The notes beneath the pieces are model-generated. The model did not search any database. It was given only the letters and a program-made list of their open reading frames with translations, and was not told the origin of the DNA. A DNA stretch of 64,000 bases. It comes from Aquabacter sp. L1I39. GTDB taxonomy: Bacteria > Pseudomonadota > Alphaproteobacteria > Rhizobiales > Xanthobacteraceae. Below, piece after piece: positions 1-64,000 of this stretch; the stretch's first letter is position 1; every line of letters starts with the position of its first letter. Both the position numbers and the translations under genes were made by a program. Location: the NCBI RefSeq assembly GCF_017742835.1, contig NZ_CP072392.1:459388-523387 (forward strand), given 5' to 3'.

Positions 1-200
1 TTCGGCCGGTGCTGATGGGAGAACCTGTTGCCCACGCGGCGCAGGGCCGAGGCCATAAATCCCCGCGCGGGAGCGGACGGAGCCCGGCTCCGACGTCTAA
101 CCCATTTATCCCTGGCGCGCCGCCGCGCGCCGGCCGCTCCCGCATCCCTCCACCTCGCCATCGGCGGGGATGTTGGTGCTGGAGTGTTCGCGTCCATGCT

Positions 201-358
201 TCCCCCTCCCCACCCCTCCCCCGCTTCGCGGGAGAGGGAGCCTGTCGCGCCGGGAAGAGGTCGAGAGGACAGACGTCCATCACGCCCAGAGCCACCCTTC
301 CGCCAAACGCACCGCAGTCCCCTCTCCCGCAAAGCGGGGGAGGGTTAGGGAGGGGGCA
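201..358. repeat. palindromic interspersed repeat, copy 1
   Basis: About 158 bp, repeated almost unchanged at 446-604. The two ends form terminal inverted repeats of roughly 38 bp. The left arm is C-rich and contains CCCCCGCTTCGCGGG; the right arm is its near reverse complement and contains CCCGCAAAGCGGG. Each arm also has a small internal dyad. There is no ORF inside. The structure resembles a MITE-like or REP-like element of the kind scattered through rhizobial genomes; naming its family would need a genome-wide search. Confidence 0.85.
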
Positions 359-445
359 AAACGGCAGGGCCGGGGGTGACGGGAAGAGTTGAGGAAAGGG
401 GCGAGGCACGACTTGGACGAGGAGAGTGCTTCACCATCCGCCCTT

Positions 446-604
446 TCCCCCTCCCCACCCCTCCCCCGCTTCGCGGGAGAGGGGGCCTGTCGCGCTGGGG
501 GAGAGGTCGAGAGGACAGACGCCCATCACGCCCAGAGCCACCGCCCCGCCAAGCGCACCGCAGTCCCCTCTCCCGCAAAGCGGGGGAGGGATAGGGAGGG
601 GGCA
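446..604. repeat. palindromic interspersed repeat, copy 2
   Basis: Second copy of the element at 201-358, in the same orientation, with about a dozen substitutions and a one-base length difference. The core (GGTCGAGAGGACAGACG and CATCACGCCCAGAGCCACC) and both inverted ends are kept. The 87 bp between the copies are not repeated, so this looks like two insertions or a tandem duplication with a spacer rather than one larger element. Confidence 0.85.
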
Positions 605-835
605 GAGGTGGACCAGGGGCAGAGGGGGAAGACGCACCTGAGGGGGAAGATGGGTCAGAGGATCAAAACCGGAGCGCGGGCGAAATGGGAGATGCCGCCC
701 ATCGGAGGGGGACATGCCGGGCGCCCAACCGCGCACACGAGACGCAACATCCTGTTTCTAAAAAGACAATCCTCGCAACGCAGGGGCGCCGCGAGGACCA
801 TCTTAAAGGCTAAAACCACCAGCGCCGCGCGCCGC

Positions 836-1798
836 TCAGGCCGCCGCGCGGCAGCGCTCCAGGGCCCAGCGCACCAGCTTGCGCACGTCGGGATCGGGAT
901 CGTCGAAGGCCCCTTCCAGCGCTGCGACCGCCGCCGGATCGGCGATCTCGCCCAGCGCCGCGGCGGCCTCCTTGCGCACGTTGGACAGATCATGGCCGAG
1001 CGCCCCGGCAATCACCGGCACGCCCTCGCTGGCCTTGAGCTTGCCCAAGGCATTGATGGCCTTGGCGGTCACCTGCCAGGTCTCGTCGCCGGCGGCGATG
1101 ACCAGCGCGCCCACGGCTTCCGGCAACTTGGCCTTGCCGATGGAGAAGGCGGCTTCCTCGCGCACCTGCCAGTTGGGATCGGTGAGGCCCTTCAGGAGCG
1201 CCGGCACGCCTGCCGTTCCCGGCCGCACGAAGACGAGGGAGGCCATGACCGAGCGCCGCACGGACGGCTCGGCATCGCCGGCCGCCATCATCAGCGCCGG
1301 CAGGGCCGCCTCGGCCTTCAGATAGCCGAGCACGCCCAGCGCCTCCCGGCGCACCGCCACTTCCGGATCGGAGAGCGCGGACAGGGCCACCGGCATGGCG
1401 GCCTCCACCTGCATCTCCTTCAGCGCCCGAAGCGCCGAAGCCCGCACGAAGGCATTGCCCTCCCGCGCCCGCTCGATCAGGGCACCGGCGCTCGCCGGCT
1501 CCTTCTTGTCGGCGAGGCTCTCGGCGGCGGCGAGGCGCACCGCCTCCACGTCGTCATCGAGCGCCTTGATCAGGGCGAGCGCGACAGGCGCCCCCTGGTG
1601 CTCGTCCAGCGCCTTGGCGGCGGCTTCGCGCACCATGGCGTCGGGATCGACGATGCCTTCCAGCAGGAGGTCCACGGCGGCGGGGTCCACCGCCTCCGCC
1701 AACTCCAGCATAGCCACCCGGCGGATGCCCGCATCAGCGCTGCGGGCACGCTCCGCAATCTCGTCCAGTTCGTCGTCGAAGGTCTCGAAGACCGCCAT
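836..1798 (-). CDS. HEAT-repeat (PBS-lyase-like) protein
   Basis: A 320-residue soluble protein built almost wholly of ~30-residue HEAT repeats of the phycobilisome-lyase type. Successive units carry D(P)-x-VR-x-(A/E)A-x-x-ALG signatures, for example in the last repeat near residues 300-312. Such repeats form alpha-solenoids that bind protein partners. No catalytic motif is visible. It is the last gene of the leftward operon; its ATG follows the ferredoxin stop by 10 bp and has a strong GAGGAGG site. The context suggests a scaffold or assembly factor for the flavoprotein-ferredoxin pair. That role is inference; the family assignment is firm. Confidence 0.85.
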   Translation of the reverse strand: MAVFETFDDELDEIAERARSADAGIRRVAMLELAEAVDPAAVDLLLEGIVDPDAMVREAAAKALDEHQGAPVALALIKALDDDVEAVRLAAAESLADKKEPASAGALIERAREGNAFVRASALRALKEMQVEAAMPVALSALSDPEVAVRREALGVLGYLKAEAALPALMMAAGDAEPSVRRSVMASLVFVRPGTAGVPALLKGLTDPNWQVREEAAFSIGKAKLPEAVGALVIAAGDETWQVTAKAINALGKLKASEGVPVIAGALGHDLSNVRKEAAAALGEIADPAAVAALEGAFDDPDPDVRKLVRWALERCRAAA

Positions 1799-1808
1799 GT
1801 CCGCCTCC

Positions 1809-2042
1809 TCAGCGCAGCAGATAGGGGATTTCGACCTTCACCGCGCCGGTGGGGCAATCCACCTCGCAGGGCATGCAATACCAGCACTCGTCATACTTCA
1901 TGTGCGCCTTGCCGGAGGCCGGGTTGATGGCGAGCACGTCGAGCGGGCACACATCGATGCACACGCGGCAGCCCTTCTCGGCAATGCACTTGTCGTCATC
2001 GACGGTGACGGGAACGGAGGTGGTGTGGTTGGCGAACGGCAT
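1809..2042 (-). CDS. two-cluster [4Fe-4S] ferredoxin, AprB-like
   Basis: A 77-residue ferredoxin with two cysteine sets. Residues 19-32 read C-x5-C-x2-C-x3-C followed by P, and residues 53-63 read C-x2-C-x2-C-x3-C followed by P, which fits two [4Fe-4S] clusters. A longer frame runs upstream, but the ATG at 2042 is preceded by GGAG and lies 25 bp after the flavoprotein stop, so I prefer it. Coupling to an AprA-like flavoprotein recalls the AprBA pair of adenylylsulfate reductase, although real AprB is about twice as long and carries a C-terminal tail. The likely role is electron transfer to or from the flavoprotein. Ferredoxin is certain; the partner is inferred from the operon. Confidence 0.88.
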   Translation of the reverse strand: MPFANHTTSVPVTVDDDKCIAEKGCRVCIDVCPLDVLAINPASGKAHMKYDECWYCMPCEVDCPTGAVKVEIPYLLR

Positions 2043-2067
2043 GGCGGGCTCCGAAAGGGCGAGGGGA

Positions 2068-3804
2068 TCACTCGGCGGCGATGGCCGGGGTGCGCAATTG
2101 GTGGTAGGCGCCCATCTCTTCTTCCGGGATCTCCACCACATAGGGGTCCACCGCGCGCTTGCGATGGGCCATGCGGCCATTGTCATCCTTGTAGAGAAGG
2201 GTGTGGCAGAACCAGTTCTCGTTGTCGGTGGCGGGATGATCCACCCGCCAGTGATAGAGGCCCCAGCGGCTCTCGGTGCGATAGAGCGAGGCGGCGGCGG
2301 CCATGTCGGCGCAATCGAGGATGGATTGCAGCTCCAGCGCCCGCATCAGCTCGTGGGGATCGCGCGCCACCATGTGCCGGAGGTCGTCCCGGATCTCGGC
2401 AAAGCGCTCCTGGGCGATGTGATACTTGGCGGTGACCTTGGGCGGCTGGAGATAGTCGTTCACCAGACGCCGGGTCTTGAACTCCATCTCGAAGGGGGTC
2501 AGCCCATCCGTGCGGCGGGTGGGGGCGAGCACACGTTCCTGCTCGGCCCGCACATCGGCCGGGTCATAGGCCGGCAGATCAAGAGAGGCGCAGTAATCGG
2601 CCGCGTCCCGCCCGGCAATGCCGCCATTCACGAAGGCGCCGAGCATGTAATTGTGCGGCACGCTGGCCATGTCGCCGGCGGCATAGAGGCCATCCACCGT
2701 GGTGCGGGCATTCTCGTCCACCCACACGCCGGAAGCCGAGTGGCCGGAGCAGAAGCCGATCTCGGAAATGTGCATCTCCACCATGCGCTGGCGATAATCG
2801 GTGCCGCGCTTCTCGTGGAAGCGGCCGCGGGAGGGCCGCTCGTTGGAATGCAGGATGGTCTCGATCTCCGAGATGGTCTCCTCGGCCAGATGGTTCATCT
2901 TCAGGAAGACTGGGCCGTTGCCGCTCTCCAGCTCGCCGAAGAACTCCTTCATCATCTGGCCCGACCAATAGTCGCACTCGATGAAGCGCTCGCCCTTGTT
3001 GTTGGCGGTGTAGCCGCCGAACGGACCGGTCACATAGGCGCAGGCCGGGCCGTTATAGTCCTTGATGAGCGGGTTGATCTGGTAGCATTCCAGGTTCGCG
3101 AGCCCCGCTCCCGCATGATAGGCCATGGCATAGCCATCGCCACAATTGGCCGGGTTTTCATAGGTGCCGAACAGATAGCCCGAGGCCGGAAGGCCCAGCC
3201 GACCGGCGGCGCCGCATGCCAGGATCACCGACTTGGCGCGCACCACCAGAAACTCGGAGGTGCGGGTGTTCACACCGATGGCGCCCGCGATCCGGCCGTC
3301 CGGCGCATTGAGCAGGCGGGTGGCCATATAGCGGTTGGTGACGTTGACCTGAAGGCGGCGCAGCTGGCGGTAGAGCGCCTTCTTGACGTGGTGGCCTTCC
3401 GGCATGGGCAGCACATAGGTGCCCATGTGGTGGACCTTGCGCACATTGTACTCGCCCGAGCCGTCCTTCTCGAACTTCACGCCGATGGAATCCAGATACT
3501 GGATCATCGGGTAGGAGCCGGTGGCATAGGCCATCACCGCCTTCTGATGGACGATGCCATCATTGGCGACGGTGATTTCCTTCACATATTGCTCAGGGGT
3601 GGCATAGCCGGGGATGACGGCATTGTTCAGCCCGTCCATGCCCATGGAGACCGCGCCGGAGCGCTTCACATTGGCCTTCTCCATCAGCACGACCTTGAGG
3701 CCGGGATTCTTCTCCTTGGCCTTGATGGCGGCCATGGGCCCGCCGGTGCCGCCGCCAATGACCAGGATGTCGCATTCGACGATCTCGGTGGGGATGTCGC
3801 TCAT
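2068..3804 (-). CDS. AprA / fumarate-reductase-like FAD flavoprotein
   Basis: 578 residues of the fumarate reductase / succinate dehydrogenase / adenylylsulfate reductase flavoprotein superfamily. The N-terminus (residues 10-40) is a Rossmann FAD site with GGGTGGP and a following acidic residue. The C-terminal FAD signature, DGLYAAGDMASVPHN, lies near residue 370. The start overlaps the DUF971 stop as ATGA and has GGAG 8 bp upstream. It lies directly before a two-cluster ferredoxin, as AprA does with AprB, but no sulfate-activation or dsr gene is nearby and no membrane anchor gene follows. The substrate is therefore unknown. An oxidoreductase acting on a sulfur compound or a small organic acid is possible. 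Superfamily is certain; adenylylsulfate reductase activity is not claimed. Confidence 0.85.
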   Translation of the reverse strand: MSDIPTEIVECDILVIGGGTGGPMAAIKAKEKNPGLKVVLMEKANVKRSGAVSMGMDGLNNAVIPGYATPEQYVKEITVANDGIVHQKAVMAYATGSYPMIQYLDSIGVKFEKDGSGEYNVRKVHHMGTYVLPMPEGHHVKKALYRQLRRLQVNVTNRYMATRLLNAPDGRIAGAIGVNTRTSEFLVVRAKSVILACGAAGRLGLPASGYLFGTYENPANCGDGYAMAYHAGAGLANLECYQINPLIKDYNGPACAYVTGPFGGYTANNKGERFIECDYWSGQMMKEFFGELESGNGPVFLKMNHLAEETISEIETILHSNERPSRGRFHEKRGTDYRQRMVEMHISEIGFCSGHSASGVWVDENARTTVDGLYAAGDMASVPHNYMLGAFVNGGIAGRDAADYCASLDLPAYDPADVRAEQERVLAPTRRTDGLTPFEMEFKTRRLVNDYLQPPKVTAKYHIAQERFAEIRDDLRHMVARDPHELMRALELQSILDCADMAAAASLYRTESRWGLYHWRVDHPATDNENWFCHTLLYKDDNGRMAHRKRAVDPYVVEIPEEEMGAYHQLRTPAIAAE

Positions 3805-4151
3805 GGCCTGTGCTCCGCAAGGTCGGCCCCCGCGAGGGCGCGCAGATAGCTGAAGGGGTAGATGCCGCGCTCGTGCCCATCGGAGAAATGCAGGTTCAGG
3901 GCATAGTCAGCGATGGGGGAAAGCGAGGTGATGGCGATGCCGGGGAAGCCCGTGGGAAACCGTTCCTCGGCCCGGGCGCGGGTGCACCAGGCGCAGCGGC
4001 AGGCGGTGCGCAGGGTGGAGGCCCGGAAGGTGTGGGGGCGCCCGTCATCCCAGGTCAGGACCAGTTCGTCCCGCCCGGCGCCGAGACGGACTTCCTCCGG
4101 CACCGCCGAGGGGTCGAAGAGGGAGGAGGAGGTCTCAAGGGCGTTGATCAT
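3801..4151 (-). CDS. DUF971 protein
   Basis: 116 residues of the DUF971 (gamma-butyrobetaine hydroxylase N-terminal-like) family. The diagnostic C-R-C-A-W-C cysteine cluster lies near residues 51-56, and the ending contains SDGHERGIYPFSYLR. The domain occurs alone, at the N-terminus of carnitine-biosynthesis dioxygenases, where it binds zinc, and fused to Mrp/HCF101 Fe-S carrier proteins. As the first gene of an operon with an Fe-S ferredoxin and a flavoprotein, a cofactor-insertion or Fe-S role is plausible but inferred. The stop overlaps the next start by 4 bp, which implies translational coupling. Confidence 0.85.
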   Translation of the reverse strand: MINALETSSSLFDPSAVPEEVRLGAGRDELVLTWDDGRPHTFRASTLRTACRCAWCTRARAEERFPTGFPGIAITSLSPIADYALNLHFSDGHERGIYPFSYLRALAGADLAEHRP

Positions 4152-4186
4152 GGGTCCGATTGGACACCGGCCCAGCCGCGCCAGAT

Positions 4187-4200
4187 AGCAACTAGTTGCT
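4187..4200. promoter_or_regulatory. perfect 14-bp palindrome upstream of the flavoprotein operon
   Basis: AGCAACTAGTTGCT is a perfect dyad whose near edge is 36 bp upstream of the DUF971 start codon. Position and symmetry fit an operator for a dimeric repressor such as a MarR- or TetR-type protein. No regulator gene adjoins it in the window. The operator role is inferred. Confidence 0.5.
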
Positions 4201-4375
4201 GAACTGGTCTATTTCCAAAATCCGCCCCACGGCCACGCCCAAGCCCTGCGGCGCAAGGATTTGCACAATGTGGCGGCAATCGCGGACGAAGGGGGCGAAT
4301 TTGGCAGCAGGTCCATCTTTCGTTAACCTGCATGGCGGCTAGATGGCCACCTCATGCATAGCATTGGAGAGAAAT

Positions 4376-4876
4376 ATGCTGCCACGTATGGCTCTGACAG
4401 CAGTTCTGATCCTTTCGTGCGGAGCGGCTCACGCTGCTGTTCCCAAGTCTCTCGGCACCTACGAGGACTGGAGCGTCTGGACGTATCAGGAGAATGGGTC
4501 CGCCCATTGCTACATCTATTCCGCACCGAAACAGGAAATGCCTGCCTCCCTCAACCATGGGGACGTCTCGTTCTTTGTCCGCATGGTGGGAAAGAACGCC
4601 AACCGCACCGAGGCCAGCCTGACCACGGGTTATGACCTTGCCCCCAATTCCACCGTGCAGGCGGACGTGGACGGCAAGGACTTCCCGATGATGGTGGGCG
4701 GCCCCAATGCCTGGCTGTCCTCGGCGGCGCAGGAGACCGACTTCCTGGCGGCGCTGAAGCGCGGCGACGAGTTGAAGATCTCGGCCAAGTCGCGGCGCGG
4801 CAACTCCACCAACTACATCTTCTCCTTGAGCGGCGTCACTGCCGCCATGAACCGCATGCAGTCCGCCTGTCCGTGA
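4376..4876 (+). CDS. IalB-family secreted protein
   Basis: 166 residues. A signal peptide (LTAVLILSCGAAHA) is followed by a domain of the invasion-associated locus B type: an early W-x-V-W strand, a central C-Y-I-Y, and an ending with LSGVTAAMN and a last cysteine three residues from the end. The family is periplasmic or surface-associated and common in Hyphomicrobiales; its molecular role is poorly defined. An upstream in-frame ATG exists at 4343, but the ATG at 4376 has GGAGAG just before it and gives a normal signal peptide. A paralogue lies at 14853-15374. Confidence 0.85.
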   Translation: MLPRMALTAVLILSCGAAHAAVPKSLGTYEDWSVWTYQENGSAHCYIYSAPKQEMPASLNHGDVSFFVRMVGKNANRTEASLTTGYDLAPNSTVQADVDGKDFPMMVGGPNAWLSSAAQETDFLAALKRGDELKISAKSRRGNSTNYIFSLSGVTAAMNRMQSACP

Positions 4877-4881
4877 CCTCC

Positions 4882-4907
4882 ACCGGCCGGCGCACCTGCC
4901 GGCCGGT
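4882..4907 (+). terminator. hairpin after the IalB-like gene
   Basis: ACCGGCCGGC and GCCGGCCGGT form a perfect 10-bp stem around a 6-base loop, starting 6 bp after the stop codon. There is no T-tract, so this may be a Rho-assisted end or an RNA 3' stabiliser rather than a classical terminator. Confidence 0.55.
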
Positions 4908-5304
4908 AGATGCCCTCAGCGCCGCCTGCGGCCGGAATGCGGCCGCTTCGCGCCGCCCTGCACCTCGCCCGCGGCGCCGGAAGCCGCGGCGGTCAGGAGA
5001 CGGATGGCCCCGCGGAGGTCCTCTCACTTCCTCAAGATCACGGTGGCCAGAAGGCCAGGGCGGGGCGTGACTGGCGCGATATGCCCAGCACATTGGCCCC
5101 GCATCGTCGCAGGCGCTCCGCCATCCCGGCCACGCGGAGGCCGGCACCAGGCTCGACCTCCGCCGCACCCGTGCGGAAAGGCAGCATGGAACCGCCTTCC
5201 GCAGCCGGCTCCGAAATGGAGCGTCATCCAGCGTGATTTCGCCTCTATCGCACTGCGGCGTAGAGCGGTGATATGCTTCTGGGCAAATGCGCCGGCGAGA
5301 CTGA
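4908..5304. other. intergenic stretch, nothing recognised
   Basis: About 400 bases between the hairpin and the glycosyltransferase start. Short open frames exist on both strands but are Arg/Pro-rich and lack ribosome sites. I see no RNA gene and no transposon end. The last ~100 bases should hold the promoter of the glycosyltransferase gene. Confidence 0.5.
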
Positions 5305-8300
5305 ATGACCATCAAAGAAGAAGCGGGCCTGATCGGGGCCGTCGACCGCATCGAATCGGGCCGCAACGTCTCGCTGGTCATGGGATGGTGCATTGCATCC
5401 CGCAGCCGAACGCCGCCAGCCGAGGTGGTGGTGCGGGTGGGAGATACCGAAATCGGCCGCACCGCCCATTTCTCCCCGCGGGCCGATCTGACCGCTGTGG
5501 GGCTTGAAGGGGTGGCCTGCGGCTTCGTGGTGACAGTCTCCGCCGCACTCGACACGCGCACCGTCGCCCGCATGGCGCTGTCGGATGGCCATGGCCGGCC
5601 AGTGGAACTTCTGCCCCGGACCCTGGAGATCCACCCGCTGGCTGCGCGGGGCCGCATCGATCGGGCCGGCCCTCAAGGCATCAGCGGCTGGCTGTTCGAC
5701 CCCGACGCGCCCGAGCCCCTGGCGCGCCTGTCTTTCGCCGGTCTCGAGGTGGTCATTCCGGCGGACCTGCCGCGTCCCGACCTCGCCGCATCCGGCATGC
5801 GACCGGACCTGCAATTGGGGTTCGAGCTCACGTCGGAGGATCTCGCGCCCGCGTTTGAGGAACTTGGCGGCATACCCGGCAAGGTGCCCGTCATCCTGTC
5901 TGCAGGGGACATGGAACTTGACACGGCCCTGTTTGGCTCCGGCCGGCCGCTGGGCGCCATCGACAAGGCCGATGCCCATGGCCTCACCGGCTGGGCCGTG
6001 CGGGAAGGGCTTCCCGGCGAAAATGCCGCGGTGGCCATCAGCATCGACGGCATCCCCTTCGCCCATCTGCCGGCAGATCGCGAGCGTATGGACCTGCGGC
6101 TGGCCGGCCTCTCCGACACGGGCGGCGGCTTCGCCCTTCATTGGGGGCGGCCGCCGGTGCGTGGGGGCCGCTTCACGGTGTCCGTGCGGGACGGGGAGGC
6201 CGGAACCGAGCTGAGGGGCTCGCCGGTGGATATCCAAGCCCCGGCCCTGCCCGATCCGGAACTGCGCAATCCGGGCCTCGACCGGCATCTCGCCACCATC
6301 ATCGTGCCCGTCTTCAACGCCCCCGCCGCGCTGGACCGGTGCCTGACGGCGCTCTTGCGCCACACCACGGCGCGGGCGCGGCTGGCGGTGCTGGATGATG
6401 CCAGCACCGACCCGGCCGTGCTCACCGTGCTCCAGCGGCTGGAGGGCCTCGGCAATGTGATCGTGCGGCGCAATCGGCAGAATGAAGGCTTCGCCCGGAC
6501 CGTGGATGCCGGCATCAAGGCCGTGCAAGGTGATGTGGTCATCCTGAATGCCGATACGGAAGTCGGTCCCCGCTGGCTGGAGAACCTGCTCACCGCCTCC
6601 TGGCAGGGTCCCCGGATCGGCACGGTGACGGCCCTCTCCAACCGCGCCGGTGCCTTCTCGGCTCCCGACATCAACGGCACCAACACGCTGCCGGCCCACC
6701 TGTCCGCCGCCGATGTGTCGCGCCTGGTCAACCAGTGGGCGCTCGGGCTCTATCCGGCGGTGGGCACGGGCAACGGCTTCTGCATGTTCATCCGCCGGGC
6801 CTGCTACGACGCGGTGGGCGGGTTCGACCTGAAGGCCTTCGCCAAGGGCTATGGCGAGGAGAATGACTTCTGCGTGCGCGCCATGCATCTGGGCTGGCAG
6901 CATGTGATCGATGACCGCACCTACGTCCTGCACGAGCGCGAGGCGAGCTTCGGGGCACGCGCCGCGGCCCTCAAGCAGGAGGCGCGGGAGACGCTAAAGC
7001 GCCATTCCGAATATGACGTGATCGCCGACAGCTTCACCCGCCGCACGGATTTGAACACCGTGCGCTACCAGGTGCGCCGCGCCTTCCAGGAGGCGCCCGC
7101 AAAGGTGCGGCCGCGCATGCTGTTCGTGATTTCGACGCTGAGCGGCGGCACGCCCCAGACCAACCGCGACCTGATGGAGAATCTGCGCGACCGCTACGAG
7201 CCCTACCTGCTTTATTGCAACGGCCATGTCCTGGAATTGTGGTCGGCGGACGGGGACGAGCAGCGCCTGCTGGAGAGCAAGGTGCTGGACCGGCGCATCG
7301 ACCCGGTGCTCCACACCTCGGATGCCTATGACAATGCCGTGCGCGGCTGGCTGGTGAAATACGCCATCGAGCTGGTGCACATCCGGCACCTCGCTTATCA
7401 CAGCCTCGGCCTGCCGGGGGTGTGCGCCTCGCTGGCGCTTCCCACCGTCTATTCCTTCCACGATTATTACACGCTCTGCCCCAGCGTGAAGCTGATCGAC
7501 GAGACCGGGCAGTTCTGCGGCGGCCGCTGCACCCACACGCCGGGCCCCTGCCGCTCGGAATTGTGGGACCAGAGCGAGATGCCCGACATCAAGAACGCCT
7601 ATGTGGAGCGCTGGCGCGCCCGCTTCCAGGCCGCCATCGCCACCTGCGATGCCCTGGTGACAACCGCGCCGTCCGTGGCTGCGCTCATCGGCGGGATCAT
7701 GCCGGCCGTCGCCGGGCGTCTGAAGGTGATCCCGCACGGGCGCACCTTCGCCCGCTTCGGGACGGCGGCTTCGGTGCAGCCGGACGGTCCCTTCCGCATC
7801 CTGGTGGCGGGGGACCTCTCGCGGGCCAAGGGCTCGGCGCTGGTCAGCGAACTGGCGCGCCTGCTTCAGCCCGAGGGCGTCGAGGTGCACCATCTGGGCG
7901 GCTATGATGACGGGCTCGACACCCGCGCGGTCATTGCCCATGGCCCCTATGACCGCGAGGACTTCGTGGCGCGGGCGGAGGCCATCGGCGCCCATATGGG
8001 TCTGCTCGCCCCCCTCTGGGCGGAGACCTATTGCCATGTGCTGACGGAATTGTGGGCGGCCGGCCTTCCGGTGCTCGGCCGCGATCTCGGCGCAGTGGGC
8101 GAACGCATCGGGGCACATGGCGCGGGTTGGCTGTTCGACGCGGCCGATGCCGGCCTGCTTGCGGAAGCCGTGCGTTATATCCGCGACATGCCGGAAGAGA
8201 TGTCCCAGCGCCGCGCGGAAGTGCTGCAATGGCAGCAGACCGAGGGCACCGACCGCACTGCCCAGGCCATGGCGGATGATTATGCCGGCCTCTATGAGGG

Positions 8301-8562
8301 GATCCTGGCCAGCCGCCGGGTGCTTCAGCGCCGCGCCCCGCTCCGGCCCGCCGTCCCGCCAGGTGCTCCGCAAACCCCACGACCGCAGCCGCCGGGGGCA
8401 AGTCGGGGGCCGGGACAGGGGCCTGTTCAAAGGCAAGGACCACAGGGACCCGGACAGGGGCCAAGACCGCAGCCGCCGCGCCCGCCTCAGCCGCAGTTGC
8501 GGCCCGAGCCTGCTCCGGCAGAGCCGCCCCCGCCACCCCGACCGGCACGCGCCTTCCGATAG
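5305..8562 (+). CDS. two-domain glycosyltransferase (GT2 + GT-B) with N-terminal repeats
   Basis: 1085 residues. Residues 1-320 hold three related units whose Gly-Trp motifs (GW at 27, 128 and 229) are spaced exactly 101 residues apart; each has a D-L motif about 30-40 residues on and a G-F pair about 45 on. A GT2 domain spans ~330-550: TIIVPVFN, LDDAS, ILNADTEVG as the metal-binding acidic site, then GGFD and YGEENDFC. A GT-B fold, group-1-type domain spans ~602-970 with YSFHDYYTLCPS, IPHG and an E-x7-E-like segment (AETYCHVLTE). Residues ~1010-1085 are a Pro/Gln-rich tail. There is no signal peptide, so it is probably a cytoplasmic or membrane-peripheral enzyme of surface polysaccharide synthesis. 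It is not in a polysaccharide cluster, so sugars and acceptor are unknown. Confidence 0.88.
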   Translation: MTIKEEAGLIGAVDRIESGRNVSLVMGWCIASRSRTPPAEVVVRVGDTEIGRTAHFSPRADLTAVGLEGVACGFVVTVSAALDTRTVARMALSDGHGRPVELLPRTLEIHPLAARGRIDRAGPQGISGWLFDPDAPEPLARLSFAGLEVVIPADLPRPDLAASGMRPDLQLGFELTSEDLAPAFEELGGIPGKVPVILSAGDMELDTALFGSGRPLGAIDKADAHGLTGWAVREGLPGENAAVAISIDGIPFAHLPADRERMDLRLAGLSDTGGGFALHWGRPPVRGGRFTVSVRDGEAGTELRGSPVDIQAPALPDPELRNPGLDRHLATIIVPVFNAPAALDRCLTALLRHTTARARLAVLDDASTDPAVLTVLQRLEGLGNVIVRRNRQNEGFARTVDAGIKAVQGDVVILNADTEVGPRWLENLLTASWQGPRIGTVTALSNRAGAFSAPDINGTNTLPAHLSAADVSRLVNQWALGLYPAVGTGNGFCMFIRRACYDAVGGFDLKAFAKGYGEENDFCVRAMHLGWQHVIDDRTYVLHEREASFGARAAALKQEARETLKRHSEYDVIADSFTRRTDLNTVRYQVRRAFQEAPAKVRPRMLFVISTLSGGTPQTNRDLMENLRDRYEPYLLYCNGHVLELWSADGDEQRLLESKVLDRRIDPVLHTSDAYDNAVRGWLVKYAIELVHIRHLAYHSLGLPGVCASLALPTVYSFHDYYTLCPSVKLIDETGQFCGGRCTHTPGPCRSELWDQSEMPDIKNAYVERWRARFQAAIATCDALVTTAPSVAALIGGIMPAVAGRLKVIPHGRTFARFGTAASVQPDGPFRILVAGDLSRAKGSALVSELARLLQPEGVEVHHLGGYDDGLDTRAVIAHGPYDREDFVARAEAIGAHMGLLAPLWAETYCHVLTELWAAGLPVLGRDLGAVGERIGAHGAGWLFDAADAGLLAEAVRYIRDMPEEMSQRRAEVLQWQQTEGTDRTAQAMADDYAGLYEGILASRRVLQRRAPLRPAVPPGAPQTPRPQPPGASRGPGQGPVQRQGPQGPGQGPRPQPPRPPQPQLRPEPAPAEPPPPPRPARAFR

Positions 8563-8585
8563 GCCAGACCGAAGGATCCGGCCGC

Positions 8586-9527
8586 TCAGTTCAGGCCGGC
8601 AATGGCCCGGGCGAAGTCCCGGGCGGCGAAGGGCTGGAGATCGTCCGCCCCTTCCCCGACGCCGATCAGGTGCACGGGAATGCCGTGCTTGGCCGCGATG
8701 GCCACCAGGATGCCGCCGCGCGCCGTGCCGTCGAGCTTGGTCATGACCAGGCCGGTCACGCCGGCAATGCGCGAGAACACCTCCACCTGGGAGAGCGCAT
8801 TCTGGCCGACGGTGGCATCCAGCACGAGCAGCACCGCGTGAGGGGCGGTCGGCTCCAGCTTCTTGATGACGCGCACCACCTTCTCCAGCTCGGCCATCAG
8901 CTCGGTGCGGTTCTGGAGCCGGCCGGCCGTATCGATCATGAGGATGTCTGCGTTCAGGGCGCGCGCCTCGGTGATCGCGTCATGGGCAACGCCGGCCGCA
9001 TCCGCACCGGGCGCGCGGGCGATCACATGGGCGCCGGTGCGCTCGCCCCAGACCTTCAATTGCTCGATGGCGGCGGCGCGGAACGTGTCGCCCGCCGCCA
9101 GCACCACTTTGCGGCCTTCTGAGCGCCACTGGGAGGCGAGCTTGCCGATGGTGGTGGTCTTGCCCGAGCCGTTGACGCCCACCATGAGCAGGATGAACGG
9201 CTTGTGGGAGGTATCCACCACCAGGGGCTTGGCGACGGGTGAGAGGATGGTCTCCACCTCGGCGGCGATCAGCTCCTTTACCTCGTCGGCGGAGATCATC
9301 TTGTCGTGCCGGCCGCGCCCCACTTCGGCGACGATGCGGGCGGCAGTGGCTGTGCCGAGGTCGGCGCGGATCAGGATGTCCTCCAGATCCTCCAGGGTGG
9401 CGGTGTCCAGCTTACGCTTGGTGACAAGGTCCGTGATGCCCTGGGTGAGGCTCTGGGCGGTGCGCGCCAGGCCGCTGGTGAGGCGCTTCCAGAAGCCCTT
9501 CTTCTCCGGTGTTCCGCTCTCGCTCAT
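8586..9527 (-). CDS. ftsY: signal recognition particle receptor FtsY
   Basis: 313 residues. The NG domain of the SRP receptor GTPase, which docks SRP-ribosome complexes at the inner membrane. Motifs visible: G1 GVNGSGKTTT near 120, the DTFRAAA closing segment, DTAGR near 205, TKLDG near 263 and GVGEGADDLQPF near the end. The acidic A domain found in E. coli is replaced by a short N-terminus, as is common in alphaproteobacteria. AAGGA precedes the ATG. It is the last gene of the dapF-mtaB-ftsY operon, 21 bp after mtaB. Confidence 0.97.
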   Translation of the reverse strand: MSESGTPEKKGFWKRLTSGLARTAQSLTQGITDLVTKRKLDTATLEDLEDILIRADLGTATAARIVAEVGRGRHDKMISADEVKELIAAEVETILSPVAKPLVVDTSHKPFILLMVGVNGSGKTTTIGKLASQWRSEGRKVVLAAGDTFRAAAIEQLKVWGERTGAHVIARAPGADAAGVAHDAITEARALNADILMIDTAGRLQNRTELMAELEKVVRVIKKLEPTAPHAVLLVLDATVGQNALSQVEVFSRIAGVTGLVMTKLDGTARGGILVAIAAKHGIPVHLIGVGEGADDLQPFAARDFARAIAGLN

Positions 9528-9548
9528 GTGCGTCCTTGGGGCGTTGGG

Positions 9549-10844
9549 TCAGGCGGCGATCAGCCGGGCGCCGTCATGGCCCGAGATCCGCAAATCGAGG
9601 ATGGCGCCGGGGCGCGCCGCGCGCGCCACCCGAACCGGGGTGAAATGGGGCGTGCGCCCGCCGCCGTCGGCCTCCACCAGTACCGCCCGGCTGCGGCCCA
9701 CCTGGGCGGCGAGATGGCGCAGCAGAGCCGCCTCGCCCTTCTCTCGCAGCCGCCGCGCCCGCTCCTTCACCAGCGGACGGGCCAGCTGGGGCATGCGGAC
9801 GGCCGGCGTGCCGGGGCGGGGCGAGAAGGGGAAGACGTGCAGGAAGGAGAGGCCAAGGGCGTCCACGCAGGCAAGCGTGTTGCGGAACTGCGCCTCGGTC
9901 TCGGTGGGAAAGCCGGCGATGAGGTCGGCGCCCAGAACCAGATCGGGCCGGCGGCGGCGCATCTCTGCCACCAGCCGCTCAGCGTCCGCGCGGCTGTGGC
10001 GGCGCTTCATGCGCTTCAGGATCAAATCGTCGCCCGATTGCAGCGACAGGTGCAGATGCGGCATCAGCCGCTCCTCCTCCGCCAAGGCGGCGAGGAGGTC
10101 GTCGTCCGCCTCCACCATGTCGATGGAGGACAGGCGCAGCCGCTCCAGGGCCGGCACATGCCGCAGGATGGACCGCACCAGCCGGCCCAGCGTCGGGGTG
10201 CCGGGCAGGTCGCCACCATAGGAGGTGAGGTCGACGCCGGTCAGCACCACCTCCCGCTGGCCCGCCTCCACGAGGCGCGCGATGTGCGCCACCACCGCGC
10301 CCATGGGGACCGAGCGGGCGGGACCCCGGCCGAACGGAATGATGCAGAAGGTGCAGCGATGGTCACACCCGTCCTGCACCTGCACGAAGGCCCGCGTACG
10401 CCGGTCGTGACCTTCGGCCATGTGCGGGGCGACAGCGCGAACCGCCATGATGTCGTCCACGGCGAGGCGGGAGGGCGTGGGCACAGCAAGCGCCGCCCGC
10501 GTCTCGCGCCAGAGGCTGGGATCGGCCTTGCGGACATTGCCGATCACCCGGTCCACCTCGGGCATGGCGGTAAAGCGCGCAGGGTCGGCCTGGGCGGCGC
10601 AGCCGGCGACGATGACGCGCGCCCCGGGACGCTCGCGCTTGGCCTTGCGGATGGCCTGCCGCGCCTGGTTCACCGCCTCCGCGGTCACCGCGCAGGTATT
10701 GACGATCACCGCGTCGGTGAGGCCCGCCGCGCGGGCAGCCGCCTCCATTTGGGTGGAATCCAGCGCATTGAGGCGACAGCCGAAGGTCAGGATGGAAATC
10801 CCGTCTTCCCGTGCTGCCTCGGGCGCCGCGCCCGGAACGGTCAC
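9549..10844 (-). CDS. mtaB: tRNA t6A37 methylthiotransferase MtaB
   Basis: 431 residues. A radical-SAM methylthiotransferase that makes ms2t6A at tRNA position 37. Three N-terminal cluster cysteines are visible (FGCRLN, NTCAVT, AGCAAQ), then the radical-SAM motif C-x3-C-x2-C in GCDHRCTFC near residue 155, and a C-terminal TRAM-like segment. The start is GTG, overlapping the dapF stop as GTGA, so translation is probably coupled. MtaB rather than MiaB is chosen from the CRLN motif in place of CQMN. Confidence 0.93.
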   Translation of the reverse strand: MTVPGAAPEAAREDGISILTFGCRLNALDSTQMEAAARAAGLTDAVIVNTCAVTAEAVNQARQAIRKAKRERPGARVIVAGCAAQADPARFTAMPEVDRVIGNVRKADPSLWRETRAALAVPTPSRLAVDDIMAVRAVAPHMAEGHDRRTRAFVQVQDGCDHRCTFCIIPFGRGPARSVPMGAVVAHIARLVEAGQREVVLTGVDLTSYGGDLPGTPTLGRLVRSILRHVPALERLRLSSIDMVEADDDLLAALAEEERLMPHLHLSLQSGDDLILKRMKRRHSRADAERLVAEMRRRRPDLVLGADLIAGFPTETEAQFRNTLACVDALGLSFLHVFPFSPRPGTPAVRMPQLARPLVKERARRLREKGEAALLRHLAAQVGRSRAVLVEADGGGRTPHFTPVRVARAARPGAILDLRISGHDGARLIAA

Positions 10845-11692
10845 GCGGCCTCCGTCAGCATGGCGGGGGTCAGGTGGCCCTCATACTCATGGGCCACCGG
10901 GCCGGTCATGAGAACGTGGCCGTCGCTCTCCCGCCATTGGATGGTGAGGTCGCCGCCGGGAAGGGTAATGCGCACCGTGCGGCCGGTGCGGCCGGTACGC
11001 ACGGCATTCACGGCGACGGCGCAGGCGGCGGTGCCGCAGGCGCGGGTACGACCGGCGCCGCGCTCCCACACATCGACGATCAGATGGCCGGGCCCCGCCT
11101 GGCGCACGAAGGAGATGTTGGCCCGCTCGGGGAACAGGGCATGATGCTCCAAGGCCGGACCCAGGCGATCGACGTCCACCTCTGCGTCCACGAAAAAGAC
11201 CGCATGGGGATTGCCCATGCTGGCAAAGCTGGCGGGGCCGAGCGCCTCATAGCCGGGAATGACGTAAGAAGCGGTGTCCGGCACCGACACCGAGAGGGGG
11301 ATCTCGGCCCAGTCGAGGCGGGGGGCGCCCATGTCCACCGTGATGGTGCCATCGCCCTGCACGTCGCAGATCAGCAGGCCAGCGGGGCTTTCGAACACCA
11401 CATGGTCCGATCCCGCCCGCGCCGCCTCATAGGCGGCGATGCAGCGCGTGCCATTGCCGCAGGCGGCGGCTTCCGAGCCGTCGGAATTCAGGATGCGAAC
11501 GAAGGCGGCGGTGTCGGGCCGGCGGGGTGGATAAAGCACCATGGCCTGGTCAAAGGGAACAGCCTGCGGCCGGGCCATGGCCCGCGCCTCGGCCGGCGTG
11601 ACCTCGACGGGATCCGAACGCAGGTCGAGGACCAGGATCTCGTTGCCGAGCCCGTTCATCTTCACGAAATGGCGATCCGCAAGCCTGGCCAT
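10841..11692 (-). CDS. dapF: diaminopimelate epimerase DapF
   Basis: 283 residues from the ATG chosen here. Converts LL- to meso-diaminopimelate for lysine and peptidoglycan. The two catalytic cysteines sit in ACGNGTRC (near 78) and RACGTAAC (near 223), with the MNGLGNE opening motif. A TTG four codons upstream (11704) could also serve, but its AGGA lies only 1 bp away, so the ATG at 11692 is preferred despite a long spacing. First gene of the dapF-mtaB-ftsY operon. Confidence 0.95.
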   Translation of the reverse strand: MARLADRHFVKMNGLGNEILVLDLRSDPVEVTPAEARAMARPQAVPFDQAMVLYPPRRPDTAAFVRILNSDGSEAAACGNGTRCIAAYEAARAGSDHVVFESPAGLLICDVQGDGTITVDMGAPRLDWAEIPLSVSVPDTASYVIPGYEALGPASFASMGNPHAVFFVDAEVDVDRLGPALEHHALFPERANISFVRQAGPGHLIVDVWERGAGRTRACGTAACAVAVNAVRTGRTGRTVRITLPGGDLTIQWRESDGHVLMTGPVAHEYEGHLTPAMLTEAA

Positions 11693-11885
11693 GATGTCAG
11701 ACAAATCCTGCCGCCGCGCGGCCGCCCCATGCGGCGGGCCTCACGCGCGCTCTGCCTTATATGGCGGGCACCCGCCCTTGCGCCACCCCTTCGCGACGCA
11801 CGGGCCATATGCACCTGGAAAGAACATGGTAAAAGTGCGCCGCAACAGTCAGGGCCGGGCGCGATCCGGCAGGAGTGAGCATTCA

Positions 11886-12572
11886 ATGAGCGGGCCGTCT
11901 CGCCTTCGCGCCGGTTGGTGGAACACGATGCGTCCGGGCGTTCTCGGGGCGGTCCTTGCCCTCGGCGCCAATGCGGGCTTCGCGCAGAATGCCCCCTCCC
12001 CGGCCGAGGTGGCCCCCTTGCCCGGCGCCCCGCCCGCTCTGGGCGCCCCGCTTTCCCCGCGCACGGTCCCCCCCGCCGCCCCCGCTCAGCAGCCGCCGGC
12101 GGCACAGGACCTCATGTCACCGGAAGAGGTGGTTCTGTCGCCGGTGCCGGTGCTCGGGAAGACCGGGCAGGCCAGCTGGGAGAACGGCTTCGAGATCATC
12201 GTCGGGTCGCTGAAGGCGATCAGCGCCGAACTCGACCGCCTCGGCCTCAAGCGCGACGGCGATGTGATGGTGCTCTACACCTCCAGCGACGATGCCGGAT
12301 TCGAATTCGAGGCGCAGATCCCTTTCTCCGGCACCACCCAGGACAAACCGAAGGACGGCATGACCTTGGGTGCCTCCTTCAGCGGCAAGGTGCTGAAATT
12401 CACCCATCACGGCTCTTTTGCCGACATGGATGAAACCTATGAGTCCATCGCCAATTATCTCGATAACAAGAATCTCCAGGCCCAGGACGCCTATGTGGAG
12501 AAGTACCTGACCGACCCGATGACCACGACCCCGGACGCTCTCGACGTGGACATCTTCGTTCCCCTGAAGTGA
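11886..12572 (+). CDS. exported GyrI-like / effector-binding-domain protein
   Basis: 228 residues. An N-terminal signal-like segment (MRPGVLGAVLALGANAGFAQ, residues 16-35), then a Pro/Ala-rich linker to ~80, then a GyrI-like (AraC effector-binding) fold ending in YLTDPMTTTPDALDVDIFVPLK-type sequence, the usual end of that family. The domain binds small ligands in regulators; here there is no DNA-binding part and the protein is exported, so it could be a periplasmic ligand-binding protein. AGGAGTGAG precedes the ATG; an internal ATG at 11931 would also leave the signal peptide intact. Confidence 0.75.
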   Translation: MSGPSRLRAGWWNTMRPGVLGAVLALGANAGFAQNAPSPAEVAPLPGAPPALGAPLSPRTVPPAAPAQQPPAAQDLMSPEEVVLSPVPVLGKTGQASWENGFEIIVGSLKAISAELDRLGLKRDGDVMVLYTSSDDAGFEFEAQIPFSGTTQDKPKDGMTLGASFSGKVLKFTHHGSFADMDETYESIANYLDNKNLQAQDAYVEKYLTDPMTTTPDALDVDIFVPLK

Positions 12573-12675
12573 CCGACTTCCCTCGGGCGGGCGAATCTCA
12601 TTCACTGCAGACATTGCCCCGCCGGTGCGGTCCGTGATCCGGGCGGCCGGGCGGCGGGGGGAGTAGGAGGCGCAC

Positions 12676-13206
12676 ATGCCGCGGCTCTTCACCGCCATCG
12701 AGGTTCCCGCCCCGATTGGCCTTGATTTGTCCATGCTGCGCGGCGGCCTTTCGGGCGCGCGCTGGATCGATCCGGAAAACTACCATGTGACGCTGCGTTT
12801 TGTCGGCGACGTGGATGACGGCCTGGGCCGTGAGATCATGTACATGCTTGGCCAGGTGCGGCGGCGCTCGTTCGAGCTGGCGCTGGATGGCCTGGACCAG
12901 TTTGGCGGCAACCGGCCCCGGGCGCTGTTCGCAGCGGTGCGCGCCAACCACGCCCTGCTGGAATTGCAGGCCGAGCATGAGCGGATCATGCAGCGCCTCG
13001 GCCTGTCGCCGGACCGCTCCTACAAGCCCCACGTCACCCTCGCCCGGCTGCGAGACGCCTCCAGCCGGCAGGTGGCGGACTATCTGTCCATGCGGGGGGC
13101 CTATCGCAGCCCGGCCTTCCAGGTGCCGCGCTTCGTGCTGTTCTCGTCCCGCGATTCGGTAGGCGGCGGTCCCTATCTGGTGGAGGCGGCCTATCCTCTG
13201 GCCTGA
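12676..13206 (+). CDS. thpR: RNA 2',3'-cyclic phosphodiesterase ThpR
   Basis: 176 residues of the 2H phosphoesterase superfamily. The two catalytic H-x-T motifs are HVTLRF near residue 36 and HVTLAR near residue 120. Members act on 2',3'-cyclic phosphate RNA ends (the former 2'-5' RNA ligase LigT). The ATG is preceded by TAGGAGGCGCAC, a near-ideal ribosome site. It stands between unrelated genes. Confidence 0.92.
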   Translation: MPRLFTAIEVPAPIGLDLSMLRGGLSGARWIDPENYHVTLRFVGDVDDGLGREIMYMLGQVRRRSFELALDGLDQFGGNRPRALFAAVRANHALLELQAEHERIMQRLGLSPDRSYKPHVTLARLRDASSRQVADYLSMRGAYRSPAFQVPRFVLFSSRDSVGGGPYLVEAAYPLA

Positions 13207-13251
13207 TGGGGCGCCTCTTGCGCCCGCGTGCGCACTCCCCATCTGAATTTC

Positions 13252-13653
13252 ATGATTCACTCGTCTTCCGACCCCACCGACTGGAGCCGCCTTGAGGCTG
13301 AGGATGCCGCCGAGGCCTCCCGCGCACGGGCGGACGAGGCGCGCGTGAAGCGCGGCTTCTGGCACAAGATCCGGCGCACGGCCGCCTCGGTGCCGTTCGC
13401 CGAGGAGGCGGTGGCCGCCTATTTCGCGGCGTTTGATCGCAACACGCCGCTGAAGGTGCGCGCGGGGCTCCTGGCCACGCTCGCCTATTTCGTGCTGCCG
13501 GCGGACCTGACGCCGGACATCCTTCCCGTGATCGGGTTCGGCGATGATGCGGCGGTGCTGTTCACGGCGCTCAAGCTCCTGTCGTCCCACATCACCCCGA
13601 CGCACCGCGATGCGGCGCGCGAGGCGCTGGACGACCTGAAGGCCGGCGGCTGA
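13252..13653 (+). CDS. YkvA / DUF1232 membrane protein
   Basis: 133 residues. The C-terminal half contains the DUF1232 core: a hydrophobic ATLAYFVLPADLTPDILPVIG segment followed by DDAAVL. An in-frame GTG at 13228 would add eight residues; the ATG at 13252 is preferred because that segment has no typical coding features. The function of the family is unknown; one membrane-associated helix is likely. Confidence 0.82.
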   Translation: MIHSSSDPTDWSRLEAEDAAEASRARADEARVKRGFWHKIRRTAASVPFAEEAVAAYFAAFDRNTPLKVRAGLLATLAYFVLPADLTPDILPVIGFGDDAAVLFTALKLLSSHITPTHRDAAREALDDLKAGG

Positions 13654-13669
13654 CCGCCGGCCCTCCGCG

Positions 13670-14650
13670 TCACAGGCCGGTGGTGAGCACCACCTTGCCC
13701 TTCACCCGGCGCCCGGAAATCTCCCCGAGCGCCTCCGCGCAGCGCTCCAGCGGAAAGGTCTTGTCCACATGGGCGGAGATCCGCCTCTCCACCGCATAGC
13801 CGAACAACTCCTGCATAGCCGCGCGCATCCAGGCGGGATCGCGGCGGGCATTGGTGCCGAAGGCAACGCCTCGGGCATCACAATTCTTGAGCAGCAGCAG
13901 GTTGAGCGGCAGCTTGGGGATGGAGCCGGCGGCAAAGCCGATGACGAGGAGCCGGCCGAACCAGGCCAGCGCCCGTACCGCCTGCTCTGACTGCTCGCCG
14001 CCCACGGGGTCATAGACCACGTCGATGCCCGTCTCGCCGCCCAGGCGCTTGAGGGCAGCCTTCAGGTCTTCCCGGGTGTAGTCGATGCCCTCGTCGGCGC
14101 CGTGGGCTTTGGCAAAGTCGATCTTGTCCGGCGAGGAGGCGCAGGCGATCACCCGCGCGCCGAGGATCTTGCCCAGTTCCACCGCCGCAAGGCCCACGCC
14201 GCCGGCCGCCCCCAGGACCGCCAGGGTCTCGCCGGGCTTCAGTTCGCCCCGGTCCCGCAGCGCATAGAGCGAGGTGCCATAGGTCACGGTGAGGCCGGCA
14301 GCGCGCACCATGTCGAGCCCATCCGGCACCCCCGCCAGAATGTTGGCCGGCACCACCACCTTCTCGCGCGCGGCTCCATAGGTGACGTAGCCCGCCACGC
14401 GCTCGCCCAGCGCCACCTCGGTAACCCCCTCGCCGAGCGCGCACACCACGCCCGAAAACTCGCCCCCGGGCGAGAAGGGCAAGTCCGGCTTGTACTGGTA
14501 GAGATCACGGATGATGAGGGTGTCGAAGAAATTCAGGCCAACCGCGGCAACCGTCACCACCACCTCTCCGGGGCCGGGCACGGGATCGGGCAGGTCCAAA
14601 AACTCCAGATCCTCGGCGGGGGCATGACGGACGCACAGAACGGCCTTCAT
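13670..14650 (-). CDS. NADPH:quinone oxidoreductase / zinc-free MDR dehydrogenase
   Basis: 326 residues of the medium-chain dehydrogenase family, quinone-oxidoreductase branch. The N-terminal GroES-like part contains PGPGEVVV and VGLNFFD; the nucleotide-binding part has GAAGGVGLAAVELGK near residue 146, followed by DYTRED. The zinc ligands of alcohol dehydrogenases are missing, as expected for this branch. It stands alone, convergent with the DUF1232 gene. The substrate is not predictable. Confidence 0.9.
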   Translation of the reverse strand: MKAVLCVRHAPAEDLEFLDLPDPVPGPGEVVVTVAAVGLNFFDTLIIRDLYQYKPDLPFSPGGEFSGVVCALGEGVTEVALGERVAGYVTYGAAREKVVVPANILAGVPDGLDMVRAAGLTVTYGTSLYALRDRGELKPGETLAVLGAAGGVGLAAVELGKILGARVIACASSPDKIDFAKAHGADEGIDYTREDLKAALKRLGGETGIDVVYDPVGGEQSEQAVRALAWFGRLLVIGFAAGSIPKLPLNLLLLKNCDARGVAFGTNARRDPAWMRAAMQELFGYAVERRISAHVDKTFPLERCAEALGEISGRRVKGKVVLTTGL

Positions 14651-14852
14651 CGTGATTCTTCTCCCGTTTTGGCCCCAATGGCGCCATCCACAGCATGGCG
14701 CTAGGCATTGGCACGACTTGTGTTAAGGAAACGGCAAACTGTCTGTGTGCCATTTTTTGGTCGGCGTCCACCTTTAGGGGACGTCCCAGAGACGCAGCGG
14801 GCGAGCTGGCAGGGACACCTGCGGCCGCCCCTCCAGCCAACAAGGTGACGTC

Positions 14853-15374
14853 ATGGCTCCTTTCCGTGCAAGTTCCGCCATCCTCGGCGCCGCTCTCCTC
14901 CTGGCGGCCACCGGTGGCGCTCTTGCCCAGGCGCCCCAGCCCAAGGCGGTGGCTCAGTTCGGCGACTGGAACGTCTATGCCAGCGGCAGCGGCAATTCCA
15001 AGGTCTGCTACGCCATTTCCCAGCCGAAGGATCGCCTGCCGGGTGGGCTGAAGCGGGACCCGGCCTTCTTCTTCATCTCCACCCGTCCGGGCGAGAAGGT
15101 CACCAACGAGGTGAGCCTGAAGATGGGCTTCCCGCTCAAGGAAGGCAGCGAGGCGAAGCTTACCGTCGGCTCGCAGACCTTCATGCTCTACACCAAGGAA
15201 GACGGCGCCTGGGTGCGCAACGTGGCGGATGAGGGCAAGCTGGTGGATGCTATCCGCAAGGGCAAGGACGTGACGGTGGTCTCCACATCCACCCGCGGCA
15301 ATCCCACCACGGACAAATACTCCCTCTCCGGCATCAGCCAGGCGCTCGACCGGGTGGCGCAGGAGTGCAAGTGA
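14853..15374 (+). CDS. IalB-family secreted protein (second copy)
   Basis: 173 residues. Signal peptide to about residue 26 (ALLLAATGGALAQ), then the IalB domain: FGDWNVYAS, VCYAISQPKD near 50, FFFISTRPGE, and an ending LSGISQALDRVAQECK with the last cysteine one residue from the end. It shares the layout of the protein at 4376-4876. AAGGTGACGTC precedes the ATG. It is separated by ~110 bp from rlmN, so the two could be co-transcribed. Confidence 0.87.
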   Translation: MAPFRASSAILGAALLLAATGGALAQAPQPKAVAQFGDWNVYASGSGNSKVCYAISQPKDRLPGGLKRDPAFFFISTRPGEKVTNEVSLKMGFPLKEGSEAKLTVGSQTFMLYTKEDGAWVRNVADEGKLVDAIRKGKDVTVVSTSTRGNPTTDKYSLSGISQALDRVAQECK

Positions 15375-15485
15375 GGACGGTCGTCACCCGCTGAACGCCC
15401 GCCATAACGGCCGACCCTGCCGGGTTGTGGATCGCACATGCGAGCCGGGCGCGCGCCGCAGTGGCGGTGGGGGCTGGAAAACGCT

Positions 15486-16706
15486 ATGTGTGGCCTCATG
15501 ACGCGCATGATCGAAGAATTTTCGGCGCCGGTTCCGGCGGGCGCCGCACTGCCGAGCCTCGCCGGCCTCAGCCGCGAGAAGCTGAACCTTGCCTTGGGCG
15601 CCATCGGCGTGCCCGAGCGCGAGCGGCGTATGCGCGTGAACCAGCTCTGGCACTGGATCTATCTGCGCGGTGCCACCACTTTCGAGGAAATGACCAACGT
15701 CTCCAAGCATCTGCGGGCGCGCCTCGCGGAGAGCTACGGCCTTGCGCGGCCGGAGATCGTGGTCGAGCAGGTGTCCCAGGACGGCACCCGCAAATGGCTG
15801 CTGCGCCTGCCCGCCGAGACCCCCGGCGAGCGCCCCCACGAGGTGGAGGCGGTCTATATTCCCGAGCGCGACCGGGGCACGCTGTGCGTCTCCAGCCAGG
15901 TGGGCTGCACGCTCAATTGCTCCTTCTGCCACACGGGCACGCAGCGGCTGGTGCGCAACCTGACCGCCGCCGAGATCATCGGCCAGGTGCTGGTTGCCCG
16001 CGACCGGCTGGGCGACTATCCCGGCCAGGAACGTGCCGTGGGGCCAGGCCTGCCGACGGAAGGCGACCGGCTCGTGACCAACATCGTCTTCATGGGCATG
16101 GGCGAGCCGCTCTATGCCTATGATTCGGTGGCCGAAGCCATCGAGATCCTGGCGGACGGGGACGGGCTCGGTCTGGGCAAGCGACGCATCACGGTCTCCA
16201 CCTCCGGCGTGGTGCCGGAGATCGAGCGGCTCGGCCGCGACGTGGGGCCCATGCTCGCCATCTCGCTTCATGCGGTGCGGGACGATCTGCGCGACGTGCT
16301 GGTGCCCATCAACAAGAAGTATCCCATCGCCCAGCTGATGGAGGCGTGCCGCACCTATCCGCCCGCCTCCAACGCCAAGCGCATCACGTTCGAATATGTG
16401 ATGCTCAAGGGCGTCAATGACAGCCCCGCCGACGCGCGGGCTCTGGTGAAGCTCTTGGAAGGTGTGCCGGCCAAGATCAACCTGATCCCGTTCAATCCCT
16501 GGCCCGGCACCAAGTATGAGTGCTCGGACTGGGAGACCATCGAGCGCTTCTCGGACATCGTGTTCCGCGCCGGCTATGCCAGCCCCGTGCGCACCCCGCG
16601 CGGCCGCGACATCCTGGCCGCCTGCGGCCAGTTGAAGAGCGAGACGGAAAAGCTCTCCGCCCGCGAGCGCCTGGCCTTGCGCGCCATGGCCGCGGCGGCG
16701 GAGTGA
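15486..16706 (+). CDS. rlmN: 23S rRNA / tRNA adenine-C2 methyltransferase RlmN
   Basis: 406 residues from the start chosen. A radical-SAM enzyme that methylates C2 of A2503 in 23S rRNA and A37 in some tRNAs. The cluster motif C-x3-C-x2-C is in [11 protein letters not shown] near residue 139; the C-terminal resolving cysteine is in [12 protein letters not shown] near 376, and the GMGEPLYAY motif is near 203. Start is uncertain: ATGs at 15438, 15486 and 15498 are in frame; 15486 has GGAA at fair distance. Confidence 0.95.
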
Positions 16707-16718
16707 TCCGGCGCTGTC

Positions 16719-17495
16719 TCAGCCGCCATATTTCAGGTTGATCAGAGAACTGGTGAAGCCCGAGCTGGCGGTGCTGCCACTGTTGAAGAGTTGCAGCACC
16801 GGGCTGCTCGCGGTGTTTTCCGTCGCATCCCACATGATGGTGAAGCGCTTCAGGATCTTGTCGACCTTGGCCGGATCCTGGAGATCGGCGACGTTCATCC
16901 GTGCCTTCACCGCCTTGGCCTGCTGGTCGATGTCCGCCGTGCCCATCTCGGTGGGAAAGCCATAGACGGTCTTCACCACCTTCCACAGCGCAGTATCTGC
17001 GAGCAGACCGTAGGCGCTCTTCACGGTGGGAGCCATGCGCTTGAAATACAGGGCCAGCTTCACGCCCTGGTCGGTCGCGCCCAGGTCATCCTCCATGCTC
17101 TGCTGCACATAGGCCTTCACCACGTCCGAGGGCTGGGCGGCGGTGGCAAGCGAGGTGCCGTTCAAATAGCCGAACGCCTTGGCGAAATTGGTGAAGCGGG
17201 AATCGGCGAGCTTGTTGGCGAAGCTCGTCTTGTCGGAGAGGTCGGAGGTGATGACCTTCTTCATGTAGGCCTTGGCATAGGCCATGTCCTCCAGCCCATA
17301 GGCCTTCATGGCGAAATTGAAGACGCGGTAGTTCTTCACGAACGCATCCACCGTCTTGATCTTGCCCATTTGCGCCTCGAAATAGGCGATCTCGTTCTTG
17401 ACGATGGGCTCCTTGGCGTGTTGGTCCAGCGCCTTCGTGCCTGATTTGTTCAGGTAGTTGTAGGTGAGGGTCGTCGAACCCAGATAGATGCTCAT
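16719..17495 (-). CDS. DUF1217 protein, flagellum-associated family
   Basis: 258 residues of the DUF1217 family. Opens with STTLTYNYL, a typical N-terminus for the family, and has long alpha-helical stretches with repeated V/L-x-D-P-x-K-V patterns. In rhizobia DUF1217 genes usually sit inside the flagellar cluster. No other flagellar gene is visible here, so this is an orphan or duplicated copy. The ATG at 17495 is chosen over an upstream extension because the family starts at this point. No signal peptide. The role in motility is inferred from family context only. Confidence 0.8.
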   Translation of the reverse strand: MSIYLGSTTLTYNYLNKSGTKALDQHAKEPIVKNEIAYFEAQMGKIKTVDAFVKNYRVFNFAMKAYGLEDMAYAKAYMKKVITSDLSDKTSFANKLADSRFTNFAKAFGYLNGTSLATAAQPSDVVKAYVQQSMEDDLGATDQGVKLALYFKRMAPTVKSAYGLLADTALWKVVKTVYGFPTEMGTADIDQQAKAVKARMNVADLQDPAKVDKILKRFTIMWDATENTASSPVLQLFNSGSTASSGFTSSLINLKYGG

Positions 17496-17585
17496 AGGAT
17501 GCCTCACGCCACACGGTTCCTTCACGCGTAGCAGCGCAAGCTGGCGCGAGGCTGTGGAGGATGCAGTGGCAGGAGAACGGCTCCC

Positions 17586-17990
17586 ATGCTTGACCATATC
17601 GGCCTTCCGGTCTGCGACTTCGCCCGCTCCCGTGCCTTCTACGCCGCAACCCTGGCTCCCCTTGGCCTCTCGGTGGTGATGGAAGTGAGCGCCCAGGAGA
17701 CGGGCGCCGGCGCCCATGCCGGGTTTGGCCAGGGCGGCAAACCTTTTTTCTGGATTGGCTCGACCGTGGGCTCAAGCCGCACGCAGGCGCCCGAGACTCA
17801 TGTGCACGTGGCATTTGCGGCCGAAAGCCGGACGCAGGTGGACGCATTCCACGCCGCCGCACTCGCCGCTGGCGGGCGGGACAATGGTGCCCCGGGCTTG
17901 CGGCCGCACTATCATCCCCATTACTACGGCGCCTTCATCCTCGACCCGGACGGCCACAATATCGAAGCCGTCTGCCACCACCCGGCCTGA
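17586..17990 (+). CDS. VOC / glyoxalase-superfamily protein
   Basis: 134 residues with the vicinal-oxygen-chelate fold. The first metal-ligand position is in LDHIGLPV (His4), followed by SRAFYAATLAPLGL; the C-terminal ligand is the Glu of DPDGHNIEAVCH near residue 127. HVHVAFAA in the middle starts the second beta-alpha unit. Such single-domain proteins act as dioxygenases, lyases or isomerases, or bind antibiotics; this one cannot be assigned further. The next gene starts 7 bp downstream, so the two form an operon. Confidence 0.85.
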   Translation: MLDHIGLPVCDFARSRAFYAATLAPLGLSVVMEVSAQETGAGAHAGFGQGGKPFFWIGSTVGSSRTQAPETHVHVAFAAESRTQVDAFHAAALAAGGRDNGAPGLRPHYHPHYYGAFILDPDGHNIEAVCHHPA

Positions 17991-17997
17991 TGGGCGC

Positions 17998-18513
17998 ATG
18001 GACAGCTTCTTCCGTCTTCTCCTGCGCCTGGTGCTCGTGCCAGCGGGCTTCGTGACTGCGCTGACGGCCGGTGCGCTGGTCATCCTGTTCGGCCAGTGGC
18101 GTGTCGGCGCCCTCTTCGCCGCCGTGCCCGGCGGCGATCCGGAAACCATGTTCGCCTTGCTGGACGCGCTGTTCGCGGCCGGCTTCCTGGTCATGTTCCT
18201 GGTGTCCACCATGTGGCTGGTGGGGGCCATTGGCGTCCTCCTCTCAGAGGTTTTCGCCGTGCGCTCCTGGATGTTCCACGTGGCCAATGGCGCGGTGTCG
18301 GCCTTTGCCGGCGCGGCGCTGTTTCCGCGCCTTTCCGGCGAGATGGCCCCGATCGCCGACCCCTTCTACATCCTGGCGGCGGGCCTTGCCGGCGGGCTTG
18401 CCTATTGGCTCACCGCCGGTTGGTCGGCCGGCTTCTGGAAACCGGTTCTGTCCACGCCCCACCGCCCGCCCCCGCCGGCGAGCGGAACACCCGGAGCCAA
18501 CGGCCCAGCCTGA
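17998..18513 (+). CDS. small inner-membrane protein, four helices
   Basis: 171 residues, not assigned to a family. About four hydrophobic segments are visible (near 8-32, 55-80, 95-115 and 122-145), followed by a Pro-rich cytoplasmic or periplasmic tail. A longer in-frame reading from 17716 overlaps the VOC gene and is rejected. The ATG at 17998 follows the VOC stop by 7 bp, which suggests translational coupling. Function unknown. Confidence 0.7.
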   Translation: MDSFFRLLLRLVLVPAGFVTALTAGALVILFGQWRVGALFAAVPGGDPETMFALLDALFAAGFLVMFLVSTMWLVGAIGVLLSEVFAVRSWMFHVANGAVSAFAGAALFPRLSGEMAPIADPFYILAAGLAGGLAYWLTAGWSAGFWKPVLSTPHRPPPPASGTPGANGPA

Positions 18514-18532
18514 GGAGGAGGCGAACCCAAGC

Positions 18533-19162
18533 CTATTTGACGGACGCGAGCCGTCCATGAGCGAGGCTCACGGCATGCTCCAGAGCCTGTTCCAGCCGGT
18601 CATTGCCCCAGAACAGGTCCTTGTCCGCCGTAATGAAGGACGGCGCGCCGAAAATGCCGGCGGCCTCCGCCTCCTGCGTTGTGGCGCGCAGGCGATCCTT
18701 CACCGCCTGGCTCTCCGCCTCCGCACACAGATCCTCGCAGAAGTGCCCAAGGCCCGCGAGCAACTGCCCCACCACCGTGCGATCGGTGATGTCCCGTCCC
18801 TCGGCAAACTCGGCCTTGAAGGCCGCCACCGTGAAGGAGGGGCGGGAGGCGTCGTTCAGCCAGGTGGCGACGCGCGCCGCAAGCAGGGCATTCACGGGGA
18901 AAGGCTCGGGCTTGCGGATGGGCGGCAGGCCGTAGCGCGCCACCAGGCGCTCCAGGTCGCGCCACATGTGCTGGCCCTTGAGCGGAAAGGCGTTGAAGGG
19001 CGATGTCGCGTAACCCTGAGCGGCGAAGATGGGGCCGAGCAGGAAGGGCTTCCAGTTCACATGCACGCCGGCCTGCTCCGCCAGCGGCCCGATTCGCACC
19101 GCTGCCAGATAGGAATAGGGCGAAGCGAATTCATAATAGAAATCCAGCGAAGCCTTGGCCAT
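18533..19162 (-). CDS. 2-hydroxychromene-2-carboxylate isomerase family (DsbA-like fold)
   Basis: 209 residues. The opening FYYEFASPYSYLAAVRI is the signature of the kappa-GST / 2-hydroxychromene-2-carboxylate isomerase group of the thioredoxin fold, in which Ser replaces the first catalytic Cys. The ending contains FGAPSFITADKDLFWGNDRL, also typical. The known reaction is glutathione-dependent cis-trans isomerisation in naphthalene degradation, but no such pathway is nearby, so it is probably a general glutathione-dependent isomerase or transferase. Confidence 0.88.
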   Translation of the reverse strand: MAKASLDFYYEFASPYSYLAAVRIGPLAEQAGVHVNWKPFLLGPIFAAQGYATSPFNAFPLKGQHMWRDLERLVARYGLPPIRKPEPFPVNALLAARVATWLNDASRPSFTVAAFKAEFAEGRDITDRTVVGQLLAGLGHFCEDLCAEAESQAVKDRLRATTQEAEAAGIFGAPSFITADKDLFWGNDRLEQALEHAVSLAHGRLASVK

Positions 19163-19324
19163 GGTCGTTCCCCGTGTCTGGCCGGCGCTCCCCTGCGCGA
19201 GCCCAAACCGCAGCGGCTCGGCTTCCCTCCCGGCCGCTCACGCACTATATGCCCGGAAGTCTTGCGACCCGTCCGGTTCCTCCGCAAGGGCGAAGATCAA
19301 GGAAAGTGCAAACACGATGCGGAT

Positions 19325-20161
19325 GTGCCGGTGAAGCTGACGGTCTTCTTTGCCCTTGTGGCCGGCGCGGCGGTCGCCATCCTGTTCACGGTTTTCCCGG
19401 AATGGGACCTCGCCATCACCGGCTGGTTCTGGGACAAGGCCGCCGGTCATTTTTACCTGGCCGCCACCCCCTGGGGCCAATGGCTGCGCAAGGCCGGCAA
19501 CATCATCCCCTGGCTGTTCGCCGGCCCGGCCTTCGCGGCCATCCTGCTCAAGCTCATCTTCCCCGCCGGGCGCATGTTCATGCCAGCGCGGCCGGCGGTA
19601 TTCCTGGCCCTGACCATGGCGCTCGCGCCGGGGCTCCTCGTTAACGGCATCCTGAAGGAAAACTGGGGCCGCCCGCGGCCGGTCCATGTGGAGACCTTCG
19701 GCGGCAAGGACGTGTTCAATCCCTGGTATGCGGCCGGCGGGGCCTGCCCTACCAACTGCTCCTTCGTGTCGGGCGAAGGGGCGCTGGGCTTCTGGATGAT
19801 CGCCCCCGCAACCCTCGTCCCCGCCCCATATCGCGGCCCGGCCTTGCTCGCCGCTGCCGCCTTTGGCACGGCGGCCGGGGGCCTGCGCATCACGTTTGGC
19901 GGCCATTTCTTCACCGACGTCGCCTTCTCTGCGGTGCTGACCATACTCGTCATCGCGCTGGCCCGCTGGCTGATCTTCACCCGGCGCGGTGCACCGACGG
20001 ACGCGCGGGTGGAGGATTTCCTTGGCGCCTGCGGGTGGGGCCTTCATGCGCTCGTGCTGCGGCTGTTTCGCCTCATGCGCTGGACGTTCAAGCAGGCCTG
20101 GCGGGGACTGCGGACGGTGGTTGCGCGCTTCCCCTTGCCACGGCGCGGCTCCGGCCTATAG
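19325..20161 (+). CDS. PAP2-family lipid phosphatase, LpxE-like
   Basis: About 278 residues. Acid-phosphatase type 2 motifs are visible: K-E-N-W-G-R-P-R-P, then CSFVSGEGA in place of the usual SGH, then R-x6-H-x3-D ([11 protein letters not shown]). Five to six hydrophobic segments place it in the inner membrane. Related alphaproteobacterial enzymes remove phosphate from lipid A or undecaprenyl pyrophosphate. The start is uncertain: GTG at 19325 or 19331, with AAGGA about 21 bp upstream. A much longer reading from 18071 overlaps two other genes and is rejected. Confidence 0.82.
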
Positions 20162-20202
20162 TCCGCCCGACTTTTCCGGCCCCTATCCATCCGAGAGAAA
20201 CG

Positions 20203-21432
<1,230 letters not shown>

Positions 21433-21460
21433 CCCGCGTCTCGGCTTCCGTCCCACAAAG

Positions 21461-21494
21461 AAGGCCGGCCCGCATCTGCGGCGCCGGCCTTTTT
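21461..21494 (+). terminator. Rho-independent terminator of argG
   Basis: AAGGCCGGC and GCCGGCCTT form a 9-bp stem around a 13-base loop, followed by T5. It lies 28 bp after the argG stop and 15 bp before the stop of the convergent MFS gene; the A-rich left flank gives a shorter T-run on the other strand, so it may act both ways. Confidence 0.9.
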
Positions 21495-21509
21495 CGTGAG
21501 CGAACAGGG

Positions 21510-22832
21510 TCACGCCGACTTGCGGAACACCTCGGCCTCGATCTCGTCGCCCGCCGCGCCGATGAGCCCCACCGGGTCGGTGGCGATCTCCAGATCGGCC
21601 TCGTCCACGGGCGGCGCGGAGGCCGGGAGGGGCTTCGGCTTCAGCAGCACGTAGGCGGCGCAGGAGATGAGGCCCATCACCGGCACAACGACGCCAAGGG
21701 CTCGCGCGGGATCGGAAAAGAGGCTCGCCACCGCCGATCCCAGGAAGCCGCCGCCAATCTGCATGCAGCCCATGAGGGCCGCCGCCGATCCAGCCATGGT
21801 GGGAAAGCCGGAGAGCGCCGCGGTGGTGCCGCCGGGCAGCAGCAAAGCGACGCCAAAGGCCCACAGGGCCACCGGTCCCATTACGGTCGGAAAGCTATAG
21901 GGTAAAAACCAGGGCAAGGCCGCCATGGTCGCGCCACCGGCCAGCACCAAAGCGAGGCCCGCCGGCACCAGGCGATTGGCGTCCACACCACGCTTCATCA
22001 CCTTGCCGGCCACAATGGTGCCCAGCATGAAGGAACCGGTCTGGCACACCATGGCATAGCCGAACTGGGTGGGCGTCAGGCCCACGGTCTCGATCAGCAC
22101 GAACGGCACGATGGCCGCCAGCGAATAGATGCCGCCCAGCGAGAAGCCGATCATGAGGCTGGCGCGCATGAAGCCGGAATCCTTGACCAGCGCGCCGTAA
22201 TTGCGCAGCACCTGGAGCGGGCGCGCATTGGCCGGGTCGGGCGCCGCATTGGTCTCCGGCACGGCCAGGACAAGCAGGCCCATCGCCAGCACGCCGTACA
22301 TGACCATCACATAGAAGATCGGCTGCCAGCCGAGCGTGCTGAGAATGACGCCGCCAATGGTCGGCGCCAGCGCCGGCCCGATGGCGAGCATGGTGCCGAT
22401 AAGGTTGAGGATGCGCGCGGAGGCCTGCCCGGTGAACTGGTCGCGCACGATGGCCCGCGCGATGGCCGGACCGGCGGCAACGCCGATGCCCTGGAGGCCC
22501 CGGCCGATGATGAGCCAGGTCACGTCCGGCGCGCTGGCGGCGACGATGCTGCCCACCACATAGAGCGAAAAGAAGCCGATGGCGGCCGGTCGCCGGCCAT
22601 AGGCATCAGAGAGCGGCCCGCAAATGAGCTGGGAAAAGGCGAAGCCGCAGAAATATACGCTCAGCGTCAGCTTCATCACCGAGGCGGTGGTGCCGAACGC
22701 ATGGACCAGCGCCGGCAGGGCCGGCGTGTAGAGCGACATGCTGATGGGACCGAGCACGATGATGAGCGCGCCGATGATGGCGGTGCGCATCTCGGTCATG
22801 ACCGGTTTCGGCGCGGGGGCGAGCAAGGTCAC
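21510..22832 (-). CDS. Bcr/CflA-type multidrug efflux MFS transporter
   Basis: 440 residues with about 12 membrane helices. The loop 2-3 motif GPLSDAYGRRP near residue 73 and the helix-5 region are typical of the Bcr/CflA drug:H+ antiporter group. I choose the GTG at 22832: it overlaps the marR stop as GTGA and follows a very strong GGGGGGAGGAGCC site, while the upstream ATG would overlap marR by 31 bp. Co-transcribed with and probably controlled by the MarR repressor. The drug specificity is unknown. Confidence 0.9.
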   Translation of the reverse strand: MTLLAPAPKPVMTEMRTAIIGALIIVLGPISMSLYTPALPALVHAFGTTASVMKLTLSVYFCGFAFSQLICGPLSDAYGRRPAAIGFFSLYVVGSIVAASAPDVTWLIIGRGLQGIGVAAGPAIARAIVRDQFTGQASARILNLIGTMLAIGPALAPTIGGVILSTLGWQPIFYVMVMYGVLAMGLLVLAVPETNAAPDPANARPLQVLRNYGALVKDSGFMRASLMIGFSLGGIYSLAAIVPFVLIETVGLTPTQFGYAMVCQTGSFMLGTIVAGKVMKRGVDANRLVPAGLALVLAGGATMAALPWFLPYSFPTVMGPVALWAFGVALLLPGGTTAALSGFPTMAGSAAALMGCMQIGGGFLGSAVASLFSDPARALGVVVPVMGLISCAAYVLLKPKPLPASAPPVDEADLEIATDPVGLIGAAGDEIEAEVFRKSA

Positions 22833-23275
22833 GGCTCCTCCCCCCGGTTGGATTGGCACAGATTGGCGCGCACCCGCGTCAGCATGTCCCGGAACACGTC
22901 CCGCTCGGCGGGCGTCAGCCCCGCCAACGCGTCGCCCCGGGCCACCGCGGCGGCAGCCATCACCCGTTCCAGCAGGGGCTGCGCCTCGGGCGTCAGGCAG
23001 ACGATCTTGGCGCGCCGGTCGGTGGGGTCGGGCTCGCGCACCACGAGGCCGCGCGCCTCCAGGCGATCGAGGAAGCCCACCATGGTCATGGGCTCCACAT
23101 TCATGCGAATGGCCAAGGCGCCCTGACGCAGGCCGGGATTGATGTTGACGTGGGCGAGGGTGCGGGCTTCCCCGGCGGTGAGGCCGAGCCCTGCCTGCTC
23201 GAAGGCGCGGTCAATGCGGGCGCGGTAGAGGCGCGCCGTGTCGACCAACAGGAAACCGAGGGGGAGTTCATCCAT
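22829..23275 (-). CDS. MarR-family transcriptional regulator
   Basis: 148 residues with the winged-helix MarR fold: LTAGEARTLAHVN, then the recognition helix region (QGALAIRMNVEPMTMVGFLDRLEARGLV) and the wing with DPTDRRAKIVCLTP near 100-113. It is the first gene of an operon with an efflux pump, the usual MarR layout. There is no Shine-Dalgarno before the ATG; a promoter ends right at the start codon, so the mRNA may be leaderless. Likely a repressor of its own operon that is released by a small molecule. Confidence 0.93.
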   Translation of the reverse strand: MDELPLGFLLVDTARLYRARIDRAFEQAGLGLTAGEARTLAHVNINPGLRQGALAIRMNVEPMTMVGFLDRLEARGLVVREPDPTDRRAKIVCLTPEAQPLLERVMAAAAVARGDALAGLTPAERDVFRDMLTRVRANLCQSNRGEEP

Positions 23276-23284
23276 AGCCAGGAG

Positions 23285-23313
23285 AACATAATGTAAGTTT
23301 CCCTTATTATCAA
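23285..23313 (-). promoter_or_regulatory. marR promoter with overlapping dyad operator
   Basis: On the minus strand TTGATA (23308-23313) and TATGTT (23285-23290) are separated by exactly 17 bp. The -10 box ends only 9 bp before the marR ATG, so transcription should start at or next to the ATG. The spacer holds an imperfect AT-rich dyad (ATAATGTAAG / CTTATTAT at 23288-23310) that would place a bound MarR dimer across the promoter. The promoter is read by eye; the operator is inferred. Confidence 0.6.
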
Positions 23314-23414
23314 CCCAACTCCCTCTTCCCTGGCATTTGCGGATTGTGTCACCTGTCGCATTGGCGACGCAGGGTCAGGGCCTTATCTGAAGGTTGCACC
23401 CTGCGGAGATTGGC

Positions 23415-24524
23415 ATGCCCTGGTCGCTCACCCTCGGACGCTTTGGCGGCACCGCCGTTCGCATCCACGTCACCTTCCTGCTCTTCCTGGTGTGGATCTG
23501 GGCGGCCTATTACCGGCAGGGTGGGGCGCAGGCTGCGTGGGACGGCGTGATTTTCGTGGCGCTCCTGTTCCTGTGCGTGCTGCTGCACGAATTCGGCCAC
23601 GTCTTCGCGGCCCGGCGCTACGGCGTGAAGACGCCGGACATCACGCTCTGGCCCTTCGGCGGCATCGCCAGCCTGGAGCGCATGCCCGAAAAGCCTTCCG
23701 AGGAACTGGTGGTCGCCATAGCGGGGCCGGCGGTGAACGTGGTGATTGCGCTGGTGCTCATCCTGGTTCTGGGCGCCACCACCAATCCCGACGAACTGAT
23801 GAAGATTGAGGATCCCGCCACCTCCATGCTGGCCAAGCTCGCGGGCGCCAACATCTTCCTGGTCTTGTTCAACCTCATCCCCGCCTTCCCCATGGATGGC
23901 GGACGGGTGCTGCGGGCGCTCCTCGCCATGCGGATGGGCTTTGCCCGGGCCACCTCCGCCGCCGCCAGCATCGGCCAGGCGCTGGCGGTGGCGCTCGGCC
24001 TCATCGGCATCTTCACCAACCCCATGCTGATGATCATCGGCGTCTTCGTGTTCCTGGCGGCCTCCGGCGAGGCGGGACAGGTGCAATTGAAGGAAGCCTC
24101 GCGCGGGCTCATCGTCTCCGATGCCATGATCACCCATTTCGAGACGCTGGGCCCGCAGGCCACCGTCGACGACGCGGTGGAAGAGCTCATCCGCACCACC
24201 CAGAAGGAGTTCCCCGTGGTGGACGGCTCCGGGCGCCTGCGCGGCCTTCTCACCCGGGACGCCATGATCCGCGCCCTGAAGGACCCGGGACCCGCGACCG
24301 CCGTGATCGAGGTGATGCAGGCCGACATTCCCACCGTGGATGCCCGTGCCCGCCTGGATGCGGCCCTTACTCTCATCACCCAGTCGCGCGCGCCGGCCAT
24401 CGGGGTCACTGACACGGGTGGCCGGCTGGTCGGCCTTCTCACCCCCGAGAATGTGGGCGAGCTGATGGTGGTGCACGCCTCGCGCCCCGCAAGGCCCACG
24501 ACACCCTGGGGGCGCAAGGTGTGA
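23415..24524 (+). CDS. site-2 protease (M50) with two CBS domains
   Basis: 369 residues. A membrane metalloprotease of the Rip3/YwhC-like branch. HEFGH (zinc ligands and catalytic Glu) is near residue 57 in VLLHEFGHVFAARRYGV; the third zinc ligand Asp is in IPAFPMDGGRVLRAL near 160. Five to six hydrophobic segments fill residues 15-215. Two CBS domains follow (about 235-290 and 300-355), suggesting control by adenine nucleotides. GGAGATTGGC precedes the ATG at 23415; an in-frame TTG at 23394 is rejected. Substrate unknown; this branch sometimes cleaves membrane-bound regulators. Confidence 0.92.
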   Translation: MPWSLTLGRFGGTAVRIHVTFLLFLVWIWAAYYRQGGAQAAWDGVIFVALLFLCVLLHEFGHVFAARRYGVKTPDITLWPFGGIASLERMPEKPSEELVVAIAGPAVNVVIALVLILVLGATTNPDELMKIEDPATSMLAKLAGANIFLVLFNLIPAFPMDGGRVLRALLAMRMGFARATSAAASIGQALAVALGLIGIFTNPMLMIIGVFVFLAASGEAGQVQLKEASRGLIVSDAMITHFETLGPQATVDDAVEELIRTTQKEFPVVDGSGRLRGLLTRDAMIRALKDPGPATAVIEVMQADIPTVDARARLDAALTLITQSRAPAIGVTDTGGRLVGLLTPENVGELMVVHASRPARPTTPWGRKV

Positions 24525-24622
24525 AAGGTTCGCCACCGATGCCGTTGACGGGCGGTCGGCGAGCCCCCACGGTCGTGAACTGAGGGAAACGTCAACCCGA
24601 CCGCGCGGGGAGCGGGCATACT

Positions 24623-26320
24623 TTGCTGGATGGCTTCAAGAATCGCGTCCGCCGGGTGCAAGATCGCATGCCCATGGCGCAGCAGATCAGCCTGGTGGTC
24701 GCCCTCATCTGCCTGGTCGGGCTTTCCGGCCTTGCCATCTTTTCGGCCCGCGTCAGCCGTCAGGAGATGAGCGGCCATGTGCGCGCCGACATGGCGCGGG
24801 TGGCGGCCTCCCTGTCGGGGCAACTGGAGCGCGACCTGAGCGAACGTCTTTCCGACATCCGGCAATTGGCGGACATGCAGCCCTTGATGCCGGCATGGGA
24901 GTCGGGCGTCAGCTCCATGCGGTCCGTGCTGAGCCAACTCCAGAGGATGATGCCCGTCTATGCCTGGATCGGCTTTGCCCGCCCCAACGGGGTTGTCGTG
25001 GCGGCCTCTCAGGGGCTGCTGGAGGGGGAGAATGTCGACCATCGCCCTTGGTTCAGGAATGGTGTGAAAGGCGAGTTCGTCGGCGATGTGAACGTGGCAC
25101 CGGCCCTGGAGCGGCTGCTGCCGCCGCGTCCCGACGGCACGCCGCATCGCTTCGTCGATGTCTCCTTTCCTGTCTATTCGCCCGATGACCGCCTGCTCGG
25201 GGTCATCGGGGCGCACCTGTCCTTCTCTTGGGCGGATGCGGCACGCCGGCGAGCGCTCGATGACGCGCCCGGTCTCGAAATCTGGATCCTGGGCGCGGAC
25301 GGCACCATCCTGTCCGGCCGGGACACCGGCCCCTCCCCCTATGGGGCGGAGCAGATGGCACGCTTCCGGTCGGCAAACAATGGCACCCTTGAAGAAAATG
25401 ACGGCGACGCCAGCATCCTGACGGGCTTTGCGCGCATCGACAGCCAGCCGCAGATTGCCGCGCTGGGCTGGGTGGTGGTGGCACGCCAGGATGCCGCCGA
25501 AGCCTTCGGCGGCGCGAACCGGATCGCGGCCTCGATTCTGGGCATCGGGGCGCTGGTGCTGCTGGTCAGCATCGCGCTCGCACTCGCGCTCACCCGGGTC
25601 CTCTCGCGCCCTCTCCAGCAGCTCACCCTCGCAGCCCAAGCCATCGGCCGCGATCCCGCTATGACCATGCTGCCCAGGGTGAGCGGGAGCCTCGACGTGC
25701 TGCATCTGTCGGGCGCACTGCGCGCCCTGCTGCGCCGTCTCGATATCGCCGAGCATCGCTTCCTGACCACACAGCAGGCGCACAAGGAGGAGGTGGAGGC
25801 GCTGCGGCAGTTGGCGGATACTGATCCCCTCACAGGGCTCCTGAACCGCCGCTCGTTCCTGTCCATGGCAGAGGGGGCCCTCCAGGGCACCCGCAGCACC
25901 GACAGCCTCGGCATCCTCATGGCGGACATCGACCACTTCAAGGCGGTGAACGACACCTACGGGCACGCGGCCGGCGACGCGGTCATCCGCTATGTGGCCG
26001 CCACCATCGGCGCCAATCTGCGCGTGCAGGATCGGGTGGCACGGTTCGGAGGCGAGGAGTTCGTCGCCCTGCTGATGAATGTGGACGAGGCCGGCACCCT
26101 CGCTCTGGCCGAGCGCATCCGCGTCGGCATCAATGCCCAGGCGGTCACTTTCGAGGGACAGGACATAAGGGTGTCCGTCTCCATCGGGGTGGCCATCGCC
26201 GACCTCTCCGACAGGGATCTTGATGCCATCATCGAACGGGCGGACTTTGCCCTGTATGATGCCAAGACATCGGGCCGGAACAAGGTGGCGCTCGCGAAGC
26301 GCCCCAACCGCGCCGCCTGA
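24623..26320 (+). CDS. membrane diguanylate cyclase with dCache-type sensor
   Basis: 565 residues. TM helix ~21-44, a periplasmic sensor of ~250 residues (WIGFARPNGVVVAAS and RHRPWF-like NVDHRPWF segments are typical of dCache_1 domains), TM helix ~300-322, HAMP-like linker, then GGDEF from ~400. The active site is GGEEF near 476, and the product-inhibition I-site RxxD is intact (RVQD, five residues before GGEEF). It should make c-di-GMP in response to an external ligand. The start is TTG with GGGGAGCGGG before it; the ATG at 24668 is the alternative. Confidence 0.9.
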   Translation: MLDGFKNRVRRVQDRMPMAQQISLVVALICLVGLSGLAIFSARVSRQEMSGHVRADMARVAASLSGQLERDLSERLSDIRQLADMQPLMPAWESGVSSMRSVLSQLQRMMPVYAWIGFARPNGVVVAASQGLLEGENVDHRPWFRNGVKGEFVGDVNVAPALERLLPPRPDGTPHRFVDVSFPVYSPDDRLLGVIGAHLSFSWADAARRRALDDAPGLEIWILGADGTILSGRDTGPSPYGAEQMARFRSANNGTLEENDGDASILTGFARIDSQPQIAALGWVVVARQDAAEAFGGANRIAASILGIGALVLLVSIALALALTRVLSRPLQQLTLAAQAIGRDPAMTMLPRVSGSLDVLHLSGALRALLRRLDIAEHRFLTTQQAHKEEVEALRQLADTDPLTGLLNRRSFLSMAEGALQGTRSTDSLGILMADIDHFKAVNDTYGHAAGDAVIRYVAATIGANLRVQDRVARFGGEEFVALLMNVDEAGTLALAERIRVGINAQAVTFEGQDIRVSVSIGVAIADLSDRDLDAIIERADFALYDAKTSGRNKVALAKRPNRAA

Positions 26321-26331
26321 GGAGGCGCGCC

Positions 26332-27105
26332 ATGTGCAATCTCTACAGCGAGGTGAAGGGCCAGGCGGCGATCCTCGCCTGGAGCCGCGCCATGCGGGAT
26401 GCAACGGGTAATCTGCCGCCCCATTCCGCCATCTTTCCGGACCAGATGGCGCCCGTGGTCTGGACCGCACCGGATGGCGTGAGGGAACTCACGCGCATGC
26501 GCTGGGGCTTTCCCCCAGCGCCCGGCCTCGGCACGCGTCCGGTGACCAATGCCCGCAACCTTGTCAGTCGCTATTGGATGCCCTGGACCAAGCCGGAGCG
26601 GCGCTGCCTCGTGCCGGCGACCAGCTTCTGCGAATATGATGAACGGGCCGGCGAGGGGAACATGAAGGGGCCCACGAAGCGGCCCATTTGGTTCGCGCTC
26701 GATCCGTCGCGGCCCCTCTTCGCCTTTGCCGGCCTCTGGCGGCCCTGGACCGGGGCGCGAGGCCCGAAAGCCGCCCCCGAGGAGGGCGAGCACCAGCTCT
26801 TCGCCTTCGCGACTTGCCCTCCCAATGCCGAGGTGGCGCCCATCCATCCCAAGGCCATGCCAGTCTTGCTCACAACGCCGGAGGAGCTGGAGGTCTGGCT
26901 GCGCGCGCCATGGGACGAGGCGCGCCACCTGCAGCGCCCGCTGACCGACGGGGCGCTCCAGATCGTCGCGGACGGCAAGCGCGAAGACGGCCTCGACGCG
27001 GCGGAGACTCAGCCCTCAGCCTACACGGGCCCAGCTCAGAAGGCGGTCGCCCCTGCGCCCTCCCCTGTCGCGGCGAAGCCCAGGCAGCTCGGTTTCGACC
27101 TTTAG
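26332..27105 (+). CDS. SRAP / HMCES-family abasic-site protein (YedK-like)
   Basis: 257 residues. The catalytic Cys2 follows the initiator Met (MCNLYS), as needed for the thiazolidine crosslink to abasic sites in single-stranded DNA. Other family motifs: RWGFPP near 60, NARNLVSRYW near 74, RRCLVPATSFCEY near 86 with its Glu, and PIHPKAMPVLL near 170 with the active-site His. The start is fixed by the need for Cys2. It begins 11 bp after the cyclase stop. The ending is a disordered Ala/Pro tail. Confidence 0.95.
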   Translation: MCNLYSEVKGQAAILAWSRAMRDATGNLPPHSAIFPDQMAPVVWTAPDGVRELTRMRWGFPPAPGLGTRPVTNARNLVSRYWMPWTKPERRCLVPATSFCEYDERAGEGNMKGPTKRPIWFALDPSRPLFAFAGLWRPWTGARGPKAAPEEGEHQLFAFATCPPNAEVAPIHPKAMPVLLTTPEELEVWLRAPWDEARHLQRPLTDGALQIVADGKREDGLDAAETQPSAYTGPAQKAVAPAPSPVAAKPRQLGFDL

Positions 27106-27110
27106 GCGAC

Positions 27111-27773
27111 CTATTCCGCGATAAAGGGGTTGGTGGCCCGCTCGTCGCCAATGGAGGTCACAGGCCCATGGCCCGGCAGGCACACCATGCTGTCCCCCAG
27201 CGGCAGCAGTTTCTCCCGGATGCCCTGGATCAGCAGGTCATGGTCGCCATAGGGGAAATCCGTCCGTCCCACGGAGCCGCGGAATAGCGTATCGCCGACA
27301 ATGGCCACCGACGTGGGCTTGTGGACGAACACCACATGGCCAGGCGTGTGGCCGGGCACCTGAAGCACGTCCAGCACCAAATCGCCCACCTGAACCGTAT
27401 CGCCCTCGGACAGATAGAAGTCCGGCGTCACTGGCCTCGCATCCGGCAGGCCGAAGCGCGCGGCCGAGGCCGGAAGGTCGTCCATCAGGAACTGGTCGGC
27501 GGCATTGGGGCCGACAACGGGCACCCCCAGGCTCTCCGCGAGCGCCGCCGCGCCCGCTGCATGGTCCACATGGCCATGGGTCAGGAGGATCTTCTCCACC
27601 GTGATGCCGGTTTCCGCCAGCGCAGAGCGGATGCGGTCGAGGTCACCGCCCGGATCGATCACCGCGCCGCGACCGGTGGCGGCGCACCACAGGATGGAAC
27701 AGTTCTGCTGAAATGGCGTCACCGGGACGATGGCGATCTGGATCGGCGGCTTTTCGGAAGACGAGGAGGGCAT
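27111..27773 (-). CDS. MBL-fold metallo-hydrolase (glyoxalase II-like)
   Basis: 220 residues. The metallo-beta-lactamase metal motif is THGHVDHAAG near 67, with later ligands in PGHTPGH near 140, VGDTLF near 160 and PGHGP near 202: a complete two-metal set. This is the short single-domain form often annotated as hydroxyacylglutathione hydrolase or persulfide-dioxygenase relative; it lacks the C-terminal helical domain of true glyoxalase II. Convergent with the SRAP gene, 5 bp apart. Confidence 0.92.
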   Translation of the reverse strand: MPSSSSEKPPIQIAIVPVTPFQQNCSILWCAATGRGAVIDPGGDLDRIRSALAETGITVEKILLTHGHVDHAAGAAALAESLGVPVVGPNAADQFLMDDLPASAARFGLPDARPVTPDFYLSEGDTVQVGDLVLDVLQVPGHTPGHVVFVHKPTSVAIVGDTLFRGSVGRTDFPYGDHDLLIQGIREKLLPLGDSMVCLPGHGPVTSIGDERATNPFIAE

Positions 27774-27886
27774 GGCAAATCCGCAGCTTCGCCCGGCATG
27801 CGCCGGGATCTCATCCTTGCGCATAGAGCCTCGCGGTCCCGGGTTCAACCGAGGCCGGGCCGACGGCGGAAATGAGTGCGGACGCC

Positions 27887-28921
27887 CTATCTGGCCTTGC
27901 GGATGATGAGGCCGAAGCAGGTGGAAGCGAAGCCGTCAATCATCAGCTTGAGATGCTGGGGTGCCTCCCGCCAGGAGGGCACGCTCGCCGGCAGGTCGTC
28001 CGCATAGGGCGGGACGTCGATGAACCGGTCGAGCCGCCCGGCGCCCACATCAAAGTCCAGCGGCGCAACCTCATGTCCTTTGGCCACAAGGCGCGCCGCC
28101 AGATCCTTGAAATGCCGGCGCTGGAAAAGGACGGTCGGCCAGTTGTCGATGGTGGCGTCGTCGCGCAGGAAGTTGAATTCGGTGGTGTGCACCGCAATCC
28201 CGCCCGGCTTCAACGTATCAAGCGAGGCTTCGATGAAAGCCAGACCGTTGGCGATGGAGCCGAGATGCTCCAGGGCGCAGATGGACCAGCAGAAGTCGAA
28301 GCCGCGCAAGGCGCGGTCGATGGCGTTCATGTCCACAAACTTCAGGTGCACCATGCGTTCGAAGGTGTCACGGTCCACCAGATGGGGCTTGAAGGCGTGG
28401 TCGAGGGTGCTGGCATGCTGGGTGGTGGTGATCCAGCCCCGAGCCAGAGCCTCGGCCGGGTCGAGGTCGGTCACAGTGACATCGATGCCCAGCGCAGCCA
28501 TGGCGCTCGGCAGCGGCTCCTGGCCGCAGCCGAAGCCCAGCCCCCGCGCACCGGCCACCAGCGCTCCGCGCTCGCAGAGCGCCTGCATCACATAGCACAG
28601 CTCCCAGACCTTGCGATGATAGAGCGGCGCCATGCCGAGGCGGGCGCTCCAATAGGACACCCAGGGTGCCTCAATGTCCGCCTGCGTGGAGGGCTTGCTG
28701 CACAGGCCAACGACGCCGGGCTCATCGGGTGCAGCACCCGCGCGCGCCTCGTAAAGCTCACGGGCCAGCTCATAGCCAAAGAACTTCACGTTGAGTTTGA
28801 TGGCCTCGATGTCCTTGGCCAGCGCCCACAGGCGATTGATGTTCGGGGTGGCATCCGCCCGCACCAGATCGAGAAGCACATTCAGATTGGCTTCGGTGTC
28901 GGCGGACTTGGAGAAAGGCAT
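27887..28921 (-). CDS. class I SAM-dependent methyltransferase
   Basis: 344 residues. An N-terminal helical segment of ~110 residues is followed by a methyltransferase domain: motif I GLGFGCGQEP near 128, acidic end of strand 2 in VTVTDLDP near 152, and FDFCWSICALEHLGS near 210 as motif IV/post-I. The type, with a histidine-containing EHLG, is common for small-molecule or sugar O-methyltransferases near surface polysaccharide genes. The acceptor is unknown. Start options at 28921, 28951 and 28984 are in frame; the family-like opening favours 28921. Confidence 0.82.
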   Translation of the reverse strand: MPFSKSADTEANLNVLLDLVRADATPNINRLWALAKDIEAIKLNVKFFGYELARELYEARAGAAPDEPGVVGLCSKPSTQADIEAPWVSYWSARLGMAPLYHRKVWELCYVMQALCERGALVAGARGLGFGCGQEPLPSAMAALGIDVTVTDLDPAEALARGWITTTQHASTLDHAFKPHLVDRDTFERMVHLKFVDMNAIDRALRGFDFCWSICALEHLGSIANGLAFIEASLDTLKPGGIAVHTTEFNFLRDDATIDNWPTVLFQRRHFKDLAARLVAKGHEVAPLDFDVGAGRLDRFIDVPPYADDLPASVPSWREAPQHLKLMIDGFASTCFGLIIRKAR

Positions 28922-29069
28922 GTGTGCCCACTTTCTGCCGGGTCTCATGTGCACGGCGTCCGGCAGGCGAAGCAGGAGCGCCAAGGCGGGCGACGGTATT
29001 CAGAACCGTCCTGTCGCGATCACTCTAGTGTTGGCCTGCCCGTAGGGGAAGCGCACCCGCGCTCTTTCC

Positions 29070-30059
29070 TCATGGGCCTGCACGGAAGCCGATTTCCCCT
29101 CTCACGGCGTCGAACAGTACCTGAAAATGGCGAAAGACAAGGCCTCCCGAATTGAAGCCCTTCACGCTGCCATGGGGCGGAGCGTAACGATAGCGGTTCG
29201 TCCACACTTGCCGCCCGGCCTTTATGGTCAGCTCCATGACGCCCTCGACGCGCGTACGCACCAGCGCCCCGCGCGGCACAGCACTGTGCAGCCAGGCAGC
29301 CGGCAGGTCCGGCGTCTGGAAACTGCCGCTCCCCGCACCGGTGTCGAAGACGGTCGCAAAGCAGCCCTCCGGGCCGCCATCGACGGAGAAGCAGGTGCGA
29401 ATGGACTTGGTATTCCAGGCCTTCAACCCCGCTGGCTGGCCCCCCTGCGCCGGCGCGAAGGCGGCCCGCTTGAAGCTGGCACTGTTCTCGGCCGTCAGCC
29501 CCACCACCAGATGCGGCTGCACGCCGGGATCGGCCTTGTCGTCGGCGACGACGATGAAGCCGGAGCCAAGGTTCCCAGGTAGCTGCGCCAGCGGATTGAA
29601 GACCGGCAGCGGACTGTAGGCCACCCCCATCACACCCATCTGCTGCGGTGCCCAGCCGGGGCAGCGCGGCACTTCCGGCTTGCAGGTAATGGACTTGACC
29701 ACATGCACTGCGATCGGCGCGGACGTGGCGACGTCCGGCTGTGCCCCGGGAAACCCCACCCGCGCATAGCCCAGAACGCCGGTCAGCACATTGCCGCTGG
29801 AGTAGGAATAGGTGAGCGGGACGTTGGTGAGCTCCACTTGCTGCCCCAGAGCCTCGGCGCGCATGCGCAGGCCCGTGGAACCGGTATCGAGCAGCACGCC
29901 CCCTGGCGCCCCGCCCCCCACCGAGACGGCGATGAAATTGGCAAAGCCGCTTTCGCCGGGCCGCGCCAGCAGCGGAATGACCGCGCTGTCCGGCGGCACC
30001 GCTTCGCTCGCCCATCCGCCGCCCGCCGTGAGCAGGGCGGCAAACACCGCCGCTCCCAT
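29070..30059 (-). CDS. exported pepsin-like aspartic protease (DUF3443-type)
   Basis: 329 residues. Signal peptide (AAVFAALLTAGGGWA) followed by a bilobed layout. Two D-T-G triads are present: VLLDTGSTGLR near residue 56 and VFDTGAGSGSF near 228, each preceded by a hydrophobic strand, as in the two lobes of eukaryotic-type aspartic proteases. Four lobe cysteines suggest disulfides. The family in proteobacteria is annotated DUF3443. Protease activity is inferred from the paired triads. The ATG at 30059 is 19 bp after the upstream hydrolase stop, so the pair is an operon. Confidence 0.75.
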   Translation of the reverse strand: MGAAVFAALLTAGGGWASEAVPPDSAVIPLLARPGESGFANFIAVSVGGGAPGGVLLDTGSTGLRMRAEALGQQVELTNVPLTYSYSSGNVLTGVLGYARVGFPGAQPDVATSAPIAVHVVKSITCKPEVPRCPGWAPQQMGVMGVAYSPLPVFNPLAQLPGNLGSGFIVVADDKADPGVQPHLVVGLTAENSASFKRAAFAPAQGGQPAGLKAWNTKSIRTCFSVDGGPEGCFATVFDTGAGSGSFQTPDLPAAWLHSAVPRGALVRTRVEGVMELTIKAGRQVWTNRYRYAPPHGSVKGFNSGGLVFRHFQVLFDAVRGEIGFRAGP

Positions 30060-30078
30060 GGCCCGGCCCTGGCGCCGT

Positions 30079-30915
30079 TCAGGCCCGGGCCGCGGCATCG
30101 CGGGCCATGTCCGCGAGGCAGGCCACGAGAGGCGTGCCGGTATCGGCCAGTTGCTCCACCACGGTGAAATGATTGGTGCCCTCCACCGCATGGGCGGCGG
30201 TCACGACGCCCTGCGCGGCCCAGGCGGCGGCGAGATCGCGGCCTTGGCGCAGGAATTCTGCGCTCTCAAGTCCGCCAGTGAAGGTCTCGAAGTGCCGGCC
30301 TTGCGGCACCTCCCACAAGGCCGGGGACAGGCGGCGGGCCTCGTCGGCGGTCAGGTGCAGGCGGTCATTCATACTGGTCTGGACCAGCGGCTCCACCTCA
30401 TACACGCCGGAAATCCCTGCGCCGGCCGGGACGATGTCGTCCGGTCCACGGGGGTCGAGATCTTTCCAGCGCGTGGCCGTCAGGCAGGCCGCCAGATGAC
30501 CCCCCGCCGAATGGCCGGTGACGGCGAAGCGGCGGCGGATGCGGTGGTAGAGACACACAGCCGCACCGCGCAGCTGGCTCACGATGGTATCGAGCGGCAC
30601 GTCGGGCGCGAGGTCGTAGCCCGCCAGCGCCACGCCCACGCCATTCTTCAGCAGCCCTTCGGCGGCGAAGGTCAGGTCCCGCGGGTGCATATATTGCCAG
30701 TAGCCGCCATGGATCAGCAGCACCACCGGGGCGTCCCGCCCGGTCTCGGGCCAGACGATGTCGAGAATCTGCCGCGCGGTGGGTCCGTAGGGGATGCCGA
30801 GGTCCGCCGCTACCGCCGCGCCGCGCAGCCGCGCGGAACGCCCTTGCCAGTCGGCGAAGATGTCCGCCCAGTTCGGGACCCGGGCGCGATTGTTGTATTC
30901 GACTTCAAAGTCCAA
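30079..30915 (-). CDS. alpha/beta hydrolase, kynurenine-formamidase-like
   Basis: 278 residues. The oxyanion motif HGGYWQ is near 66, the nucleophile elbow GHSAGGH near 137, and the catalytic His in GTNHFTV near 253; YNNRARVPNW at the N-terminus is typical of the esterase/arylformamidase group. No other tryptophan-degradation gene is nearby, so the substrate is open. I choose the TTG at 30915 because GAGGAGA lies 8 bp upstream; a TTG at 30942 has no such site. Confidence 0.85.
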   Translation of the reverse strand: MDFEVEYNNRARVPNWADIFADWQGRSARLRGAAVAADLGIPYGPTARQILDIVWPETGRDAPVVLLIHGGYWQYMHPRDLTFAAEGLLKNGVGVALAGYDLAPDVPLDTIVSQLRGAAVCLYHRIRRRFAVTGHSAGGHLAACLTATRWKDLDPRGPDDIVPAGAGISGVYEVEPLVQTSMNDRLHLTADEARRLSPALWEVPQGRHFETFTGGLESAEFLRQGRDLAAAWAAQGVVTAAHAVEGTNHFTVVEQLADTGTPLVACLADMARDAAARA

Positions 30916-31099
30916 GGCTTGTTCTCCTCGACACGGCGCCAACCGGGAGCGCGTTCAGCGACCGATCCGGAACCGTTCGTGCTTCAGATATCGCCCGCAG
31001 GGGCGGACGGGTCGAATGCGATTTCAAGCGTGGACGCCACCGGACCGCCATCGCGGGCACCTCCCTCGCGGCGGCGGTAGCCATCATCGCGCTGCCACC

Positions 31100-32437
31100 T
31101 CAGTCGTGGTCGCCGTGGGCGCGTCGGATGCGTCGCACCACGTTCCAGACGAACAGCACGGCGACGGGGACAGCCAAGGCCGTCACGAAGCCGGGATTGA
31201 GGGCAAAGCCCAGGTCATGGTCGATGCCGCTCTGGTGAATGCCCTCCGCCGTCAGATGGACGAGACTTGCCACATAATAGCTGATGGCCGCCACCGACAG
31301 CCCCTCTACTGTACGCTGGAGACGCAGTTGCAATCGGGTGCGCTCGTTCATGGAGGCGAGCAGATCGCGGTTTTGCTGCTCCACTTCCACGTTCACGCGG
31401 GTGCGCAGCAGGTCAGCGGCACGGGCGAGCTTGGCGGAGATATCGGCCTGGCGCGCTTCCACCGCGGCACAGGTGCGCATGGCTGGTGCCATCCGCCGGT
31501 CAAGGAATTGCTGCCAGGTGGGAAAGCCGGGGATCGGCTGCTCCCGAACTGTCGCCAGGCGCAGCTTCACGATGTCATGGTAGGCACGGCTGGCGCCGAA
31601 CCGGAACAGCGAAGCCGTAGCGCCGGCCTCCAGCTCAGCGGCGAGCACCACCAGTTCATCCAGCATGCGCGCATTGCCCGCCAATCCCTCGGAATGGCGC
31701 ATCTCCCCTGTCATGCGGGCGAGCTGCGCCTCAATGCGGGTGATGTCCGGGCCAAGCCGCTGCGCCTCTGGCAGGCCCAGCAAGGCGAGCAGCCGGTAGG
31801 TCTCGATCTCGAGCACGCGCTGCACAAGCGCACCGGCCGCCTCGGTTCCAAGGCCCCGGTCCCGCACCAGGATGCGGACGAAGCCAGAGGGATCGGGCTT
31901 GAAGTCGGTGGCAATCTCGGCGGCCCCGTCCGTGACGTCCGAGCGGGCAAGGCTCGCGGGATCGAACACGGCTTCAAGATGAAAATCCTCGGCCGTATCG
32001 GTGACCAGGTGCAGGTCCACGGCCACCAGGAGGGGACCGGGCTGCGGGATCTGGGTCAGCGGGCTGGCGAGCGCCAGGGCGGAAGGCTGGAACGGCAGGA
32101 GGCCCGGCGCGAGCTCCGTGGAGGGCAGGTCCCAGGTATAAGTGGAGAACTCCGCATGGCTCTCCCACCGCAGGATTGCCCCGCCAAGTTCCACGCGGTG
32201 ATGCTTGGCACCCGGCGCGGGACCGGCGACGCCGCGTTCGCCACAGAAGGCCTCCACTCCTTCCCGCGCCGCTTGGGGATGCGCGGGATCGGTGAGGAAG
32301 GCCACGTGAAGATAGCGCCGAGGGGTGGTGGCCGGAAAAAACGGGCGCGCATGCAACTCGGCGAGCACCGCCGACCTGAGCGGATGGGCTGCCATCGCCC
32401 GCCCTTCGCCGATGCCGAGATCCGCGGCCTCCGCCAT
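31100..32437 (-). CDS. DUF3422 membrane-anchored protein
   Basis: 445 residues. The opening HPLRSAVLAELHARPFF near residues 19-35 and WESHAEFSTYTW near 90 are the marks of DUF3422. Most of the protein is helical and soluble; two hydrophobic segments near the C-terminus (about 375-395 and 410-430, AVPVAVLFVW) anchor it in the membrane, followed by a basic tail. The ATG at 32437 has a GGGGGGGGAAGAC purine run. Function of the family is unknown. Confidence 0.88.
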   Translation of the reverse strand: MAEAADLGIGEGRAMAAHPLRSAVLAELHARPFFPATTPRRYLHVAFLTDPAHPQAAREGVEAFCGERGVAGPAPGAKHHRVELGGAILRWESHAEFSTYTWDLPSTELAPGLLPFQPSALALASPLTQIPQPGPLLVAVDLHLVTDTAEDFHLEAVFDPASLARSDVTDGAAEIATDFKPDPSGFVRILVRDRGLGTEAAGALVQRVLEIETYRLLALLGLPEAQRLGPDITRIEAQLARMTGEMRHSEGLAGNARMLDELVVLAAELEAGATASLFRFGASRAYHDIVKLRLATVREQPIPGFPTWQQFLDRRMAPAMRTCAAVEARQADISAKLARAADLLRTRVNVEVEQQNRDLLASMNERTRLQLRLQRTVEGLSVAAISYYVASLVHLTAEGIHQSGIDHDLGFALNPGFVTALAVPVAVLFVWNVVRRIRRAHGDHD

Positions 32438-32536
32438 GTCTTCCCCCCCCCGGTTTCTTCTCCCCTCTGAAGGGCTGACATGCGAAAGCCGGGCTGGCAA
32501 GCGCGGGGATCGGGCGGGGAAAAGATGTCGCGGCCG

Positions 32537-33151
32537 TCAGGACGGCTGAAGATGCGCCGTATCGTTGCAGCGGGAGAGACAAGCGTCCGTACCCGTCCAT
32601 TCGATGACATTCAGGTTGCACGGATCCTGCTTGAACCGCCAATAGGCACTGAGCGGCAGCCCCAGCAGGTGGCACAGGAGCACCCGGTTGACGCTGTCAT
32701 GGCCCACCAGGACGACACTCTCGCCGGCATGGCTGGCCAGAACGAAACGCAGCAGATCCGACGCCCGGACCAGCAGATCCTGGAGCGACTCTCCGCCCGG
32801 AAAGCGGACGAGATGGGGTGCGGTGCGCCAGAGTGCATAGGTCTCGGGATCTTCCGCCTGCGCGTCCTCGTGGGTCTTCCACTGCCAGGCGCCGTAATCG
32901 ATGTCGCTGAGTTCCGGCCGCGAATGGGCCTCCACGCCGCATCGGGCGGCAATGGCAGCGCCGGTCGCAATGCAGCGGCCAAGGGTGCTCGTATAGACTG
33001 CCGTCGGGCGGAAGGCATGGGCGATGCGCGACGCGACCGCCTCGGCCTGCCGCTCGCCGGCGGGGGACAAGGCCACGTCCATGCGGCCGCGAAACCGCTC
33101 GGGGACAATGCCGGGCACCAGCCCGTGACGAGTAAGGATCAAGGTGGTCAA
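32537..33151 (-). CDS. histidine phosphatase family protein
   Basis: 204 residues with the phosphoglycerate-mutase-like fold. RHG of LTRHGLVPG (near residue 8) holds the phosphorylated His; ALSPAGERQAE, TSTLGRCIAT and VLVGHDSVNR near 150 give the other active-site residues. This branch includes alpha-ribazole phosphatase (CobC), but no cobalamin gene adjoins it. Start: TTG at 33151 follows GGGAGGGCGCC; an ATG at 33202 with GGGA is the alternative and would add 17 residues. Confidence 0.88.
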   Translation of the reverse strand: MTTLILTRHGLVPGIVPERFRGRMDVALSPAGERQAEAVASRIAHAFRPTAVYTSTLGRCIATGAAIAARCGVEAHSRPELSDIDYGAWQWKTHEDAQAEDPETYALWRTAPHLVRFPGGESLQDLLVRASDLLRFVLASHAGESVVLVGHDSVNRVLLCHLLGLPLSAYWRFKQDPCNLNVIEWTGTDACLSRCNDTAHLQPS

Positions 33152-33220
33152 GGCGCCCTCCCGAACAAAGGATGAGCTTAACCTAGACCTTGAGAGTGAC
33201 ATTTGTCCCGGTGCCCGGTG

Positions 33221-33253
33221 CCCGGTGACCCGGCGGAGCGCCGGGTCACCGGG
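33221..33253 (-). terminator. strong hairpin between two leftward genes
   Basis: A perfect 15-bp GC stem (33221-33235 with 33239-33253) and a 3-base GAG loop. It lies 7 bp beyond the stop of the Gly-rich gene, on that gene's transcript. No T-tract follows, so it may be a Rho-aided terminator or a 3' stabiliser. Confidence 0.65.
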
Positions 33254-33260
33254 CGGGGGA

Positions 33261-33569
33261 TCAGCGGGTTCGGGGCGAGGGGTCGTGAGCCGAACCGCCG
33301 TGGGGGTCGGTCGAGGGAAGGGTCTTGGGCTTGGCCTTTCCGGAGGAATAAGACGTGTTCTGGGGGATTCCCAGCACGCCCTTCACGCCACCGGTAACGC
33401 CGCCGGCCACCCCGCCCACGACGCCACCCACCGCGCCGCCAACGGGGCCGGCCACATCCTGGCCCGTGGCGGCCCCCTGCTGGGCGCCACGGACCACACC
33501 CTGAGCCGCCACCGGAGAAGCCGTGAGAGCAGCGATGCCAAGAGCGGCGAAAATCATGTGTGTCTTCAT
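33261..33569 (-). CDS. small Gly-rich exported protein
   Basis: 102 residues. Signal peptide (MIFAALGIAALTASPVAAQ) and then a run of VGG/AGG repeats (residues ~38-62), like a glycine-zipper segment, and a polar Ser/Pro tail. Glycine-zipper segments occur in small outer-membrane or periplasmic stress proteins; no closer family is recognised. AGGGAGA lies 7 bp before the ATG. A near-perfect EcfG promoter precedes it, which points to control by the general stress response. Confidence 0.75.
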   Translation of the reverse strand: MKTHMIFAALGIAALTASPVAAQGVVRGAQQGAATGQDVAGPVGGAVGGVVGGVAGGVTGGVKGVLGIPQNTSYSSGKAKPKTLPSTDPHGGSAHDPSPRTR

Positions 33570-33594
33570 GACAAATCTCCCTTTCTGGCACCAG

Positions 33595-33620
33595 AACGGG
33601 ACTACGCACCTCGAAGTTCC
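33595..33620 (-). promoter_or_regulatory. EcfG-type general stress promoter
   Basis: Minus strand: GGAAC (33616-33620), 17-bp spacer, CGTT (33595-33598). This matches the known consensus GGAAC-N16/17-CGTT of the alphaproteobacterial ECF sigma factor EcfG (RpoE2, SigT). The -10 end is 25 bp from the ATG of the Gly-rich gene, leaving a short leader with its ribosome site. I found no other full match in the larger intergenic gaps that I read. Confidence 0.7.
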
Positions 33621-33690
33621 CACAGGACACGGCGTGCAGCCTTGCCCCCCGCGATGCGCTCGCTCACATTGGCGTCAACGGGATTCCCTC

Positions 33691-34017
33691 ATGCCGCCCT
33701 TGATCATTGCCTGCCTCACTCTCGGCCTCCTGGCCCTCATGTCGCTGGTCGCAAACCGCCTGCCGGACGATCGCACCCGCCTGCCCATGCAGTGGTCTTT
33801 GCGAGCCGGCGTGACGTGGTCAGCGATCAGGCCGTTGGCCGTGAGCGCGACAGCCGTTCTTGCGGCCTTTGTCATTGGGGGCGCCGTAACGGCAGGCCTG
33901 CACCGCACAGAGGGGACAGGGATCCTCCCGGTGATGGCCGCCACGTTCCTGGGCGCTCATCTCCTCCATCTTGCGCTGGTACGGCGTCAGGGAAAGGCGG
34001 ACTCGCATGGCCGATGA
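33691..34017 (+). CDS. small inner-membrane protein
   Basis: 108 residues with three likely membrane segments (near 3-20, 45-65 and 78-97). No family is recognised. Its end overlaps the start of the next gene by 11 bp, so the two are probably translated together. GGGA is the only ribosome-site-like sequence. It is divergent from the Gly-rich stress gene. Confidence 0.6.
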   Translation: MPPLIIACLTLGLLALMSLVANRLPDDRTRLPMQWSLRAGVTWSAIRPLAVSATAVLAAFVIGGAVTAGLHRTEGTGILPVMAATFLGAHLLHLALVRRQGKADSHGR

Positions 34018-35266
34018 CACCACCACTCCGCCGCCGAAGCGCCGTCGCCGTAAGGCCGCCCCCCTTCTGTTGCCGTTCGACGACACCTTGCCGGGCGAGG
34101 AATCGGGCATGGTGAGCGCGGCACATGCGCCTGCGGCCGAGCGCGAGACGGACATCCCCGGCCCGCCGGCAACGGCCCTTGTGCCGCCGGTATCCGAGAA
34201 TGGCGGCGCGCCGGCTTCCCTGGCCGATGACACACAGGAAGCGATGCCCGCGCGCCCCGCTGCGAGCCGACGGCGCAAGCGGGCTGCTCCGGCAGCGGTC
34301 CCGCCGCAGCCAGCCGAGCCGGCAATGGCCGAAGGCACCGAGGGGCTGGAGAAAGCCGAGGCGACCGTTGCGGCACATGGATCGGCCGAACCGGCAATGC
34401 CTGAGACGCCTGATGATCTCGACACGCCTCCTTCTGCCTCGCCCCCTTCCGATTCGCCTCCTTCCGAGTCGCCTCCTGCCGAGTTGCCGGCTGCCGTGCG
34501 GGCGGCGGCGGCCCATGTGAGCCACGTTCCGATCGAGACCATCGCTGATGTCGAGCAGGACCACGCGTCCGCTACGGGAGCGACATGGCTCACTGACGGT
34601 GCCGCCGCAACGCCCGTAACCGACGCGGCCGATGGGCGCGAGACCGACGGAACGGAACGGCCTGCGGCTGATCCCGTGGCACGGGCTCCAGACGAGGCCA
34701 TCGCCGTGGTCGCGCGCCCGGAGGTGGAGCCGGAGGAAGGCGATGGCTTCGCGACTGCGGTTCAGGCCCCCCCTCCAGGACCCGATTTCCTGCCGGTGTC
34801 ACCGGTCCCGCCAGAGCTGTCCAATGCCGGCCACCCCGAAGGCAGCGGCGGGCCAGCCGAGGGGCAAAAGGGGGATCCGCCTCCTGCCGCCCCTTCCGCA
34901 CCCGACAGCCCGACCGCAGAAGCGTTGCCGCCCCTGGTGACGGCAAGATCAACGGATGCCGCGCAGGAGACTGAGTCAATTCAATCGCGCACCGCGTCTG
35001 CCCTCGTCCCTGCACGCCAACCTTCATCGGCTCCCGCGCAGAAACCCGTCCAGCGTCCCCGCAAGGGCGTGCGGGTGGGCGGTGTCGCCATCGGCGCCGG
35101 TCAAGCCGGCGCACTGGCGCTCGGCGCGCTAGCCATTGGCGCCCTGGCCATCGGTGCCCTGGCCATCGGGCGCCTCGCCGTCGGCCGAGCGCGCGTGCGA
35201 CGTCTGGAGGTGGACGAACTGGTGATCGGCACCATCGCAGACAAGGAGAAGACGCGCTACCGCTAG
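34007..35266 (+). CDS. disordered Pro/Ala-rich protein with C-terminal pentapeptide-type coil
   Basis: 419 residues. Starts with a basic KRRRRK stretch, then ~330 residues rich in Pro, Ala, Glu and Ser, probably disordered. The last ~45 residues read as consecutive five-residue units with hydrophobic third and fifth positions (GALAL, GALAI x3, GRLAV, GRARV, RRLEV, DELVI), the pattern of a pentapeptide right-handed beta-helix. The stretch is hydrophobic and could be mistaken for a membrane helix. AGGGAAAGGCGG lies upstream of the ATG. No known family; a possible tether with a folded coil at its end. Confidence 0.65.
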   Translation: MADDTTTPPPKRRRRKAAPLLLPFDDTLPGEESGMVSAAHAPAAERETDIPGPPATALVPPVSENGGAPASLADDTQEAMPARPAASRRRKRAAPAAVPPQPAEPAMAEGTEGLEKAEATVAAHGSAEPAMPETPDDLDTPPSASPPSDSPPSESPPAELPAAVRAAAAHVSHVPIETIADVEQDHASATGATWLTDGAAATPVTDAADGRETDGTERPAADPVARAPDEAIAVVARPEVEPEEGDGFATAVQAPPPGPDFLPVSPVPPELSNAGHPEGSGGPAEGQKGDPPPAAPSAPDSPTAEALPPLVTARSTDAAQETESIQSRTASALVPARQPSSAPAQKPVQRPRKGVRVGGVAIGAGQAGALALGALAIGALAIGALAIGRLAVGRARVRRLEVDELVIGTIADKEKTRYR

Positions 35267-35361
35267 GCCGACGGTTGCCAGGCGAAGGTCACGCGCGACC
35301 CTCGCCCGTGATTCCTTGGAAAGCGGGACCGCCTTCGCGGTTTCCGCCGGCCGGATGCGCC

Positions 35362-37950
35362 TTACAGATGCCGCAGCACCCGCACCGGCGGTTCGCTGAG
35401 GGCACGCCAGGTCCCGATCAAGCCGAAGCCCAAGGTGAAGCCAAGGGCCACGGCGATCACCACGCCTGCCGCCACAGGCGAGAAGGTGAAGCCGATATTC
35501 ATCACCTGCGTCGCCACACCATAGGCTGCGGCGCTGCCCGCGCCGATGGAAAACACGGCCGTGACCAGACCGAGCGCCGCATATTCCAAGGCGTAGGCGC
35601 ACATGAGACGGGCGCGGGTGGCGCCCAGGGTCTTCAGAATGACGGCGTCATAGACCCGATGCTGGTGCCCCGCCGCGAGCGCCCCCGCGAGCACAAGGAC
35701 GGAAGTGAGCAACGTCACGAGGCTGGCGATTCGGATCCCGAAGGCAATGTCGCCCACCATCTTATTGGCTTCGTCGAGCGCTTCCTTCACCCGGATCGTG
35801 GTGACGCCCGGAAACTGCGCCGCCATGGCCTTGAGCAGCGCCGTTTCCTGTGCCGTGCTCGACCCGTCGGGATAGGTGAGGGTCGCAAGCACCGTATAGG
35901 GCGCGCCGGCGAAAGTGGCCGGCGAGAAGACCATGACGAAATTGATGCCGAGCCGCTGCCAGTTCACGTCCCGCAAGTTGGCGATGCGGGCGGTGATGTC
36001 TCGGCCCAGCACATTGACGGTGACCGTGTCCCCGATGCCGAGACCGAGGCCGTTGGCCAGCTTGCGCTCGAACGAAACGAGAGGCTCCGTCTCGCTCTCC
36101 GGCCACCAGCCGCCCTCCACCAGCTTGGACCCCTCCGGCACCTCGTTGGAGAAGGAGATGCCGCGATCGCTCTGCAGCACCCAGGCCGCATCTGCGGAGG
36201 GCTTGACCTGTTCTACCGGCACATCCTTGAGGGCGGTGATCCGCCCCCGCAACATGGGGACGGAGCGATAGTTTGAACCGGGAGCCTGCGCCGCAAGGAA
36301 GGCCTTCACCGCCTCTTCCTCGGTGTTGGGCACGTCCACGAAGAAGAAGCTGGGCGCCTTTTCCGCAAGTGTGCCCGTGATTTCCGAGGTGAGGCTGCGG
36401 TCGATGAGGGCGATGGTGGTCAGCAGCGACAAGCCAAGTCCCAGCGACAGCACCACGGTGGGAGTGAGGGCGCCCGGACGGTGGATATTGGCCAAAGCGA
36501 GCCGCGCCATGGTGCTGCGCGGGCGCGGCAGGCGGCTTGCGACCGCCATGATGGCCAAGGCCACCAGCCGCAGCAGCGCGAAGACGCCGGCGGCGGCCCC
36601 GATGAAGATCAGCGCCGCCCGCTTGTCCTCGGCGCTCACCACCGCCAGCGCGGCGAGGGCGAGGATGGTCGCCGCGCACGCCAGCATGTAGAGGCGCGGC
36701 GGCCGGCGCCGGCCGGCGCCCAGCACATCGCGGAAGAGCACCGAGACCGGCGCTTCCTGCGCCCGCGCCAGGGGCCAGAGCGTGAAGGCGAGCGTGACGA
36801 GAGCGCCATAGAGCGCCGCAAGCAGCAGCGCCAGCGGGTCGAGCTTGGGGGCGAGGGGAAAGGGAATGAAGCCGGAAATGGCGGCGCTGGCCGCGAAGGG
36901 CAAGGCGGCGCCGAGAATCAGCCCGCCGCCAATGCCAATGGCCGCAAGCGCCGACACCTGCGCGAAATAGGTGGCGAAGATGACGCCTCGGCTGGCCCCC
37001 ATGGCCTTGAGTGTGGCAATGGAGGCCCGCTTTGTGGCCAGATGGCTGGACACCGCATTAGCCACGCCCACGCCCCCCACCAGCAAGGCGGTGAGGCCCA
37101 CCAGGGTGAGATACTGGGCGATGCGCCGCACATTGCGTTCAAGCTGGGGGGACGCCGCATCGCGCGTGCGCACCTCGAACCCGGCTTCGGGCACCTCCTT
37201 TTTCACAAGGTCGACGAAAGCCGCAAGGGCGGACGGAGCCGCATCATCCAGCTTCACCCGATAGGTCCAGCGCACCAGGCTGCCGGGCTGTATGAGATGG
37301 CTGGCCTCAAGGCCTGCCAGGGAAGTCATGAGGCGGGGGCCGAACCCCACGCCTGACGAAAGCCGGTCAGGCTCGTCGGCGATGACGCCGCGGATCTCCA
37401 CCTCCGCCTCGCCCACCTTCAGCCGGTCGCCGGGCTTCAGGTCGAGTCGGGCCATGAGGGTCTCGTCCGCGAGAGCGCCAGCAATTCCGTTTCGCACCGC
37501 CAGCAGATCCGAAAGAGAGGCGGCGGGCACCGTCTCAAGGATGCCGAAGAGCGGATAGGCGGCGTCCACGGCCTTCAGTTCCACCAGCGTCGCTTCACCC
37601 GAAGGCGCACGCGCCATGGCGCGGAGCGAGGCGATGCGCGCCACCTCTCCGGCGGAGCCCAGGACGGCCAGCTCTTGCGGCGAGGCTTCCCGTTGCACCA
37701 GGGCGAAGGAGGCATCGCCGCCCAGGATGGCCTGGCCCTGCCCCGCCAGCCCCTCGGTGAGGGCGCGGGCGAAGGAGCCGATGCCGGCAATGGCCATGAC
37801 GCCCAGCACCAGACAGGCGAGGAAGACGCCAAATCCCCGACGGGCACCGCGCAATTCGCGCGCGGCAAGGCGCAGCGGCACGGGAAGGGCGGCGCGGCGC
37901 GCAGGGCCTACAGGCTGCGATATGGGAGGACGGGGTGCGGGCGCGTTCAT
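35362..37950 (-). CDS. ABC transporter permease, YbbP/FtsX type
   Basis: 862 residues. Ten predicted membrane helices in the MacB/FtsX pattern: an N-terminal helix near 50-70, a periplasmic domain, three helices near 285-400, two near 420-470, a second large periplasmic domain, and three C-terminal helices. The C-terminus contains ILKTLGATRARL, the FtsX-domain signature. Its ATG overlaps the ATPase gene stop as ATGA. The ybbA-ybbP pair next to tesA is conserved in proteobacteria; a role in lipoprotein or lipid export is proposed but unproven. Confidence 0.92.
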   Translation of the reverse strand: MNAPAPRPPISQPVGPARRAALPVPLRLAARELRGARRGFGVFLACLVLGVMAIAGIGSFARALTEGLAGQGQAILGGDASFALVQREASPQELAVLGSAGEVARIASLRAMARAPSGEATLVELKAVDAAYPLFGILETVPAASLSDLLAVRNGIAGALADETLMARLDLKPGDRLKVGEAEVEIRGVIADEPDRLSSGVGFGPRLMTSLAGLEASHLIQPGSLVRWTYRVKLDDAAPSALAAFVDLVKKEVPEAGFEVRTRDAASPQLERNVRRIAQYLTLVGLTALLVGGVGVANAVSSHLATKRASIATLKAMGASRGVIFATYFAQVSALAAIGIGGGLILGAALPFAASAAISGFIPFPLAPKLDPLALLLAALYGALVTLAFTLWPLARAQEAPVSVLFRDVLGAGRRRPPRLYMLACAATILALAALAVVSAEDKRAALIFIGAAAGVFALLRLVALAIMAVASRLPRPRSTMARLALANIHRPGALTPTVVLSLGLGLSLLTTIALIDRSLTSEITGTLAEKAPSFFFVDVPNTEEEAVKAFLAAQAPGSNYRSVPMLRGRITALKDVPVEQVKPSADAAWVLQSDRGISFSNEVPEGSKLVEGGWWPESETEPLVSFERKLANGLGLGIGDTVTVNVLGRDITARIANLRDVNWQRLGINFVMVFSPATFAGAPYTVLATLTYPDGSSTAQETALLKAMAAQFPGVTTIRVKEALDEANKMVGDIAFGIRIASLVTLLTSVLVLAGALAAGHQHRVYDAVILKTLGATRARLMCAYALEYAALGLVTAVFSIGAGSAAAYGVATQVMNIGFTFSPVAAGVVIAVALGFTLGFGLIGTWRALSEPPVRVLRHL

Positions 37951-38651
37951 GCGGGCACGCGCGCCTGATCCGCCTCGATATGGCCCGACCGCAGCCGCAC
38001 CACCCGGCTGCAGCGGGTGGCGAGGGCAGGATCATGGGTCACGAGCACCAAGGTGGTGCCGCGTACCCGGTGGGCCGCGAAGAGGAGATCCATGATCTGC
38101 CGGCCGGTGGCCTCATCGAGATTGCCCGTCGGCTCGTCCGCCACCAGCAAGGCGGGCTGGGGCGCCAGCGCCCGGGCGACCGCCACGCGCTGCTGTTCGC
38201 CGCCGGACAACTGAGAGGGGTAATGGGCCAGACGGCCTCCGAGGCCCACCGCCTCCAACTCCGTGGCGGCCCGTGCAAAGGCGTCCGGCCGGCCAGCCAG
38301 TTCCAGCGGCACCGCCACATTCTCGATGGCGGTCATGGTGGGGATGAGATGGAAGGACTGGAACACGATCCCCACATGCCCGCCACGGAACCTCGCCAGG
38401 CGATCCTCGTTGAGGCCCACCAGTTCGGTTCCCGCCACGCGGACGGACCCCCGGTCGGCCCGCTCAAGCCCGGCCATCACCATGAGGAGCGTCGACTTGC
38501 CGGAGCCGGACGGCCCCACCAGACCCACGGTTTCGCCGGCTTCTATGGTCAGTGATAGATCCTTGAGAACATGAACCCGCGCGGCCCCCTCCCCCAGCGA
38601 CAGATCGACGTTGCGCAAGGCGATGGCGGGCGGAGAAGAAAGGCTATCCAT
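37947..38651 (-). CDS. ABC transporter ATP-binding protein, YbbA type
   Basis: 234 residues. Walker A GPSGSGKST near 45, Q-loop VFQSF, signature LSGGEQQRVAVARAL near 146, Walker B LLVADEPTGNLD near 168, H-loop VTHD. It belongs to the LolD/MacB/YbbA group. AAGGACC lies before the ATG at 38651; a 19-residue upstream extension is rejected because it would overlap the tesA promoter. Works with the YbbP permease; the two ATG-proximal regions of ybbA and tesA share a short divergent promoter. Confidence 0.94.
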   Translation of the reverse strand: MDSLSSPPAIALRNVDLSLGEGAARVHVLKDLSLTIEAGETVGLVGPSGSGKSTLLMVMAGLERADRGSVRVAGTELVGLNEDRLARFRGGHVGIVFQSFHLIPTMTAIENVAVPLELAGRPDAFARAATELEAVGLGGRLAHYPSQLSGGEQQRVAVARALAPQPALLVADEPTGNLDEATGRQIMDLLFAAHRVRGTTLVLVTHDPALATRCSRVVRLRSGHIEADQARVPA

Positions 38652-38712
38652 GAGGTCCTTACGCTTTGCGGTGCTGCCCGGATCGTCGCAGACGACCGGG
38701 CGCGTCAACTGG

Positions 38713-39414
38713 ATGCACCGCGCGCTTCACCGGTGCGCCGCGCACATTCGGGCATATGGCCCGTCCATTTCGTCACGGAAAGGGTTGATCCTGGCCATGG
38801 CTGCGTTCACGTTCGCGTCAATTGCCACCGCCGAAGCCCGAACCCTGCGGGTGGTCGCCCTCGGCGACAGCCTCACGGCCGGCTTCGGCCTGCCCAAATC
38901 CGACAGCTTCGCCTCCAAGCTGGAAGTGGCCCTGAAAGCCAAGGGTTATGACGTGGCCATCATCAATGCGGGCGTCTCAGGAGACACCACCTCGGGCGGG
39001 CTGGCGCGGCTCGACTGGAGTGTGCCCAAGGACGCCGACGCGGTGATCTTGGAGCTGGGTGCCAATGACATGCTCCGGGGCACGGACCCGGAGGTGACCC
39101 GCAAGGCGCTCTCCGAGATCCTCTCCCGCCTCCAGAAGCGCGGCCTGCCGGTCCTGCTCGCCGGCATGCGGGCGGCGCCCAACCTGGGAGCAGACTATCA
39201 GGCACGGTTCGACCGCGTCTTCCCCGACCTCGCCCGCACCTTTCCCGTCATCTACTACCCCTTCTTCCTGGACGGCGTGGCCGGCGACCGCAGCCTGAAC
39301 CAGCCGGACGGGCTCCACCCCACGGCGGCGGGCGTCGACCGGATCGTCGCAGCCATCCTGCCCGACGTAGAAAGGCTGCTTGCCCGGGCCAAGGAAAAGT
39401 CGGCCGCTCAATAG
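38713..39414 (+). CDS. tesA: SGNH arylesterase / acyl-CoA thioesterase TesA-like
   Basis: 233 residues. SGNH hydrolase blocks: GDSLTAGFGL (Ser, block I) , NAGVSGDTT (Gly, block II), LGANDMLRG (Asn, block III), and DGLHPTAAG near the end (Asp and His, block V). A signal segment LILAMAAFTFASIATAEA is cleaved near the RTLRVV start, so the enzyme is periplasmic, as TesA is. Starts at 38713, 38785 (TTG) and 38797 are possible; 38713 gives a positively charged N-region. Divergent from ybbAP, the usual neighbour. Confidence 0.92.
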   Translation: MHRALHRCAAHIRAYGPSISSRKGLILAMAAFTFASIATAEARTLRVVALGDSLTAGFGLPKSDSFASKLEVALKAKGYDVAIINAGVSGDTTSGGLARLDWSVPKDADAVILELGANDMLRGTDPEVTRKALSEILSRLQKRGLPVLLAGMRAAPNLGADYQARFDRVFPDLARTFPVIYYPFFLDGVAGDRSLNQPDGLHPTAAGVDRIVAAILPDVERLLARAKEKSAAQ

Positions 39415-40253
39415 CGCACCAGCGCCCCCAGGACGATGCCATTCTCCTGGGGGGCGTTGCGGGCATAATAGGTGGAGACGAGGGCAGCCATGAGCGAGAC
39501 GTTCGCGCTGAACTCATACATGCCGCCGAGCTGGAGCTTGTAATACGCATAGGAGACACCGAACACCGGCCCGTCTCCGGCCCCTTCCGAGATCACGTTG
39601 AAGGATTGAACCAGGGCGAGCCATCGCGGCGCCACCCGGACGCCCAGGGTGGCGTCGCAGCGGAACTCGTTCGGCGGGTCACCGTAGCGCTGGCGCTGGG
39701 CCACCTCCAGGTCGAGGAAGCTCTCGTAGCCCCACAGCTGAAACGACAGCCCCGCCAGGAGGCGCAGGTCCAGCTCCCCGTTCACATAGCCGATCACGGC
39801 CTCGCCTTCGGAGGGCTTGGCGCCGGGAATGCGCGCCACCACCTGGGCCGAGACGACCAAATCCTGCCCGCTGACGCGCCCCTCCCCGAGCCGCACCCTG
39901 AGGCCCACATCGGTATAGCCGGGCCCGAAATAGGACTGGTCCGTTGGCGCCCCCACGGAGATGCGGACAACCTCCGGCGCAACCATCAAGGTAAGCCAGT
40001 CGGCGACCCCATATTCGAGGAAGAGTTGAGTCGTGACCTTGTCATAGGTCTGGGCGGCGAACAGGCTGGAGGCGCCGTCGAAGGCATGATCGGACCAGGT
40101 GGCGGTGGTCTGGAGGAAAGCGGTCCCCTCCGATTCCCGCAAGGTCCAGGCGCCACCGAAGGCCGGCGCGAGGGACGCAAAAAGCCATCCCGCCGCCGCG
40201 CACAGCGCCGCGCAGGCTGAGGCCAGAAGACGACGCCCCTGACTGCGCCGCAT
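39408..40253 (-). CDS. outer-membrane beta-barrel-like protein
   Basis: 281 residues. Signal peptide (to ~33, ending LAPAFG), then alternating hydrophobic/polar strands with many aromatic residues and a C-terminal GALVRY end, though with Tyr rather than Phe as the last residue. These are marks of an outer-membrane barrel of 10-12 strands. It has no close name that I recognise. Its 3' end overlaps the convergent tesA gene by 7 bp. Function unknown. Confidence 0.68.
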   Translation of the reverse strand: MRRSQGRRLLASACAALCAAAGWLFASLAPAFGGAWTLRESEGTAFLQTTATWSDHAFDGASSLFAAQTYDKVTTQLFLEYGVADWLTLMVAPEVVRISVGAPTDQSYFGPGYTDVGLRVRLGEGRVSGQDLVVSAQVVARIPGAKPSEGEAVIGYVNGELDLRLLAGLSFQLWGYESFLDLEVAQRQRYGDPPNEFRCDATLGVRVAPRWLALVQSFNVISEGAGDGPVFGVSYAYYKLQLGGMYEFSANVSLMAALVSTYYARNAPQENGIVLGALVRY

Positions 40254-40443
40254 GCCTTTCCACCAGAGAGGGCAATCCCCACCTCCACATCATGCCATAA
40301 GGGAAGCCTGGCTGTCCCTGCGTTACGTTGCGGAAATTTCATCACGGGCACACTTGCCCCGGATTTGGGAACTCACCATATTTGGCACGAGCCGAGGCTG
40401 GGCGCGGTATCGCTGCGTCCCCTCGGTCCAATGGAGAGAGACG

Positions 40444-41241
40444 ATGTCCGATTATGATCGCAACGTCGCCGGGCGGTTCGGCGCGACGGCGACACGCTCG
40501 CAGGCCGCGATCGACCAGGGCCTGCGGTCTTATATGCTCAGTGTCTACAACTACATGACGCTGGGCCTTGCCATCACGGGCCTTGCTGCTTTGGGCGTCT
40601 TCATGCTGTCGGTCAGCGCCACTCCGGTGCCGGTCGCCGAGGGCAAGGCCCTGATGATCGGCGGGCAGTACCTGACCCAGTTCGGCTACGCTCTGTTCGT
40701 GAGCCCGCTCAAGTGGGTGGTCATGCTCGCGCCTTTGGCCGCGGTGTTCTTCCTGAGCTTCCGCATCCAGAGCATGAGCGTGGGCGCCGCGCAGGCGACC
40801 TTCTGGGTCTATGCGGGCCTCGTCGGCGTGTCGCTGGCGACCATCTTTCTGGTCTACACCCATGAGAGCATCGTCCGGGTGTTCTTCATCACGGCCGCCT
40901 CGTTCGGCGCGCTGAGCCTGTGGGGCTACACGACGCAGCGGGACCTGTCCGGCATGGGCTCGTTCCTGATGATGGGCCTGTTCGGCATCATCATCGCCTC
41001 GCTGGTGAACATCTTCCTCGGCTCCTCGATGCTTCAGTTCATCGTGTCCGTGGTGGGCGTGCTGGTGTTCGCGGGCCTCACCGCCTACGACACCCAGCGC
41101 ATCAAGGAGATGTATTTCGAGGGCGACGACAGCGTGATCGCGGGCAAGAAGGCCATCATGGGCGCGCTGACGCTCTACCTGGACTTCATCAACCTGTTCA
41201 TGATGCTGCTCCAGCTGTTCGGCAACCGGAACAACAACTGA
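40444..41241 (+). CDS. Bax inhibitor-1 / YccA-family membrane protein
   Basis: 265 residues with seven membrane helices. The ending FAGLTAYDTQRIKEMYFEGDD with its conserved Asp and the C-terminal helix NLFMMLLQLFGNRNN are typical of the TMBIM/YccA family. Members act as calcium leak channels or modulate FtsH; here only membership is claimed. A longer in-frame reading from 40252 is rejected; the ATG at 40444 has GGAGAGA before it. Confidence 0.95.
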   Translation: MSDYDRNVAGRFGATATRSQAAIDQGLRSYMLSVYNYMTLGLAITGLAALGVFMLSVSATPVPVAEGKALMIGGQYLTQFGYALFVSPLKWVVMLAPLAAVFFLSFRIQSMSVGAAQATFWVYAGLVGVSLATIFLVYTHESIVRVFFITAASFGALSLWGYTTQRDLSGMGSFLMMGLFGIIIASLVNIFLGSSMLQFIVSVVGVLVFAGLTAYDTQRIKEMYFEGDDSVIAGKKAIMGALTLYLDFINLFMMLLQLFGNRNNN

Positions 41242-41266
41242 CCGGTTCCGCAGGCCTGAACGATCG

Positions 41267-41294
41267 GGGCCCCGGCACATGCCGGGGCCCTTTT
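41267..41294 (+). terminator. Rho-independent terminator after the Bax-inhibitor gene
   Basis: GGGCCCCGGC and GCCGGGGCCC form a perfect 10-bp stem with an ACAT loop, followed by T4, 25 bp after the stop codon. Confidence 0.92.
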
Positions 41295-41403
41295 CATTTC
41301 GGGGAGAGGTGCGTTGCGGGGGCAGAGGGGGCCGCGCCCTTTCCTCCCGGCGGGGCCTCGTCCTAAAAGGGCGGGACTTGCTCGCTCAGCCAAAGACCTG
41401 CCG

Positions 41404-41928
41404 ATGAAGATCCGCCCCGCCCTCCCCCACCACATTGACGGCATCCACGCCATCTATGCCGATGCGGTCCGCCACGGCACGGCCTCCTTCGAGCTGGAGC
41501 CACCTAACGTTGCGGAAATGACCCGCCGCTACCAGGCCTTGGTGGAGGGTGGCTACCCCTATTTTGTGGCGGAAGAGGAAAGGGGCGAGGTGCTCGGCTA
41601 TGCCTATGCGGGCGCATTCCGACCCCGCATCGCCTATCGCTGGACGGTGGAAAATTCCGTCTATGTCGCTCCCACCGCCCACAAGCGTGGCGTCGGGCGG
41701 GCGCTGATGGAGGCGTTGCTGGCCGAATGCGAAGTGCGGGGCTTTCGCCAGATGGTGGCGGTGATCGGGGACAGCGCCAATGCCGGCTCCATCGCGCTCC
41801 ACAGGGCCTGCGGCTTCCGCCCCATCGGCATTCTGCCCTCCACCGGCCTCAAGTTCGGCCGCTGGATCGACACCGTCCTGATGCAGCGCGAACTGGGTGC
41901 CGGAGACGCCACGGTGCCTGACGCCTGA
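41404..41928 (+). CDS. GNAT N-acetyltransferase, phosphinothricin/methionine-sulfoximine type
   Basis: 174 residues. Acetyl-CoA site RGVGRALMEAL near 98; VENSVYVAPTAHKRG and IALHRACGFRPIG are characteristic of the PAT/YncA/MddA branch that acetylates phosphinothricin, methionine sulfoximine and methionine sulfone. The opening IRPALPHHIDGIHAIYADAV also fits. The ATG at 41404 is the family start. Transcribed after the terminator from its own promoter. Confidence 0.9.
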   Translation: MKIRPALPHHIDGIHAIYADAVRHGTASFELEPPNVAEMTRRYQALVEGGYPYFVAEEERGEVLGYAYAGAFRPRIAYRWTVENSVYVAPTAHKRGVGRALMEALLAECEVRGFRQMVAVIGDSANAGSIALHRACGFRPIGILPSTGLKFGRWIDTVLMQRELGAGDATVPDA

Positions 41929-42021
41929 CGCGCAGGCCTCTGGACAGGTGCGGAAAAAATGCCATCGTAACAGGGCGTTGCTGCCTGCCGGGCCACGGCA
42001 ATCCAAGGGGGAGGGACGCCT

Positions 42022-43032
42022 TTGCTCGACTTCGCGTTGCAGAACCGAAGCCTCAGCCTGGACCTCGTCCTTGGTGCCCTCGCCAAGATCGACCAGGGCG
42101 TTCTGATCCTTGGAGACGACCGGCGGATCGTTTTCGCCAACCCGCAATTTTCCCGGATGTTCAGCCTGCCGGAGGATCTGGTCCGGCCGGGCTGCCAGAC
42201 CCTGCATTTTCACCAATACCTGGCCTATCGCGGCGAGTACGGCCCCGGCGATCCGGAGGAAATGATCTTCTTGCGGGAAAGGGCCATCCGCCAGCGCGAA
42301 CGGTACCGCATCGATCGCCGGCGCCCCAATGGCATGTATATCTCGGTCAGCGGCAATCCCGTTGGCGAAGGCGGCTACGTGTTCACCTTCACCGACGTGT
42401 CCGAACAGAAGCGGTTGCTGCTGGAGATGGAAAGCCGGGTGGAGGAGCGCACCCAGGAATTGCGGGCGGCCAATGAGGAACTGATGCGCCTCGCCAGCCT
42501 CGATCCGCTGCTCGGCATCGTCAACCGGCGGACCTTCCTTCAGGTCGCGGAAGAGGCGCGGCGCCAGATGGTGGCGCTGAACACCTCCCTCCACGTGCTG
42601 ATGATCGACCTCGACCACTTCAAGGCCATCAATGATCGCTACGGCCATTCGCAAGGGGACATCGTCCTGTCCGCCGCCAGCGCCGCCATGCAATCGGTGC
42701 TGAGGCCGGGGGAATTGCTCTCGCGCTATGGAGGCGAGGAGTTCGTCGCCCTGCTGCCCCGCACATCGGCCGCCGATGCCATGGCCCGGGCCGAGGCCAT
42801 GCGGTGCGCGGTGGCGCACCATTCGGTGGCCTTGGCCGGCGCGGCGGTGCCGGTCACCATTTCCGTGGGGTTGGCGCAGGTGCGCGAGAGTGATCCCGTG
42901 ATCGGCCTTGCCATCGCGCGCGCCGACCAAGCCGTCTATGCGGCCAAGGCCAATGGCCGCAACCAGGTGATTTCCATCGACGCGGAATGCCCGCAAGACG
43001 CTCCCAAAGACACTCCGCACGCCACGCCCTAA
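42022..43032 (+). CDS. cytoplasmic PAS-GGDEF diguanylate cyclase
   Basis: 336 residues with no membrane segment. A PAS domain (~20-130) opens with DQGVLILGDDRRIVFANPQF; a coiled coil (~135-160) links to GGDEF with GGEEF near 236. The I-site position, five residues before GGEEF, reads RPGE instead of RxxD, so product inhibition is probably weak or lost. The usual D-P-L-T-G-L-x-N-R is DPLLGIVNRR. The start is TTG 7 bp after GGGGGAGGG. Senses an internal cue and makes c-di-GMP. Confidence 0.9.
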   Translation: MLDFALQNRSLSLDLVLGALAKIDQGVLILGDDRRIVFANPQFSRMFSLPEDLVRPGCQTLHFHQYLAYRGEYGPGDPEEMIFLRERAIRQRERYRIDRRRPNGMYISVSGNPVGEGGYVFTFTDVSEQKRLLLEMESRVEERTQELRAANEELMRLASLDPLLGIVNRRTFLQVAEEARRQMVALNTSLHVLMIDLDHFKAINDRYGHSQGDIVLSAASAAMQSVLRPGELLSRYGGEEFVALLPRTSAADAMARAEAMRCAVAHHSVALAGAAVPVTISVGLAQVRESDPVIGLAIARADQAVYAAKANGRNQVISIDAECPQDAPKDTPHATP

Positions 43033-43045
43033 GCCATCCGTTCGT

Positions 43046-43402
43046 TCAGAACGGCCCGCGGGAATAGATGGACTGAAGCACCCGGTTGATGGCTCTGATT
43101 CGGGCGTCATAGGCCCCGGCAAGGCAGGCGGCGTCGGCGCCGCAGGAGGCCCGCTCCTTCAGGAAGGCGCGCTGGTCGTCCTGAAGGAGGCCGCGCTGGC
43201 CCATGGCCGCCAGATGGCTCGCCACCTCGAAGAGGGTGGCCATGCGCACATCAAGGTCGGACAAGGCCATGCTGGCACACACCGCCTTCTCGTCGGCCGC
43301 CTGCGCCCGCGCGCAATCGAAGCTGGCAGCCTGAACGGCAGGCAGGCCCGCACATGTGAAGATGACGGCCAGCAGAGGGAGGGCCAGAAGCGGACGAGGC
43401 AT
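43046..43402 (-). CDS. LprI-like (DUF1311) secreted protein
   Basis: 118 residues. Signal peptide to about residue 25 (LPAVQAA), then an LprI N-terminal-type domain: SFDCARAQAADEKAVCAS with two cysteines, LSDLDVRMATLF, and C-G-A-D-A-A-C-L near 88. Members inhibit lysozyme or are of unknown role. The ATG overlaps the queC stop by one base (TGATG), so it is probably translated from the queC mRNA although the functions are unrelated. Confidence 0.83.
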   Translation of the reverse strand: MPRPLLALPLLAVIFTCAGLPAVQAASFDCARAQAADEKAVCASMALSDLDVRMATLFEVASHLAAMGQRGLLQDDQRAFLKERASCGADAACLAGAYDARIRAINRVLQSIYSRGPF

Positions 43403-44136
43403 CAGGCCTCCACCGTCTCGGCCCGGTAGCGGGCATAGCCCTGGGCCCGCAGGGCGCAGGCCGGGCAGGTGCCGCAGCCAAACCCCCAGGCGTGCCGTGC
43501 CCCCCGCTCGCCCAGATAGCAGGTGTGCGTCTTCTCGACGATGGCCTCCACCAGCCCCGCGCCGCCCAGTTCCTCCGCGAGCCGCCAGGTTTCGGCCTTG
43601 TCGATCCACATCAGGGGCGTGTGGAGCACGAACCTCTTGTCCATGCCAAGGTTCAGCGCCACCTGGAGCGCCTTGATGGTGTCGTCGCGGCAGTCGGGAT
43701 AACCGGAAAAATCGGTCTCGCACATGCCGCCCACGATGTGGCGCAGCCCTCGGCGATAGGCGAGCGCGGCGGCGAAGGTCAGGAAGATGATGTTGCGGCC
43801 CGGCACGAAGGTGTTGGGCAGCCCGCCGGACTCCATCTCGATGGCGCTCTGGCGGGTCAGGGCCGTCTCGGAGACGAGGCCCAGCGCTTCCAGGCCCAGC
43901 ACATGATCTTCACCCAGCCGCTCCGCCCATTCGGGCTTCAGCCCGGCCAGGGCCGCGCGGATGGAGGACCGGCAGTCCAGCTCGATGCGATGGCGTTGGC
44001 CATAATCGAAGCCCACCGTCTCCACTCTGCCGAAACGCTCCAGCGCCCAGGCCAAGGTGGTGGTGGAATCCTGGCCACCGGAAAACAGAACAAGCGCTCC
44101 CTCGTCAGCGCGGAAAGGCGCGCTGGGGTCCATCAC
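43402..44136 (-). CDS. queC: 7-cyano-7-deazaguanine synthase QueC
   Basis: 244 residues. Makes preQ0, the precursor of queuosine in tRNA. PP-loop SGGQDSTT near residue 19; the C-terminal zinc site is C-x8-type then CGTCPAC (cysteines near 209, 218, 221 and 224). No other que gene is in the window. Its ATG overlaps the bolA stop as ATGA. Second gene of a bolA-queC-lprI-like operon. Confidence 0.96.
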
Positions 44137-44414
44137 TCGCCCGGCGCCTTGGCCTCAATGGCAAGAGCATGGAGGCCCTTGGCCATTTCCGAGGTCAGAA
44201 GCGCATTCACCAGGCGATGACGGTCCACCCGGCTCTTGCCGGCGAAGGCGGCTGAAACCACGCGCACCTTCAGGTGCGTCACGCCGCCATCCCACCGGGC
44301 GGCCGCGCCCGCATGGCCCGCATGGAGGGCGCTCTCATCCTCGATCTCGAGGGCGAGGGGCGACAGGCCCTCGGCGAGGAGGCGGCGAATGACGTCGAGG
44401 TTGGACTTGGACAT
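44133..44414 (-). CDS. bolA: BolA-family protein
   Basis: 93 residues. The BolA fold with the conserved His of [23 protein letters not shown] (helix-turn-helix-like class II KH fold) and the closing [12 protein letters not shown]. BolA proteins bind monothiol glutaredoxin and Fe-S clusters. The ATG at 44414 is chosen, as upstream residues do not fit the family. In alphaproteobacteria bolA often lies divergent to a J-domain gene and cobST, as here. Confidence 0.93.
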
Positions 44415-44676
44415 GACATATGGGTAGCGCCCGACCGAGCCGAGCGTCAATGGCGAGCAGGGCAAAGCATGCCGGACGCCGCTGCTCGGCTCCGCACGAA
44501 GGCATGGCGCAAAGCCGCGAGTGACCTTATATGAGAGCGGCGGCATCTTCCCTGCCGCGTCCTGCTGCGGCCAGCCCGGCCAGCGGCGCCTCAGGCGCCA
44601 AGACGGGTGTCAGCCAAGCTTCAAATTCACTCGCGATTTCTTGCCGCAATGCAATGCGGCGGCCATACTCTTCGCC

Positions 44677-45267
44677 ATGAAAATTCACTCGCCCCTCTTT
44701 GATCGCATTCGGGTCAAGCCCGAAGTGGACCGGCAGCGCCGCCGGCTCCTGCCCACGTGCCAATGGCCGGGCTGCGACCGCGAGGGCACGCACCGCGCCC
44801 CAAAGGGCCGCCACGCGGAAGGGGAGTATTTTCACTACTGCCTCGACCACGTGAAGGAATACAACCAGTCCTACAACTATTTCGCGGGCATGAGCGACGC
44901 GGCGGTCTACGCCTACCAGAAGGACGCGCTGACCGGGCATCGTCCCACCTGGAAGATGGGCACGCGCGGGCCCGAGGAAAAGACCGAGGGCTATCGCGAC
45001 CCCTTCGGCTTTGCGGGCGAAATGGGCGGTTTCGAGCGATTCGAGCAGCCGGTGACCGAGAGCCGGGCCATCCGCACAGCCGAGCGGCGGGCGCTGGAGC
45101 AGCTGGGGCTGGAACTCTCCGCCACGGCCGAAGAGATCAAGACCCGTTTCAAGGATCTAGTGAAGAAGCACCATCCCGATGCCAATGGCGGCGATCGTTC
45201 CACCGAGGACCGGCTACGCAACGTCATCCAGGCCTATAACACTCTGCGTCAGGCGGGCTTCTGCTGA
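44677..45267 (+). CDS. J-domain protein (DnaJ-like), C-terminal J domain
   Basis: 196 residues. The N-terminal part has two Cys-x-x-x-x-Cys-like pairs (CQWPGCDREG near 28-34 and YC near 53), unusual for a J protein, and a linker with RTAERRALEQLGL. The J domain is at the C-terminus (~135-195) with HHPDANGGD carrying the HPD motif needed to stimulate Hsp70. It lies between bolA and cobS, a layout conserved in alphaproteobacteria, suggesting chaperone help for the cobaltochelatase. Confidence 0.92.
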   Translation: MKIHSPLFDRIRVKPEVDRQRRRLLPTCQWPGCDREGTHRAPKGRHAEGEYFHYCLDHVKEYNQSYNYFAGMSDAAVYAYQKDALTGHRPTWKMGTRGPEEKTEGYRDPFGFAGEMGGFERFEQPVTESRAIRTAERRALEQLGLELSATAEEIKTRFKDLVKKHHPDANGGDRSTEDRLRNVIQAYNTLRQAGFC

Positions 45268-45393
45268 CGGACGCCGCCCCCCGCGACATCGGGTGCGGCG
45301 CGAATGGTTTTTGCACCAGCGGAAAACCTTTAAGGTTCCGCACCGACCGACAACAAGGAACGCACGCGGGAGCGTTGCGCAGACGGAGGCGTT

Positions 45394-46377
45394 ATGAGCG
45401 GCACCGAGACCATTGCACCGACCCCTGACATGAAGGTGTCGGTGCGCCAGGTGTTCGGCATCGACATCGACATGGAAGTCCCGGCCTTCTCCGAGGCCGA
45501 CCCCCACGTGCCTGATCTCGACCCCGATTATCTGTTCGACCGGCAGACCACCTTGGCGGTCCTCGCGGGCTTCGCCTACAACCGCCGCGTCATGGTCACC
45601 GGCTATCACGGCACCGGCAAGTCCACCCATGTGGAGCAGATCGCCGCCCGCCTGAACTGGCCGTGCGTCCGCATCAACCTCGACAGCCATATCAGCCGCA
45701 TCGACCTGATCGGCAAGGACGCCATCGTGGTGAAGGACGGCATGCAGGTCACGGAATTCCGTGACGGCATCCTGCCCTGGGCGCTCCAGAACAATATCGC
45801 CCTGGTGTTCGACGAATATGACGCCGGCCGCCCGGACGTCATGTTCGTGATCCAGCGCGTGCTGGAAGTCTCCGGCCGCCTGACCCTGCTCGACCAGAAC
45901 CGGGTCATCCGCCCCCACCCCTCGTTCCGCCTGTTCGCCACCGCCAACACTGTGGGTCTCGGCGATACGTCGGGCCTCTATCACGGCACCCAGCAGATCA
46001 ATCAGGGCCAGATGGACCGCTGGTCCATCGTCACCACCCTCAATTACCTGCCCCACGACAAGGAAGTGGAGATCGTGCTGGCCAAGGCCAAGCACTATCG
46101 CAACCCCGAGGGCCGCGACATTGTCAACCGCATGGTGCGCCTGGCAGACCTCACCCGGCAGGCCTTCATCAATGGCGACCTGTCGACGGTGATGAGCCCG
46201 CGCACGGTCATCACCTGGTCCGAAAATGCTAATATCTTCAAGGATATCGGCTTCGCGCTGCGGGTCACGTTCCTGAACAAGTGCGACGAGCTGGAGCGGT
46301 CCATCGTGGCCGAGTTCTACCAGCGCTGCTTCGGCCAGGAGCTGCCCGAGAGCGCGGTGAACGTCGCCCTCTCCTGA
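45394..46377 (+). CDS. cobS: cobaltochelatase AAA+ subunit CobS
   Basis: 327 residues. MoxR/CbbQ-type AAA+ ATPase of the aerobic cobaltochelatase, which with CobT drives cobalt insertion by CobN in vitamin B12 synthesis. Walker [11 protein letters not shown] near 69, Walker [11 protein letters not shown] near 137, sensor-1 LFATANTVG near 183. The ATG follows ~15 bp after a loose purine site. First gene of cobS-cobT; cobN is not in the window. Confidence 0.97.
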
Positions 46378-46444
46378 TCCGTCCGCCGGACCGGCCGCGT
46401 CTGCTGAAGCGGGCGCGGCCCACTCCGTTCAAAGGTTGTTCGCG

Positions 46445-48349
46445 ATGGCCCCGTCCAACAAGACCGCCAAGTCCGCGCCCAAGGAGGCGCCCGTCGAGCC
46501 CTTCAAGCGGGCGGTGGCGGGCTGCTTCAAGGCCATTGCCGGCGTCTCCGAGTTCGATGTCTCCTTCGCCTCCGAGCGTCCCTCGCTCGGCCCCGACAAG
46601 GTGCGCCTGCCCGAGCCGCCGCGTCGCCTGAGCCAGCAGGATGCGGCCATCCTGCGCGGACATGCGGATTCGCTCGCCCTGCGCCTCGCTTGCCATGACC
46701 CTGGCGTGCACCGCCGCATGGTGCCCACCGGCGATGTCGCCCGCGCGGTGTTCGACGCGGTGGAGCAGGCGCGGGTGGAGGCGGTGGGCTCCAACCGCAT
46801 GCTGGGCGTCCAGCGCAACCTGACGGCCATGCTCTCCGACCGCTATCATCGCGGTCCTTTCGCGGATATCACCGACCGCGCCGACGCGCCCATCGAGGAT
46901 GCGGTGGCACTCCTCGTGCGCGAGCGCCTGACCGGGCAGGCCCCGCCCCCTGCCGCCCGCAAGATCGTGGAGCTATGGCGCGACTATATTGAGAGCCGCG
47001 CCGAGGGTGACCTCTCCCGCCTCGCCGGCAGCCTGGAAGACCAGAAGGCCTTCGGCCGCATCACCCGCGACCTGTTGTCCTCCCTGGAAATGGGCGAGGA
47101 AAGCAGCCTGGAGAGCGACGAGGACCAGGAGAGCGAGGACGAATCCAGCGGCCGCGACGACAAGGCGGGCGAGGAAGGCGAGCAGTCCGAGGATGAGAGC
47201 CAGGAAGGCGCCACCGAGGTGGAGGCCGAGCTCTCCGAGGACGAGCTGCCCGAAAGCGCCATGGAGAGCGAGGCCGGCCCGCCGGCCGAAATGCCCGACG
47301 AAAGCGACATGGGCGATGCGGACGAGGCGGCCGAGCCCTGGCAGCCCCGCCAACCCCAGAATGCCGACGCCAAGGGGCCGGACTATCGCGCCTACACGGT
47401 CAAGTTCGACGAGGAGGTCCATGCGGAGGACCTGTGCGACGCGGAAGAACTGACGCGCTTGCGCTCCTATCTGGACAAGCAATTGTCCAACCTCCAGGGC
47501 GTGGTCTCGCGGCTTGCCAACCGCCTCCAGCGGCGGCTCCTGGCGCAGCAGAACCGCGCCTGGGAGTTCGATCTCGAGGAAGGCGTCCTTGATCCGGCCC
47601 GCCTCTCCCGCGTGGTGACCGACCCCACCGCCGCCCTCTCCTTCAAGCGGGAGAAGGACACCCAGTTCCGGGATACGGTGGTCACCCTGGTGATCGACAA
47701 TTCCGGCTCCATGCGCGGGCGGCCCATCACAGTTGCCGCCACCTGCGCCGACATTCTCGCCCGCACGCTGGAGCGCTGCGGCGTGAAGGTGGAAGTGCTG
47801 GGCTTCACGACGCGCGCCTGGAAGGGCGGGCAGTCCCGCGAGGCGTGGCTTGCCGCCGGCAAGCCGGCCAATCCGGGGCGGCTGAATGACCTCAGGCACA
47901 TCATCTACAAGGCTGCGGATGCCCCCTGGCGGCGGGCCCGGCGCAATCTCGGCCTGATGATGCGCGAGGGTCTCCTGAAGGAGAATATCGACGGCGAGGC
48001 GCTCGCCTGGGCCCATGAGCGCCTGCTCGGCCGTCCCGAGGCCCGCAAGATCCTCATGATGATATCCGACGGCGCGCCGGTGGATGATTCCACCCTCTCC
48101 GTGAACCCCGGCAACTACCTGGAGCGGCACCTGCGCCACGTCATTGCCGAGATCGAGAACCGCTCGCCGGTGGAACTCATCGCCATCGGCATCGGCCACG
48201 ACGTGACGCGCTATTATCGCCGCGCCGTGACCATCGTGGACGCAGAGGAGTTGGGCGGCGTCATGACCGAGAAGCTGGCGGAGCTATTCTCGGAGAACGG
48301 CCCCACTCCGGTGCGCGCCACCGGCGGCGCCCGTCGGAAGCTGCACTGA
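46445..48349 (+). CDS. cobT: cobaltochelatase VWA subunit CobT
   Basis: 634 residues. Middle part (about 205-300) is a long acidic, Glu/Asp-rich stretch; the C-terminal third is a von Willebrand A domain with MIDAS motif DNSGSMRG near 418 and later conserved Thr and Asp (ISDGAP near 540). This is the magnesium/cobalt-chelatase partner of CobS. The ATG at 46445 follows AAAGG; a TTG three codons upstream is not used in my call. 67 bp after cobS, same operon. Confidence 0.97.
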
Positions 48350-48354
48350 CGCGC

Positions 48355-49422
48355 ATGTCGCGTCCCTCCCCGTTCTCCCCCCGCCCCGGTGCGCCCGCGC
48401 TGGGGCGGCGGCGTTTCATGCTCGGCCTTGCCGCCGCAGGGCTCATGGCGCCGCCGCTCGCGCTGAGCCTCGCCCGCGCCGTCGCGAAGCCCGCCATCCT
48501 GCCGGTAACGCCCCTCTCCATAGAGGTCACGTCCATTCCCATCGACCGCTTCCGCGCGGGTGGCGATGAAACGCGGTTCGGCGCACTCACCTTCCTGGGC
48601 GGCTTGAGGCTCGCGTCCGGCTTTGCTGGCTTTGGAGGCCTATCGGGGCTTCGCATCACGGGGCATGGAGAGCATGTCCTGGCGCTTACCGATGCGGGCC
48701 TCTTCCTCTCCGGCCAATTGGAGACGGAGGGCGTGCGGCCCGTCCGCCTCTCCCGCGTGCGCGTCGCCGCCATGCTGGACGAGACCGGCCGGCCGCTGGC
48801 TGAGAGCGGGCGGGCGGATACCGAATCCCTCGCCGTCGGCCCGGACGGCATCTATGTGGGAATCGAGGGTGTCAACGAGGTCTGGCGCTTTCCCGGCCCC
48901 GATCCGCTCGGCCAGCGCGGCGTCAGCGTGCATGTGCCTGAGGGGGTGAAGGCGCTCGCCAATAACCGGGGCATGGAGAGCCTTGCCGTGATCCCATCGG
49001 GTCCGCGTGCGGGCACCCTTATCGCCATCGGCGAGGCCGGGACCACGGCCAATCCCGACTTGCCGGGCTTCCTTATCGGCGGGCCGCGTCCGGGCCGCTT
49101 CCTCATCAAGAAGAGCTGGAAATTCAACGCCACCGATGCGGACGTCGGCCCAGATGGCCGGCTCTATCTTCTGGAGCGCCATTATTCGCCTTCTGATGGC
49201 GTCTCCATGCAGATCCGCCGCTTCGAGATGGACGCGGTGCGCCCCGGCTCCACCATTGACGGCGAAGTGCTCATCCGCGCCGACATGGGGTTTGAGATCG
49301 ACAATATGGAAGGCCTGTCGGTGACCACCGGGCCGTCAGGGGAGACCCTCCTGACCCTGATTTCCGACGACAATTTCAGCCCGCTCCAGCGCACGGTGCT
49401 GCTGCGCTTCGCCCTGGCGTGA
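48355..49422 (+). CDS. exported esterase-like phytase-family protein
   Basis: 355 residues. A twin-arginine-type signal, RRRFMLGLAAAGLMAPPLAL (residues 18-37), then a beta-propeller of the esterase-like activity of phytase family, with repeated blade motifs SLAVGPDGIYVGIE, ESLAVIPSG, ADVGPDGRLYLLERHY and DNMEGLSVT. It starts 5 bp after cobT and is often found after cobT in alphaproteobacteria. Export by Tat is inferred. Substrate unknown. Confidence 0.88.
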   Translation: MSRPSPFSPRPGAPALGRRRFMLGLAAAGLMAPPLALSLARAVAKPAILPVTPLSIEVTSIPIDRFRAGGDETRFGALTFLGGLRLASGFAGFGGLSGLRITGHGEHVLALTDAGLFLSGQLETEGVRPVRLSRVRVAAMLDETGRPLAESGRADTESLAVGPDGIYVGIEGVNEVWRFPGPDPLGQRGVSVHVPEGVKALANNRGMESLAVIPSGPRAGTLIAIGEAGTTANPDLPGFLIGGPRPGRFLIKKSWKFNATDADVGPDGRLYLLERHYSPSDGVSMQIRRFEMDAVRPGSTIDGEVLIRADMGFEIDNMEGLSVTTGPSGETLLTLISDDNFSPLQRTVLLRFALA

Positions 49423-49437
49423 GGCGCGCGCGGCCGC

Positions 49438-50451
49438 TCACTTGCCGAACAGGGGAAGCCGCCCTTGCGGCGCCCCGGGCGACAGGAGGCCGCAGCGCAC
49501 ATCCTGCACCTGCCCCGCCTCCCAGCCCAATATGGCGCGCTTGCGGGTGAGGCCCCAATGATAGCCCGTCAGGTCTCCGCTCTTGCCCAGCACGCGGTGG
49601 CAGGGGACCACGAAGGAGATAGGGTTCTTGCCCACCGCCGCACCCACCGCCCGCGCGGCGGCGGGGCGGCCCACATGGCCGGCTATGGTGGAATAGGTGG
49701 TGGCCCGGCCCATGGGGATGCGCAGGAGCGTCTCCCACACCCGCACCTCGAAATCGGTGCCGATGAAGACGATGCGCAGCGGCTGGTCCTCCCGCCAGGT
49801 GGTGGGGTCGAATATGCGCTGCACCAGGGGCGCGGTGGCGGCAGGGTCCTCAACATAATCCGCATTGGGCCAGCGGCGGCGCATGTCGGCGAGCGCCTCC
49901 ACCTCCTCGCCCAGGTCCGCGAAGGCGAGGCCGCACAGGCCGCGCGCGGTGGACATGGCCAGCGCCCGGCCGAAAGGCGAGGGATGGAAGCCATAGCGGA
50001 TCACGAGCCCCTGCCCGCCCGTCTTCCATTCACCGGGCGACATGGCCTCATGCACCACGAACAGGTCATGCAGGCGCCCAGGACCGGAAAGGCCCAGTTC
50101 CAGTGCCGCGTCCAGCACATTGGAGGATTCCGCCAGCACCCGGCGCGCCCGATCCAGGGTCACCGCCTGCAGGAACGCCTTGGGGGTAAGGCCGCACCAG
50201 CGGCGGAACAGGTCGGTCAGCGCCCGCGCGCTGACGCCGGTGGCGCGGGCGATCTCCTCAACTTCGGGCTGGTCCCGCACATGGTTGGAGATGTAGGACA
50301 CCGCCCGCCGCACCACGTCATAGTCGGCGGCGGCGATCTCGAGCTCGGTGGCCGGCGTGGGGATGGCGAGGGCGCCGGGTTGGGGAAGGTCCAGGGTAAA
50401 GCTCTCCTGCGCAAGCACCGGCTCATCTCCTCGCAAGTGACGAGCCGACAT
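49438..50451 (-). CDS. ada: AraC-HTH / O6-methylguanine-DNA methyltransferase fusion
   Basis: 337 residues. N-terminal AraC-type helix-turn-helix (about 55-140) joined to a methyltransferase domain (about 150-320) with the acceptor-cysteine motif PCHRVLGKSG near 297. The N-terminal zinc domain of full Ada, with its phosphotriester-reading Cys38, is missing; the first ~40 residues are short and Cys-poor. So it should repair O6-methylguanine but lack the classical Ada activation step. Alone in its operon, convergent with the phytase-like gene. Confidence 0.92.
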   Translation of the reverse strand: MSARHLRGDEPVLAQESFTLDLPQPGALAIPTPATELEIAAADYDVVRRAVSYISNHVRDQPEVEEIARATGVSARALTDLFRRWCGLTPKAFLQAVTLDRARRVLAESSNVLDAALELGLSGPGRLHDLFVVHEAMSPGEWKTGGQGLVIRYGFHPSPFGRALAMSTARGLCGLAFADLGEEVEALADMRRRWPNADYVEDPAATAPLVQRIFDPTTWREDQPLRIVFIGTDFEVRVWETLLRIPMGRATTYSTIAGHVGRPAAARAVGAAVGKNPISFVVPCHRVLGKSGDLTGYHWGLTRKRAILGWEAGQVQDVRCGLLSPGAPQGRLPLFGK

Positions 50452-50509
50452 CAGACCACGACCCCCAGGGGCTGCCCACCCGATTTCACGGCGGCGGATC
50501 GGGAGGCGG

Positions 50510-51031
50510 TCAGAACACCGAGCGCGTCACGCCCCGTTTCACCTCGCTCAGCGCCGAAGTCAGGTCCGCCGCCAGCTCCGACTTCTGGTGCGGGCCAAGA
50601 TGGATGCCGACGGGGGTGCGTCGGCCGCGCGTTTCGAGGGCCATGTCGAGGGTGCCGAACTCCTCCACGTCCCGCCGCCAGAGCCGAGTGAAGAAGGGGT
50701 TCATCTCCACGTCCCGCGCCACACCGCGCGCCGGCACGTGGCGCACCTGGATCAGGCTCGGGGTGATGCGGATATATTCCCGCGCTGCCGCCGCCTTGAA
50801 ATTGGCTTGGAAGGCCCAATAGAGCAAAGCCACGTCGAGGCCGAAGAAGCCGAAGATGGGCCAGGCGCCCAGCGCCAGGAAGAACAGGCCGCAGGCAAAG
50901 CTCACGCCGCCCATGGCGAGCATGACGATGAGGAACCCCTTGCGCGACAAGGAACGATGGGGCGCCATCGCAGCCGCGAAAACGGTGGGCTCTCCATCGT
51001 CTGGAAAGGGCAGCTCATTGGCCTTGATCAT
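50510..51031 (-). CDS. DUF2244 membrane protein
   Basis: 173 residues. PHRSLSRKGFLIVMLAMGG opens the family domain, two membrane helices lie near 33-52 and 57-75, and a cytoplasmic domain has RITPSLIQVRH and GIHLGPHQKSELAADL. The ATG at 51031 is the family start. It is divergent from nth with only 12 bp between the start codons, a conserved pairing in this group. Function unknown. Confidence 0.9.
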   Translation of the reverse strand: MIKANELPFPDDGEPTVFAAAMAPHRSLSRKGFLIVMLAMGGVSFACGLFFLALGAWPIFGFFGLDVALLYWAFQANFKAAAAREYIRITPSLIQVRHVPARGVARDVEMNPFFTRLWRRDVEEFGTLDMALETRGRRTPVGIHLGPHQKSELAADLTSALSEVKRGVTRSVF

Positions 51032-51043
51032 GGCCCTTAGTAT

Positions 51044-51973
51044 ATGAAGAAAATGGCCCGAAAAACCATAGCCAACGAACCCGCATCGGCCGGCGCCCCC
51101 CCAGAGCCCAACGCTCCGGCGGAGGGCGTGGCGGCGCCGACCCCTGTTCGCCCCAAGGCCCGCCCGGCCGCAAAACCAAGCCATGCCGGAACAATACCGG
51201 CGAACGCCAAGGCTCAGGCGACACGCCCCTCCCGCAGCAAGGCGCCGCCAGCGATCCTCCTGCCGGAGCCCTCGCCCACCCCGCGCCGCCGTGCCGTGGC
51301 CAATGCGGCGGCCGCCGCCCATGGCAAGACGGTGCGGCCCTGGACCAAGAGGGAGATCACGGAGGCCTTCGCCCGCTTCGAGCGCCTCAATCCCGAGCCG
51401 AAGGGCGAGCTGGAGCATTCCGATCCCTTCACCCTCCTGGTGGCGGTGGTGCTCTCCGCACAGGCCACCGATGCCGGGGTCAACAAGGCGACGCGCGGCC
51501 TGTTCGCCGCCGCCGCGACGCCCGCCGCCATGGTGGCACTCGGAGAGGAAGGCGTCGCCAGCCACATCCGCACGCTCGGCCTTTACCGGGGCAAGGCGAA
51601 GAATGTGGTGGAGCTCTCACGCCTCCTGCTGGAGCGCCATGGCGGGGCCGTGCCGCAGGATCGGGCCGCGCTGGAGGCGCTCCCCGGCGTCGGCCGCAAG
51701 ACGGCCAATGTGGTGCTGAACATGGCGTTCGGGCACCCCACCATCGCCGTGGACACCCATCTCTTCCGGGTGGCCAACCGCACCGGCCTTGCCCCCGGCG
51801 CGACGCCGCTGGAGGTGGAGGAGAAGCTGGAGGCGCGCATTCCCGGCAGATTCAAGCTGCACGCCCACCACTGGCTGATCCTGCACGGGCGCTATATCTG
51901 CAAGGCCCTGCGGCCTGACTGCCCCATATGCCCCATCAACGACCTCTGCCGCTGGCCGGACAAGCCCTTGTGA
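51044..51973 (+). CDS. nth: endonuclease III (Nth) with long N-terminal extension
   Basis: 309 residues; the catalytic part starts near 100. Helix-hairpin-helix LPGVGRKTANVV near 208 with catalytic Lys, catalytic Asp in VDTHLFRVANR near 236, and the [4Fe-4S] loop C-x6-C-x2-C-x5-C near the end. It removes oxidised pyrimidines. The first ~95 residues are Ala/Pro-rich and probably disordered, a feature of some alphaproteobacterial Nth. Start is uncertain; ATGs at 51044 and 51053 are both possible. Confidence 0.94.
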   Translation: MKKMARKTIANEPASAGAPPEPNAPAEGVAAPTPVRPKARPAAKPSHAGTIPANAKAQATRPSRSKAPPAILLPEPSPTPRRRAVANAAAAAHGKTVRPWTKREITEAFARFERLNPEPKGELEHSDPFTLLVAVVLSAQATDAGVNKATRGLFAAAATPAAMVALGEEGVASHIRTLGLYRGKAKNVVELSRLLLERHGGAVPQDRAALEALPGVGRKTANVVLNMAFGHPTIAVDTHLFRVANRTGLAPGATPLEVEEKLEARIPGRFKLHAHHWLILHGRYICKALRPDCPICPINDLCRWPDKPL

Positions 51974-51977
51974 GCCT

Positions 51978-52568
51978 TCAGAAAATGCCGGGGATGATCC
52001 GCCGGGTGCGGGCGCAGTAGGCGTCATAGGCCGGCCCGAAGGTCTGGCGCATCATGGCCTCCTCGCGCCCCACCCGGAACGCGAACAGGATGCCGAAGCC
52101 GACAAGGCCGGCGGGGCCGGCGACGAGATTGGGAAGCAGCAGCGCCTGCGCCACCGCCCACAGGAAGAAGGCGGAATACATGGGGTGGCGCACATAGGCG
52201 TAAACGCCACCGGTCACCAATTGATGAGCATCCTTGATCTCCAGCGTCACCGACCAGTTGCGGCCGAGATCCCGGTGCGTGCGCCAGAACAGCCAGAGCG
52301 AGGCCGCAAAGACACAGATGCCCGCCATCACCTGAACCGGCGAGAGGGCATAGGTCAGCCCCTTGGGAAAGCCCGTGGCGGCATAGATGGCCGGAACGAT
52401 GCCCAGGCCCAGCGTGGAAATGGACAGGAGCACCATCTCCCTCAGCGTGCGATGGCGGGCATCCGCCACCTGCGCGCGCTTGGCCTTGCGCTCGAACGGC
52501 AGGCGGATGACGTACCAGGCGATGACGCCAAGCGCCCAGGCGATCTTGGAACATGCAAGCAGGGTCAT
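51978..52568 (-). CDS. isoprenylcysteine-methyltransferase-like membrane protein
   Basis: 196 residues with four to five membrane helices. The SAM-binding end GGVYAYVRHPMYSAFFLWAVAQ near 118-140 and REEAMMRQTFGPAYDAYCARTRRIIP is the PEMT/ICMT signature. In bacteria it may methylate lipids or small acids; no isoprenylated substrate is expected. Its ATG overlaps the lipase stop as ATGA, so they are translationally coupled. Confidence 0.9.
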   Translation of the reverse strand: MTLLACSKIAWALGVIAWYVIRLPFERKAKRAQVADARHRTLREMVLLSISTLGLGIVPAIYAATGFPKGLTYALSPVQVMAGICVFAASLWLFWRTHRDLGRNWSVTLEIKDAHQLVTGGVYAYVRHPMYSAFFLWAVAQALLLPNLVAGPAGLVGFGILFAFRVGREEAMMRQTFGPAYDAYCARTRRIIPGIF

Positions 52569-53800
52569 AGACGTCTCAGATGTGCGCCGGGAATGAGGCT
52601 GCCGTCGGGAGCGAAGATGGCCATAGGCCCCTCCATCTGCGCCACCAGGTCGGAACACGAGATGGGCGCATGGATGAAGGCGTAGAAGTCGTAAGGGGCA
52701 CGGCAATCATTGGCCAGGAAGAACTGGCAATGAAGGCGCATGATGTCGAGCCGATAGCGGGCATAGGTGCCCGGCGTCATCATGCCCCGTATGGTCACCT
52801 GCCGGATGAAGGGCCGCCGGGAGCCGTCGCCATTTCCCGCATGGGTGAGGCTGACCGGATCGACCTTATAGAAGCTGACAATGTCGTCCTTGGCCTGGAA
52901 CTCGATCCAATCGAGGCTGGTGGCATCGTGCACCGTGCGGGCAGCCTCCCTCAGCCGGCCGCCAGCAGGATGAAGGGCGAACTTGGCGGCCGTGGAGCCC
53001 ACGGTAAGCAGGCGCACGGGCACGGCACGCGCAAAATCGGGGTCCTTGCGCAAGGCGAGGGCAACCAGGCTCACCACATGCATGGCGCCGAGGCTGTGCC
53101 CGGCGACGACGATCTCGTCGACGCCCCCGTTCCGTGCCACGGCGATGAGGCGGTCCGCAAAGGCCTCAAGCCGCGCGTCGATGGCACCGTGGCGCCCCCG
53201 CACGAAATCCACCGAGAATTCCGCAAGGTCGAGGGACTGCTTGAGCTTCACCCGCGCTCCGAGGGTGGCCATGAGACCGAAAAAAACCGCCAGTCCCGCC
53301 GCCACCGCCGCCGGAAGCGCTGCCAGCGGGCCCAGCGGCGCGGCGAAATCATAGGCGACGAGGCCTGCCCCGATGCCAAGGCCAGTCATGGCGAGCAGCA
53401 TCACATAGGTCAGGGCGAAGAAGATGCCGTAGCGGCGGCTGAAGCGGAAATAGCGGATCACCGTGCCCGTCGCGACCATGTCCCACATAGCACGAGCGGA
53501 GCCCAGGATATGGGACCAGCGGGAGCGGGCCATGTCTGCCTTGACGATGTCGTTCCAGGCGAGCAGTTCAAATCGGGTGGCGCTTTCCCATCCGGGACCG
53601 GCGGCACCGGCATCCCAATAGGCCCCCGTGGGCGTCTCGTGCAGTTCACCCTCGCTCCAGGTCCGGGCCTGCCACGTTCCGGCGAAGCGCGCGCTTTCGC
53701 GCGCGAAAATGCGATGATGGCCCACGACATCCATGGGGTCATAGCCCGCCACGAAAAAGAAGTGGCGGCGGATGAAGGAGTGCGGGCCGTCCTGCGACAT
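52565..53800 (-). CDS. membrane-embedded alpha/beta hydrolase (lipase-like)
   Basis: 411 residues. Two hydrophobic segments (near 128-152 and 158-178) lie in the middle of the chain; the nucleophile elbow VAGHSLGAMHV is near 233. A catalytic acid and His are not certain but DDIVSFYKVDP and HAG near 320 are candidates. Not assigned to a named family. Forms a two-gene operon with the methyltransferase-like gene, so a lipid-related role is a reasonable guess. Confidence 0.78.
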   Translation of the reverse strand: MSQDGPHSFIRRHFFFVAGYDPMDVVGHHRIFARESARFAGTWQARTWSEGELHETPTGAYWDAGAAGPGWESATRFELLAWNDIVKADMARSRWSHILGSARAMWDMVATGTVIRYFRFSRRYGIFFALTYVMLLAMTGLGIGAGLVAYDFAAPLGPLAALPAAVAAGLAVFFGLMATLGARVKLKQSLDLAEFSVDFVRGRHGAIDARLEAFADRLIAVARNGGVDEIVVAGHSLGAMHVVSLVALALRKDPDFARAVPVRLLTVGSTAAKFALHPAGGRLREAARTVHDATSLDWIEFQAKDDIVSFYKVDPVSLTHAGNGDGSRRPFIRQVTIRGMMTPGTYARYRLDIMRLHCQFFLANDCRAPYDFYAFIHAPISCSDLVAQMEGPMAIFAPDGSLIPGAHLRRL

Positions 53801-53912
53801 GGTCCGCGCCTTCTACTGGAGGATGGGGCCGGACGGAAGGGCACGGCGTGACACGGCAAGGCGCCTTCCCAAGGCCGCGGGGGCGGTCTACCAAGCCGGA
53901 AGGCGTGACGTC

Positions 53913-54818
53913 ATGAAAGGCGGCGAGGTGTCGGAAGGGACAGCGGCGGAACCTGCGATCGACCTGGCATCGGTCAGCGTGGTCTTCGTCACCTATAACA
54001 GCCATGCCGTCATCGGCCGTGCGGTGGCCTCCGTGCCGGCCGCCTGCGACGTCATCATCGTCGACAATGCGAGCCCCGCCGGCACCGACTTCGCCGCCCG
54101 TCTCCCGCGCCCGGTCCGCGTGCTGGCGCAACCGCGCAACCTGGGTTTCGGCGCCGCATGCAATCTGGGCGCGCGGTCCGCCCAAGGGCGCCTGCTGCTC
54201 TTTCTCAATCCCGATGCCGCATTGGAAGACGGCGCGCTGGAGCGCCTGCTGGCTGCGGTCTCCGCCTATGGCCCGGCTTTGCTCATGCCCTCCATCCTGG
54301 CGGAGGATGGCCGCCTCATGCGCAAGGAAGGCTCCATCCTGGAGCCGGTCCCGCGCGCGCGGCGCCTGTCGGCGCAAGAGATTGCGGGCGATTATTGCAC
54401 CCGCTTCGTCCATGGCGCCGCCTTCCTGGTGGAGAAGGATGTTTTCCTGGACCTGGGGGGCTTTGACGAGGCCATCTTCCTCTATCACGAGGATGATGAT
54501 CTCGGCCTTCGGGCCCTCGCCCGGCACATTCCCATCATTGTGGTGCGCGACGCACAGGTGCGCCATGCGGGCGGCAAATCCTCCACGCCCGCCCTCTCGC
54601 AGACCTTCCGCATCAATCGTTGGAAGATGCGGTCGGAGATTTATGTGCGCCGGAAATACCACCGCGCGCCCTCCTTTGCCGCCACCTGCCTCAAGCTCGC
54701 CGGCGGGGTCGCCCTGGCGGCGCTCACGCTCAACGCCCATCGCGTGATGATCCGAGCCGGCAAGCTGGCTGGCCTCCTGGACATGCAAAGGCCCGGCATG
54801 CGGACCGGGCCGGACTGA
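53913..54818 (+). CDS. GT2-family glycosyltransferase, rhamnosyltransferase-like
   Basis: 301 residues. SVVFVTYNS near 22, VDNASPAG near 50, NLGFGAACNLG, and LFLNPDAALEDGAL with the DxD-like metal site near 96; GGFDEAIFLYHEDDDLGLRA near 185 is the acceptor-side motif. No membrane helix except a weak C-terminal one. This layout is typical of WbbL-like rhamnosyltransferases. GGAAGG precedes the ATG at 53913; a 47-residue upstream reading overlaps the lipase start region and is rejected. Confidence 0.9.
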   Translation: MKGGEVSEGTAAEPAIDLASVSVVFVTYNSHAVIGRAVASVPAACDVIIVDNASPAGTDFAARLPRPVRVLAQPRNLGFGAACNLGARSAQGRLLLFLNPDAALEDGALERLLAAVSAYGPALLMPSILAEDGRLMRKEGSILEPVPRARRLSAQEIAGDYCTRFVHGAAFLVEKDVFLDLGGFDEAIFLYHEDDDLGLRALARHIPIIVVRDAQVRHAGGKSSTPALSQTFRINRWKMRSEIYVRRKYHRAPSFAATCLKLAGGVALAALTLNAHRVMIRAGKLAGLLDMQRPGMRTGPD

Positions 54819-55023
54819 CCGGAACAGCCTTGCCGGCATGCGCCCCCGCCGAATGATCCATTGCGCACGCGTTGCGCGTTGTTATTTGTGTTTGGGAGGG
54901 TCCCGCGCTAGGGACCATGAAACAGCCGCACTCAGGGCGGCACACAAGACGGGTCCGGCCGGCCAAGCCGGGCGCCCGAAGCCGGCCTCCCAGGGGGTCG
55001 AGCCTTATTCGGCGGAGTGATCA

Positions 55024-56946
55024 GTGACGGTTTCCAAGACCCCGCTTCTTGATACGGTCCATGTGCCGGCTGACCTGCGCCGGCTTCCCGACGAGAAGCT
55101 CGCCCAGCTCGCCAATGAACTGCGCGCGGAAACCATCGATGCGGTATCGGTGACGGGCGGCCATTTGGGCGCCGGGCTTGGGGTGGTGGAACTCACCGTC
55201 GCCCTGCACCACGTGTTCGACACGCCCCATGACCGGCTCATCTGGGACGTGGGGCACCAGTGCTATCCCCACAAGATTCTCACCGGCCGGCGGGATCGCA
55301 TACGCACCTTGCGCCAGGGCGGGGGCCTGTCCGGCTTCACCCGGCGTTCGGAGAGCGAGTACGATCCGTTTGGCGCGGCGCATTCCTCCACCTCCATCTC
55401 CGCCGGCCTCGGCATGGCCGTGGCGCGGGATCTTTCGGGGGAAGAACGCAACATCGTCTGCGTGATTGGGGACGGCGCCATGTCGGCGGGCATGGCCTAT
55501 GAGGCCATGAACAATGCCGGCGCCATGGACAGCCGGCTGATCGTGGTGCTCAACGACAACGACATGTCCATCGCCCCGCCCACCGGGGCCATGTCAGCCT
55601 ATCTGGCGCGTCTCATCTCGGGGCGCACCTATCTCTCGCTGCGGGAGATCGGCAAGCAGCTGGCCGGCCACCTGCCCAAGTTCGTGGAACGCGGCGCCGC
55701 GCGGGCGGAAGAGTTCGCTCGCGGCTTCTGGACCGGTGGCACGCTGTTCGAGGAGATGGGCTTCTATTATGTGGGTCCCATCGACGGCCACAATTTCGAG
55801 CACCTGCTGCCCGTCCTGCGCAACGTGCGCGATGCCAAGACGGGACCGATCCTGATCCACGTGGTGACCCAGAAGGGCAAGGGCTATGCCCCTGCCGAAG
55901 CCTCGGCGGACAAGTATCACGGTGTCGTGAAGTTCGACGTGGTGACCGGCACGCAGGTGAAACCCAAGTCCAACGCGCCGAGCTACACCCGCGTCTTCGC
56001 GGAGAGCCTGATCAACGAGGCCCGACGCGACGACAAGATCGTCGCCATCACGGCCGCCATGCCCTCGGGTACCGGCATCGACCTGTTCGGACAGGCCTAT
56101 CCCGAGCGCACCTTCGACGTGGGCATTGCCGAGCAGCATGCGGTGACGTTTGCCGCCGGCCTCGCGGCGGAGGGCTACAAACCCTTCTGCGCGCTCTATT
56201 CCACCTTCCTGCAGCGCGCCTATGACCAGGTGGTGCACGACGTGGCGCTGCAGGGCCTGCCGGTGCGCTTTGCCATCGACCGGGCGGGCCTTGTGGGCGC
56301 GGACGGCGCGACCCATGCGGGCGCGTTCGACATCGCCTATCTGGCCTGCTTGCCTGGCTTCACGCTCATGGCGCCGGCGGACGAAGCCGAACTGACCCAT
56401 ATGGTCGCCACTGCCGCCGCGTTCGACCAAGGCCCCATCGCCTTCCGCTTCCCGCGCGGCGACGGGGTGGGCATCGAACGGCCGGTGAAGGGCGAGATCC
56501 TGCCCATCGGGCGCGGACGGGTGGTGAAGGAGGGCACGCAGGTGGCCCTCGTGTCGCTTGGCACACGCCTCGCCGCCTGCCTGGAGGCGGCCGAGCGGCT
56601 GGCGGACCTCGGCATCTCCGCCACCGTCGTGGATGCCCGCTTCGCCAAGCCCATCGACGAGGAACTGATCCTGCGCCTTGCCCGCGCCCATGAGGCGCTG
56701 GTGACGGTGGAGGAAGGTTCTGTCGGCGGCTTCGGTTCGCAGGTGTTCCAGTTGCTGTCTGACCGGGGCGCGTTGGACCGGGGCCTGAAGGTGCGCAGCA
56801 TGGTGCTGCCCGACATCTATATCGACCAGGACACCCAGGCCCGCCAGTTGGCGCAGGCCGGGCTCGACGGCGATGCCATCTGCGCCAAGGCGCTTGCGGC
56901 CCTTGGGCGTACCGGCGAACGCCAGGTGCGCTCGCTGCGGGCCTGA
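55024..56946 (+). CDS. dxs: 1-deoxy-D-xylulose-5-phosphate synthase Dxs
   Basis: 640 residues. First enzyme of the MEP isoprenoid route, joining pyruvate and glyceraldehyde 3-phosphate. Thiamine-diphosphate motif [18 protein letters not shown] near 152; [12 protein letters not shown] near 77, [14 protein letters not shown] near 366 and [15 protein letters not shown] near 425 are conserved. The start is GTG (55024) without a strong ribosome site. A hairpin lies just after the stop. Monocistronic here. Confidence 0.97.
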
Positions 56947-56953
56947 CGCGAAA

Positions 56954-56974
56954 ACGGGGCGCCGCGCGCCCCGT
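56954..56974 (-). terminator. bidirectional hairpin between dxs and the convergent secreted-protein gene
   Basis: ACGGGGCGC and GCGCCCCGT form a 9-bp stem with a CGC loop. Read leftward it is followed by T4, a good terminator for the gene at 57010-57453; read rightward for dxs only TTCC follows. Confidence 0.8.
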
Positions 56975-57009
56975 TCCTCAGTGGAGACCCGTTCGGTCAG
57001 CCTGCCGCC

Positions 57010-57453
57010 TTACTTGCAGAAGGCCTCGAACTGGACATAGGCCTCCGGAGCGCCGGCAAGGGGGATCTGCTGCTTGGCACCCTTCACCTCCACCGTGAGG
57101 GTCTTGCCGCTGGCGAGCAACGCCTTCACATCCTCCAGCTTGGAGCCGGCTTCCACATCGATGGAGGTGTCAGCGGCCACCGCCTTGCCGGTGAGCTCCT
57201 TCTTGAGCTTTCCGGCGGTGAAGATGACCTTGGCGGGATCATCGCCCTTCAGGCCCTTGGCGCCGGAGACGTTAACCAAAGCCAGAGGCTTGCCGCGCTC
57301 ACACACGAACAGCAGTTGGCTGCTGTCTTCTGTGCCGAATGCCAGGTTCGCGCCGTTGTCCGTCTCGGTGGTGGTCCAATTCAGCTTGACCTGTGCTGCA
57401 GCCGGAAGAGCCGAGACCGCAAGGACGGAAAGCGCCAGAACTGCGCGATACAT
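57010..57453 (-). CDS. small secreted two-cysteine protein A
   Basis: 147 residues. Signal peptide (LSVLAVSALPAAAQ), one central cysteine (LLFVCERG near 51) and a terminal FEAFCK. The segment ending TLTVEVKGAKQQIPLAGA near 119-136 matches the protein encoded next to it. The two cysteines could form a disulfide. Alphaproteobacterial secreted proteins of this kind are common but unnamed. GGAG precedes the ATG at 57453; a longer frame upstream is rejected. Confidence 0.72.
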   Translation of the reverse strand: MYRAVLALSVLAVSALPAAAQVKLNWTTTETDNGANLAFGTEDSSQLLFVCERGKPLALVNVSGAKGLKGDDPAKVIFTAGKLKKELTGKAVAADTSIDVEAGSKLEDVKALLASGKTLTVEVKGAKQQIPLAGAPEAYVQFEAFCK

Positions 57454-57592
57454 GATGTGCTCCATGAAGGCAGGCGCGCGATCATAGCGAGACTTGGAAA
57501 AAGGAAAATTGGAAAAAGGAAAAGACGCCCCGACGCCAGGTTCAAGAACCGCCATCCTTTCGGACTGCGCCTTTTGCCGCGCGGCCGGCGCC

Positions 57593-58120
57593 TCACCGCT
57601 TGGGCAGGCAGGCCCGCTCGAAATCCGCCAGCCGCGTCCGCGCGCCCGCAAGCGGCAAGGACTGCGTCTCTCCCGGCAGCTTGATGACCAGCGTGTCGCC
57701 ATCCCGGAACAGGTCGAAGACGCGGGCATTCAGGCTCACCGCCGCCTCCACCACCAGGTCGCCATCCGACGACCCCAGGAAGGCGGTCGCCGCCAGTTCG
57801 AGACGACGGCGGCCATTGGATAAGGACAGGGGGACGCCATCGCCGGACGCAATCTTCTTGGTCTTCACCTCAACCGCGATCTGCAGCAGGTTGGCCGATG
57901 GCTGGCAGGTGGCGGCAAAGGAGGGGTCCGTTTCCCGCGGCAGGGCGTAGCGCAGAGCGAAGGTATCCTCGCCCTTGGCCAGCGACCAGACGCGCGGATC
58001 CGGCGGTGTCGCGGGCTTGGCGGGCCTCGGCTTGGGCGTTGCCGCCTGGAGCGCGCCAAGGCCCGGTCCCAGCGTCAGCACCGCCACGGCCAGGTGAAGA
58101 ACAAGGAACCTGAAACGCAT
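57593..58120 (-). CDS. small secreted two-cysteine protein B, paralogue of A
   Basis: 175 residues. Signal peptide (AVAVLTLGPGLGALQA), a Pro-rich linker, then the same domain as the neighbour: FAATCQPSANLLQIAV with the first cysteine, DTLVIKLPGETQSLPLAGA, and an ending FERACLPKR with the last cysteine. GGGAGACGAG lies before the ATG at 58120. Probably co-transcribed with protein A, 139 bp downstream. Function unknown. Confidence 0.72.
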   Translation of the reverse strand: MRFRFLVLHLAVAVLTLGPGLGALQAATPKPRPAKPATPPDPRVWSLAKGEDTFALRYALPRETDPSFAATCQPSANLLQIAVEVKTKKIASGDGVPLSLSNGRRRLELAATAFLGSSDGDLVVEAAVSLNARVFDLFRDGDTLVIKLPGETQSLPLAGARTRLADFERACLPKR

Positions 58121-58559
58121 CTCGTCTCCCATCACGGCCTCTCGGCCGGAGCGTCGCACGGCGCGGACACCAGAACGGCAGAGGCCATGCTTCCGCATCG
58201 AAACCGGGGGCGGGATGCGTGCACGGTCACCGCAAAAGCGGTCCTGTGCGCGGGTTCATCCGCCCTTATAGCCAGGAAAGGCGATTCATCGGTCAATCGC
58301 CCCCCGCAACGGCGTCCATGACCGGATCGCGCCTCTGCTGAGGCAACCTCTTTCCTTATTATTTCAACGTCCTAGCCACGTCGACTCGGAACAGGGCGGC
58401 TCAACCGGCGGGAGATTGCCCCACCCCGGTAACGCCGGCCGTCAAAACTCTATGTTTCCCAACATGTTCGCATGTGGGGCTGGAGCGGGCGTTGCACCCG
58501 CTCCATACATATCGCTCAAAAGTGTTGCATCCTTGCCCTGCCCTGGGCGATGGAGCGCC
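58121..58559. other. intergenic stretch between divergent genes, with a hairpin
   Basis: About 440 bases without a gene. It should contain promoters for protein B (leftward) and tlyA (rightward), but I see no sure boxes. The one clear structure is an 8-bp inverted repeat (GGAGCGGG / CCCGCTCC, 7-base loop) at 58482-58504, 56 bp before tlyA, which could form in the tlyA leader RNA. Confidence 0.5.
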
Positions 58560-59318
58560 ATGGCCAAGAGGGCAGGACTGGCAGGAATGGGGCGTGAGCG
58601 GATCGATAAGCTCCTGGTGGCGCGCGGACTGTTCGACAGCCGCGCCCGCGCCCAGGCCGCCATCCTGGCTGGCGGGGTGAGCGTGGCCGGGCGGGTGGTC
58701 GACAAGCCCTCCGACATGGTCGACGCCGATGCGGCCATCGAGGCCACGGACCTGCACCCCTATGTCTCGCGTGGGGGGCTGAAGCTGGCGGCGGCGCTTG
58801 ATACGTTCGGCATCAATCCTGAAGGTGGGGTGGCGCTGGACCTCGGCGCCTCCACCGGTGGCTTCACCGATGTTCTCCTGCGGCGGGGCGCACGGCGGGT
58901 CTATGCGGTGGACGTGGGCCACGATCAGTTCCATCCCCGCCTGCGGGCGCGGCCGGAGGTCCGGCTCCTGGAGGGCACCGATGCCCGTAGCCTCGGCCCG
59001 GATCTCATCCCGGAGCCGGTGGACCTGGTGGTGGCGGATGTAAGCTTCATCTCCCTCGCTCTGGTCCTGCCGCCAGCCCTCCCCCTCGCCGGTCCCGGGG
59101 CGCAGATGGCGGTGCTGGTGAAGCCCCAGTTCGAGGCTGGCCCCGCTCATGTGAAGAAGGGCATCGTGCGTGACCCGGCGGTGCATGAAGAGGTGTGCGC
59201 CCGCATCCAAGGCCTGATAGAGAGCCAGGGCTGGCGCGTGCGGGGCCTTGTCCCCTCCCCCATCGCCGGCGGCGACGGCAATCGCGAATTCCTCCTGGGC
59301 GCCGAGCGCCCTTTCTAG
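58560..59318 (+). CDS. tlyA: TlyA-family rRNA 2'-O-methyltransferase / S4-domain protein
   Basis: 252 residues. S4 RNA-binding domain at 10-70 (RIDKLLVARGLFDSRARAQAAI), then an FtsJ-like methyltransferase with motif I LDLGASTGGFTDVLL near 98, VDLVVADVSFISL near 158 and VLVKPQFEAG near 188. Known TlyA modifies rRNA 2'-O positions and can act as a hemolysin-like protein. An earlier in-frame ATG at 58416 is rejected; the ATG at 58560 has GGAG 6 bp upstream. Confidence 0.93.
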   Translation: MAKRAGLAGMGRERIDKLLVARGLFDSRARAQAAILAGGVSVAGRVVDKPSDMVDADAAIEATDLHPYVSRGGLKLAAALDTFGINPEGGVALDLGASTGGFTDVLLRRGARRVYAVDVGHDQFHPRLRARPEVRLLEGTDARSLGPDLIPEPVDLVVADVSFISLALVLPPALPLAGPGAQMAVLVKPQFEAGPAHVKKGIVRDPAVHEEVCARIQGLIESQGWRVRGLVPSPIAGGDGNREFLLGAERPF

Positions 59319-59320
59319 CG

Positions 59321-59372
59321 CCCATGAGGACGTCCCATAAGAACGTCTCATGAGAGCGCCTCATGAACCTGA
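59321..59372 (+). repeat. four tandem 13-bp units spanning a start codon
   Basis: Four consecutive 13-bp units begin at 59321, 59334, 59347 and 59360 and share the core C(C/T)CATGAGAACG. The last unit contains the ATG of the next gene (59363). ATGs also occur in units 1 and 3: a nine-codon frame starts at 59324, and a second, overlapping frame at 59350. They could affect translation start choice. Confidence 0.75.
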
Positions 59373-60613
59373 TTGAGAGACAGGCAGGCCCGATGCAGGT
59401 GGAAATCGCGCGCATGGGCGCGCAAGGTGATGGCATCGCAAAGACGCCGGAGGGCGCCCTGTTCGCCGCCTATGTGCTGCCCGGCGAGACGGTGGAAGGC
59501 GTAAAGGACAAGGATCGCCTCAATGTGACGGCCATCCTTCAGCCGAGCCCTGAGCGTGTGGCGCCCGAATGCACCCATTTCGGCGTCTGCGGCGGCTGCC
59601 TGCTCCAGCATTGGGAAGCCGGTGCCTACCAGGCCTGGAAGCGCCAGACAGTGGTGGACGCGCTGGAGCGCGAAGGTATCGCTGCCGAGGTGAAGCCCCT
59701 CATCGATGCCCATGGCGCCGGACGGCGGAGGGTCATCTTCCATGCGCGGCAGAAGGGTCCGCGCACTGTGGTGGGATTTGCCGAGCGCCGCTCCCATGCC
59801 ATGGTGGCCATCACCCATTGCCCGGTGCTCGCACCGGGCCTTGCCCGCGCTTTGGAGGCATCTCAGGCGCTGGCCGAGGCGCTGGCGCCGCTCAACAAGC
59901 CGCTCGACGTCCAGGTCACCGCCACCGAAAGCGGCCTTGATGTGGATGTGCGCGGCTCCGGCCCCTTGCCGCCGCTGCTGGCCATGGATCTCGCCGTCAT
60001 CGCCGAACGCTTCGGGCTCGCCCGCCTCACCCGCCATGGCGAACTGGTGCTCCAGCGCGCGTCGCCCTTCCTCACCATGGGCGCCGCGCGGGTGGAATTG
60101 CCGCCTGCCTCCTTCCTCCAAGCGACGGCCGAGGGCGAGGCCTGCCTCGCGCGGCTCGCCGCGGAGGGTGTAAGCGGCGCCAAGCGGGTGGCGGATCTCT
60201 TCAGCGGCGTCGGCACCTTCGCGCTGCGGCTCGCGACGCATGCGCGCGTGCTCGCGGTGGAGAGCAACGCCCCGGCCATCGCCGCCCTGAAGCGAGCGGC
60301 CCAGGGCACGCCGGGCCTAAAGGGCGTTGACACTGAAGTCCGAGACCTGTTCCGCCGCCCGCTTCTCGCCGAGGAGATGGCCAAGTTCGATGCGGTGGTG
60401 ATCGACCCGCCCCGACAGGGCGCGGAAGCCCAGGCCCGGGAACTCGCACGCTCCAGGCTGCCCCGCCTCGTCTATGTGTCGTGCTCCGTCGCCACCTTCG
60501 CCCGCGACGCGGCGATCCTGGCCGCTGGTGGCTTCCGGCTGGCCCATGTCACCCCGGTCGACCAGTTCCGCTATTCGCCCCATGTGGAGCTGGTGGGGAT
60601 TTTCGAGCGCTGA
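59363..60613 (+). CDS. RNA 5-methyluridine methyltransferase (TrmA/RumA/RlmD family)
   Basis: 416 residues. N-terminal TRAM-like part, then the iron-sulfur motif C-x5-C-x2-C (CTHFGVCGGC near 72-81), a central domain, and a SAM domain with motif I VADLFSGVGTFALRLA near 277. The nucleophile cysteine is in VYVSCSVATFARDA near 370 after DPPRQGAEAQ. It methylates U in 23S rRNA or tRNA; which position is not predictable from sequence alone. It starts inside the 13-bp repeat array. Confidence 0.92.
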   Translation: MNLIERQAGPMQVEIARMGAQGDGIAKTPEGALFAAYVLPGETVEGVKDKDRLNVTAILQPSPERVAPECTHFGVCGGCLLQHWEAGAYQAWKRQTVVDALEREGIAAEVKPLIDAHGAGRRRVIFHARQKGPRTVVGFAERRSHAMVAITHCPVLAPGLARALEASQALAEALAPLNKPLDVQVTATESGLDVDVRGSGPLPPLLAMDLAVIAERFGLARLTRHGELVLQRASPFLTMGAARVELPPASFLQATAEGEACLARLAAEGVSGAKRVADLFSGVGTFALRLATHARVLAVESNAPAIAALKRAAQGTPGLKGVDTEVRDLFRRPLLAEEMAKFDAVVIDPPRQGAEAQARELARSRLPRLVYVSCSVATFARDAAILAAGGFRLAHVTPVDQFRYSPHVELVGIFER

Positions 60614-60706
60614 GGACTTTCCGGGGATGTCCCGTTCGCCAAGCTGTTCGCTGCGCTCGGTTTCTGTACAATGCCGGCGTAACGAAGCGAACCAGAGGGG
60701 CGTCCT

Positions 60707-61273
60707 GTGCGTGGCCTGAAGAGTGTTGCCCTTGCCCTGGTGTTCGGTGTCGCCGTCGGATCGCTTCCGGCCTTGGCGCAAGACATCCCTGGCCCCGCCC
60801 CCCAAGCCCTGGTTGCGGTCGCCCGGGTCCCCTCGACGGACGCGTTCGTGAAGACAGCGGCGGCGGCCAACGGGTTCGAGATCGCCAGCAGCAAGCTGGC
60901 GCTGGAAAAGTCGAAGAACCCGGCGATCCGGGCCTTTGCCCAGCACATGATCACGGATCACACCCGCATCGGCGAGGCCTTCGTCGCGGCCCTCGGCAAG
61001 GCCAATACGGGCATCACCCCTGCTCCGGGCCTGACGCCGGACCTGGACAAGATCATGTCCGACCTGTCCGCCAAGTCCGGCGCGGCGTTCGACGCGGCCT
61101 ATGTGGCGGCACAGACGCAGGGCCACATGGACGCAGTGGGCTTGTTCGGCGGCTATGCCAAGGGTGGCAGCAACGCCGTAATGCGCGAATTCGCCATCGA
61201 GACGCTGCCCACCATCAAGATGCACCTCACCATGTGCTACGAGCTCGCCACGTCGAAGGCCGCCTCCCGCTGA
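60707..61273 (+). CDS. DUF4142 exported protein
   Basis: 188 residues. Signal peptide (LALVFGVAVGSLPALAQ) followed by the four-helix, ferritin-like DUF4142 domain: DAFVKTAAAANGFEIASSKLALEKS, FAQHMITDHTRIGEAF, LSAKSGAAFDAAYVAAQTQGH and LPTIKMHLTM. Family members are periplasmic or outer-membrane-linked and of unknown role. The start is GTG, 6 bp after GAGGGG. Independent of its neighbours. Confidence 0.9.
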   Translation: MRGLKSVALALVFGVAVGSLPALAQDIPGPAPQALVAVARVPSTDAFVKTAAAANGFEIASSKLALEKSKNPAIRAFAQHMITDHTRIGEAFVAALGKANTGITPAPGLTPDLDKIMSDLSAKSGAAFDAAYVAAQTQGHMDAVGLFGGYAKGGSNAVMREFAIETLPTIKMHLTMCYELATSKAASR

Positions 61274-61288
61274 GGGCAGGCTCACGGC

Positions 61289-62107
61289 TCAATTGTTCCA
61301 ATGCTCCTGCCACAGCCGCTCGCCGATGAGGCAGGAAAGGCGCGGCGGGCTGACGGCTGGGATGATGCGGGGCATTTCGGGCGGCCGCAGCCCTGCCACC
61401 TCCAGCACCAGTTTGGTCTTGATGGCGCGGGCGAACTCCGCCTGCTCGCGCACCGGGATGACGAAGGCCCCCGCACCACCGATGACGCAATCCTCGTAAT
61501 AGACATCAAGATCGGGAATATCGATGGCCGAGTTGGTGCTGCGCTTCAGCAGCAGGGGCAGGCCATTGATCGTGATGCCTTGCGCCACCACCGCGTCGCG
61601 CGCCCGCTCCACCGGCGGCCCCTGATTGTTCACGCCGTCGCCGGACACGTCGATGACGTTGCGCAGCCCGCGATAGCCCGACGTCTTCAAATGGTTGGCG
61701 GAAAAGAGCAGCGCCGCGGAAATGGAGGTGCGGTAGACGCGCCGCAGCGGGGCCGCCCGAATGGCGTCCGAGAAGGCGCGCGCGGTGGCGGGGCCGTCAA
61801 TGATGCTCCAATCCAGCACCACCCTCTGCTCCCGCTCGCCGGCCCATTCCACATAGGAGACAGCAATGCGCCCGCGTGGGCCCTGCCGCAGGGCGTTGAG
61901 GAAGTCGTCGGAGACGAGGGCGGCGGCATAGCCCTCGCGCTGGAGGGTCTGCTCGTCGGGATCCATGGAATAGGAGACGTCCACGGCCAGGACGAGTTGC
62001 ACGTCCACCATGTTGTCGGCGGCAGGGGCCGCCTGCGCGGCGCCCGATCCAAGCAGAGCCACGAGAACGGGGACAAAGCAAAGGATACGGGTGAGCCGCC
62101 AAGCCAT
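61289..62107 (-). CDS. DUF1194 exported von Willebrand A-like protein
   Basis: 272 residues. Signal peptide (VPVLVALLGSGAAQA), then a VWA-type fold with metal site DVSYSMDPDE near 44, LRNVIDVSGDGVNNQGPP near 145 and a conserved Cys pair (EDCVIGG and LSCLIGE). GGAGGACGCC lies before the ATG at 62107. The DUF1194 family is secreted and uncharacterised. It stands alone, convergent with the DUF4142 gene. Confidence 0.9.
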   Translation of the reverse strand: MAWRLTRILCFVPVLVALLGSGAAQAAPAADNMVDVQLVLAVDVSYSMDPDEQTLQREGYAAALVSDDFLNALRQGPRGRIAVSYVEWAGEREQRVVLDWSIIDGPATARAFSDAIRAAPLRRVYRTSISAALLFSANHLKTSGYRGLRNVIDVSGDGVNNQGPPVERARDAVVAQGITINGLPLLLKRSTNSAIDIPDLDVYYEDCVIGGAGAFVIPVREQAEFARAIKTKLVLEVAGLRPPEMPRIIPAVSPPRLSCLIGERLWQEHWNN

Positions 62108-62226
62108 GGCGTCCTCCGAAGATGGCAGCCGGAATGCTCCATGCTGCCACCAACGGAAGGTCGGCAAAAGGCCGTCATGGACCCGCCGCGCGCGCCGGGG
62201 GGCACGCGCGTGTCACAAAGACGGCA

Positions 62227-63537
62227 TCAGGCTTCCAGCGGCTCGGTCTCGACGATCTCAATACCGAAGCCGGCGAGACCCACATAGGTGCGGGTCTTGG
62301 AGGCGAGGAGGCGGATAGACACCACGCCCAGGTCTCGCAGGATCTGCGCGCCAAGTCCGATCTCGCGCCAGTGGCGATCACGCTCGGCCTCGCTGGCGGT
62401 CTTTTCGGTCTCGCCCACGGCGGTAGCGGGGACGCCCGCGGTTCCGTCGCGCAGATAGACCAGCACACCGCGCCCCTCGGCCTTGATGCGCTCCAGTGCC
62501 TTCTGCACCGACTTGGCGCCGCCAAAGGCATCGCCGATGGGATCGGCCCGGTGCAGGCGCACCAGAACGTTCTCGCCATCGCCGATCCGACCATAGACCA
62601 CCGCCAGGTGGTTCACGGACTCGAACGGCGTGACGAAGGAAAAGCCCTTCATCTCGCCGATGACGGTGGGCACGGGGAATTCGGCGGAGCGGGTGACGAG
62701 CTTCTCGCGCGCCTGACGATAGGCGATGAGGTCCGCCACCGAAATGCGCACCAGGTTGTGCTTCTCGGCGAAGGCCGTCACCTGCGGGCCGCGCTGGACG
62801 GTGCCGTCATCATTGACCAGTTCGGCAATCACGCCCACCGCCGGCAAGCCGGCGAGGCGGCACAGGTCCACCGCCGCCTCGGTATGTCCGGAGCGCATGA
62901 GCACGCCGCCTTCCTTGGCGATCAGCGGGAAAACATGGCCGGGACGCACGAAATCAGCGGCGCCCATATTGGGATTGGCCAAAGCGCGCACGGTGTTGGT
63001 GCGCTCCTCGGCGGAGATGCCGGTGGTGGTGCCGTGCTTCACGTCCACGGAGACAGTGAAGGCGGTGCCCATGGGGGCATCATTATTGGCCACCATGGGC
63101 TCAAGGCGCAGGCGCTTGGCCTCGGAGGGGGGCAGCGGCGTGCACACGATGCCGGACGTGTTGCGGATGACGAAAGCCATCTTCTCCGGCGTGGTGAGCG
63201 AGGCGGCGAGGATCAAGTCGCCTTCATTCTCACGATCGTCGTCATCGGTGACGACCACGATGTCCCCCCGGGCGATGGCCTCAATGGCGGACTGGACGCG
63301 GGACTGGACAGTATCGGTCACGGGCAAACCTCGGATGCGGGGGGCAGGCAGGCCGAGAAGGTCGTTCGGGGTCACGGCGTGACCCGTCGCCTCCGCGATC
63401 CGCTCGGCGGTCTCGCGGGACACCCAGGCGCGCGCATCGTTGCACAGGGCCGTCACGCTGGCAGGGGACAGCCCCACCTGCCGGGCGAACGCGCTGCGCT
63501 TGGTTCCGGTGCTTTCGAGCCAGTCCGCGAGCTTCAT
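62227..63537 (-). CDS. ribB: HTH-RibB fusion with degenerate RibA domain (RibBX-type)
   Basis: 436 residues. Residues 1-65 look like an XRE-type helix-turn-helix (SAFARQVGLSPASVTALC). RibB domain, ~75-285: DDDDRENEGDL near 98 with metal-binding Glu, GVLMRSGHTEAAVDL near 230, giving dihydroxybutanone phosphate for riboflavin. The C-terminal RibA-like region (~290-430) keeps the overall pattern (RLHRADPIGDAFGG) but lacks the zinc cysteines and nearby catalytic residues of GTP cyclohydrolase II. It should make only the RibB product. No FMN riboswitch is visible upstream. Confidence 0.93.
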   Translation of the reverse strand: MKLADWLESTGTKRSAFARQVGLSPASVTALCNDARAWVSRETAERIAEATGHAVTPNDLLGLPAPRIRGLPVTDTVQSRVQSAIEAIARGDIVVVTDDDDRENEGDLILAASLTTPEKMAFVIRNTSGIVCTPLPPSEAKRLRLEPMVANNDAPMGTAFTVSVDVKHGTTTGISAEERTNTVRALANPNMGAADFVRPGHVFPLIAKEGGVLMRSGHTEAAVDLCRLAGLPAVGVIAELVNDDGTVQRGPQVTAFAEKHNLVRISVADLIAYRQAREKLVTRSAEFPVPTVIGEMKGFSFVTPFESVNHLAVVYGRIGDGENVLVRLHRADPIGDAFGGAKSVQKALERIKAEGRGVLVYLRDGTAGVPATAVGETEKTASEAERDRHWREIGLGAQILRDLGVVSIRLLASKTRTYVGLAGFGIEIVETEPLEA

Positions 63538-63560
63538 GCCCGGACGCTAGCAGAGGGCAA

Positions 63561-63590
63561 TTTCAGTCTCAATGAAATTTTTGAAAAATT
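63561..63590 (-). promoter_or_regulatory. AT-rich nested palindromes upstream of ribB
   Basis: AATTTTTGAAAAATT (63576-63590) is a perfect inverted repeat, and TTTCA-N7-TGAAA (63561-63577) overlaps it, in an otherwise GC-rich region. On the minus strand TTGAGA (63567-63572) and TAGCGT (63545-63550, weak) are 16 bp apart and could be a promoter. The dyads could be an operator for the HTH part of the fused RibB, or a terminator of aroC. Function inferred. Confidence 0.45.
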
Positions 63591-63604
63591 CAGCGTGATT
63601 AAAA

Positions 63605-64000
63605 TCATCCCCCGAACGGCCAGTGCGGCGTGATTCCCACCTGCCCGCGATGGCGCAGCACATGGTCAGCCAGCACGCACCAAAGCATCGCCTCGCCCAC
63701 CGGCACGGCGCGAATCCCCACGCAAGGATCATGGCGACCCTTGGTCATCACCTCGGTCTCGGCCCCGGTGCGGTCCACCGAGCGGCGCGGCGTCAGGATG
63801 GAGGACGTGGGCTTGACCGCGAAGCGCGCCACCAGGGGCGCCCCGGTGGAAATGCCCCCGAGCACCCCCCCGGCATGATTGGACAGGAAGACCGGCCCAT
63901 CCGGCCCATGGCGCATTTCGTCGGCATTGTCCTCGCCGGTGAGGCGGGCGGCATTGAAACCTTCGCCGATCTCCACCCCCTTCACCGCATTGATGCCCAT
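63605..64000 (-). CDS. aroC: chorismate synthase AroC, C-terminal part
   Basis: 131 residues, the C-terminal third of chorismate synthase, cut by the window edge. The opening [14 protein letters not shown], then [26 protein letters not shown] and [17 protein letters not shown] are the family signature blocks, with the FMN and substrate residues. Its stop lies 67 bp from the ribB start codon; aroC next to ribB is common in alphaproteobacteria. Confidence 0.96.

Follow-up and report, generated by a model that had tools for sequence, protein, structure and literature searches.

A flavoprotein-ferredoxin-HEAT-DUF971 operon of Aquabacter sp. L1I39 as the possible enzyme half of a split sulfur-scavenging system

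We analysed a 64,000-nucleotide stretch of the Aquabacter sp. L1I39 genome (the window, whose numbering is used throughout) and found four genes that may form the enzyme-encoding half of a split system for scavenging sulfur, in which a sulfonate or sulfate ester is imported and sulfite is released from it reductively. Judged from sequence and gene context, we put this reading at a little under an even chance. The central enzyme is an FAD flavoprotein which, by sequence comparison, lies outside canonical AprA and SdhA/FrdA, in a clade sister to AprA that has a name but is uncharacterised.

The operon and its flavoprotein

The operon starts at 4151, and not at 4200 as proposed in the first-pass annotation, with a gene for a 116-residue DUF971 (GBBH-like_N) protein (3801..4151). 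It is followed by genes for the 578-residue flavoprotein of the NF006131/PRK08275 family (2068..3804), a 77-residue two-cluster [4Fe-4S] ferredoxin (1809..2042) and a 320-residue HEAT-repeat solenoid (836..1798), all on the minus strand. The DUF971, flavoprotein and HEAT genes are given as their open reading frames, and the ferredoxin is started at an inner ATG of a frame that the ORF list extends further upstream. The same list confirmed the tight packing, with a four-base overlap between the DUF971 and flavoprotein genes (3801-3804) and subsequent gaps of 25 and 10 bp. Pfam domains bore out the four leftward genes of the earlier annotation: PF06155 (GBBH-like_N, former DUF971; 72.5 bits), PF00890 and PF02910 in the flavoprotein (123.5 and 54.1 bits), Fer4_7 (35.5 bits) and HEAT_2 (167.2 bits). 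All four genes look constrained, since dN/dS against Aquabacter (L005) was 0.08 for the flavoprotein, 0.05 for the ferredoxin, 0.24 for the HEAT protein and 0.32 for DUF971.

The flavoprotein scored 1071.2 bits against NF006131/PRK08275 (curated cut-off 587), making it a member of that family. It did not reach the cut-offs of the AprA model TIGR02061 (153.2 bits with the protein and 100.3 with the genome stretch; cut-off 641.75) or the SdhA/FrdA model TIGR01812 (154.9 bits; cut-off 567.3). In the tree it falls in a clade sister to AprA/PAPS reductase, with long branches that drew the tree program's own warning.

In AprA, Asn74, Tyr95, Trp234, Arg265 and His398 (A. fulgidus numbering) lie around APS, and Arg265 is the arginine touching the sulfo group. 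In our alignment Arg265 was replaced by Leu, Trp234 by Tyr and Tyr95 by Glu in all 20 NF006131 clade members; Asn74 and His398 were retained in all 20. Arg and Trp were kept in 4/4 AprA/PAPS-reductase-type rows of the same alignment (n=4) and Tyr in 3/4. A longer clade-specific segment, which two alignments place differently, occupies the stretch of AprA residues Glu141 and Gln145 (the latter named in PMC10322725), and both residues are also missing from the Ilyobacter PAPS-reductase-type protein. Because Arg265 and Trp234 are replaced in every clade member, the pocket has changed, and it is uncertain that the substrate carries a sulfo group. FrdA/SdhA-type enzymes have catalytic His and Arg motifs, and these were not at the aligned positions of the window flavoprotein. 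On model cut-offs, residues and tree, canonical AprA, PAPS reductase and FrdA/SdhA were rejected as identities, in line with the earlier expectation that the protein would fall outside canonical AprA and SdhA.

The operon had also been put forward as a candidate undescribed system. In the titles and abstract openings searched, we found no function assigned to the NF006131-type flavoprotein family. The operon is not wholly undescribed, however: the family has an NCBIfam model (NF006131 and NF010374 are both generically named fumarate reductase/succinate dehydrogenase flavoprotein subunit), and a 2025 paper lists one copy, on a plasmid, under 'ferredoxin/APS reductase' cargo with predicted organosulfonate uptake.

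Partner genes, second locus and candidate operator

Co-occurrence was assessed in 80 related loci, the best 80 of at least 596 confirmed stretches, of which 26 are from Bradyrhizobium. In tblastn tallies, where presence was counted anywhere within the locus, the flavoprotein, ferredoxin and HEAT genes were found together in 80/80 of these best loci, DUF971 in 68/80 and an SsuA-like ABC-importer binding protein in 72/80. The grouping of the four genes suggested by the first-pass annotation is therefore seen in other genomes as well. FdxA, a ferredoxin reductase and YeiH recurred as neighbours. Among the 58 loci with full flanks, 16 lacked any gene for electron supply (FPR, PRK06567 type or Rnf) within 10 kb, and 30 gave neither a YeiH nor a TauE match. 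The TauE count varied with the method (four genus groups, versus 2/80 of the best loci by tblastn).

The family is patchy: 4/41 relatives searched gave more than 700 bits, and one of these four matches was split in two. Among 385 Alphaproteobacteria, flavoprotein and binding protein were found in an identical set of four. Members are known from Proteobacteria, Cyanobacteria and Actinomycetota, and plasmids often carry them. Copies were found on rhizobial, cyanobacterial and Acidithiobacillus plasmids in a plasmid collection that includes some chromosome-size records (Acinetobacter, Nonomuraea); in 3 of the 41 collection records shared by the flavoprotein and the binding protein, one or other match covered less than 60% of the query.

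The ferredoxin gene lay 10-114 bp after the flavoprotein match, on the same strand, in 80/80 loci (tblastn; best 80 of at least 596). Each of its eight cysteines was retained in 75-76 of 76 aligned copies, so a paired ferredoxin subunit with two predicted [4Fe-4S] clusters, a trait of AprAB, is present. The protein is probably the electron-transfer subunit of the flavoprotein. The HEAT protein is a probable docking or assembly partner: NF010374, a model of the fused type, is matched by it over the C-terminal part, a HEAT domain is fused to the flavoprotein C-terminus in Tsukamurella, and Nonomuraea has a 940-residue flavoprotein ORF. DUF971 carries a C.C..C motif in 56/64 clustered copies, and an Mrp/NBP35 Fe-S carrier gene follows the HEAT gene in all three cyanobacterial plasmid loci read; it is probably an Fe-S cluster helper.

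A second locus of this genome carries an ABC importer, FdxA, a ferredoxin-NADP reductase and a Crp regulator. The module had been thought self-contained; since these genes, which often adjoin it elsewhere, sit at the second locus here, that view had to be given up. From their sequences, the window's four genes and the second locus appear to be the enzyme half and the importer half of one split system. The binding protein of the associated importer has the SsuA fold and is nearest to SsuA/TauA; its copies in L005 and L020 scored 122.1 and 104.0 bits against SsuA_fam (TIGR01728), short of the cut-off of 163.5. The fold list for this protein has hardly any coverage past residue 356, so the evidence for a NosL-like C-terminal part is an HMM match obtained with cut fragments; three of these gave 25.1, 23.2 and 22.3 bits (cut-off 24, one of three above it), whereas with whole binding proteins NosL was not matched at E 0.001. 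This NosL-like part, and the copper genes present in some loci, are left unexplained by the main reading.

Upstream of the operon we found a perfect palindrome, GCAACTAGTTGC (4188..4199), 37-48 bp before the DUF971 start. It is the sole match in the window at up to one mismatch (0.07 expected) and recurs unchanged ahead of the DUF971 gene in L005 and L006. Related palindromes lie upstream of a module gene in 43/81 loci, with about one expected in single-base shuffles. They were found in 40 of the 48 loci with only a Crp regulator (26 of them Bradyrhizobium; 14/22 without that genus) and in 0/22 loci with only a GntR regulator. The palindrome is thus a candidate operator at which the Crp-type regulator of the module would bind. 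At the second locus, neither the regulator gene nor the binding-protein gene is preceded by a palindrome at up to two mismatches; there is only a half-site-like stretch, which weakens the idea of one regulator tying both loci together in this genome.

Proposed mechanism and alternative readings

From the gene set, family membership, co-occurrence and conserved palindrome we infer a substrate class, a direction of electron flow, a sulfite product and roles for the HEAT, DUF971 and regulator proteins. The SsuA-type ABC importer encoded at the second locus would take up a sulfonate or organic sulfate ester. Ferredoxin-NADP reductase would hand electrons from NADPH to FdxA, a low-potential ferredoxin feeding the flavoprotein-ferredoxin pair; the two-cluster ferredoxin of the window would receive them and reduce the flavoprotein FAD. 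The reduced flavin would attack the substrate sulfur, as in APS reductase. Sulfite would then be set free for assimilation, bypassing ATP-dependent sulfate activation, and YeiH/TauE-type exporters, where found, might remove surplus sulfite or sulfate. The HEAT protein would be docked on the flavoprotein, DUF971 would aid loading of the ferredoxin clusters, and the Crp-type regulator would act on the palindrome at 4188-4199. Counting against this reading are the changed pocket, the loci lacking nearby electron-supply or YeiH/TauE genes, the long branches of the tree and the patchy distribution. The possible sulfonate lead of the first-pass annotation is supported by the neighbouring genes. Its remark that sulfate-activation genes are absent nearby carries little weight, since PF01507 (the PAPS-reductase-type domain) has two matches above cut-off elsewhere in the genome.

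A more specific and more doubtful version, to which we give about one chance in three, is an O2-independent, ferredoxin-driven desulfurisation, in which the APS-reductase-like flavoenzyme would cut an imported sulfate ester or sulfonate at its S-O or S-C bond and so yield sulfite directly. Sulfate from sulfatases has to be re-activated before it can be assimilated. If the proposal is true, the ATP cost of sulfate activation would be spared, and a reductive sulfite route would make a sulfur source accessible to anoxic niches. Sulfate esters and sulfonates are described as the major soil sulfur forms (PMC4267179), and the desulfonation routes reviewed in the section of that paper on the topic require O2, with sulfatases yielding sulfate.

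The strongest competitor, still an unlikely one, is that the flavoprotein reduces or dehydrogenates a substrate without sulfur (for instance an unsaturated acid or nitrogen compound), imported by a NitT/TauT-family system and handled by fumarate-reductase-type hydride chemistry. Against it speak the kinship of the binding protein with SsuA/TauA, the YeiH/TauE neighbours, the missing alignment of the FrdA/SdhA-type motifs, and the sulfur genes near the Nostoc copy (metX, O-acetylhomoserine sulfhydrylase and YeeE, about 8-11 kb away).

Somewhat less likely again, the flavoprotein and ferredoxin could donate electrons to a C-S-cleaving monooxygenase encoded elsewhere. AsfA and AsfB of P. putida S-313 have been proposed as reductase and ferredoxin for such C-S oxygenation (PMC4267179), and two plasmid copies have genes for flavin monooxygenases of the LLM or NtaA type nearby. 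However, no oxygenase was recognised among the 19 neighbour families common to at least four genus groups (most annotated by model; clusters 12, 13, 15 and 16 by eye), and there was no SsuD match in this genome. FPR and FdxA already make up a donor chain, therefore the flavoprotein looks like the acceptor of that chain.

We consider it improbable that the system is periplasmic and copper- or metal-linked, with the NosL-like domain capturing copper or copper-sulfur species on which the flavoprotein would act. The one fragment above the NosL cut-off favours this, as do genes for SCO1, PCu(A)C and cytochrome c, which L063 has between its transporter and its regulator, and the similar-looking ORFs in L024, but the SCO1-like cluster is confined to four genus groups, and a cyanobacterial LysR fusion stops at about the end of the SsuA-like part, lacking the NosL-like part. 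Least probable of all is an alternative assimilatory reductase for APS or PAPS, given the three replaced APS-site residues, the existing PF01507 matches, an SsuA-type importer that would be superfluous, and the location of the Ilyobacter protein between cysC and cysD, genes of a kind not recognised among the shared neighbours here.

Comparison with known systems

The nearest analogue of the putative sulfur-scavenging module is asfRABC, the cluster for aromatic sulfonate utilisation of Pseudomonas putida (S-313; asfRAB in Cupriavidus metallidurans CH34), with which it shares an FAD reductase, a ferredoxin, an ABC-type binding protein and, as proposed for the module, a sulfur-scavenging role; asfA mutants lose the use of aromatic sulfonates (PMC4267179). 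The regulators differ, being LysR in asf and Crp or GntR in the module. A flavoprotein-ferredoxin pair of CH34 (NC_007974, 927881-929862), presumed to be AsfAB from gene order and rough position in an unannotated record, has a flavoprotein only 23% identical to that of the window (55 bits), and the best flavoprotein match on the CH34 megaplasmid gave 61 bits; judged by this presumed AsfA, the module is probably distinct from asfRABC. Neither HEAT nor DUF971 matches were found at E 1e-3 in 63 kb around this pair (L149, L158), using the window's proteins and the DUF971 of L055 as queries. A first CH34 candidate region was dropped as it looked unlike AsfAB, and a PRK06567-type oxidoreductase was discarded as AsfA, having matched only pTcM1 itself in the plasmid collection at E 1e-30.

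AprAB shares the superfamily of the FAD alpha subunit and the two-cluster ferredoxin beta subunit, and forms the sister clade. The module differs in lying far under the AprA cut-off, in its replaced Arg265, Trp234 and Tyr95, and in its neighbours, namely the importer, HEAT and FPR/FdxA. The nearest solved structure, by sequence and predicted fold, is 8a8o, an assimilatory PAPS reductase from Methanothermococcus thermolithotrophicus. It belongs to a sulfate-assimilation pathway and, as in the module, has a ferredoxin-like beta subunit with two clusters (PMC10322725); in the alignment it still has Arg where the window flavoprotein has Leu. NF010374 (PRK13800, HEAT fusion) resembles the fused actinobacterial type. 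Finally, SsuABC/TauABC with SsuD/TauD share the transporter family and a presumed sulfur-scavenging role. The module departs from them in a binding protein that is under the SsuA_fam cut-off and has a NosL-like C-terminal part, and in a ferredoxin-linked flavoprotein that takes the place of a recognised oxygenase.

Four-gene operon and its variants in related loci

Each of the four operon genes, all on the minus strand, was supported by an ORF and a Pfam match agreeing with its name: DUF971 (3801-4151), the 578-aa flavoprotein (2068-3804), the 77-aa ferredoxin (1809-2042) and the HEAT solenoid (836-1798). The ORF coordinates bore out the first-pass annotation, which had described co-directional genes with one ATGA overlap and gaps of 25 and 10 bp. 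Against the Aquabacter comparison locus (L005), dN/dS was 0.05-0.32 across the operon, which shows that all four genes are under purifying selection. Downstream of the HEAT gene lie two G+C-rich intergenic repeat copies with long inverted arms (200-604; 93-96% alike, 245-246 bp apart).

Composition was tallied in the best 80 of 596 related flavoprotein loci (43 genus-level groups), counting genes present anywhere within a locus by set thresholds; 22 loci had less than 10 kb of flank on one side. In this best-80 set, ferredoxin and HEAT genes were found in all 80 loci and DUF971 in 68. The SsuA-like binding protein was present in 72 loci (37 of the 43 groups; 54 of the 58 loci with at least 10 kb on both sides) and the importer permease in 71. 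Regulators were Crp-type (51/80) or GntR-type (25/80), and presumed exporters YeiH (32/80) or TauE (2/80). Ferredoxin-NADP reductase occurred in 50 loci, FdxA in 31, a PRK06567-type oxidoreductase in three and Rnf in one. The family is patchy, the flavoprotein exceeding 700 bits in 4 of 41 relatives searched.

In all three cyanobacterial plasmid loci that we read, the HEAT gene is followed by a gene for an Mrp/NBP35 Fe-S carrier. YeiH and TauE occur in two of the three, together with a LysR regulator bearing the importer's binding-protein domain (L143 9676-11676, where Pfam was used to check the fusion, and L144 9403-11439). This fusion suggests that the imported ligand may itself be the inducer. 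Tsukamurella has flavoprotein and HEAT part in one fused protein, and in Nonomuraea a flavoprotein ORF reaches 940 aa. That Fe-S helper, HEAT protein and electron supply differ in form yet recur supports a partner role for each.

Several loci carry further genes. In one gammaproteobacterial MAG, Rnf-like genes come after the module (L020 11943-16982; RnfB- and RnfC-type domains confirmed, the rest judged by eye). In the Nostoc copy (L142 12004-19413), flavoprotein and ferredoxin are separated by HAD hydrolase, methyltransferase, GNAT and VOC genes, and genes of sulfur assimilation lie farther downstream. In some alphaproteobacterial loci (L063 3793-7105, families checked here only; L024 15583-18657), genes for SCO1, PCu(A)C, cytochrome c and an unassigned membrane protein bearing a CC pair stand between importer and regulator.

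Importer and its possible cargo

No SsuA-like importer lies beside the operon within the 64-kb window. A genome search found a binding protein with 86% identity to the L005 copy, and one further match at 31%. The former belongs to a second host locus, where a run of Crp regulator, binding protein, permease, ATPase, FdxA and ferredoxin-NADP reductase (L116 6696-12417) is 79-88% identical to a contiguous cluster in L005; a YeiH-family gene occupies a third place. Across 385 Alphaproteobacteria drawn evenly, flavoprotein matches at E 1e-100 or better and binding-protein matches at E 1e-60 or better fall in the same four genomes, and in two of these the places are far apart. The four are not independent events because two of the genomes come from one family. 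In the plasmid collection, 41 of 43 binding-protein records (E 1e-50) were among the 55 flavoprotein records (E 1e-40).

The binding protein is closest to sulfonate and taurine binding proteins and ends in a C-terminal NosL-like part, a copper-type domain on a sulfonate-type protein (L005 14009-15442 and relatives; L116 7673-9121 in the host). A diverged importer copy (34% identity) on Gordonia pCP113, which is absent from the plasmid records with a flavoprotein match, lies close to genes for an arylsulfatase and a member of the formylglycine-generating-enzyme family (L161 578-12340). The sulfatase domain was confirmed, and these neighbours would fit sulfate esters as cargo.

Candidate operator palindrome

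The palindrome GCAACTAGTTGC (4188-4199) is the single match in the window (0.07 expected with at most one mismatch). It sits in the intergenic stretch shared with a divergent plus-strand IalB-family gene (4343-4876; 33.4 bits, cut-off 22.1). In 43 of 81 loci the same or a related palindrome precedes one of the module's genes, and 44 of 50 matches are so placed (37 DUF971, five binding protein, one flavoprotein, one TauE); single-base shuffles of every locus were expected to yield about one match. GCAANTANTTGC occurred anywhere in 40 of 48 Crp-type-only loci versus 0 of 22 GntR-type-only loci, in one of three with both regulators and in two of seven with neither. Bradyrhizobium supplied 26 of the 40 (26/26); among the remaining 22 Crp-only loci, 14 have it. 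We infer that the Crp-type regulator would bind the palindrome. No good copy was found in the host's second locus.

Proposed electron flow and known systems

The ferredoxin-reducing partners change yet recur, which suggests that low-potential electrons enter the flavoprotein. APS reduction (about -60 mV) needs no such electrons; the sulfate/sulfite couple lies at about -516 mV, and reductive cleavage of a sulfate ester would be far harder than APS reduction. For a low-potential supply, these potentials are a plausibility argument only. A profile search of the host genome with the SsuD model alone gave no match, which speaks against the module acting as donor to SsuD. From neighbours, binding protein and partners we infer that the flavoprotein system would release sulfite.

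In the accessible parts of the literature searched, no enzyme activity is assigned to the flavoprotein family, and we rate the module, found in three phyla, as uncharacterised and testable. The available text of PMC12375680 lists 'ferredoxin/APS reductase/GntR' and a sulfonate transporter among plasmid cargo, and predicts that two operons in 'F. caldus' serve to take up and assimilate organosulfonate. The copy on pTcM1 agrees with that description. In Cupriavidus metallidurans CH34, the pair that we presume to be AsfAB shares only 23% identity with the window's flavoprotein system and has no HEAT or DUF971 match within 63 kb around it (L149, L158). Yet asfRABC resembles the present module in how it works: the review PMC4267179 describes a binding protein, a transporter, a reductase/ferredoxin and a LysR regulator, and states that asfA is required for the use of aromatic sulfonates but not of aliphatic ones.
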